From a bacterium (GTDB lineage Archaea > Nanobdellota > Nanobdellia > SCGC-AAA011-G17 > GW2011-AR17), in contig JAUYPF010000009.1 of assembly GCA_030697685.1 (NCBI GenBank), positions 1-35,910 on the forward strand: a DNA stretch of 35,910 nt, given 5' to 3'. A model generated the notes under the pieces. The model was not told the DNA's origin, did not search any database, and saw nothing but the letters and a program-made list of their open reading frames with translations. The position numbers and the translations under genes were made by a program. Shown in pieces: positions 1 through 35,910 of the stretch (position 1 is its first letter; each line of letters starts with the position of its first letter).

Positions 1-217
1 AAGACAAAGAACTAATCCAGAAACAGGACAACCATTTGCTTCACAAACTGAATATAATAATTATCACGCAAGACAAAGAACAAATCCAGAAATAGGAAAG
101 AAATTTGCTTCACTAACTGAATATCAGAATTATCACTCAAAACAAAGAACAAATCCAGAAACAGGAAAGAAATTTGCTTCACTAACTGAATATCAGAATT
201 ATCACTCAAAACAAAGA
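1..217. repeat. 69-bp tandem repeat (3 full units plus a partial), in frame with the XRE CDS
   Basis: Units start at 1, 70, 139 and (partial) 208: AARACAAAGAACAAATCCAGAAACAGGAAAGAAATTTGCTTCACTAACTGAATATCAGAATTATCACTC. Units 2 and 3 are nearly identical. Confidence 0.95.
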
Positions 218-451
218 ATGAAGAGACCTGAAAATCAAGAGTTGAGTGATCTCGTTAAAAGACGACTCAAGGAATTAGGGAAAAATCAATCTTGGCTTGC
301 TGAAGAATTAGGAATCTCAAGGCAAGTAATTTCATACTATGTTAAAGGAAAATCTATTCCAAAAGGGGATATATTGGAGAAACTCTATTCTTCTCTTGAT
401 GTTCCATACAAAACATTAGATGATTTATTAGAAGGCAGTGATATTGAGTAA
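2..451 (+). CDS. XRE-family helix-turn-helix protein with N-terminal 23-aa tandem repeats (5' partial, runs off window)
   Basis: The frame of ORF 218..451 is open back to base 2 and reads RQRTNPETGQPFASQTEYNNYHA / RQRTNPEIGKKFASLTEYQNYHS / KQRTNPETGKKFASLTEYQNYHS / KQRMKRPENQELSDLVKRRLKELGKNQSWLAEELGISRQVISYYVKGKSIP. The C-terminus is a classic XRE/Cro HTH. The listed ATG at 218 is internal. Confidence 0.85.
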   Translation, partial: RQRTNPETGQPFASQTEYNNYHARQRTNPEIGKKFASLTEYQNYHSKQRTNPETGKKFASLTEYQNYHSKQRMKRPENQELSDLVKRRLKELGKNQSWLAEELGISRQVISYYVKGKSIPKGDILEKLYSSLDVPYKTLDDLLEGSDIE

Positions 452-468
452 ACATTTCTTCTTTTCAA

Positions 469-1587
469 TTAGATAATATATATCATATATACCATACCTA
501 TGATGTAGATTGCTATGAGTAAGATATTGAGGAAAAGATTACTTTTTAGGCTATATTCAGGTTTTCTTTCAGATTTTTTTTGTGCGGCTCTATGTGTTAG
601 TACAATAAGGATACCTTCTAAACCACCAGCAAAGGTTCCTGTTATTGCCAGTACTTGTATAAAGCTTGGATGATTTGAAAATGCAATGATTAAAGGAATG
701 CTTAAAGTTAAAGCCCATGCGAAAATCTTTTTCATTTTGTAATCATACTGATACATCCATAAAAGTGCTAATGCAAGAAGAAGAAAACTTGTTCCCATTG
801 CAAAAGCTGCAAAAATATTTCCAAGAAAAAGCATATGTAAACCTATTTGTTCACCAAGAGCTACCGTTGCTAATTCTGTTGATTCTGTACCTGTGACACC
901 GACAATAACAAAAGCAAAAAGGAGATAGAGACACAGAGGAATGGCAGTACCAATAAGAATTGCTTTCTTCATGAGCTTTTTATTTTTTCCTAACTCTGCT
1001 TTTATATCTGGGATTGCTGCAGAACCTGCAAAGGCAAAAAGAACGACACCATATGGAATGAGAAGTTTTGCTGCATTAAATTCTGTATAATTTTCTGCTT
1101 CTATTCCTTGAATAGATAAAAGAACAATCACTAAAAGTACCGCAATGATAAAAGTGTTTATACACACTTCTAGAGTTTTAATAAGTTTCAAACCGCGAAA
1201 AACTATGATTGCCATCAATGTAAAGAAAATGAGCATAGGATAGAGAGGGGAAATGTTTAAAATTGCAGCCCATGCTTGGCCTTCACCGATAATATAGCTT
1301 GTTAGTGCACCATAGACTGTAATCATTAAAGAAATAGTCATAAAAAATTTGCCTTTTTTCCCAAGATATTTTTCAACATAACCAGGGAGCTGATGTCTTC
1401 CTTTTGTTCGTAAGGTTATTTCACCAACATATAAGTTCATCAGAATAATAATAAGGCCTAAGAATAAAATTACAAATGCACCTGTGAAAAAACCTGCTTT
1501 GGCAACAACATAGGGAATTCCAAGAATGCCTGCACCAATCGTTAGACCAACTAAAGTCCCTATTCCTTCAAGGAGTTTTTTTTCCAT
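469..1587 (-). CDS. Amino-acid permease (aromatic amino acid / Aa_trans-like)
   Basis: 372 aa, multi-TM, N-terminal GTLVGLTIGAGILGIPYVVAKAGF signature of APC/Aa_trans permeases. Confidence 0.85.
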   Translation of the reverse strand: MEKKLLEGIGTLVGLTIGAGILGIPYVVAKAGFFTGAFVILFLGLIIILMNLYVGEITLRTKGRHQLPGYVEKYLGKKGKFFMTISLMITVYGALTSYIIGEGQAWAAILNISPLYPMLIFFTLMAIIVFRGLKLIKTLEVCINTFIIAVLLVIVLLSIQGIEAENYTEFNAAKLLIPYGVVLFAFAGSAAIPDIKAELGKNKKLMKKAILIGTAIPLCLYLLFAFVIVGVTGTESTELATVALGEQIGLHMLFLGNIFAAFAMGTSFLLLALALLWMYQYDYKMKKIFAWALTLSIPLIIAFSNHPSFIQVLAITGTFAGGLEGILIVLTHRAAQKKSERKPEYSLKSNLFLNILLIAIYIIGMVYMIYII

Positions 1588-1590
1588 TTC

Positions 1591-2106
1591 TTAATCGTAT
1601 CTATGCGTTTTTAAGTATGTTTTTATATCTGTTATCAGAAGATTTGCATCTTTTGCAAGTTTATTCGTATACTTTACCCATTTTCCTTTGGTTATCATTT
1701 TATCATAAATTTCTCGTATTAATGCACGATAGGCAGTTTCTTTTTTCAAAGACCACTCTGATTCTATATCTTTTTCTAAATATGTTACTATCTTTATTGC
1801 CACAGTTCCTTTCTGTGCAGTTTTCTTTTTTCCATCATGCAACTCAATTTGTACATTTTCTGCTTCTGCTTTGAAATCAATACTTATCATAAATTTGGTG
1901 TAATCATCAACACGTTTATCACAGATCCAATTAAATGCATACAATTTATTCCCATCTGCAAGAATTTTTTCAGTATAGTCTAGTTCTGAGACATCATAAC
2001 CCCTTTCAGAAAGCCATTTTTGCAAATAGCGATATAGTTCTTTTTGATCATAAATTAAAGTGCTGTTAATAGTCTTTGGAGGACTTAGAAAATCTTTGAC
2101 ACCCAT
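1591..2106 (-). CDS. Hypothetical protein (paralogue of the 3248..3760 product)
   Basis: 171-aa ORF with shared motifs (IESEW, IREIYDKM...LITDIKTYLK) to the other ORF. Confidence 0.75.
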   Translation of the reverse strand: MGVKDFLSPPKTINSTLIYDQKELYRYLQKWLSERGYDVSELDYTEKILADGNKLYAFNWICDKRVDDYTKFMISIDFKAEAENVQIELHDGKKKTAQKGTVAIKIVTYLEKDIESEWSLKKETAYRALIREIYDKMITKGKWVKYTNKLAKDANLLITDIKTYLKTHRYD

Positions 2107-2191
2107 TTTATCTTTTTAAAAGCTCTTAACCATATAAACTTTTCTATTTCTTGAAAGAAAACTTATAAACAGAGCTTTATTTTCAAAAATT

Positions 2192-3244
2192 ATGGCTTCT
2201 CTTGAAGAAAAAGTTCGATGGAATAGAGATATCGCAAAAACACATGATCCTCTTCTTTTTTATGAAGAACACTATACTGGAATAACACGAGGGATATTAC
2301 AAAAAGAAAATAAATCTCTCTACAATCGATTAGAAAGAGATGGACTCCTTCATTGTATTCCCACAATTCCTAAAGCAGATTTTGGAGAAGATCCTGTTGC
2401 ATATTACCATAAAAATTATGAAGGACTCACAAGGGGACAAGTCAAGAAAGAAAACCCCAATTTGTACACACGATTACAAAGGGATAAGCTTTGGGACAAA
2501 ATACCATTACTTCCAAGAGCAGATTTTGGAGAAGATCCTGTTGCGTATTACCATAAAAATTATGAGGGACTCACAAGGGGACAAGTCAAGAAAGAAAACC
2601 CCAATTTGTACACACGATTACAAAGGGATAAGCTTTTGGACAAAATACCATTACTTCCAAGAGCAGATTTTGGAGAAGACGCGTTTGCGTATTATCAAGA
2701 ACATCATAATGAAGTAACACGAGGAGAATTGCATAAACAAAATCCGAATCTCTACAATCGACTAAAAAGAGATGGGCTCCTTCATCGTATTCCCACAATT
2801 CCTAAAGCAGATTTTGGAGAAGATCCATTTGCATACTACGAAAAACACTATAATGGCCTAACACGAGGAAAGCTCAAGCTCGTATGCCCAAATTTGTATA
2901 CGCGATTACAAAGAGATAAATTATTGAAGAAAATCCCTGCCTATCCCAGAAGTGATTTTGGAAAAAATCCTTTAAGATACTACCAGAAAAATTATGATGA
3001 TCTCTCCCGAGGACAACTCAAGGAAGAAAATCCCAGTTTGTACACACGATTACAAAGGGATAAACTTTTGGATAAAATACCATTACTTCCAAGAGCAAAT
3101 TTCGGAAAAGATGCATATGCATATTATGAAGAACATTATAATGGAGTAACAAGAGGAGAATTGCAAAAAAAAAGCCCAGGCCTCTATAATCGATTGCGTA
3201 AAGAAGGATTATTATTTCAAGTTCCTAAAAAAGTTCTTGATTAA
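2192..3244 (+). CDS. Seven-unit repeat protein (48-aa HTH-like modules)
   Basis: Repeat consensus ADFGEDPxAYYxKHYxGLTRGxLKKENPNLYTRLQRDxLLxKIPxxPR, seven units. Confidence 0.85.
   Translation: MASLEEKVRWNRDIAKTHDPLLFYEEHYTGITRGILQKENKSLYNRLERDGLLHCIPTIPKADFGEDPVAYYHKNYEGLTRGQVKKENPNLYTRLQRDKLWDKIPLLPRADFGEDPVAYYHKNYEGLTRGQVKKENPNLYTRLQRDKLLDKIPLLPRADFGEDAFAYYQEHHNEVTRGELHKQNPNLYNRLKRDGLLHRIPTIPKADFGEDPFAYYEKHYNGLTRGKLKLVCPNLYTRLQRDKLLKKIPAYPRSDFGKNPLRYYQKNYDDLSRGQLKEENPSLYTRLQRDKLLDKIPLLPRANFGKDAYAYYEEHYNGVTRGELQKKSPGLYNRLRKEGLLFQVPKKVLD
2375..2662 (+). repeat. Two near-identical 144-bp tandem units within the repeat CDS
   Basis: 2375-2518 and 2519-2662 differ at 3 positions by eye (gca/gcg, gaa/gag, tgg/ttg). 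Confidence 0.9.
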
Positions 3245-3247
3245 ATA

Positions 3248-3760
3248 CTATTTCAAATAGGATTTTAAAGTCTTTATTAAATCTTCATACTCCACTACTA
3301 ACTTTCCTATAGATTTTTTTAAATTATCTCTTACTATAAATCTTTCATAAAACTCACGCATGATTTTTCCTTTAATCCCTTTATCATATTTTTTTTGAAA
3401 ATCTTTTATAAACTTTGCATTGATGATAATAAGCACTCTTCCCCAATAGATTTCTTCTCCTGTTTCTAGTACCACTTTTCTAAGATCTTTTGCAGTAACT
3501 GTAATTTCAATAGAATATTGAATATACTCTGTGACATCTTTTACTGCAGTCCACTCGGATTCTATTTGGTCTCCTGTGCCAATATCTTTTTCTGAAAGAC
3601 CCTTTTCATAGAACATATAACCCATAGAATTAAACCAAATAGGCAAAGATTTCAATAAACCAATAATATCTACATAAGAATGATGTTTAATATGCACATC
3701 ATTTTTGACAGGAATTTTTTGAAATTTTTCTAAGCCCATTCTTTGCTTATTGGCAAGCAA
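3248..3760 (-). CDS. Hypothetical protein (paralogue of the 1591..2106 product)
   Basis: 170-aa ORF; shares IESEW...KDVTEY and MREFYERF...LIKTLKSYLK architecture. Confidence 0.75.
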   Translation of the reverse strand: MLANKQRMGLEKFQKIPVKNDVHIKHHSYVDIIGLLKSLPIWFNSMGYMFYEKGLSEKDIGTGDQIESEWTAVKDVTEYIQYSIEITVTAKDLRKVVLETGEEIYWGRVLIIINAKFIKDFQKKYDKGIKGKIMREFYERFIVRDNLKKSIGKLVVEYEDLIKTLKSYLK

Positions 3761-3778
3761 GATTAATAATAGTTTCGG

Positions 3779-4369
3779 TTATTCTCCAGCAGATTTTGCA
3801 GTATGCTCATCACGGCATTCTGCGCAGATATACTGGTCATCTATTTCGTACAAACGTTCAAAATTTTCACAAACTTCACAAGTTCCTTCAACATATTTTT
3901 CTTTTTTCTTATCTAAACGAATATTTCCTTTCTCTACCATAAGATCAAAAAGGGCTGGCTGTAATTTGAGAACATCATTTATAGTTAGCATACCTACAAG
4001 TTTCTTTTTATTTACTACTGGAAGTCTTCGTATTTTTTCTCGTTTCATTCTTATAATAGCATTATACAGATCTTCTTCAGGTGAAATGGTTAAGATCTTA
4101 TTTGTCATGATTTCTCGTACTTTTGTTGCTTTTGGATCGAGACCTTTTGCAAGAAAATGAACCAGATCTTTTTCTGTAATAATCCCTTCAAGATTTTCTT
4201 CTTTTATAATTAGAAGACTCCCTACTCTTTTTTTCACCATAATTCTTGCACATTCAAGAATTGTTTTTGTTATAGAAATTGTTACAGGATTTACAGACAT
4301 TGCATCTGCTACATGTATTCCTGTTTTCATACTCTTTTTATAAACTCTGTAGTTTTTAAAGTTTATCAT
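3779..4369 (-). CDS. Tandem CBS-domain protein with C-terminal zinc ribbon
   Basis: VADAMSVNPVTISITKTILECARIMVKKRVGSLLII...LEGIITEKDLV and VREIMTNKILTISPEEDLYNAIIRM...RRLPVVNKKKLVGMLTINDVL, then CEVCENFERLYEIDDQYICAEC. Confidence 0.9.
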   Translation of the reverse strand: MINFKNYRVYKKSMKTGIHVADAMSVNPVTISITKTILECARIMVKKRVGSLLIIKEENLEGIITEKDLVHFLAKGLDPKATKVREIMTNKILTISPEEDLYNAIIRMKREKIRRLPVVNKKKLVGMLTINDVLKLQPALFDLMVEKGNIRLDKKKEKYVEGTCEVCENFERLYEIDDQYICAECRDEHTAKSAGE

Positions 4370-4432
4370 CCTCTAATATAAAAAGAAAATCTTTAAAAGC
4401 CCTAATACCCTTTTTATTATATAAAAGAGGAG

Positions 4433-7400
4433 ATGATGATTAAAGAAAAAGGTAAGGATTCTCGTTTTTATAGAGATTTTGATGAAAGAACAAAGACTCT
4501 TAGAACTTATGGTGTTCATGTTTTACAAAGAGAAGAAGTAAAAAAGAAAGGGCGATCTCCTCTTATTTTAGTTTTTCTTGTTTTATTTTTAGCGGTTTCC
4601 TTTGCTACAGTCTTTTTTTTCCCAAGTTCTTTTACAGGCTTTGCTTTTCTTGGAAGTGAAAATATTGTTAGTTTTTCTCTTCAAGAAGGATGGAATCTCA
4701 GTGATGGATTTGTGCGTATTAGTCAAAATTTGAGTGTCTATGATATTTTTAATTTAAGTTCTTATGCTCAGGATACTACTCTTTCTTTTGATTTAGACAA
4801 TTACAATCTTTCTGATGGTTATGTGTATGTTGATCTAATTCTGAATGAAACTCTTGTGGATAGTGAGTATGTGTATTACCAAAGGCAATACATCAGTCTT
4901 GAAGAGGAAATTATAAAGGAAGTCTTTGTAGCAGAAAATGTGAGTATTACTGTTGTTGAAGAAACAGTTCTTGTACAAGAAGAAAATGCTGGTATTTTAA
5001 ATACACAAGCAGGGTTTTATGTTGGGAATAGCACTGGAACGTATCAAGTAGACCATGTGCTTGTCGAAAATGAAATGCCTTATTCAAGCAATACTTTTGC
5101 GCTTAGTTGTACAAATGGATCTACTAGTACAGATGTTAGTTCTCTTCTTTATCTTTGGTATGTAAATGGAAGTACATTACGATTGCAAAATCAAAGTAGT
5201 CTTGCAACAGGAAATGTTAGTGCCCATGATAAAATTGAATGTGGAATTCTTCCTCAGAAAGGAAGCAGTCTTGTTGCATATTGGCCATTTGATGAAGGTT
5301 CTGGAACTGAATTTCATGAATTTGTGAATAATTTCTCTGGTTCAAGCAATAAATCTAATTGGTCTATTGGAAGAAATTACTATGCTATTGCCCCAAATGG
5401 AACAAATAATTTTACTGTCGGAAATACAGCATCATTGAATCTAACTAAAAACTTCACTATAGAAATGTGGATCTCTGCACGAGAAGCAGCAACTATGGAG
5501 ATTTATCATCTTGATGTGTTTCGTATTCATATTAGTGGTGGTAATTTGCAAATGGACTTTCCTTTAGGAGAAAATGGGAGCTCTCAAAAAATAATCAGTA
5601 CTGGAAGTTTTCCACTAAATAGTTGGAAACATGTTGCATTCACCTATGATAATACAACTCTTTCTCTTTACATTGATGGTGTATTAGATAATTCAACTAA
5701 TGTTTCTGGAAGATTAGGAAATTATTCTGGTGTTTTATATTTTGGAAAAAATGATGCCTCTTCAAGTACACATTTTAGAGGGCTCATTGATGAAATTGCT
5801 GTTTATAATGCCAGTTTAAATGTAGCAGAAATACGAGACCAGTACAAAAAAGGAATTGCGCTACTTTCTAGGCATAATACTTTAGAAATAGAGACAACAC
5901 AAGCGCAGTTTGGGAATGGGACTTGCAACCTTGTTAATTGTAGTATAGAATCGGGAAATATTAGTCTTTTGAATGTTTCTAGTATTGCATATTATGTCAA
6001 TGGAAATTTTACTTCACAATTACTTAGCCTTCCTAATGGACATGATGATCCTATTCTTCGTTGGTCAAATACTAGCCCAGCAGGAACAAATCTCTCTCTG
6101 CAAGTTCGTACTGGGGTACAAGGAGATAATGAAACAATAAATTGGGGGGAATATTCAGGACCAGATCCTACACATTTCAAGGCTACAGATATTATTATTG
6201 GCGTTGATTTTTCTGAAGGAAAAGGCAATACAAGCTCGACATTGGGAGCTTTGGCTTTACAAGCAAACCTTTCTAATAATGATTTCACCCCTTTTGGAAA
6301 ACATGGCTATGGTGTCAGAATGTATGGAGAAAATGGTATAGCTATTAATGGTGTTTCAACTGCTCTTCGTTTGAGTAGCCCAAAAAATTATAGTATAGAA
6401 CTTTGGGTAAAACCAATAAATAATAATTCTGGTATTGCGCTGTTTAGTAAAGGGCAATATACAATGTATACTAATGCAAGTGGAACTCTTATTTTTAATG
6501 TAAGCTATGATGATGGAATCACAAGGTCAACAGAAGGAGCATCTTCTCTTCTTTTAGAAAATTGGACACATATTGTAGTCACCCGTGATGCTGATAATAC
6601 AACAAGATTATATGTTAATGGAAGTCTTGAAAAAACTGCAATTACTAATGGGAGCATAGAAACTGGAACAAATAGTATAACTTTAGGATCAGGGGCTGGA
6701 TTAGACCTTTTAAATGGAACATTAGATAGCTTTGTTATTTACAATCGTACTCTTTCTGCTGTTGAAATATTTTCTCATGCACAAGATAGATTTACAAACT
6801 CTACAGGAGGAGAATATACAGGAGAGTTAAATCGATTTATACAATATAGAGCCTTTTTTGAATCAAATAAAAGTGATCGAACTCCTACACTTTATGATGT
6901 TTCTTTCCGATTTTTTAATTATTCTGCGTATATTTATAACAATAATACAAGAAATGTCTCGCTTTCCTCACAAAGTAATAATTCTTTACAGACATCAAAT
7001 AATGTTACACTTAATTGGACTCGTGCAGTTGATTTTGAAAATGATACTGTCTTCTATGAATTTCTCTTTGCAAATGATTCTAATTTTACAAATGTTCTCG
7101 TTAGTACACTTGCTATCAATAATATGACACAAGTAGATTATAGCGATGATAATAATACTATCTTCGTTGAACATTTTGAGCTTAAGGAGACTTTACGTAA
7201 TCATGAATTTATTGGAAACTGGACCAATACACAAAGTTATGGAAAATGGGGGAATGGTTTTGAATTAAAAAATAATGGGCAGTTTCTTCGTACACTTCGA
7301 CCAGTCCTCAATGGAGCTATGGGAACTATTGAATTTTGGGTGCGACCAAATTGGAATGGAAATGATGGGGCGACAAATTATTTTATTGAACATGCAAATG

Positions 7401-9634
7401 ATAAATTTGCCTTGAATCGTTCAGGATCACTTCTTTACCTTAGTATGGACACAAATAGTTCTGTTATCTTGACTTATAATATTACTAATTGGAATGCAAA
7501 TGAATGGCATCATATTGGAATTTCTTGGCAGAGAAATAAAAATCTTAGTTTGTATCTTGATGGAGTGCGTGTCAATAGAACTGTTGGGCCTAATTTAACA
7601 AGTGGGGTTACTGGAGAAATACTATACATTGGAAGTAATGCTAGTTTTAGATCAGGAAATATTATTCTTAATGGAACTCTTGATGAGCTTCGTATTAGTA
7701 ATGTTGCAAGAGAATCAAGTATAGATTTGAATAGCACTAACTTTACACTTACCCTTGGAGACTATGCTGATAATACTTATTATTGGAGAGCTCGTGCTAC
7801 TCAATTGGTTAATGAAAGTCTTGATGGTGAAAGCAGTAATAGCATTTGGAATTCTAGAGCTATACGATTAGATACAAGATTGCCAACTATCATCTCTTTA
7901 GATGACCCTGTTGCTGTGTATTGGGATAATACTACTTCATTGAATGTTACTAGCAGCGAACCTGCTTATTGTGAATATAAAAATCATAGTGGATCTTATG
8001 TCCCTATGGAATTTACTTCAGGGCTTAGTCATGGACAACTTTTAAATTTAAGTAGTGCTGCTGGGAATTATACCTATTTCATCAACTGTAATGATACTGC
8101 AAATCAATTTGTGAATACTACTTTAAGCTTTTATGTCTTTAATAGAAGTGCAAGTGTTTTAGGGATTAATACTACTAATTACTCTTTTGTTGCAAATACT
8201 GCCACTGCTCTTAATTTTACTGACAGTAATGGTATTAATTTTAGCACTGTAAAGATTACTACAAATAATAATATTAGTGCAAAAATTTCTGTAGTCATGC
8301 ATTCTGCTATTCTAAATCCGGAGAATACAAGTACAAATTTAGAATATGAAATTGTTAACTTTTGGACGATTATTCCTGATGATTTCCTCGTTGCAAATCT
8401 GAGTGGGAATGCAACTGTCACACTCTTTTATAGGTCTGCAGCTGTAGAGACTCATCATTCCCCTACTTTCAAGCTCTTTCGCTTTAATTATAAAACTAGT
8501 GAATGGGTTGTACAAACAGAAACAACAGATAAAGATAGACTATCAATTACTTTTAGCACTAAAAATTTTGGGACTTATACTCTTTCGCAAGAACCACCAG
8601 CTCCAGCAAAGAAAAAAATTCTTTCTGATGATGGTGGTAAAGCAAAAGGAGCTGCTTCAGATAAGAAAGAAATAGCTAAAGAGCCATATATTGATTTTCA
8701 TGAAGATGAATATTTGATTTATGAATTTCCTTTTTTATACCTTTATGCTGATGTGGAGGAAAGTATAGAAATGAATGATCCAAATGTTGCTCTTTTTAGT
8801 GGGTACTTTGCTTCTAATAGTGATCTAGAGAACATTATCATTTATGTTCAAGGTGCAGATCCTGAAGAGGCATACAATCGTTTCTCTGTTTTCTCTTCTA
8901 CAATCGATACAAGCCAACTTTCTTATTTGACTCTTGAATATACAGTTGAAAAATTCTGGCTTGAAGAAAATGGGTATACAGTAGATGATCTTGTCTTTGT
9001 TGATGGGGAAGGAACTCTTTATCAAATATATTCTGTTGAGGAAGATGAAGAATATTATTATCTGCAAAGTGATGTGAACCTTTTTGGGACTTTTACTATT
9101 AGCACTCAGACTCTTTATGAAGAAAGTATTACTGCTCTGAGCTCTGAAACTAAAAATGCAGAAGAAGAAAGTGAAATTGAAGAAAATGGAATTCTTGCTC
9201 CTCTAAAAGAAATTCTTTCTTCTCCAATACAAAAATCTTTCTTTTTTATCTTTGTATATGCCATACTCTTTTCCTTGCTCATTTATTATTTTGCAAAAAC
9301 AGGAGCATCATTTTACAATAGAATTAGAAATAAAGAAGTCAGCCCAGAAGAAGTTCCTGAGGATATGAATTTAGGGATTTTGAAACGTTATGTTTATCTC
9401 TATCAGGATAGAGAACATCTTCGAGAAGCTTTAACTCACCAAGGTTGGAAAGAAACTGATATTGAAAAAATGTCTCTTGGAATAAGGAAACTCCCCCAAG
9501 GGCAATTTGAATCTTATATCTATAAGAGACTCTGTTTAGGGAATTCAGAAGAAGATATTTTACAAGATCTTGCTAAAGTTGGTTGGGATACTATGAAGAT
9601 CCAAAAAGAAATTGAGAGATTTAGGAATATTTAA
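4433..9634 (+). CDS. Giant membrane-anchored surface protein with three LamG/concanavalin-like domains and a C-terminal cytosolic tail
   Basis: 1733 aa; N-terminal TM (LILVFLVLFLAVSFATVFFF); three LamG-like cores (VAYWPFDEGSG...NSWKHVAFTYDNTTLSLYIDGV; ...NWTHIVVTRDADNTTRLYVNGS; ...NEWHHIGISWQRNKNLSLYLDGV); very many N-x-S/T sequons; C-terminal TM (SFFFIFVYAILFSLLIYYFA) and a charged tail. Confidence 0.85.
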   Translation: MMIKEKGKDSRFYRDFDERTKTLRTYGVHVLQREEVKKKGRSPLILVFLVLFLAVSFATVFFFPSSFTGFAFLGSENIVSFSLQEGWNLSDGFVRISQNLSVYDIFNLSSYAQDTTLSFDLDNYNLSDGYVYVDLILNETLVDSEYVYYQRQYISLEEEIIKEVFVAENVSITVVEETVLVQEENAGILNTQAGFYVGNSTGTYQVDHVLVENEMPYSSNTFALSCTNGSTSTDVSSLLYLWYVNGSTLRLQNQSSLATGNVSAHDKIECGILPQKGSSLVAYWPFDEGSGTEFHEFVNNFSGSSNKSNWSIGRNYYAIAPNGTNNFTVGNTASLNLTKNFTIEMWISAREAATMEIYHLDVFRIHISGGNLQMDFPLGENGSSQKIISTGSFPLNSWKHVAFTYDNTTLSLYIDGVLDNSTNVSGRLGNYSGVLYFGKNDASSSTHFRGLIDEIAVYNASLNVAEIRDQYKKGIALLSRHNTLEIETTQAQFGNGTCNLVNCSIESGNISLLNVSSIAYYVNGNFTSQLLSLPNGHDDPILRWSNTSPAGTNLSLQVRTGVQGDNETINWGEYSGPDPTHFKATDIIIGVDFSEGKGNTSSTLGALALQANLSNNDFTPFGKHGYGVRMYGENGIAINGVSTALRLSSPKNYSIELWVKPINNNSGIALFSKGQYTMYTNASGTLIFNVSYDDGITRSTEGASSLLLENWTHIVVTRDADNTTRLYVNGSLEKTAITNGSIETGTNSITLGSGAGLDLLNGTLDSFVIYNRTLSAVEIFSHAQDRFTNSTGGEYTGELNRFIQYRAFFESNKSDRTPTLYDVSFRFFNYSAYIYNNNTRNVSLSSQSNNSLQTSNNVTLNWTRAVDFENDTVFYEFLFANDSNFTNVLVSTLAINNMTQVDYSDDNNTIFVEHFELKETLRNHEFIGNWTNTQSYGKWGNGFELKNNGQFLRTLRPVLNGAMGTIEFWVRPNWNGNDGATNYFIEHANDKFALNRSGSLLYLSMDTNSSVILTYNITNWNANEWHHIGISWQRNKNLSLYLDGVRVNRTVGPNLTSGVTGEILYIGSNASFRSGNIILNGTLDELRISNVARESSIDLNSTNFTLTLGDYADNTYYWRARATQLVNESLDGESSNSIWNSRAIRLDTRLPTIISLDDPVAVYWDNTTSLNVTSSEPAYCEYKNHSGSYVPMEFTSGLSHGQLLNLSSAAGNYTYFINCNDTANQFVNTTLSFYVFNRSASVLGINTTNYSFVANTATALNFTDSNGINFSTVKITTNNNISAKISVVMHSAILNPENTSTNLEYEIVNFWTIIPDDFLVANLSGNATVTLFYRSAAVETHHSPTFKLFRFNYKTSEWVVQTETTDKDRLSITFSTKNFGTYTLSQEPPAPAKKKILSDDGGKAKGAASDKKEIAKEPYIDFHEDEYLIYEFPFLYLYADVEESIEMNDPNVALFSGYFASNSDLENIIIYVQGADPEEAYNRFSVFSSTIDTSQLSYLTLEYTVEKFWLEENGYTVDDLVFVDGEGTLYQIYSVEEDEEYYYLQSDVNLFGTFTISTQTLYEESITALSSETKNAEEESEIEENGILAPLKEILSSPIQKSFFFIFVYAILFSLLIYYFAKTGASFYNRIRNKEVSPEEVPEDMNLGILKRYVYLYQDREHLREALTHQGWKETDIEKMSLGIRKLPQGQFESYIYKRLCLGNSEEDILQDLAKVGWDTMKIQKEIERFRNI

Positions 9635-9639
9635 ACACA

Positions 9640-9655
9640 GGCTCTGTCCGGAATC
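9640..9655. repeat. Left terminal inverted repeat
   Basis: GGCTCTGTCCGGAATC, exact reverse complement of 11000-11015. Confidence 0.95.
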
Positions 9656-9657
9656 CT

Positions 9658-10866
9658 TTAATGGGGTTTCGGAACTGAAGTGCTCACTTCCATAATGTAG
9701 TTCATCGCACTCCGATCTAGGCTGAGCCTCAGCCTTTCATTTTCGTATTTTTTAGCTATGTTGAGACATGCATTCAGATGTCTGTTTGCTGTGCTTCCAC
9801 AGGAACATTGAAATGTGTGCCATTCAGCGCTCTTGTTTTTTCCGCCACATATCGGACACATTTGACTGTTGTTCCATGCAGAAACATAGGTGTAGGGGAT
9901 ATTTTCCCATTCTGCTTTGTAATCTAACATCCATTGTACTTTTCTAAAGACTGCTCGATTAAGTCTTCCGAGAATTTTTCTTGGAAGCTTTCTGTGAGGA
10001 AGCATCTGTCCATTATAGATATTTTTCTTGATAACCCTTTTATTAATACTCTCTTTTATATTTTTGAGTTCCTCATGTACAATAATAAGTTCCTTTTCTT
10101 TTGCATAGCTGATAATAGCATTGAGGCTTTCATGTAGGGTTGCTTCAACGCGATGCTTTCTATTTTTATACCAATGAGAAAGCACACGCTTATGTAGGCC
10201 TGTATCACTTGGATAACGCCTCTGCAGATTTCTTGCCATTTCAAAATATTTGCAATTCAAATCATAGACTCTTTCTAAAGACCAAGCCATAATTTCCACG
10301 CGATCTTCTAAGAGTGCTAAACCAACAATTGATTGTTCATTAATATCTAAAGTAAGAATGCCTTTTGGTGTGTATGGGGTGTATTCCTTCTTTATTGTAA
10401 AAATACAATGTGTAGGTGTGACAAGAATTTCTCCAAGACAAAGTAGACCTTGATTTACAAGAGAAAGAAATTGTTGATGATATTCACTCATCTCTAAAGA
10501 AACATACACATATTTTCGTGGAGAAACAGTAATTCTTAGTCTGTTCTTTTCTAATTTCCCATTGTAACCCAAGGAAACAGACATGCTTAACTGCTTTACA
10601 TCAGGTGCAGAAGTATTCTTCTTCTTCTTTCGATAAGATCGATAGATACCTAAAGCATCTCGAGAACAAAGAACAGAATTTCCTCCTGATAAACCAGTTT
10701 GCTTCCTCACTTCTTGACGAAAACTATTCACACCACTCAAAGAAGTTTTCTTCGAAATAAGAAGCTTTTCTACAAATAAATTTTTACCTTTTCGATAAGA
10801 ACGAAGCAAAGTATCTAATTCATTTGAACTCTGAATAGGGATCTTTACTCCTTTGATGGTATGCAT
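9658..10866 (-). CDS. tnpB: TnpB-like RNA-guided nuclease homologue (OrfB/IS1341 type), RuvC-III motif apparently inactivated
   Basis: RuvC-I ILTLDINEQSIVGLAL, RuvC-II IIVHEELKNI, zinc finger CPICGG...FQCSCGS, RuvC-III position ANRHLNACLNIAKK. Confidence 0.85.
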   Translation of the reverse strand: MHTIKGVKIPIQSSNELDTLLRSYRKGKNLFVEKLLISKKTSLSGVNSFRQEVRKQTGLSGGNSVLCSRDALGIYRSYRKKKKNTSAPDVKQLSMSVSLGYNGKLEKNRLRITVSPRKYVYVSLEMSEYHQQFLSLVNQGLLCLGEILVTPTHCIFTIKKEYTPYTPKGILTLDINEQSIVGLALLEDRVEIMAWSLERVYDLNCKYFEMARNLQRRYPSDTGLHKRVLSHWYKNRKHRVEATLHESLNAIISYAKEKELIIVHEELKNIKESINKRVIKKNIYNGQMLPHRKLPRKILGRLNRAVFRKVQWMLDYKAEWENIPYTYVSAWNNSQMCPICGGKNKSAEWHTFQCSCGSTANRHLNACLNIAKKYENERLRLSLDRSAMNYIMEVSTSVPKPH

Positions 10867-10999
10867 AGACTATTCTAAGCAAAAAGCATTTATAAAGCTG
10901 GCGCGCACCCAGTGCCAACGTGTCCGTCTGTCCAAATGCCTAAATTTAGAGCATATATGGCTTATGGCTTGAAGTGATTTTGTCCAAGCCTTGTCCAGA

Positions 11000-11015
11000 G
11001 ATTCCGGACAGAGCC
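11000..11015. repeat. Right terminal inverted repeat
   Basis: GATTCCGGACAGAGCC, exact reverse complement of 9640-9655. Confidence 0.95.
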
Positions 11016-11060
11016 TAAACACAGAAAACTTCTTAAACAAATTATGTTTTTCAATTAGCT

Positions 11061-12638
11061 ATGACTCAACATTGGGCTGACCAAATTGCAGAGGAACTCA
11101 TTAAACGGAGTCCTCAACAAAAAATATATGTTTTTGCAGCAGGAATTAGTCCATCAGGTACAGTACATATAGGGAATTTTAGAGATTTGATTACTCCAGA
11201 AGTTGTTGCTAGAGCACTACAAAGTAAAGGGAAAAAAGTAAGGCTTCTTTTCTCTTGGGATGATTATGATCGTTTCAGAAAAGTTCCAGTCAATGTCCCT
11301 AAAACTTTTGAGGAATATATAGGACTTCCTCTCTCTCAAGTTCCAGATCCTTTTGGAAAAGAAGAAAGCTACGCAAGACATTTTGAAAAGGAATTTGAGA
11401 CAAGTCTTATAGAACTTGATGTTGATACTGAATTTAGATACCAAACAAAACTGTATCAATCTGGGGTATATAATGATTCTATTGTTGAAGCAATGAGTAA
11501 GCGTAAGGCAATAGCAAAAATTCTTAGTGAGTTTAAAACACAAGAAGTGAAGGAAGAAGATATTGAGAGTTATTATCCTTTAACAGTTTATTGTGAACAG
11601 TGCGGAAAAGATTCAACAAAGATTCTTTCGTATAGTGATACAAGCCATGAATTAGGATATTCTTGTAAATGCGGGCATGAAAATACTGTAGATATTGCTA
11701 AAAAAAATATAGGGAAGCTTCAATGGAAAATAGATTGGCCTATGCGATGGAGATATGAAGAGGTTATTTTCGAGCCTGGTGGAAGAGATCACTCTAGTCC
11801 AGGAGGAAGCTATGAAGTTTCTTCACGCATTGCAAAGGAAATTTTTAATATAGAACCACCTTATTATCAGCCTTACGACTTTATTGGTCTTCGAGGACTT
11901 GCGGCAAAGATGTCTGGATCTTCAGGGATTAATGTAAGTCCACAAGAACTTTTAGAAATTTATGAGCCTGTTCTCTTGCGATGGCTATTTTTACGAGTGC
12001 ATCCGACTAAGGCTTTCAGTCTTTGTTTTGATTCAGAGATTATTCGGCAATATGAAGAATTTGATAAAGAAGTTGAATTATATCTTGATGGAAAACTTCC
12101 TCCAGAACAAGCAAGGGTTATTGAACTTGCTATTACTCCTAAAACAAAACTTAAAAAAAATAATATTCCTTTTAGACAAATTGCAAGCATTGGACAAATT
12201 ATCCAGGGAAATACAAAAGAACTAGAACGTATTCTTACAGAAATGGAAACAAATTATAATTATGAATCTTTAGAAAGAAGGCTAAAACTTTCCCAAAGAT
12301 GGATAGAAAAATATGCCCCAGAAATGCATGTAAGATTAAAGGATAGTCCAGATATTGATTATTATCAACAACTTAGTGATAAAGAACAGAGAGATATTGA
12401 TAGATTCTTTAAAGAAATAGATCAACATTGGACTCAAGAAGATTTAGAACATTTTGTCTATGCTATTCCAAAGGATCCTAATTTAGCCATGGAAGAAAAT
12501 AAAATTAGACAAAGAAATTTCTTTAAAAACATTTACCAGATTATTATTGGCAAGGATACTGGACCAAGATTAGCAACTTTGCTTATAGCTATAGGACAAA
12601 AAAAATTAAAGAGTCTTTCTATTCCTCAGAAACATTAG
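11061..12638 (+). CDS. lysS: Lysyl-tRNA synthetase, class I
   Basis: HIGN motif (SGTVHIGNFRD), KMSGSSG signature, class-I LysRS zinc-binding Cys pattern; 525 aa. Confidence 0.95.
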   Translation: MTQHWADQIAEELIKRSPQQKIYVFAAGISPSGTVHIGNFRDLITPEVVARALQSKGKKVRLLFSWDDYDRFRKVPVNVPKTFEEYIGLPLSQVPDPFGKEESYARHFEKEFETSLIELDVDTEFRYQTKLYQSGVYNDSIVEAMSKRKAIAKILSEFKTQEVKEEDIESYYPLTVYCEQCGKDSTKILSYSDTSHELGYSCKCGHENTVDIAKKNIGKLQWKIDWPMRWRYEEVIFEPGGRDHSSPGGSYEVSSRIAKEIFNIEPPYYQPYDFIGLRGLAAKMSGSSGINVSPQELLEIYEPVLLRWLFLRVHPTKAFSLCFDSEIIRQYEEFDKEVELYLDGKLPPEQARVIELAITPKTKLKKNNIPFRQIASIGQIIQGNTKELERILTEMETNYNYESLERRLKLSQRWIEKYAPEMHVRLKDSPDIDYYQQLSDKEQRDIDRFFKEIDQHWTQEDLEHFVYAIPKDPNLAMEENKIRQRNFFKNIYQIIIGKDTGPRLATLLIAIGQKKLKSLSIPQKH

Positions 12639-12670
12639 AATGTATGATTTTTGTAGGCTGTATTGTAAAT

Positions 12671-13183
12671 CTACATTCCAGAAACTTTTAAGGCTGCAGT
12701 TAATAGACCAGATTTCATTTTTCCTTTGAAACCAAGGCCTTTATATGTTATATCTCCATCCTTCAAAGTTGTTTTTATATTTGGCTCTTCACCTGTATTT
12801 ATCTTTTCAAAGACTTTATCAGAAACATATATATTAAACATAGGATTAGATATTTCTTCATTTTTGATTTCTACAACTTTTGTATCTTCTAGTATGATGC
12901 CAATAATATATTCATTCTCAAAATAGACATTTACCCGAACATTTCCGATTACTATTTTTAATATGCCAGGAAGAGATGCAGTAAATGTTTCTATTTCTTT
13001 TGTGATAAGATCAAGATTTTCTGAGAGTATTTCTTTTTGTGCATCAATCCTTTCTTCACCTGATAGTTCTTCAGTTCCTTCTAAAAGCAATGTTTCAAGG
13101 TTTTCTTCTGCGACTACAAAAAAAGATGTGCACAAAATTGCAATAAGTGTTAGAATGAATAATTTGTTCATTTTTTTAAACAA
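12671..13183 (-). CDS. Secreted/membrane-anchored hypothetical protein, possibly SCP2-like
   Basis: N-terminal signal sequence MNKLFILTLIAILCTSFFVVA; C-terminal DGDITYKGLGFKGKMKSGLLTAAL resembles SCP2-type folds (weak). Confidence 0.6.
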   Translation of the reverse strand: MFKKMNKLFILTLIAILCTSFFVVAEENLETLLLEGTEELSGEERIDAQKEILSENLDLITKEIETFTASLPGILKIVIGNVRVNVYFENEYIIGIILEDTKVVEIKNEEISNPMFNIYVSDKVFEKINTGEEPNIKTTLKDGDITYKGLGFKGKMKSGLLTAALKVSGM

Positions 13184-13260
13184 AACTTCTCTCTATTTAA
13201 ACTTTCCGGAGGATTTTATGAAAAGATAGTTTTTTAAGTATCTATCACCTTCTTTTTTTT

Positions 13261-13446
13261 ATGAGTGAAAGTAAAGTCTTTGTTATTAAATTTGTTGTTA
13301 AAGATGGAAAAATGGCAACAAAGATGAGTTCTAAAAATATGGCACCACAAGAGACTGTAGGACTTTTGGAGATTGCAAAACAACAGATTCTTGATGGGCT
13401 CAAAGAAAACAAAAAAGAGATCTTTCGAGGATTCAAAGATGCTTAG
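13261..13446 (+). CDS. Small hypothetical protein overlapping the HIT gene
   Basis: 61 aa; stop overlaps the HIT-gene ATG (13439) by a few bases, suggesting an operon. Confidence 0.6.
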   Translation: MSESKVFVIKFVVKDGKMATKMSSKNMAPQETVGLLEIAKQQILDGLKENKKEIFRGFKDA

Positions 13447-13846
13447 TTGTGTTTTTTGTAAGATTATCCAAGGAGAAATTCCTGCGCAAAAAATCTATGA
13501 AGATAGTTTTAGTTTAGCTTTTTTAGATATTAATCCTGCAAGCAAAGGGCATACACTTCTTATTCCAAAGGATCATTATGAATTACTTTCTCAAATGCCA
13601 GAGAATGAATATCTTGCTTTTATGAAAACATTACAAAAAGTTGTCAAGGGTTTGATGAAATATACAGATGGTGTAAATATTCTTCAGAATAATGGGAAGG
13701 ATGCGGGACAACTTGTGCCTCATGTACATTTTCATATCATCCCAAGAAGACCTGGAGATGAAATTAAGATTGAGACTTGGAGAACACATCATGATCCTGA
13801 TCTTGATAAAGTACAAAAGGTTATACAAAGCCTTTTAAAGGACTAA
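13439..13846 (+). CDS. HIT-family protein
   Basis: CVFCKIIQGEIPA start and HVHFHIIPRR histidine triad. Conserved family start is ATG 13439, not 13373. Confidence 0.92.
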   Translation: MLSCVFCKIIQGEIPAQKIYEDSFSLAFLDINPASKGHTLLIPKDHYELLSQMPENEYLAFMKTLQKVVKGLMKYTDGVNILQNNGKDAGQLVPHVHFHIIPRRPGDEIKIETWRTHHDPDLDKVQKVIQSLLKD

Positions 13847-13864
13847 TTTTTCTATTTTTATAAA

Positions 13865-13938
13865 GGCACAGTAGTTTAATCTGGTGGAATACGAGTCTCA
13901 TGAGCTCGGGGTTGTGGGTTCAAATCCCACCTGTGCCA
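13865..13938 (+). tRNA. tRNA with CAU anticodon (elongator Met or Ile2)
   Basis: GGCACAG/CTGTGCC acceptor, CGAGT-CTCATGA-GCTCG anticodon arm (CAT), GTGGG-TTCAAAT-CCCAC T-arm; CCA not encoded. Lacks the initiator-type GGG/CCC anticodon stem. Confidence 0.93.
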
Positions 13939-13977
13939 TAGTAATATTTAAAAATACAAACTATTTTTTGTTGCTCT

Positions 13978-14607
13978 ATGAAGGAATTTTCTTTTGATGA
14001 AGGGTTAAGCAGACTTCAAAGAGTTATTGATCATATGTTAGATAAAAATCATACTATCACTCTAGGAATCGCTGGAGGCTCTGCTTCTGGAAAAAGCTAT
14101 TTTGCTCGTCTTCTTTGTGATATTTATACAGGACATGCATCCCACCTTCCTTTGGATGATTATTATCTTGATTCTACACATAGATCTTCTTCTTTAGGGA
14201 ATAATTATGATCATCCTGAATCTTTTGACCTTTCCCTTCTTGCAGAACATCTTCATTTATTGAAAGCAGGAAGAAGTATAAAAAAGCCTATTTATCGTTA
14301 TACTGGAAAAAGAGAAGGTTATGAATTATTTTATCCTCAATCACTCATCGTTCTAGATGGATTGTACTCTTTACAAAGTTCTTTACTTCCATGTTTAGAT
14401 TTGAAAATTTTTGTTGAAGCTCCAGAAGAAATGCGATTAGAAAGGCGTTTACACAGGGATATAAAAGAAAGAGGAAAAAGTTCTAAAATTACTAGAAAAA
14501 GATGGATTGAAACAGTAGAGCCAATGTATAAAGAATATGTCCTGCCACAAAAAAGAGATGCTCAATTGGTCATTCTTAATTCTGAATATAAACCAGAAGC
14601 TTTATAA
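13978..14607 (+). CDS. Uridine kinase-like P-loop protein
   Basis: GIAGGSASGKSYFARLL Walker A, LPLDDYYLDST motif. Confidence 0.85.
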   Translation: MKEFSFDEGLSRLQRVIDHMLDKNHTITLGIAGGSASGKSYFARLLCDIYTGHASHLPLDDYYLDSTHRSSSLGNNYDHPESFDLSLLAEHLHLLKAGRSIKKPIYRYTGKREGYELFYPQSLIVLDGLYSLQSSLLPCLDLKIFVEAPEEMRLERRLHRDIKERGKSSKITRKRWIETVEPMYKEYVLPQKRDAQLVILNSEYKPEAL

Positions 14608-14629
14608 CAATATCAAAAATTATTTTTTT

Positions 14630-15115
14630 ATGGAAATACTGGATTTTATTACTCAAACATTCCCATCTTCTGTTCAAAAACGTTGGAGGAATTATCGTGA
14701 TGGAATTGTTTTAGAAGATCTTGAAAGATCTTTTGTTTCTGTACAAAATATTAACCCTAGTGATGCTTATCTTCCTGCAGATTTTTTATTTGTCAAAGCT
14801 TCTTATGCTTTTGCAAGAAGAGAAAAAGATAGAGCTGTAAGAATTTGTGTAAACATTCAAGAGAATTATCCTGGTTATGATCCTTCAGAACGATTTTATC
14901 CTTTACCAGATCTAAATAAGGATCCTTTTGATATGATGAAAGAAGCTGAGCAATCTAATGTTGCAGATAATTTTCTAGGCACATTTCTTAAAGCATATCC
15001 ACACTATACATTTTCTGAATTTTCTCAGTATTTTTGTTTGCAAAAAGAAATACATAGAGATTCTCTCCTTCTACGACTCTCTTCTGAAAAAGAAAGCACT
15101 TGTACAAAAGAGTAA
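14630..15115 (+). CDS. Hypothetical protein
   Basis: ORF 14537..15115; the ATG at 14630 avoids overlap with the upstream kinase gene. Confidence 0.65.
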   Translation: MEILDFITQTFPSSVQKRWRNYRDGIVLEDLERSFVSVQNINPSDAYLPADFLFVKASYAFARREKDRAVRICVNIQENYPGYDPSERFYPLPDLNKDPFDMMKEAEQSNVADNFLGTFLKAYPHYTFSEFSQYFCLQKEIHRDSLLLRLSSEKESTCTKE

Positions 15116-16813
15116 CTATTTTTGTCTTACACTTTCTCTTAAAATTGCAAGATGTTTTTGTTTCATCTTTTCTAGGTCTTTTTTATTATTAAGATATTTC
15201 CCAAGCATTCCAGAAATAATCTCTCCTGATTTGACATATGGAACAAGAACGTAATCAGCTCCGGCATCATATAATCCTATAGCCTCTTCCACAGTTTTTG
15301 CAGTGAGAATAATTAAAGCTTCTGAACGAAGATCCTTGACATAATCCATTAAAAATAGATTATCTTGCTCTCTCTTTACTGTAGAGATAACTACTTTTAC
15401 AGATTTAAAATTTACCCTCCTTAAAATTTCTATATTTGTTATGTCTCCATACATACAAGGGATTTTATTTTGTTTTAATTTCTCAATAATTTCTGGATTA
15501 AAATCAATCACCATCATTTTCTTTTTATTATGATGATAAGTTTTCAAAAAAGTACCGCCTACACGATTTGCACCAAAAAGGATAATATCTGGATGATTTT
15601 TGTACTCATAGCCTAATTGTTTTTTCTTTTTTGAAAGTTTTTCAAACAGAGCTAGGAAACTTGTTATTCTTGTATAAAGGCCTAGCTCATATTTCATAAT
15701 ATATGCAGTGAATGCAATGCTTATGACACCTAAAAGAATAGTAATAGAAAATAATTCTGGGGAGATATTATCAACTGATAATGCTAAAATTAACCCAAAC
15801 TCAGAGATTTGTGCAAGAGCAACAGAAGAAACAAATGCATTTCTTTTATCATAACCTAAAAAACTTAGAATTATCATTACTATTAATGGTTTTAGAATAA
15901 TAACTAAAAGAAGAAAGATAAAGAGAGGAAAAATAATCATGCTTATATTTACAAAAACAAGCTGCAGACCAAGAGAAACAAAAAAGATTGTTGCAAAAAA
16001 ATCTTTCAAAGAGCTTATACGAGCAATGATATTGAGATTATATGGAAGATTTGCTAATGTTATCCCACCAAGAAATGCTCCAATTGCAATAGAAAAATCT
16101 AAAAAATATGCTACTAAAGAAAAGAGAAAACATACTGCAACAGAAAGAAGGAAGAGAAGTTCACTGGACTTTGCTGCAAATTTGAATAAAGAATGTATGA
16201 TAAAACGATTAAAAATATATACCATAAGAAGCAATGCTATAAACTTCTCTAAGGTGTTTAATAAAGTCATAAGACTTAATGAATCTGCACTTAATAATAC
16301 TGTTAATGCAATAATTACTAAAATATCCTGAACGAATAAGACTCCTAAAATAATCCTCCCATGTAAAGAATTTAATTCATCTTCATCAGAGAGAAGTTTA
16401 ATTACAATCATAGTACTACTAAATGCAAGAATAAGGCCAGCATAGACTGCATTCATTTGATCAAAGCCAAGAAGTAATGCAACTGCAAAACCTGCTAAAA
16501 ATGTTAAAAGTACTTGGAAAACACCAGTAATTATTGTTACAGCCCCTAGTTTTTTTAATTTGTGTAAGTCCATTTCTAAACCAACAATAAAAAGAAGAAA
16601 AATAATTCCAATCTCAGAAATGCTATGGATGAGCTCTACATCCTGAATAAGTTTTAATCCAATTGGACCAAGAACAAGCCCAGCAATAATATAGGCAGGA
16701 ATCAATGGCTGTTTGAATATTTTTGCAATATAAGCAAAAAATGCTGCTGCAATAAGAATAATACCAATAGAAAATATTAAACTCTGTGGAAGATTTTGTA
16801 TCACCTCTAACAT
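15116..16813 (-). CDS. Kef/CPA2-type monovalent cation/H+ antiporter with C-terminal TrkA-N (RCK) domain
   Basis: Multi-TM with LVLGPIGLKL, LGGITLANLPYN; RCK-like ILFGANRVGGTFL...VIDFNPEIIEKL. Confidence 0.92.
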   Translation of the reverse strand: MLEVIQNLPQSLIFSIGIILIAAAFFAYIAKIFKQPLIPAYIIAGLVLGPIGLKLIQDVELIHSISEIGIIFLLFIVGLEMDLHKLKKLGAVTIITGVFQVLLTFLAGFAVALLLGFDQMNAVYAGLILAFSSTMIVIKLLSDEDELNSLHGRIILGVLFVQDILVIIALTVLLSADSLSLMTLLNTLEKFIALLLMVYIFNRFIIHSLFKFAAKSSELLFLLSVAVCFLFSLVAYFLDFSIAIGAFLGGITLANLPYNLNIIARISSLKDFFATIFFVSLGLQLVFVNISMIIFPLFIFLLLVIILKPLIVMIILSFLGYDKRNAFVSSVALAQISEFGLILALSVDNISPELFSITILLGVISIAFTAYIMKYELGLYTRITSFLALFEKLSKKKKQLGYEYKNHPDIILFGANRVGGTFLKTYHHNKKKMMVIDFNPEIIEKLKQNKIPCMYGDITNIEILRRVNFKSVKVVISTVKREQDNLFLMDYVKDLRSEALIILTAKTVEEAIGLYDAGADYVLVPYVKSGEIISGMLGKYLNNKKDLEKMKQKHLAILRESVRQK

Positions 16814-17062
16814 TCATTTTATAATATGTAAGCACTTTATAAATTTTGTTACAAAAAGTTTATCAAAATAAAAAAATTCCTGAAAAATATTCCTTTCTGA
16901 GCCTGTAAAAGTTATTGCAGTTCGTATTCTTGCAGAACAGGCTATGACTAAAGATATAATACTGCTGTGTATAGAAGAAACTGCAGAAAATTGCCACAGA
17001 AGAATCCTTGCAGAGCAATGTCTCTTGTACTACCCAGGATTAAGGATTGTACATAGGTAAGA

Positions 17063-17362
17063 TTACTTCTTCAAATAAATTTCAATGCTTGAGACACGCA
17101 CTTGTCTTCCTTCTTTGTTGGTAAATTCTGCACTGTCAATGAGGATATTATCTGATTTAACTTGATTTTCTAAGAATCGTTTTGTTGCTACTTCAGCAAT
17201 ATCTACTGCTTTTGCAATAAACTTTCCTCGCGCCTTAATCACTACTTCAGGAGCTCCTAAAGTCGTGAACTGCATGACAACAGCAGTTACGTAATTCATA
17301 AATGGTTTTTCTCCTATGAACACGACATTGTCATTTGTTCTTTCTTTTTTCTCTGTCTCCAT
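17063..17362 (-). CDS. alba: Alba family nucleic-acid-binding protein
   Basis: NVVFIGEKPFMNYVTAVVMQF...EVVIKARGKFIAKAVDIAEVATKRF. The METEKK start is preferred over the upstream ATG at 17386. Confidence 0.93.
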   Translation of the reverse strand: METEKKERTNDNVVFIGEKPFMNYVTAVVMQFTTLGAPEVVIKARGKFIAKAVDIAEVATKRFLENQVKSDNILIDSAEFTNKEGRQVRVSSIEIYLKK

Positions 17363-17435
17363 TGCTTCGTTCCTCCTAGCAATCACTATAATTGCTTAAC
17401 AACTCTAGGTTAAAACCCCTTAAGGTCTGCTGTAT

Positions 17436-17624
17436 TTATTCTTCTTTGTTCATTAACCTAGTAATATAACCTGTGAGGACGTTTTTTAATTTCTTAGAAG
17501 GTACTTCTACAAATTTTGGGACAATCACTTTATTCTCTTCAAATGTTTTTTTGAAGCTAGATCTATATTTGCTAACTAACTTATTTCCAACACGCTTAAT
17601 CATGGTTGTTTTGATTCTTCCCAT
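17436..17624 (-). CDS. rps17e: 30S ribosomal protein S17e
   Basis: MGRIKTTMIKRVGNKLVSKY...FEENKVIV...PSKKLKNVLTGYITRLM. Confidence 0.95.
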   Translation of the reverse strand: MGRIKTTMIKRVGNKLVSKYRSSFKKTFEENKVIVPKFVEVPSKKLKNVLTGYITRLMNKEE

Positions 17625-17644
17625 TGGTATATACTATTAAGTAA

Positions 17645-17658
17645 TGGTATATAAAGGT
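17645..17658 (-). promoter_or_regulatory. Archaeal TATA/BRE-like promoter for rps17e
   Basis: Minus-strand AAACCTTTATATACC about 25-30 bp upstream of the S17e start. Confidence 0.6.
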
Positions 17659-17743
17659 TTTGGCGTGGTTCTAAAATTCTAAGAGAGCGTTTTGAACCTT
17701 TTCTAACAACTGAAAGAGTCTTTTACTTTATATGTTCTTATCT

Positions 17744-18136
17744 CTAAAAAATTCCTTGTTCAATTAAGTCTGGAATTATCTCTTTTTCTGTAATAGGTAT
17801 TAGAGGATATTTTTGTTGTTGAAACTCTTCTTTTGTTATCCATATGGTGTCTTGAATCTCAGCGCTAGCTTTAGGTTCTCCTTCAATTGACACTATATAT
17901 ACTCTTTGTTTCATGATTTCATTAGCTTGATAAAATGAGTCACCAGAATATTCTTTGAAGAATGTTATCTCTGTTAGCTTCACGCCAATTTCTTCTTTTA
18001 ATTCCCTTTTGAGGCATTCTTCATCACTTTCATCTAAATCTATTTTTCCTCCAGGAGTCCATAACTCCTTGTATCGACCTTTTAACAAAAGCAATTTCCC
18101 ATTCTGAACAATTATTCCAACTACTCTTATTCTCAT
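17744..18136 (-). CDS. NUDIX hydrolase
   Basis: Nudix box GGKIDLDESDEECLKRELKEEIGV. Confidence 0.93.
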   Translation of the reverse strand: MRIRVVGIIVQNGKLLLLKGRYKELWTPGGKIDLDESDEECLKRELKEEIGVKLTEITFFKEYSGDSFYQANEIMKQRVYIVSIEGEPKASAEIQDTIWITKEEFQQQKYPLIPITEKEIIPDLIEQGIF

Positions 18137-18247
18137 TTTTATCTTAGGGTAATATGTACTTATTCTATTTATATTTTGTGAATAAAGACAAATAAATTTG
18201 ATGGAGAGCGAAATGCGTTACAAGGATAATGGTTAGTAAGTATTTAA

Positions 18248-18289
18248 GTTTCTATTACCAGTAGAAACTATCTTCTATTGTCAATAGAA
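18248..18289. promoter_or_regulatory. Two tandem operator-like palindromes
   Basis: GTTTCTATTACCAGTAGAAAC (18248-18268) and TTCTATTGTCAATAGAA (18273-18289); shared consensus TTCTATTNYCARTAGAA. Confidence 0.75.
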
Positions 18290-18321
18290 ACATTTAAATA
18301 GTGGCATGATATACTATTGAT

Positions 18322-19527
18322 ATGATCCCCAAAGATATACTCAAAGAAGTTATTGTTCTTCAAAGGGCATCCCTCTTACGTTTAGAGAGTGGTGTTTTGC
18401 GAGAGAAAGAGATTCAGATATATGATTCTTTTGCGCTTCTTCTTACAGGCATACGAAGATGCGGAAAGAGTACATTTCTTCATCAGCTTTTGAAAAAACA
18501 GAAACACTGGTATTATTTGAATCTTGAAGATCCTCGGCTTGATGGCTTTGCATTATCTGATTTTATGAGGGTTGAATCTATTATGAAGGAAGAGTATGGA
18601 GAAGGAGGTATTTATTTTTTTGATGAGATACAGGCTGTTGAGAAATGGGAGAAATTTATACGTTATCTCATAGATAAAAAGGAAAAGATTGTTATCACTG
18701 GTTCAAATGCTTCTCTTTTGAGTAGAGAGCTTGGAACAAAACTCACAGGAAGGCATGTAAGTTATGAGCTCTTTCCATTTTCTTTTCGAGAGTTTCTCCT
18801 GATGAAGAAAGAGAAGGCTTCTTTGCAGGAGTTTGATATATATTTTCAGAAAGGGGGATTTCCAGAGTTTCTTAAAAAAGATGATCCTGGACTTCTTCAT
18901 GAACTTCTTTCTGATGTTGTTATGAAGGATATTGCCGTGAGGTTTGGGATAAAAAATACTTCTTTTCTTACAAAGATTACTATTTACCTTGTGAGTCATG
19001 TAGGAAAAGAGTTTTCTTATAATTCTCTCAAGCAGATGTTTGAAATAAAGTCTGTGCAGAGTGTTATTGATTATGTGAACTATCTTGAAAATACTTATCT
19101 TATATTCCTTGTTCAGAAGTTTGATTACTCTTATAAAAAACAACAAGTAGCTGCGAAGAAAGTCTATTCTATTGATAATGGTTTTTCGTATGTGAATTCA
19201 AGTTCTTTCTCTAAAGATAAAGGAAGGATGCTTGAAAATATGGTTTTTTTAGCATTACGAAAAAAAAGTAAGGATATTTTTTATTTCCAAGAGAAAGGAG
19301 AATGTGATTTCCTGGTGAAGGATAGAGAAAAGATTGTTCAGGCGCTACAAGTGTGCTTTGATTTTAATGAAGAAAATCAAGAGAGAGAGTTGAGGGGATT
19401 ATTGTGTGCACTGCAGGAGTTTCATCTTTCTGAAGGGCTTATTCTGACCTATTCTCAAGAGGATAATTTTATTCTTGAAGGGAAAAAAATAGTTCTTAAA
19501 CCTGTTTGGAAATGGCTGCTGGAGTAA
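18322..19527 (+). CDS. AAA_14/DUF4143 family ATPase
   Basis: LLLTGIRRCGKSTFLHQLL Walker A, IYFFDEIQ Walker B, VITGSNASLLSRELGTKLTGRHVSYELFPFSFREFL signature. Confidence 0.93.
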   Translation: MIPKDILKEVIVLQRASLLRLESGVLREKEIQIYDSFALLLTGIRRCGKSTFLHQLLKKQKHWYYLNLEDPRLDGFALSDFMRVESIMKEEYGEGGIYFFDEIQAVEKWEKFIRYLIDKKEKIVITGSNASLLSRELGTKLTGRHVSYELFPFSFREFLLMKKEKASLQEFDIYFQKGGFPEFLKKDDPGLLHELLSDVVMKDIAVRFGIKNTSFLTKITIYLVSHVGKEFSYNSLKQMFEIKSVQSVIDYVNYLENTYLIFLVQKFDYSYKKQQVAAKKVYSIDNGFSYVNSSSFSKDKGRMLENMVFLALRKKSKDIFYFQEKGECDFLVKDREKIVQALQVCFDFNEENQERELRGLLCALQEFHLSEGLILTYSQEDNFILEGKKIVLKPVWKWLLE

Positions 19528-19587
19528 TTGTTTTGGATTTTAAGCAAATGAAGATTTTTACTGATGATGCCCCTAAGAAGAATACTC

Positions 19588-20667
19588 CTATTTTTTTATA
19601 ACCCAAATCTCTCTGAGAATCCTTGATGTAGGAGAGCTGTAAAGAAATGGACCTTCAAAAGATAGACCTTTCTTTTCTAGGAGAGGAGCAAGGTTGATGG
19701 GCATATCTTTCTTTGCAGTTGTACGAAAACGAGGGGTAATAAATACAATCCTTTTTTTGGTTATTTTTATGAGATTATATAATACTTCTTGATAGAGAGG
19801 AAAGAGTTCTTGTACAATTCTTCGTGCTTCTTTTTCTGTAGGATATTTCTTTAAGAAAGGGCCTAAGTATGGCTCTGTTGCAACACAATCTACTGAGGTT
19901 AAATATTTTGCTACTTGTCTTGCATCAGAATGAATCAGTCTGTAACTTTCTGCACAATTGTATTCTTTTCGTATCCAATCAAGGTTTTGTTTGCTTGCTT
20001 CTATGCAAAATTTTTCTTTATCTATACCAATTACTTCCATACCCATAAGCATTGCTTCTTGTATGATAGTACCAATACCACAAAAAGGATCAAGAACTGT
20101 ATCTCGTGGTTTTGCTCCTGAAAGATTGATAAGAATTTTTGCTAAACGAATAGAAACTGTATGAAGAGGTCTTTGGGCAGGTCGTTTCGTATCTCTAAAT
20201 TTGTAATCCCTAGGGTTAAAAACTGCAAGAGTTTTCGCCAAATAGTTTTTGTACTGAATTATCTCAATAAGGTTCTGTGCTTCTGAAGGATTAAGATATT
20301 CTTGTTGTTCCCTATGTGATTTCTTAATTGTCGCTTTTATTTTTTCTTTCTTAAAATATGCTTTTAATTGGAGCCTGAGATAATCTTCTTCCTTAGTCTC
20401 TTCCCCATATTGTGAGATAGCATAACGTACTTTATTCTTTGTTCCCATATACAAACTATCCAAGGAATCTATGACTAGTGCAATTTTTTGTATGCCTCCA
20501 AGATCTTTGATACATTTTTCCGGGGAAATATTTTTTATTTCAAGAACACAAGCAATATCTGAGCAATCTTCCATTGTATAAGAAATTTTTCTTGCTTCTA
20601 AGTAAGAGAATAGTTCTTTTTGTGAGAGTTCTGGATTCCTCCCAAGGATAAAAATATATTTTTGCAT
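19588..20667 (-). CDS. Trm11/TrmG10-like tRNA (guanine-N2) methyltransferase
   Basis: VLDPFCGIGTIIQEAMLMGMEVIGIDKE, VATEPYLGPFLKKYPT motif. Confidence 0.85.
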   Translation of the reverse strand: MQKYIFILGRNPELSQKELFSYLEARKISYTMEDCSDIACVLEIKNISPEKCIKDLGGIQKIALVIDSLDSLYMGTKNKVRYAISQYGEETKEEDYLRLQLKAYFKKEKIKATIKKSHREQQEYLNPSEAQNLIEIIQYKNYLAKTLAVFNPRDYKFRDTKRPAQRPLHTVSIRLAKILINLSGAKPRDTVLDPFCGIGTIIQEAMLMGMEVIGIDKEKFCIEASKQNLDWIRKEYNCAESYRLIHSDARQVAKYLTSVDCVATEPYLGPFLKKYPTEKEARRIVQELFPLYQEVLYNLIKITKKRIVFITPRFRTTAKKDMPINLAPLLEKKGLSFEGPFLYSSPTSRILREIWVIKK

Positions 20668-20697
20668 GGTTGTAAAGAAGAATCTTTATTTATAAGA

Positions 20698-21768
20698 CTA
20701 ATGGCCGTTGCCTACTTTTATAATAGAAGGAAAAGGACTAGCATCTTCTTTTAGAAGCCGGATATCTACAGCACTAGGATGAAGAAGAGATTGCTGTGCT
20801 GCTCTTGTTGCGGCCATGACAATATCAGAAACATTCATCCCCCTCATAATATAATGGAGAGCTGTAGCAAAATATGCGTCACCAGCACCAACATCATCAA
20901 CAATTGCTTTTTGGTTAATGGACTTATTATCTTCCTTAGGGTCATATCTGTAGCTTTGCCCGTCTTTTTTATGAATTTCAGAACCATCCTTTCCTAAAGT
21001 TGTAATAATATATTCTAGCCCTTCATATCTTTGGAAGAGCTCTGTCATTTGTTTCAGACCAAGATTTATTTTAATAACCTCTGTCTCTTCTTTATTTGCG
21101 GATAAAATATGTGTCTTTGGAATAATCTCAGTAAATCTTGTTTGTTCAAAAGGAAAGAATTTTAAATAAGGGCCTGGATTATATGCAATAGTATTAACAA
21201 AATTTTTTATGGAAACAACTGCAGTTTTAGGATTTGCAACTGCAAGCACTAATACATCATGACTGTTAAGAAATTCGTTATAAAAAGGACTTTGAGGGAG
21301 ATATGGCTCACCAGAAACATTTCCTCTCCAAACTCTAGGAAGTTGATGTTCAGAATCTTTATAGACATAAAGACAAACAGGCATTGTTCCTTCTCTTCTT
21401 AAAAGGCATCTCGTGTCTACACCAATATTTTCTAGTGCATTTTTATAATCTTCAGATTCCTTATTTGTTCCAATAACGCTCACAACAGAGACTTTTTGGC
21501 CTCTTGCAGCTTGTAAATATTGTGAAATATTAAAAATAGGACCACCAAAATGTCTTTTATGAGAAATAGATAAATTTTGTACTGTTCGTATTATTGCTTT
21601 TGCTTTCTTATCATTCATATCCTTATGAACTTGAAGTTCTTCTTTTAGCAAAGCTGAACTCAATATAGAATATTGTTTATCATTTGGCCTAATAATCCAG
21701 TCAATTGCACAATCTGCAATAATTACATAATTTGTTCTCTCAGAATCTTGTCCTGTTAATGGTCTCAT
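20698..21768 (-). CDS. PfkB-family carbohydrate/nucleoside kinase
   Basis: C-terminal DDVGAGDAYFATAL (GAGD signature), GGPIFNISQYLQAARGQKVSVVSVIG. Confidence 0.9.
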   Translation of the reverse strand: MRPLTGQDSERTNYVIIADCAIDWIIRPNDKQYSILSSALLKEELQVHKDMNDKKAKAIIRTVQNLSISHKRHFGGPIFNISQYLQAARGQKVSVVSVIGTNKESEDYKNALENIGVDTRCLLRREGTMPVCLYVYKDSEHQLPRVWRGNVSGEPYLPQSPFYNEFLNSHDVLVLAVANPKTAVVSIKNFVNTIAYNPGPYLKFFPFEQTRFTEIIPKTHILSANKEETEVIKINLGLKQMTELFQRYEGLEYIITTLGKDGSEIHKKDGQSYRYDPKEDNKSINQKAIVDDVGAGDAYFATALHYIMRGMNVSDIVMAATRAAQQSLLHPSAVDIRLLKEDASPFPSIIKVGNGH

Positions 21769-21822
21769 TTTGCCTTTATTGGATGGTATAGCTATTCTAT
21801 ATAAAGTAATCGTTTTCTTATA

Positions 21823-21840
21823 TTAAACCTTAAAGTTTAA
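21823..21840. promoter_or_regulatory. Palindrome TTAAAC-CTTAAA-GTTTAA upstream of the PfkB gene
   Basis: Perfect 6-bp arms, 55 bp upstream of the PfkB start codon. Confidence 0.65.
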
Positions 21841-21984
21841 GTTAGGAAGATTTAGAGTGAAAGGCATCCTTTATAGATATTCCAAAGAATTGTATAGCAC
21901 ATTTTCAAAATATTGCTATTTTAGACATTTCCGAGGAAATATTTTTTTCTTAGAAAATTTTGGTCTCCAGAACATATCCCATCT

Positions 21985-22836
21985 TTAATCTTTTTGAGCC
22001 TTGAATAAATTTACTTCTTCTAAAACACTTTTTGCATAAGAACTATCTTTTATAACCAGAACTCGAAACTTTCCCTTCTTTTCAATAATATCTGTTAGTT
22101 TCTTTAAATCAAAACTTTTAAAATCTTTATTATTCTCAAAAAAATCATGTATTTCTTTATTAATATTTGCGTCGCCATAAAAACTAAAAATAAGGTCTCC
22201 CATAACATTGACATTCCAATGCATCGTTTCAGATTTTGTATAAAAATTAATGAGTCCTATTTTAGAATTATAATCTGCACAATATTTATCAATAACTGTT
22301 TTGGCACCATGAATGCCATAGAATCTGGATTTTAGTTTTCCTACAACTTGTTTTTCTCTTAATGGATAAAGCAATGGCCACCAGCTATGTGTATAATGCA
22401 TAAGAAGAGTTTTATCTTTTTCAAAGAATTCATTAAAATAATCAAGAAGTTCTAAGAAATAATTATCCAATTGTGCATAAGATTCAAAATCAAAAGAAAG
22501 AGAATCCCCATCATTTTTTAATTCTAAAAGCTTATTGATTGAATGCTTTTTTTGGGAAGTATAATTTGAAACAATTAAATCTGAAAATAATCCTACTTGT
22601 TTAATCCATTCTACATTTAATAAATATTTTTTATTATCATTAATAATAATCTCATCAGTCATAAGGTGATTTAATTCTTTATGTACTGATTGGTAAGAAA
22701 CGGACACATTAAAATTGGATTTAATCTTTAATTTGAGATCTTTTACTGTTAAAGGAAACTCAGAAGCTAAAAGAACTATGATTTTCTCCTTTACTGTTTT
22801 TGGGGCCAATTTTGGAAGTAATGCTCTAATTATCAT
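21985..22836 (-). CDS. HTH-containing putative transcriptional regulator
   Basis: N-terminal winged-HTH-like segment KEKIIVLLASEFPLTVKDLKLKIKSNFNVSVSYQSVHKELNHLMTDEII; C-terminal domain unassigned. Confidence 0.7.
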   Translation of the reverse strand: MIIRALLPKLAPKTVKEKIIVLLASEFPLTVKDLKLKIKSNFNVSVSYQSVHKELNHLMTDEIIINDNKKYLLNVEWIKQVGLFSDLIVSNYTSQKKHSINKLLELKNDGDSLSFDFESYAQLDNYFLELLDYFNEFFEKDKTLLMHYTHSWWPLLYPLREKQVVGKLKSRFYGIHGAKTVIDKYCADYNSKIGLINFYTKSETMHWNVNVMGDLIFSFYGDANINKEIHDFFENNKDFKSFDLKKLTDIIEKKGKFRVLVIKDSSYAKSVLEEVNLFKAQKD

Positions 22837-22876
22837 AATGTAAAGAATATATTTTAGTCTATTTAAATGTTTTTAT

Positions 22877-22898
22877 TTTTAAACCAATTAGTTTAAAA
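22877..22898. promoter_or_regulatory. Palindrome TTTTAAAC-CAATTA-GTTTAAAA upstream of the HTH gene
   Basis: Perfect 8-bp arms, 41 bp upstream of the HTH start; shares TTAAAC-N6-GTTTAA with 21823-21840. Confidence 0.7.
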
Positions 22899-22944
22899 CA
22901 GCCTTACCTTAGTATTTAATAAGAAGAAGGCTCCTTGATATGCT

Positions 22945-23079
22945 ATGAACATGAAGCGCAAGAAAAGTGTTCGAAGCATATTTTGTCTTTCTAGTAATGA
23001 AATGGTGCATAGCTATTTAAGTATGAAGGACCACTCATATACTCCTTTAGAAGAGGATTTTCTTGAAGAGGCAAGTTAA
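22945..23079 (+). CDS. Small ORF (44 aa), translationally coupled to the next gene
   Basis: MNMKRKKSVRSIFCLSSNEMVHSYLSMKDHSYTPLEEDFLEEAS*; stop overlaps the next start in TAATG. Confidence 0.5.
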   Translation: MNMKRKKSVRSIFCLSSNEMVHSYLSMKDHSYTPLEEDFLEEAS

Positions 23080-23417
23080 TGGGAATGAATATAATAATTG
23101 TAGAAAATGGCTGTAAGGATAAAGAAATCACCATTTTAGACACCAGACTGCCTTATTTTTATGCTAAAGTCAGTGAATTATTTTCTATAGAACCAGAAAA
23201 AGTGGAAGTTGTTCTTGTACATGATAAAAACAAGTTTCAAAATTTACGAGGAGAAGAAACAAATGAAGGTGCATTCTGTAAAGAAAACATTATTTATATC
23301 TATGAACCTAATCAGTTTGGTATTGCAACTTCTATTGCAAGAGAACATTTCTATGAAGTCCTTTATCAGGAATTAATCTATTTATTCTATAAAACCAGTA
23401 AAGCAGAAAGCTCCTAG
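23079..23417 (+). CDS. Hypothetical protein, possible degenerate zincin-like
   Basis: 112 aa; REHFYEVLYQELIYLFYK sits where an HExxH helix would be in zincin-type proteins. Confidence 0.65.
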   Translation: MGMNIIIVENGCKDKEITILDTRLPYFYAKVSELFSIEPEKVEVVLVHDKNKFQNLRGEETNEGAFCKENIIYIYEPNQFGIATSIAREHFYEVLYQELIYLFYKTSKAESS

Positions 23418-24010
23418 CGTTTAATACAAAATATACTCTTACTGCCAATCATTTTTAGAATATCCCCCCAAGAATAAGCTCTATGGACCATTTGAGGAAG
23501 ATTTTCACTTTGATTCCATGGTGCATCATAAAGAATGACTCTTGTTCCCGTGCTACAATCTTGAGCATTTTCTAATGAATCTTCAATAAGAAGGGAAATG
23601 CCATCATAAATACAGATATGCGCTTTTTTCTTTTGAGAATAACTTTCTTGATTACCAAGCAAATAGAAATCAGAGAATTTATTTGGGAAATATCTATCTA
23701 GCCAGTCAATAGTATCTTTTGCCTGTTCTTTTGGGCGACTAGTAATAACAACAAGCTTATATTTCTGAGCAAGTATTTCAATTGCCTCTACAGAACCATT
23801 CATTGGAGGAGTACCAAAAAATTCAGGGCTTTTGTAAAATTCTTCTAAATGTCTTCTTGTTTCTTCCATTGGGAGTTCTAAACTCTTTGAAAGATTAAAA
23901 CTTGTGAAATCTTTTCTCTCTAAAGTAGTTTTATAGCTCCTATTATGAAAAATTATAAATTGCCCCATATGGTCTCCAAGGACATCATCTAAATCAATAC
24001 CGATACGCAT
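23414..24010 (-). CDS. HAD-superfamily 5'-nucleotidase-like (NT5C type)
   Basis: MRIGIDLDDVLGDHMGQF, VITSRPKEQ, LLIEDSLENA motifs. Confidence 0.85.
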   Translation of the reverse strand: MRIGIDLDDVLGDHMGQFIIFHNRSYKTTLERKDFTSFNLSKSLELPMEETRRHLEEFYKSPEFFGTPPMNGSVEAIEILAQKYKLVVITSRPKEQAKDTIDWLDRYFPNKFSDFYLLGNQESYSQKKKAHICIYDGISLLIEDSLENAQDCSTGTRVILYDAPWNQSENLPQMVHRAYSWGDILKMIGSKSIFCIKR

Positions 24011-24164
24011 AAATTTAGGAATTCTAACTTATTATTAATACTTTTGGTTCAGAGGAGAACTCTAGATGTTTTGTTCTTTTCCTTTAAAAAGACCTTTTCT
24101 TTCTTTTTTGTTGAGGTGATGCTTAATGCGCTAATCAAAAAGAGAAAAAATGGGTTTTTCTTTC

Positions 24165-25139
24165 TTATTTTATTTTTATAAAATTCATTCCTTTGAGATT
24201 TTTTGTCATATATTCTTTTGCTTTCTTTGTAATGTCTCCAGAAGAAAGATAGAGAGTAGGAAGCTTAAGATTTTGTCCTTCTGTAAATGCCAATAAAAGA
24301 TCTCCTTCATTGAGAATTTTCTTATTTCTTGCTTTCACAAAGTAAGTGAGTTCGCCTGCATTTGAAGGAATTTGTACTGTAAAATTGAATTCTTTATTTC
24401 TTGCAATAATAATTTTGTCTACAATCTTAATTTCTTTCTTCTTCAAATATTGAATTGTACTATTTTCAAAGTCACCATCAATTTTTTCTTTCTTTCCTTT
24501 ATCCACAAGCACTTCTTGAAGAAATTTCTTTTTCTTTCTCTTTGGTTCTTGTTTTTCTTCATCTTGTAAAATATGGCTTTCTTCCAATTGTAGTTTGCTT
24601 TCCTCTTTTTGTATTGTTTTTGTTCCTAAGTTTTTTGCAAGCTGCAACAAAGCTGTTTCTTCTTTTTTTGGTGCATAGATGCGTTCTAAAGATTTTTCAA
24701 TGAGTTCTTTTGCTTCTTGATCTGGAAGAAGATACCATTTCCAAAAAATTTCTTCTACATCACTTATAACTAGTTTTACAGGAATTGCAAAGTCTTCCAA
24801 CTCTCGTAAAGCAACACGCTCAAAAGGAAGGCAATCTCGATCTCGAAGTACTTTCTTTTCTGTAAGTATATCTAATGCTTCTCTTTGTTTTTGACCAAGA
24901 TTTCCTCGTATGAGTTCTACAATTCTCCCTTCCTGCTCTTTACAATAATACAAAGGTGAGCCACCTATTTTTGAACGAGTGAGTTTTATGCGCTTGTTTG
25001 TTATTAGTTCAGAAAGCAAAGCAGAGATGAAAATGTTTGTAGAACGAAACTCTTTTGCAATCACTGCTGGTAAAATAGGACCATGATTTTGTACATATTC
25101 GAAGACCCTTTCTTTGAGTTCTAAAATCCTATTTGTCAT
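24165..25139 (-). CDS. Hypothetical protein with N-terminal HTH
   Basis: LKERVFEYVQNHGPILPAVIAKEFRSTNIFISALLSELITNKRIKLTRSKIGGSPLYY winged-HTH-like. Confidence 0.75.
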   Translation of the reverse strand: MTNRILELKERVFEYVQNHGPILPAVIAKEFRSTNIFISALLSELITNKRIKLTRSKIGGSPLYYCKEQEGRIVELIRGNLGQKQREALDILTEKKVLRDRDCLPFERVALRELEDFAIPVKLVISDVEEIFWKWYLLPDQEAKELIEKSLERIYAPKKEETALLQLAKNLGTKTIQKEESKLQLEESHILQDEEKQEPKRKKKKFLQEVLVDKGKKEKIDGDFENSTIQYLKKKEIKIVDKIIIARNKEFNFTVQIPSNAGELTYFVKARNKKILNEGDLLLAFTEGQNLKLPTLYLSSGDITKKAKEYMTKNLKGMNFIKIK

Positions 25140-25245
25140 AGAGGAATTTTAAGAGTAGAGGGGTTTAAAAAGTTTTATGTAATTTTTTTCCATGAAGTAA
25201 ATTTTCCTCTTCATTTGTTGTTGTTTTATTCCTTTTTATAGATAG

Positions 25246-25809
25246 TTAAGGTCTTGTCCATTTTATTTCGTAGTATGTTACATCTGACTCTTCGTCTACA
25301 ATTCCAATAAGAAGTCTTTTTCTTGTGGAATGTGCAACCCTATTCTTTGCAGAAAATTCATACCAACTACATACATCACTTTCAGAAATTGGATACATAA
25401 TCCACTTTGCATGATCATCTCCAGGCTTTACCCCACGATCATAGACACGAAAGTCTGCACCAAACTTTAATGCAGTCTTTACAATGTAACCACGATTACG
25501 CATATCTTTGAATGTTGCATAACGCACAAAAAAGTTTGCTTCTGCTTTTCCTGCAATTTTTAAGAGCTGATCAAAAGAAAGTTCTTTTTTTCCTTGCATG
25601 ACTTGCATTTTTCCTCTTTCTACAAGGTATAATGCTTCCACTAGGGAATATTGAAATTTTTTCTGGAAAGGCTCACCATAACGGCTCTTCTCATAGAAGT
25701 CTCTGCTTGCATTTGTTGCTTCCGCAAGTACTTTGCCATCACAATACTCTGCTGAAATCTTTTCTTGTATTTCAGGCTCTGAAATGATGTCCTTTGGCTT
25801 TTTTTCCAT
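25246..25809 (-). CDS. endA: tRNA-intron endonuclease
   Basis: GADFRVYDRGVKPGDDHAKWIMYPI...VAHSTRKRLLIGIVDE with the Y/H/K catalytic pattern. Confidence 0.92.
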   Translation of the reverse strand: MEKKPKDIISEPEIQEKISAEYCDGKVLAEATNASRDFYEKSRYGEPFQKKFQYSLVEALYLVERGKMQVMQGKKELSFDQLLKIAGKAEANFFVRYATFKDMRNRGYIVKTALKFGADFRVYDRGVKPGDDHAKWIMYPISESDVCSWYEFSAKNRVAHSTRKRLLIGIVDEESDVTYYEIKWTRP

Positions 25810-25861
25810 ATGTAAAATTGAAAGGCAAAGTATTTAAAAAGCTTTTCTTTTAAAATAGAGT

Positions 25862-26752
25862 ATGGAAATTATACTTTTGGGTACAAGTTCTATGATACCC
25901 ACGGAAGAACGCAATCACTCTGGAGCTTTCCTTAGATACAAAGAAGAAAATATCCTTATTGATTGCGGCGAAGGAACACAGAGGCAGATTCGGAAAGCTG
26001 GACTCTCAGCAATGAGGATTACAAAAATTCTGATCACACACTGGCATGGTGACCATATTCTTGGACTGCCTGGATTATTTCTCACCTTAGGATCTCAAAA
26101 CTATTCTGGAACTCTAGTTATTTATGGACCTGTTGGAAGTAAAGATTACATTCAAGGAATCATGCAACTTTTTGTCCCTAGAGAACTTGTTCAATACAAA
26201 GTTATTGAAGTTGATTCTGGAATCTTTTTTGAGAATGAAGAATTTTTTCTTGAAGCAATTCCTTTGCAACATGGTACACGATGTCTTGGATATAGATGCG
26301 CAGAAAAGGATAGGAGAAGAGTTGATATGAAAGCCTTGAAAAAAATTGGTGTCAAAGAAGGACCACATATCAAACAACTACAAAAAGGAGAGGATATTAT
26401 CTATCAAGGAAAGAAAATCAAAGCAAAGAATTTTACTACACTTGTTCCTGGAAAAAAAATTAGTATTGTCACAGACACTCTTTATTGTGATGCTGCTATT
26501 GAAATTGCAAAAGATGCAGACATTCTTTTTTGTGAAAGTACATTTCTTGGAGATCTTAAAGAACAAGCAATAGAAAGAAAACATATGACCGCAACACAAG
26601 CAGCAACTATTGCAAAGAAAGCTAAAGTGAAAAAATTAGTGTTGATACATTTCTCACAAAGATATAAGGATCTTTCTCTTTTTACAAAAGAAGCAAAGAA
26701 AACATTTCCTTATGTTGTTGCTGGAAAAGATTTGCAGAAATTTACTGTTTAG
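25862..26752 (+). CDS. rnz: Ribonuclease Z
   Basis: LLGTSSMIPTEERNHSGAFLRY, ITHWHGDHILGLPGL, IVTDTLYCD; metallo-beta-lactamase fold. Confidence 0.95.
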   Translation: MEIILLGTSSMIPTEERNHSGAFLRYKEENILIDCGEGTQRQIRKAGLSAMRITKILITHWHGDHILGLPGLFLTLGSQNYSGTLVIYGPVGSKDYIQGIMQLFVPRELVQYKVIEVDSGIFFENEEFFLEAIPLQHGTRCLGYRCAEKDRRRVDMKALKKIGVKEGPHIKQLQKGEDIIYQGKKIKAKNFTTLVPGKKISIVTDTLYCDAAIEIAKDADILFCESTFLGDLKEQAIERKHMTATQAATIAKKAKVKKLVLIHFSQRYKDLSLFTKEAKKTFPYVVAGKDLQKFTV

Positions 26753-27614
26753 TTTTTTCTTTAAAGCGTAAAAAGACATAAATTGTTGTCCAAATATCTA
26801 CAGTAATCCCAATAAGTATATTGATAATCCTCCATAATAAAGAGAGTATAGTTACTAAAGTTATTATAGATAGGAAAGAAAGGCTCATCTCAATTAATGT
26901 CCCTAGGATATAATTTATTGCCCAGAAAATAATTGTTAAAACAATGACAATTAGCCATGTTTCTAAAAGATATTTTGGTTGTTCTTTTAATGCTTTATAT
27001 GATTCTTTGATTATTTGTATAGGCTGTTTTGTTTGTTTTAAGAACATTATTGGATACCGAAAAAGAATTGCTAGTTTTATGTAAATAAGCACTAAGATCC
27101 CTAAAATAATCCAGACTGCAAATGCAAGCCATAAGGCAAGATTTTCATTTAAAGAAAATAAAAGAAAATAGACCCCTAAACTTATTACAGAAACTATAAT
27201 GATGGAAATAAGACTTAAGAAATAAACTATTACTCTTAAAAAGACAACTGGCCAAAAAAAACCTCTTCTTTCTTTCCATGAATTGATTAAAGAAATCTTT
27301 TTTCCTATGAGCATTTCTCTAATCATAGAAAATTTAAATATAATTACGCCTACACCAAAAATAAAAGTCACTAGAAAAAAAGTTACTGCAGAAATAATAA
27401 TTTCTTTCAAATTTTCTGAAAGAAAAACCTTGATTAGCTCAAAGGAAGCTAGTTCTGTTGATTGAAATAAAGCGAGAAAACCTGAAGCGTTTGTATACAA
27501 ATATAAATAATACAATAAAATAGAAGTTACTGCTGTCATTAAAATATCTGGAAGATATAAAATTGGATTTTTTCTAAGAAATCTGAAGCTTTCTTGTAAA
27601 TTTTTAATGTGCAT
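26742..27614 (-). CDS. Multi-pass membrane protein of unknown function
   Basis: 290 aa with several hydrophobic segments. Confidence 0.75.
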   Translation of the reverse strand: MHIKNLQESFRFLRKNPILYLPDILMTAVTSILLYYLYLYTNASGFLALFQSTELASFELIKVFLSENLKEIIISAVTFFLVTFIFGVGVIIFKFSMIREMLIGKKISLINSWKERRGFFWPVVFLRVIVYFLSLISIIIVSVISLGVYFLLFSLNENLALWLAFAVWIILGILVLIYIKLAILFRYPIMFLKQTKQPIQIIKESYKALKEQPKYLLETWLIVIVLTIIFWAINYILGTLIEMSLSFLSIITLVTILSLLWRIINILIGITVDIWTTIYVFLRFKEKTKQ

Positions 27615-27640
27615 TGTGAAACTTTAGATCTTTTAGTTTA

Positions 27641-28639
27641 TTAAATTTTTGTTATCACATTTTCTTTTACTTTAAATTTTATATCCAGGAATTGTTCGAT
27701 AACTTGAATATTTGTTTTGATATGGTTTGTTATTTTTGGCGCCTTATACGAGCCTCCTGCAAGAGCAATATATGGAAGAAGCATATCTGCAGTATGAATA
27801 TCTACTGTTCCATTTTCATAGGAATCAAGAAGAGACTCTACTGCTTCTTCTGCTACTTTCTCTGCAGTCTTTCCTTTTTCACCTAGTGCATCTCCACCAA
27901 AAAAAGAATGTTCTGTTTCTATTGTTATTTGTAAGCCTGAACCTGTGTTTAAAGTATCTACATATTCTGTTTGTATATGTATAGGAATGTCTGGAAATTT
28001 TTTGAAAAGCATATGTTTTGCTGTTTTTATCTGACGCTCGGCAACTTCTGCTTTTTCTAAATCCTTAGAAGCAATAGAAACCACTTTTATTGAAACAATT
28101 TTTCCTTTTTCTTGGATATACAATGGTTTTAATGTTGTTTTTTGAGAAAATACTTCTAGTTCAGCTCCACCTTTTGGGAAAAAACCCTGGCGGATAATAT
28201 TCATGTCTACAATATAATTCATTTTTTTAAAGAGAGGAAAGAGAACATTTTCAAAATGATGAATGGGTGGAGCAAATTTTCCATAGGTTGCACCGCCTTT
28301 TATACTTAAATCTATTTTTGTATGCAGTGCGGGAATAAGGAGTACTTGAAGGATTAACCCTACAGAACCAGCTGTACTAATTTTTACTTCTATGTCACCT
28401 TTTTTTAATTTATTTGGGGAGAAAATAATTTTTGTAGAGCCTTTTTCTGCACCTTTTAGTTCTGCATTAGACAGCTTTTGCATTGCAAAGACTCCTTGTA
28501 AATGCTGTTCTTGGAGTCCAGGATTGGGACGTCCTATACGAATATTTTCTATAGTACATTCTTTTCCTGTAATTGCTGAAAGACCTAATGCAGTACGAAG
28601 AATTTGTCCCCCACCTTCTTTTCCATCTATGATAATCAT
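27641..28639 (-). CDS. rtcA: RNA 3'-terminal phosphate cyclase
   Basis: IDGKEGGGQILRTALGLSAITGKECTIENIRIGRPNPGLQEQHLQ, HTADMLLPYIALAGG. Confidence 0.95.
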   Translation of the reverse strand: MIIIDGKEGGGQILRTALGLSAITGKECTIENIRIGRPNPGLQEQHLQGVFAMQKLSNAELKGAEKGSTKIIFSPNKLKKGDIEVKISTAGSVGLILQVLLIPALHTKIDLSIKGGATYGKFAPPIHHFENVLFPLFKKMNYIVDMNIIRQGFFPKGGAELEVFSQKTTLKPLYIQEKGKIVSIKVVSIASKDLEKAEVAERQIKTAKHMLFKKFPDIPIHIQTEYVDTLNTGSGLQITIETEHSFFGGDALGEKGKTAEKVAEEAVESLLDSYENGTVDIHTADMLLPYIALAGGSYKAPKITNHIKTNIQVIEQFLDIKFKVKENVITKI

Positions 28640-28695
28640 ATTATAATTGTTTGAAAGGAGCTTTTTAAGAGTTATGGATTCAAAAAGGATACTTT

Positions 28696-29247
28696 TTATA
28701 ATTTTAATTTCATTTTAAGAACTTTTAATAATTCTGGGAATTTATTCTTGTCTACATCAGAACTAAAATGCCCTTGATCGTTAAACTCATAATATTCTGT
28801 ATTTAATTTTTTTGCTATATATCGTGCTTCTTCTACAGGAATAAAAGGATCATTTATAGAATGAAAATGAATAATCCATTTTACATTTTGTTTAATTTTT
28901 TCCCAGTGCCATTCTTCATCAAAATACCCACTTGCTTTTTCTTTTTGGTCAGCTAAGTCTGTATAGGAAGCTCCTACAATAACTAATCCAATTAATTTAT
29001 GAATTTCTGCATATCGCAAAGCAGCAAGTGCTCCAGAAGAGTGGCCAATGAGTATTGAATCTTTATTATTTTGTAACTGTTCTTCGATAAATGGTATCCA
29101 ATATTTTCTTCTTGCAAGATCAGCATCAGGCATATTCTTTGCTATAATCTTTAAGTTTAAATTTTCTAATTCTTTTCTTATCCAAGGATACCAAATTTCA
29201 GAATTAATATCTGCATCTCCATTACCAGGAACAAGCATTATTTGCAT
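28696..29247 (-). CDS. Alpha/beta hydrolase (RBBP9/YdeN-like)
   Basis: MLVPGNGDADINSEIWYPWI, ILIGHSSGALAALRYAE, HSINDPFIPVEEA, GHFSSD. Confidence 0.88.
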   Translation of the reverse strand: MQIMLVPGNGDADINSEIWYPWIRKELENLNLKIIAKNMPDADLARRKYWIPFIEEQLQNNKDSILIGHSSGALAALRYAEIHKLIGLVIVGASYTDLADQKEKASGYFDEEWHWEKIKQNVKWIIHFHSINDPFIPVEEARYIAKKLNTEYYEFNDQGHFSSDVDKNKFPELLKVLKMKLKL

Positions 29248-29314
29248 ATTAAAAATAAACTATTAAATATTTATAAAACCTTCTTTAATATATGCAAAAT
29301 TTTGAAGAATTATT

Positions 29315-30427
29315 TTAGGAATTTTTCTTAGTTAACTCAATTATTGCTTCACTATGGAGTGTTTGCGGGAAAAGATCAAAAAGTGCTACACTTTTTATTT
29401 CATAATCTCTGAACTTTGGAAGATCTTTTGCAAGCTGTTGAGGATTACAAGAAATGTAGATAATACATTCTGGTTTTTGTTGATTTAAAACAGTTATAGT
29501 TTTTTGGTCCATTCCTGTTCTAGGAGGATCTGTTATTACAAATAATGGCTTTTTCCATTCGAGACGTGCAATCTGCTTTGCATCCATTACTATTGCTGAG
29601 ACATTTTTTTGATTATTTTCTTCAATATTTTTCTTTGCTTTTTCTATAGATTCTTTTACACTTTCGATAATTAAAACATCTTTAAAATATTCTGCATTCA
29701 TAATCCCAAAAGTTCCTACCCCACCATATAGATCCAGAAGCATTGTATCTTTTGTATTATATTTTTTTAAAATATTTGTTACATATTCCTGCATTTTCTC
29801 TGCCATTCTGTGATTATTTTGGAAAAAACCCTGAATAGGATAAGAAAATATTTTTTTATTATATGATGTTTGTAAAAAATCCTTTCCTTTGATACAAATA
29901 TATTCTGAAGATATGCTCATATCAGTTTGAGCCTGGACATAGGTAATAAGAATATTTTTTGCTGTTGATTTTTGTGCAAACTCTTTTATTTTTTCTATGG
30001 CTTCTCCAATTCTTGTAGAATTCTTGTTTAGTACAAAAGAAATGGAAGAATCTTCTGGAGTAGAACGAATTACCGCATAGCGAAAAGTGCCAGAATGTTT
30101 TCGCAGATCAAATGCATCACAATCTGCAAAAAAGGCTAGTATTTCTTTCATAAAGAGATTTATCTTTTCTTCTGCAATGGCACATTGTTCAATGGGGATT
30201 ATTTTATCCCAATGACTTTTTTTTCTTAAACCTATACCATCTTTGTGAAATATAAAGTCCATACGATTTCTATAGTGATATTCTTTATCAGAAAATACTT
30301 CAATACCATCTCTTTTTGTTATTTGCTGCAGATATTTCTTTTTATTTTCTAATTGTAGAGCGTAGTCTATATGTTGTGCAGTACAGCCGCCACAATTATT
30401 AAAATAAGGACAAAGGGGAGTTGCCAT
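29315..30427 (-). CDS. RumA/TrmA-family uracil-5-methyltransferase
   Basis: CPYFNNCGGCTAQHIDYALQLENKKKYL Fe-S motif; LLDLYGGVGTFG; VITDPPRTGMD; IYISCNPQQLAKDL. Confidence 0.93.
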   Translation of the reverse strand: MATPLCPYFNNCGGCTAQHIDYALQLENKKKYLQQITKRDGIEVFSDKEYHYRNRMDFIFHKDGIGLRKKSHWDKIIPIEQCAIAEEKINLFMKEILAFFADCDAFDLRKHSGTFRYAVIRSTPEDSSISFVLNKNSTRIGEAIEKIKEFAQKSTAKNILITYVQAQTDMSISSEYICIKGKDFLQTSYNKKIFSYPIQGFFQNNHRMAEKMQEYVTNILKKYNTKDTMLLDLYGGVGTFGIMNAEYFKDVLIIESVKESIEKAKKNIEENNQKNVSAIVMDAKQIARLEWKKPLFVITDPPRTGMDQKTITVLNQQKPECIIYISCNPQQLAKDLPKFRDYEIKSVALFDLFPQTLHSEAIIELTKKNS

Positions 30428-30457
30428 GGATTTTTAGTTCTGAAAGGATTTAAGAAG

Positions 30458-31174
30458 CTATCTATATCTTTCTCTGAATGGATTTAGTGCTTTCCATTCT
30501 GGGAAAGATGGACACTCACTTGGTGCACTTTTAGGGATATGTTCCTTGCCCCACATATACATCCCACAGGGATTTAATAACCCTTTTCCATACCACTCTT
30601 CTTCTTTCTTCTTTTTTGCTTCTTCTAGTGGGACAAAGTGATAAATAAGCACTTTAGAAAAAGTAGCAAAATCTCTTTCTGGATTATATCCTAAACTTGC
30701 ATACTCCAAAACTAACTCCATAAATTTTGTGTTTAAATCCCTATGAAAAAATCTATTTGTTAATTGGCCTTTTACTTTTCTTGATATTTCCATACCTTGA
30801 ACCTCTAAAAACGCAAACTCTAAGTGTCCTAAATGATGGGTTTCTCTCTCTCTTTCTAAAACTGAAAAATCTTTTTGTCTTATTCTTTCGTCAGCATCCA
30901 AAATGAGAATCCAATTTGTGCTTACCCTCTCTATCGAAACATTTCTTGAAGGGCCATAGCCATCAAATGGATGATCTCTCACTTCTAGATGAGGATATTC
31001 ACCTTTTGCTTGTTCTAAATATTCCCTTGTCCCATCTTTCGATCCTGTATCGACAATTATTGCTCTTTCTACAAATGGAAGTGTACTATCAACAAAATCT
31101 TTTATTCCACCAGCAGGATTCATTATCTCATCACGGATGATTGCACAAAGGCTTGTATCTCTTAGGATTGCCAT
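30458..31174 (-). CDS. Family 2 glycosyltransferase
   Basis: RDEIMNPAGGIKDFVDSTLPFVERAIIVDTGSKDGT...ILDADERI. Confidence 0.9.
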   Translation of the reverse strand: MAILRDTSLCAIIRDEIMNPAGGIKDFVDSTLPFVERAIIVDTGSKDGTREYLEQAKGEYPHLEVRDHPFDGYGPSRNVSIERVSTNWILILDADERIRQKDFSVLERERETHHLGHLEFAFLEVQGMEISRKVKGQLTNRFFHRDLNTKFMELVLEYASLGYNPERDFATFSKVLIYHFVPLEEAKKKKEEEWYGKGLLNPCGMYMWGKEHIPKSAPSECPSFPEWKALNPFRERYR

Positions 31175-31237
31175 AGCCTTTTTTGTAAAAGGCCTTATTT
31201 AAAAAGCTTTTTATAGCTGCCTTTTCTCTTTTCAAAG

Positions 31238-31804
31238 ATGCTTCAAAAACTATTCAAGAAAGATACAAAAGATTTCGCACAAGAACTTTTAGGAATGTAT
31301 CTTATTCATGAATCTCCAGAAGGAAAAACAATTGGAAAAATTGTTGAAACAGAAGCATACCTTTGGAATGATCCTGCTGCACATTCCTTTCGAGGAAAAA
31401 CAATGAGAAATAGTCCTATGTTTGGTAAGCCAGGAACTGCCTATGTCTATTTTACCTATGGGATGCATTATTGTTTTAATGTTGTCACTGCAAATGTAGG
31501 CATTGGAGAAGCAGTGCTTATACGCGCACTTGAACCAATAGAAGGAATTGAACTTATGAAAAAAAGAAGGAAGAGGGAGGATTTGTATAATCTTTGTAAT
31601 GGACCTGCAAAGCTTGTGCAAGCCATGGGGATTAGCAAAGAACATAATACTCATTTTCTTCTCCACAAACCATTATATCTTGAAGAGAGAAAAAAAGAAA
31701 TGTTTTCTATTGTAAAAAAAACACGAATAGGAATTAGCCTTGCAAAAAATAAACTCTTTCGTTTTTACATCAAAGGAAATGATTTTGTTTCTTTTCCTGT
31801 TTAA
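31238..31804 (+). CDS. 3-methyladenine DNA glycosylase (AAG/MPG family)
   Basis: [52 protein letters not shown]...[12 protein letters not shown]. Confidence 0.95.
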
Positions 31805-33078
31805 ATTAAAAGTTCATCCAGATTTTCATCCCAATTATTTGTATGAACTCTGTCTGCCATTTCTGCAATTGCTGCAAGAGGGATCATTTTTGATGCTGGG
31901 GCTTTATTTGTATGCGCCCAAGACTCAATCTCCAGCCAATCCTCCGGTTCTGTATTTGCATCATTATCAGGTGTGCTTAGAGAAGCATCCATTGAAGAGG
32001 CATATACATCATCTGGATTCAAACGTATCCATATATTATTACTTGAGAAACCATCATACCCTTGATGAGTATTTGGTTTGTCTTTTACTGCTTGTACATG
32101 GTCCCTTTCTGCAAAAACGAGCATGACATGTATATCTTTCTTTATTTTATCATAATTAAAAACTGTTTCTCTAAAATCCCATAGCTCTTCTGCTAATTCT
32201 GGTGTTGCAAGATTTTCTGGTCGTTCTATGCTTTCAAAAGCATTATTTTCTTCTAAAGCTTTTAGCAAAGCACGAGAATAAAATAGTTTTCCAAACATAT
32301 TAGGATGTTTGTCGCTTAAAACATACTCCACTACATCTAACTTTTTATTTTCATTTGCGTCAAAGTATGGAGCTTCACTTTTTGCATCCCATTGTACTGT
32401 AGAGTAATCTATACTTATAATTGTTGGAGAATAATCTTTTGGATAGGAATAAAAGGGATTATACACTGGATGATTATTTTCATCCCAATATCCAAGCTCT
32501 AAAGCATATAGTGTATCACTGGTAGGATTTTCTCTTCCTACAAAATAGTCCACATCAAGCTCATCTGCATAGAGTGCAAGAACATTTGTTGCTGCAATTC
32601 CTGGATGCGAAAAAGCATACAAACCAAGATTTTCTGTGTCTATAGAAATTTCTGATAAATCCTGTATATATTTTCCATTGGTATTAGGAATATCCCCAGA
32701 TGCAAAACGGATTACATCACGCAGTGCTTTGAGAGAATCTTCTCCTCCATAATCATATACTCCTTCACTTTTTGCTCCAGAAGGATCTGATTTTCCAGGC
32801 CAAAGATATGTTATATGAACAAAACCTAGTTCTGTGCTTTGTGTAAATTCTTTATCAAAAGTAGGTTCTTTTGGTGTGAAAAATGTTGAAACAGGAATAA
32901 TAACTGGAGCATTTGTATATCTTGGTTCTTTTGGAAGCGTAACCTGTACTGCAATATCTTTTCCTTCTGAATCAATATATGTTACAAAACTTTCTCCTGC
33001 TCTAGCTTTGTTTTCCTCTATGGAACAACTTGTAAAAAAAAGAAGAATAAGAAGAAGTATAAAAAATATTCTTTTCAT
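31801..33078 (-). CDS. Putative lipoprotein, alpha/beta-hydrolase-like
   Basis: Signal [19 protein letters not shown] with a lipobox-like Cys; 425 aa. Confidence 0.7.
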
Positions 33079-33854
33079 TGTTTTCTTCTATACTCCTGCA
33101 AAGATCTTTGTGCAAGAAAAGTATCCTTTTTTATGGTATTATATATTTCTTGCATTTTTGCATCACTATTAATCCAATTTTTATAAAAACAAATTGCTTC
33201 ATGCATTTCTTTCATTTCCCGCAGCTTTTGTGCAAACTCACTCCAAACAGAAATAGAAGAAATTTGTCCTTTAAGTCCTTTTCCTGTATTTTCATGTGTG
33301 TTCCATTCTCTTTCTAAGAAAAAAAGATGTACTGGTGTGTCTATCAGTTCAAAAAGCTTTTTTAAGCTATCATCAATTATTGCGCGTGCATGTATTTTTC
33401 TGCACATATCTGCTTTTGCTTGGTCATTTGTTCCATAGATTGCTTCGATAGGAAGATGATGTTTTTTTACAAAAATCTTACAGGCTTCTAAAGATTGATT
33501 TGCTCTAGAGGTGATTATCGTAAAACGAAAAGATTCTTTGCATAAGGCATTAAGGACTTCTTTACAATGAGGATCCAATATATACTCATCCATATGCTGG
33601 ACTGTTACTTTGTCCATGAGTTGTTTGTACATTACTGAACCTAATGGATAAGTCTCTGACATACAAGTCCTTGGATTAATATTTATTTTATGATACTCTT
33701 TGGCATATTTTATTTTTACATGCTCACCTATTGCAATGCAGCCATCAAAATCTAAGGCTACATGTATTGTTTGTGCAATATAATTCTTAAGCATTGTTTC
33801 CTTTATAGTATGATAGTTCTTAAATATTTCTCTTACGCTGCTGGTGCATAACAA
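33075..33854 (-). CDS. HAD-like hydrolase
   Basis: VALDFDGCIAIGEHV, FTIITSRANQS, RAIIDDSLKKL; 4-bp overlap with the downstream lipoprotein gene. Confidence 0.75.
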   Translation of the reverse strand: MLCTSSVREIFKNYHTIKETMLKNYIAQTIHVALDFDGCIAIGEHVKIKYAKEYHKININPRTCMSETYPLGSVMYKQLMDKVTVQHMDEYILDPHCKEVLNALCKESFRFTIITSRANQSLEACKIFVKKHHLPIEAIYGTNDQAKADMCRKIHARAIIDDSLKKLFELIDTPVHLFFLEREWNTHENTGKGLKGQISSISVWSEFAQKLREMKEMHEAICFYKNWINSDAKMQEIYNTIKKDTFLAQRSLQEYRRKQ

Positions 33855-33950
33855 AAGCCTCGTATCCTAAGGTCATGTATTTTTCTTAAAAAATTTCCAA
33901 TTCTTTTTGTACAGTGTGCCATGTTTGTCCCCTCCCATCTTATCACCACT

Positions 33951-34526
33951 TTATGTTTGAAAACTCTTTATTATTGCCCCTAATTTAGCCATATTCCTTT
34001 TTTTCCCTTCATCACGTAATTTTACTGCTGCAGTTGAATAATACATATGATTTCTGAGGAATTGTAGAGAACTTGTATACCATCCTTCTCCTTCTGGAAT
34101 CCCTAATTCTTTTCTTACCGCTTCATTTTTTATTAAAAAATCATCCCTTCCAAGATTATCAAGGTCTGCATCACATAAAATTTCTTGAAGGAAATTTTTT
34201 GGAGCTGTAGGAATTTTTGTGGCTAAAATTAGAGAAGCTATTTGCTCAATTTGTGTTGTTGAATAACCTATTCCTGGAAGATAACGCCTTGCAAACTCTG
34301 CAGTTCTTTCTTCATTATCCTTTGCGGTTGGAATAAGAATTGCATCGTGAAGAAGTCCTGCGCTTCCAACAATTAATGTTTGCTCTGGACTGAGACCAGA
34401 TAGTTTTGCTAAACGCATAGATGCAAGATACACATCCACTGCATGTCCAAAATTATGATAAGGTAAATCTGGCATCATTGCACCCACCAAAGACATTAGA
34501 TTTCTTTCATCTTGATATACAACCAT
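33951..34526 (-). CDS. HD-domain phosphohydrolase
   Basis: YHNFGHAVDV, GLLHDAILIP, LCDADLDNLGR motifs. Confidence 0.88.
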   Translation of the reverse strand: MVVYQDERNLMSLVGAMMPDLPYHNFGHAVDVYLASMRLAKLSGLSPEQTLIVGSAGLLHDAILIPTAKDNEERTAEFARRYLPGIGYSTTQIEQIASLILATKIPTAPKNFLQEILCDADLDNLGRDDFLIKNEAVRKELGIPEGEGWYTSSLQFLRNHMYYSTAAVKLRDEGKKRNMAKLGAIIKSFQT

Positions 34527-34637
34527 GTTTGTACCTCCAAACCTAATATACTATAGTCAAAGGTATATAAAAAATAATTTATCCAAAATTGCCTATTTTC
34601 CGAAGAATTTAAATATTTATTGCGTTATATACCTTAT

Positions 34638-35645
34638 ATGCGTTATCTGCAACAAACACAAACAGAGGATAAAGTCAAACTTGATATCAAGGATAAAAAG
34701 ATTCTTTCTCTTCTCAGTCAAAATGCTCGTGCAAATAGTAGCACCATCGCAAAAGAGGTTGTACTCTCGAGGGATACTGTTGCATACCGATTAGAGAATT
34801 ATCAAAAGAAAGGATTAATTCAGGGCTATAGAACTGTTGTTGATATAGGTCTTTTTGGCTATGATGCATATCATATTTTTCTTCAACTCAATAAACCTAC
34901 AGAAGAAATAGAAAAAAAACTTATTCAAAAATTTCAAGAATTTTCTTTTATGCGTGCAATTATAAAATTTAGTGGAAAATTTGATTTTGAACTTGCTGTG
35001 ATTGCAAAAGGATTACAAGATTTTGATAGAATCCTTGATGATATTCTCACTGCCTGCTCCCATTATCTTCAGGATTATCTTATTGTTGCTCGAACTGAAA
35101 CATATGTAGGAAGAGTTTTCCCTAGAAGTTTTTATGATTATAAGCAAGCACCACAAAAAAAGGTTGAAAGCAATGGAGTTATTCTTGATGCTCTTGATAA
35201 AAAATTACTTACTATTCTTGCTGATGATGCAACTGCTTCCTACCAATTCCTTGCAAAGAAAACAGGCTTATCTCCAGATGCAATTGCATACAGAATCAAA
35301 AAACTCCTCCAAGAGGGAGTTATTTTAAAATTTATTCCTGTCATTAACTATGCTGCACTCTCTTACAATATTTATGCTGTTCTTCTTCGTATTAGTGGGT
35401 TAGATATTAAAAGAAAAATTATATTGAAAAACTTTCTGAAAGAAAATCCACATATTCTCTGGGCTGTAAAATGTGTAGGGAGATTTAATGTGCTTAGTTA
35501 TATTTGTGTGAATACAACAGAAGAGCTCAATCAAACGATTATCCAATTACGAAATATCATTCCTGATACACTTATTGATTATGAAGTTCTTATTGCTTAT
35601 GAAGAATATAAATATACTTATTTTCCTGATTATGCCCTTCTATAA
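34638..35645 (+). CDS. Tandem-duplicated Lrp/AsnC-family regulator
   Basis: Two AsnC-type HTHs (LDIKDKKILSLLSQNARANSSTIAKEVVLSRDTVAYRLENYQKKGLIQGY and LDALDKKLLTILADDATASYQFLAKKTGLSPDAIAYRIKKLLQEGVILKF). The ORF-track start at 34620 is TTG; ATG 34638 is preferred. Confidence 0.9.
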   Translation: MRYLQQTQTEDKVKLDIKDKKILSLLSQNARANSSTIAKEVVLSRDTVAYRLENYQKKGLIQGYRTVVDIGLFGYDAYHIFLQLNKPTEEIEKKLIQKFQEFSFMRAIIKFSGKFDFELAVIAKGLQDFDRILDDILTACSHYLQDYLIVARTETYVGRVFPRSFYDYKQAPQKKVESNGVILDALDKKLLTILADDATASYQFLAKKTGLSPDAIAYRIKKLLQEGVILKFIPVINYAALSYNIYAVLLRISGLDIKRKIILKNFLKENPHILWAVKCVGRFNVLSYICVNTTEELNQTIIQLRNIIPDTLIDYEVLIAYEEYKYTYFPDYALL

Positions 35646-35679
35646 CAAAATTTATAAGCTTCCATAAAAAAGGCATTCT

Positions 35680-35910
35680 ATGAGTCTACGACATTCTATT
35701 TTTCAAGGATTATTTTCTCTTCTTCATCCTTTTGAAAATGAGGATTTAGTTCTCCATTTAGATCATTCTAGCTATAGAAAAAACATTCTTGGATATGAAG
35801 GAGCAGCTGTTGTTTTGTACAGCCCTTCTCAAAATGGAGTGAAGAGCTTTTCTCCAAAACTTCAAAAAATATTGCAGTATACTGAAAATGCCTTTGGGCA
35901 ATCTGCACGG
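35680..35910 (+). CDS. Hypothetical protein (3' partial, runs off window)
   Basis: Open frame from ATG 35680 to the window end (MSLRHSIFQGLFSLLHPFENEDLVLHLDHSSYRKNILGYEGAAVVLYSPSQ...); not in the ORF track. Confidence 0.7.
   Translation, partial: MSLRHSIFQGLFSLLHPFENEDLVLHLDHSSYRKNILGYEGAAVVLYSPSQNGVKSFSPKLQKILQYTENAFGQSAR

What the first reader, a model, noticed from the sequence alone, without database searches (positions are those of the whole stretch)
9760..9800. RuvC-III catalytic motif of the TnpB homologue replaced (ANRHLNA instead of ADRDxNA)
The translated C-terminus reads CSCGSTANRHLNACLNI. In active TnpB/Cas12 the equivalent is CG-x-x-ADRDxNAAxNI, the Asp before x-N being catalytic (as in Cas12a DADANGA). 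Both acidic positions are changed (D->N, D->H), while RuvC-I (LDINE), RuvC-II (HEELKNI) and the zinc finger look intact in a full-length ORF. Inference: a nuclease-dead RNA-guided DNA binder, comparable in principle to TnpB-derived TldR repressors.
Basis: partly seen in the sequence, partly recalled or inferred. Interest (0 to 1): 0.8.

Follow-up and report, generated by a model that had tools for sequence, protein, structure and literature searches.

The report
TnpB relative with altered RuvC triad
An archaeal gene for a small CRISPR-like, RNA-guided protein of the TnpB family has a histidine where one of its three DNA-cutting acids should be; selection kept it that way, so it probably still binds DNA, but whether it cuts is undecided.

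Summary
The ORF at 9658-10866(-) encodes a full-length 402-aa TnpB-like protein. H363 occupies the catalytic RuvC-III Asp position (D361 of ISDra2 TnpB; Asp in 41 of 42 aligned TnpBs). The second change, N361, is ordinary: 20 of 109 Asp-type viral TnpBs carry Asn there.

A decayed copy in a congeneric Woesearchaeota genome shares the His. Over 46 codons around it dN/dS is 0.08 (p about 1e-6), so the His-bearing protein was under selection and is not a fresh defect. "Nuclease-dead" is plausible but unproven: His at the corresponding position is found in active Argonautes (DEDH), whereas a His in the RuvC site of Cas12m2 goes with binding without cutting. Nothing specific links it to TldR.

The gene is the sole ORF of a 1,376-bp element with a perfect 16-bp terminal inverted repeat and an 8-bp target duplication. 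Its ends match IS5-type elements of the same order, not IS200/IS605. Its promoter belongs to a roughly 120-bp promoter family that also precedes radA, LAGLIDADG genes, Bro-N genes and a second, canonical TnpB. That shared promoter is the most interesting by-product.

The parts
9658..10866 (-). TnpB-like protein P0001, 402 aa
   Evidence: Pfam PF07282 Cas12f1-like_TNB E=1.1e-15; NCBIfam guided_TnpB 62 bits, below its cut-off of 100
9778..9780 (-). codon CAT, H363, at the RuvC-III catalytic Asp position (D361 of ISDra2 TnpB)
9784..9786 (-). codon AAC, N361; a common residue here, not a catalytic change
   Evidence: 20 of 109 Asp-type viral TnpBs have N at this position
10345..10347 (-). D174, RuvC-I catalytic Asp, present; flanking near-invariant glycines replaced (T172, N176)
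10072..10074 (-). E265, RuvC-II catalytic Glu, present
9799..9858 (-). CCCC zinc finger (C337, C340, C354, C356), intact
9640..9655 (+). terminal inverted repeat GGCTCTGTCCGGAATC, end next to the tnpB stop codon
   Evidence: same end retained beside the tnpB remnant in L004; same motif at IS5-type ends in the order
11000..11015 (-). terminal inverted repeat, end next to the promoter
9632..9639 (+). target site duplication TAAACACA (contains the TAA stop of the upstream gene)
11016..11023 (+). target site duplication TAAACACA, second copy
10877..10997 (-). promoter module R1, shared with radA, LAGLIDADG, Bro-N and a second TnpB gene; TATA box at 10889-10896
   Evidence: 13 copies in the genome (model R1, E down to 7e-32), 9 in G002; placement before ORFs
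9640..9760 (-). candidate guide-RNA scaffold at the 3' end: two hairpins kept between the window and the L004 remnant
   Evidence: two sequences only, no double compensatory change; fold z-score -1.37; weak
9620..9639 (-). candidate guide TGTGTTTAAATATTCCTAAA if the element works like other TnpB elements
   Evidence: Inference from the element boundary; no other genomic site with fewer than 2 mismatches to its first 16 nt

Best explanation
This is the only gene of a small non-autonomous element with IS5-type ends. It encodes a TnpB-family protein whose RuvC triad is Asp-Glu-His. Shown: the substitution, the predicted fold, the intact zinc finger, selection on the His-bearing C-terminus, the inverted repeats with target duplication, and the shared promoter sequence. 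Inferred: the protein still loads an RNA made from the 3' end of its transcript and binds matching DNA, while double-strand cleavage is lost or strongly weakened, because the metal-binding site has lost one carboxylate and the two glycines around D174. In the cell it would act as a guided DNA-binding protein or weak nicking nuclease serving its own element, expressed together with RadA and homing-type nucleases.
For: H363 in place of the catalytic Asp. T172 and N176 replace glycines present in 40 of 42 TnpBs. No alternative Glu at the place where the relatives P0004 and P0005 carry one (P0001 has A there; E265 retained). TnpB/Cas12f fold over the whole length. Shared His and dN 0.066, dS 0.779, ratio 0.084, Fisher p=1.2e-6 over 46 codons against the decayed copy in G003. 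Precedent: Cas12m2 with a His in its triad binds one Mg and DNA without cutting (PMC10442227). TnpB RuvC mutants at D187, E271 or D335 of SisTnpB1 are strongly compromised (PMC10640517).
Against: His can be a metal ligand at the corresponding position in active Argonautes (PMC6299218). The gene shares a promoter with likely active nucleases and radA, which fits a cutter at least as well. TnpB needs RuvC to process its own RNA (PMC10278001), so a dead enzyme would need host RNases. The selection test rests on two sequences and 46 codons, and one of the two copies later decayed.
Confidence: 0.48

Rival explanations
1. Active nuclease with a DEH triad: H363 coordinates the metal much as the His of DEDH Argonautes does, and the protein cuts the empty site so that the element is copied back by recombination, in step with RadA.
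For: DEDX with X = D, H or K is catalytic in Argonautes. One TnpB with a rearranged RuvC site is active. Purifying selection with the His in place. Shared promoter with radA and LAGLIDADG genes. Canonical E265 and D174 retained.
Against: Argonautes have a fourth acidic residue that TnpB lacks. Loss of both RuvC-I glycines. A His in Cas12m2 goes with loss of cutting. His is very rare at this site, and two of the three viral His loci are broken or deleted.
Confidence: 0.25
2. Relic on its way out: the protein no longer does anything and the open frame is residual.
For: Single intact copy. The only close relative is a frameshifted fragment. Several near-invariant residues lost. NCBIfam score below cut-off.
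Against: 402 codons open, zinc finger intact, dN/dS 0.084 around the His with the His shared by two genomes, complete promoter and ends.
Confidence: 0.15
3. TldR-like repressor that uses a fixed guide against a host promoter.
For: Catalytic substitution in a full-length TnpB.
Against: No conserved partner gene; two different insertion sites (window, L004); the candidate guide has no other match with fewer than 2 mismatches in a 92% complete genome, though TldR seeds can be too short for this test.
Confidence: 0.1

Closest known systems
TnpB (IS200/IS605, IS607), e.g. ISDra2 TnpB and SisTnpB1
   Same: Domain order, RuvC fold, CCCC zinc finger, D174 and E265, element end directly after the gene.
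   Different: RuvC-III Asp is His, RuvC-I glycines lost, ends are inverted repeats with an 8-bp target duplication instead of Y1 or serine-recombinase ends; about 20% identity to the viral TnpBs aligned.
TnpB clades with rearranged catalytic sites (RII-r3, RII-r5, RIII-r4; PMC10278001)
   Same: A TnpB whose catalytic triad departs from DED; RIII-r4 concerns RuvC-III.
   Different: Reference sequences of RIII-r4 were not at hand, so whether this protein belongs there was not tested. The relatives P0004 and P0005 look like a RuvC-II rearrangement; this protein does not.
Cas12m2 (type V-M, HDD triad)
   Same: His in the RuvC triad of a Cas12/TnpB-fold protein; model for binding without cutting.
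   Different: The His replaces the RuvC-I Asp there, not RuvC-III; Cas12m is a CRISPR effector.
TldR (TnpB-like nuclease-dead repressors)
   Same: TnpB derivative with catalytic substitutions.
   Different: No conserved partner gene and no recognisable promoter target here.
IS5-type insertion sequences of the same archaeal order
   Same: GGCTCTGTCCNNAATC ends.
   Different: No transposase gene inside; the cargo is tnpB and its promoter.

Membership tests
TnpB family | RuvC-type fold with TNB zinc finger | tested here: met
TnpB family | Asp-Glu-Asp RuvC triad | tested here: not met
   D174, E265, H363
TnpB family | Score above the NCBIfam guided_TnpB cut-off | tested here: not met
   62.2 against 100 bits
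TnpB family | Guide-RNA scaffold at the 3' end of the gene | tested here: inconclusive
   Two conserved hairpins in two sequences; no Rfam match there
IS200/IS605 or IS607 element | Y1 or serine transposase, no terminal inverted repeats, no target duplication | tested here: not met
   16-bp perfect inverted repeats and 8-bp duplication, no transposase inside
IS5-type element (non-autonomous) | Ends shared with IS5-type transposons | tested here: met
   the transposase match is partial (64 bits, cut-off 140)
TldR | RuvC catalytically inactive | not testable with these tools
   Needs a cleavage assay; the sequence suggests impairment
TldR | Conserved association with a non-transposon partner gene | tested here: not met
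   Window copy lies between a LamG-type gene and lysS; remnant L004 lies beside a different aminoacyl-tRNA synthetase
TldR | Guide matching a host promoter | tested here: inconclusive
   Only two 2-mismatch sites besides its own flank
Cas12 (CRISPR effector) | CRISPR array next to the gene | tested here: not met
   No repeat array in 9500-11200
TnpB clade RIII-r4 | Placement with RIII-r4 sequences in a tree | not tested
   The reference paper is not held

The most novel reading that the evidence does not exclude
A lineage of TnpB with a stable Asp-Glu-His RuvC site, moved by IS5-type ends and driven by a promoter family that couples RadA with RNA-guided and homing nucleases in Woesearchaeota, so that guided DNA binding or cutting is switched on together with homologous recombination.
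Probability: 0.3. Interest if true: 0.75.

Novelty: new variant of a known kind. Interest (0 to 1): 0.5.

Why it matters
It is a natural test of whether a RuvC site with His at the third position can cut, in a family where known substitutions yield both cutters and pure binders. The shared promoter also offers a way to find what switches on radA and mobile nucleases together in DPANN archaea; my limited search of the held papers found no report of it.

Tried and rejected
Both acids lost: rejected, N361 is ordinary. Recent inactivating mutation: rejected by the shared His and dN/dS. Rearranged catalytic Glu: not seen, P0001 has Ala where P0004 and P0005 carry Glu. IS200/IS605 element: rejected, ends are inverted repeats with a target duplication. 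IS6 family: my first guess from the 8-bp duplication, dropped when the order-mate transposase matched IS5. His as the preferred substitute at this site: not supported; in IMG/VR Glu (4 true cases), His (3), Gly, Tyr and Asn (1 each) all occur, and the Asn/Tyr/Ala/Gly/Val scans demanded NA, so they are not strictly comparable. Close relatives in viral contigs, plasmids and phages: none, only about 25% identity. An orthologous empty site next to lysS in the genus: not found, because no congener matched this lysS at E<=1e-50. A guide target elsewhere in the genome: none. Atomic distances in the predicted active site could not be measured, since coordinates are not released by the tool.

Full report
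Observation. The gene at 9658-10866 on the minus strand is an uninterrupted 402-codon ORF, single copy in a 1.07-Mb, 92% complete genome. Pfam finds the TNB zinc-finger domain (E 1.1e-15). An AlphaFold2 model built on 43 sequences (pLDDT 78.5, pTM 0.73) matches Cas12f and TnpB structures over the whole length (best E 6e-14; ISDra2 TnpB 8h1j 2.5e-12). The RuvC-III motif is STANRHLNACLNI. The alignment to ISDra2 TnpB puts H363 at the second Asp of DRDENAA, D361 by my count, a member of the D191/E278/D361 centre (PMC10097598). Asp is found there in 41 of 42 aligned TnpBs.

Two corrections. The first 'acidic' change, N361, is common: 20 of 109 viral TnpBs with the catalytic Asp carry Asn there, and NADxN defines the 'Derived' TnpBs (PMC10278001). 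D174 and E265 are present.

How rare is it? An exact DNA pattern for CG-x3-[ND]-x-His-x-N-[AG]-x2-N-I matched only the window among 342 genomes of the phylum; the Asp version matched 14 times in 190 relatives. L026 has lost RuvC-I and RuvC-II, L029 is frameshifted, and L028 is open but cut by the contig end. Other substitutions also occur (Glu 4, Gly 1, Tyr 1, Asn 1). His is therefore rare and recurrent, not a preferred replacement.

Is it maintained? It carries ASRHLNTCLNIAKKYEDERLRLSLNRSAMN and is frameshifted upstream. Over the 46 alignable codons dN is 0.066 and dS 0.779 (ratio 0.084, Fisher p=1.2e-6). The His thus most simply predates the split, and the region was under purifying selection with it. 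For comparison, the canonical TnpB of the same genome (P0002) against its G002 ortholog gives 0.148 over 333 codons.

The element. A perfect 16-bp inverted repeat, GGCTCTGTCCGGAATC, bounds 9640-11015, flanked by TAAACACA on both sides; about 0.04 matches were expected per shuffled window. The L004 fragment keeps the same end next to the tnpB stop, at a different genomic site. GGCTCTGTCCNNAATC recurs in order-mates, often at contig ends as expected of repeats, and in G034 it lies beside a transposase fragment that best matches NCBIfam transpos_IS5_2. So tnpB is cargo of a non-autonomous IS5-type element, not of IS200/IS605. TnpBs with other transposase associations are mentioned in PMC10278001, so this is unusual rather than unheard of.

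The promoter. Upstream of the start codon, inside the element, lies a roughly 120-bp module (10877-10997) found 13 times in this genome and 9 times in G002 (model R1). In each copy where an ORF could be assigned, it points into the gene, with a TATA box shortly before the start. Downstream genes include a small protein followed by RadA in four genomes (G000, G002, G005, G006; RadA by my reading of the sequence), LAGLIDADG proteins, Bro-N and KilA-N proteins, HNH-like proteins (my reading, no Pfam match), and a second TnpB with an intact DED triad (P0002 and its G002 ortholog). This looks like a shared regulatory input for recombination and mobile nucleases. Regulation itself is inferred, not shown.

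Mechanism. Shown by sequence: Asp-Glu-His triad, loss of RuvC-I glycines, intact zinc finger and predicted fold, selection, ends, promoter. Inferred: RNA from the 3' end of the transcript guides the protein; two hairpins are kept there between the two copies, with one-sided changes that keep pairing and a loop deletion, but with two sequences this is weak (single-sequence z-score -1.37). Cutting is probably lost or weakened. Precedents point both ways: Cas12m2 with a His in the triad binds one Mg and does not cut, and restoring DED did not bring cutting back (PMC10442227); Argonautes cut with His as the fourth residue (PMC6299218), and one TnpB with a rearranged RuvC-II cuts (PMC10278001). TnpB also needs RuvC to process its RNA (same paper), so a dead enzyme would rely on host RNases. 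I put binding with impaired cutting at 0.48, an active DEH enzyme at 0.25, a relic at 0.15 and a TldR-like repressor at 0.10.

TldR. There is no conserved partner gene, the two known copies sit at different loci, and the flank that would serve as guide matches nothing else in the genome with fewer than two mismatches. The comparison is therefore only one of principle.

Verdict. New variant of a known kind.

Noticed in passing
window 10877-10997; L006-L014, L176-L204: A roughly 120-bp promoter module shared by radA operons, LAGLIDADG, HNH-like, Bro-N/KilA-N and two TnpB genes in this genus (13 copies in G000, 9 in G002, weaker ones in G005, G006 and G018): a candidate recombination-linked regulon.
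   Followed up: partly
L003 1435-2460(-), L002 1318-1959(+): Order-mate TnpBs with Gly or no acid at the RuvC-II Glu and a Glu in the V-x-E-x2-TS-x2-C position instead, like the published RuvC-II rearrangements.
   Followed up: no
L017 1408-2978(-): Canonical IS200/IS605 pair (TnpA_Y1 and TnpB, LDRDVNSAKNI) elsewhere in the same genome.
   Followed up: no
L158 complement of 470-514; L149, L151, L152, L153: Viral TnpBs with Gly or Glu at the RuvC-III Asp; L149 also has Lys at the RuvC-I Asp position. Candidates for inactive TnpBs.
   Followed up: no
window 11061-12638: A lysyl-tRNA synthetase (class I by its sequence, my reading) next to the element has no match at E<=1e-50 in six congeneric genomes; possible gene replacement.
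   Followed up: no
L161, L162, L164, L167-L174: GGCTCTGTCCTGAATC repeats at contig ends of order-mate genomes: multi-copy IS5-type or MITE-like elements.
   Followed up: no
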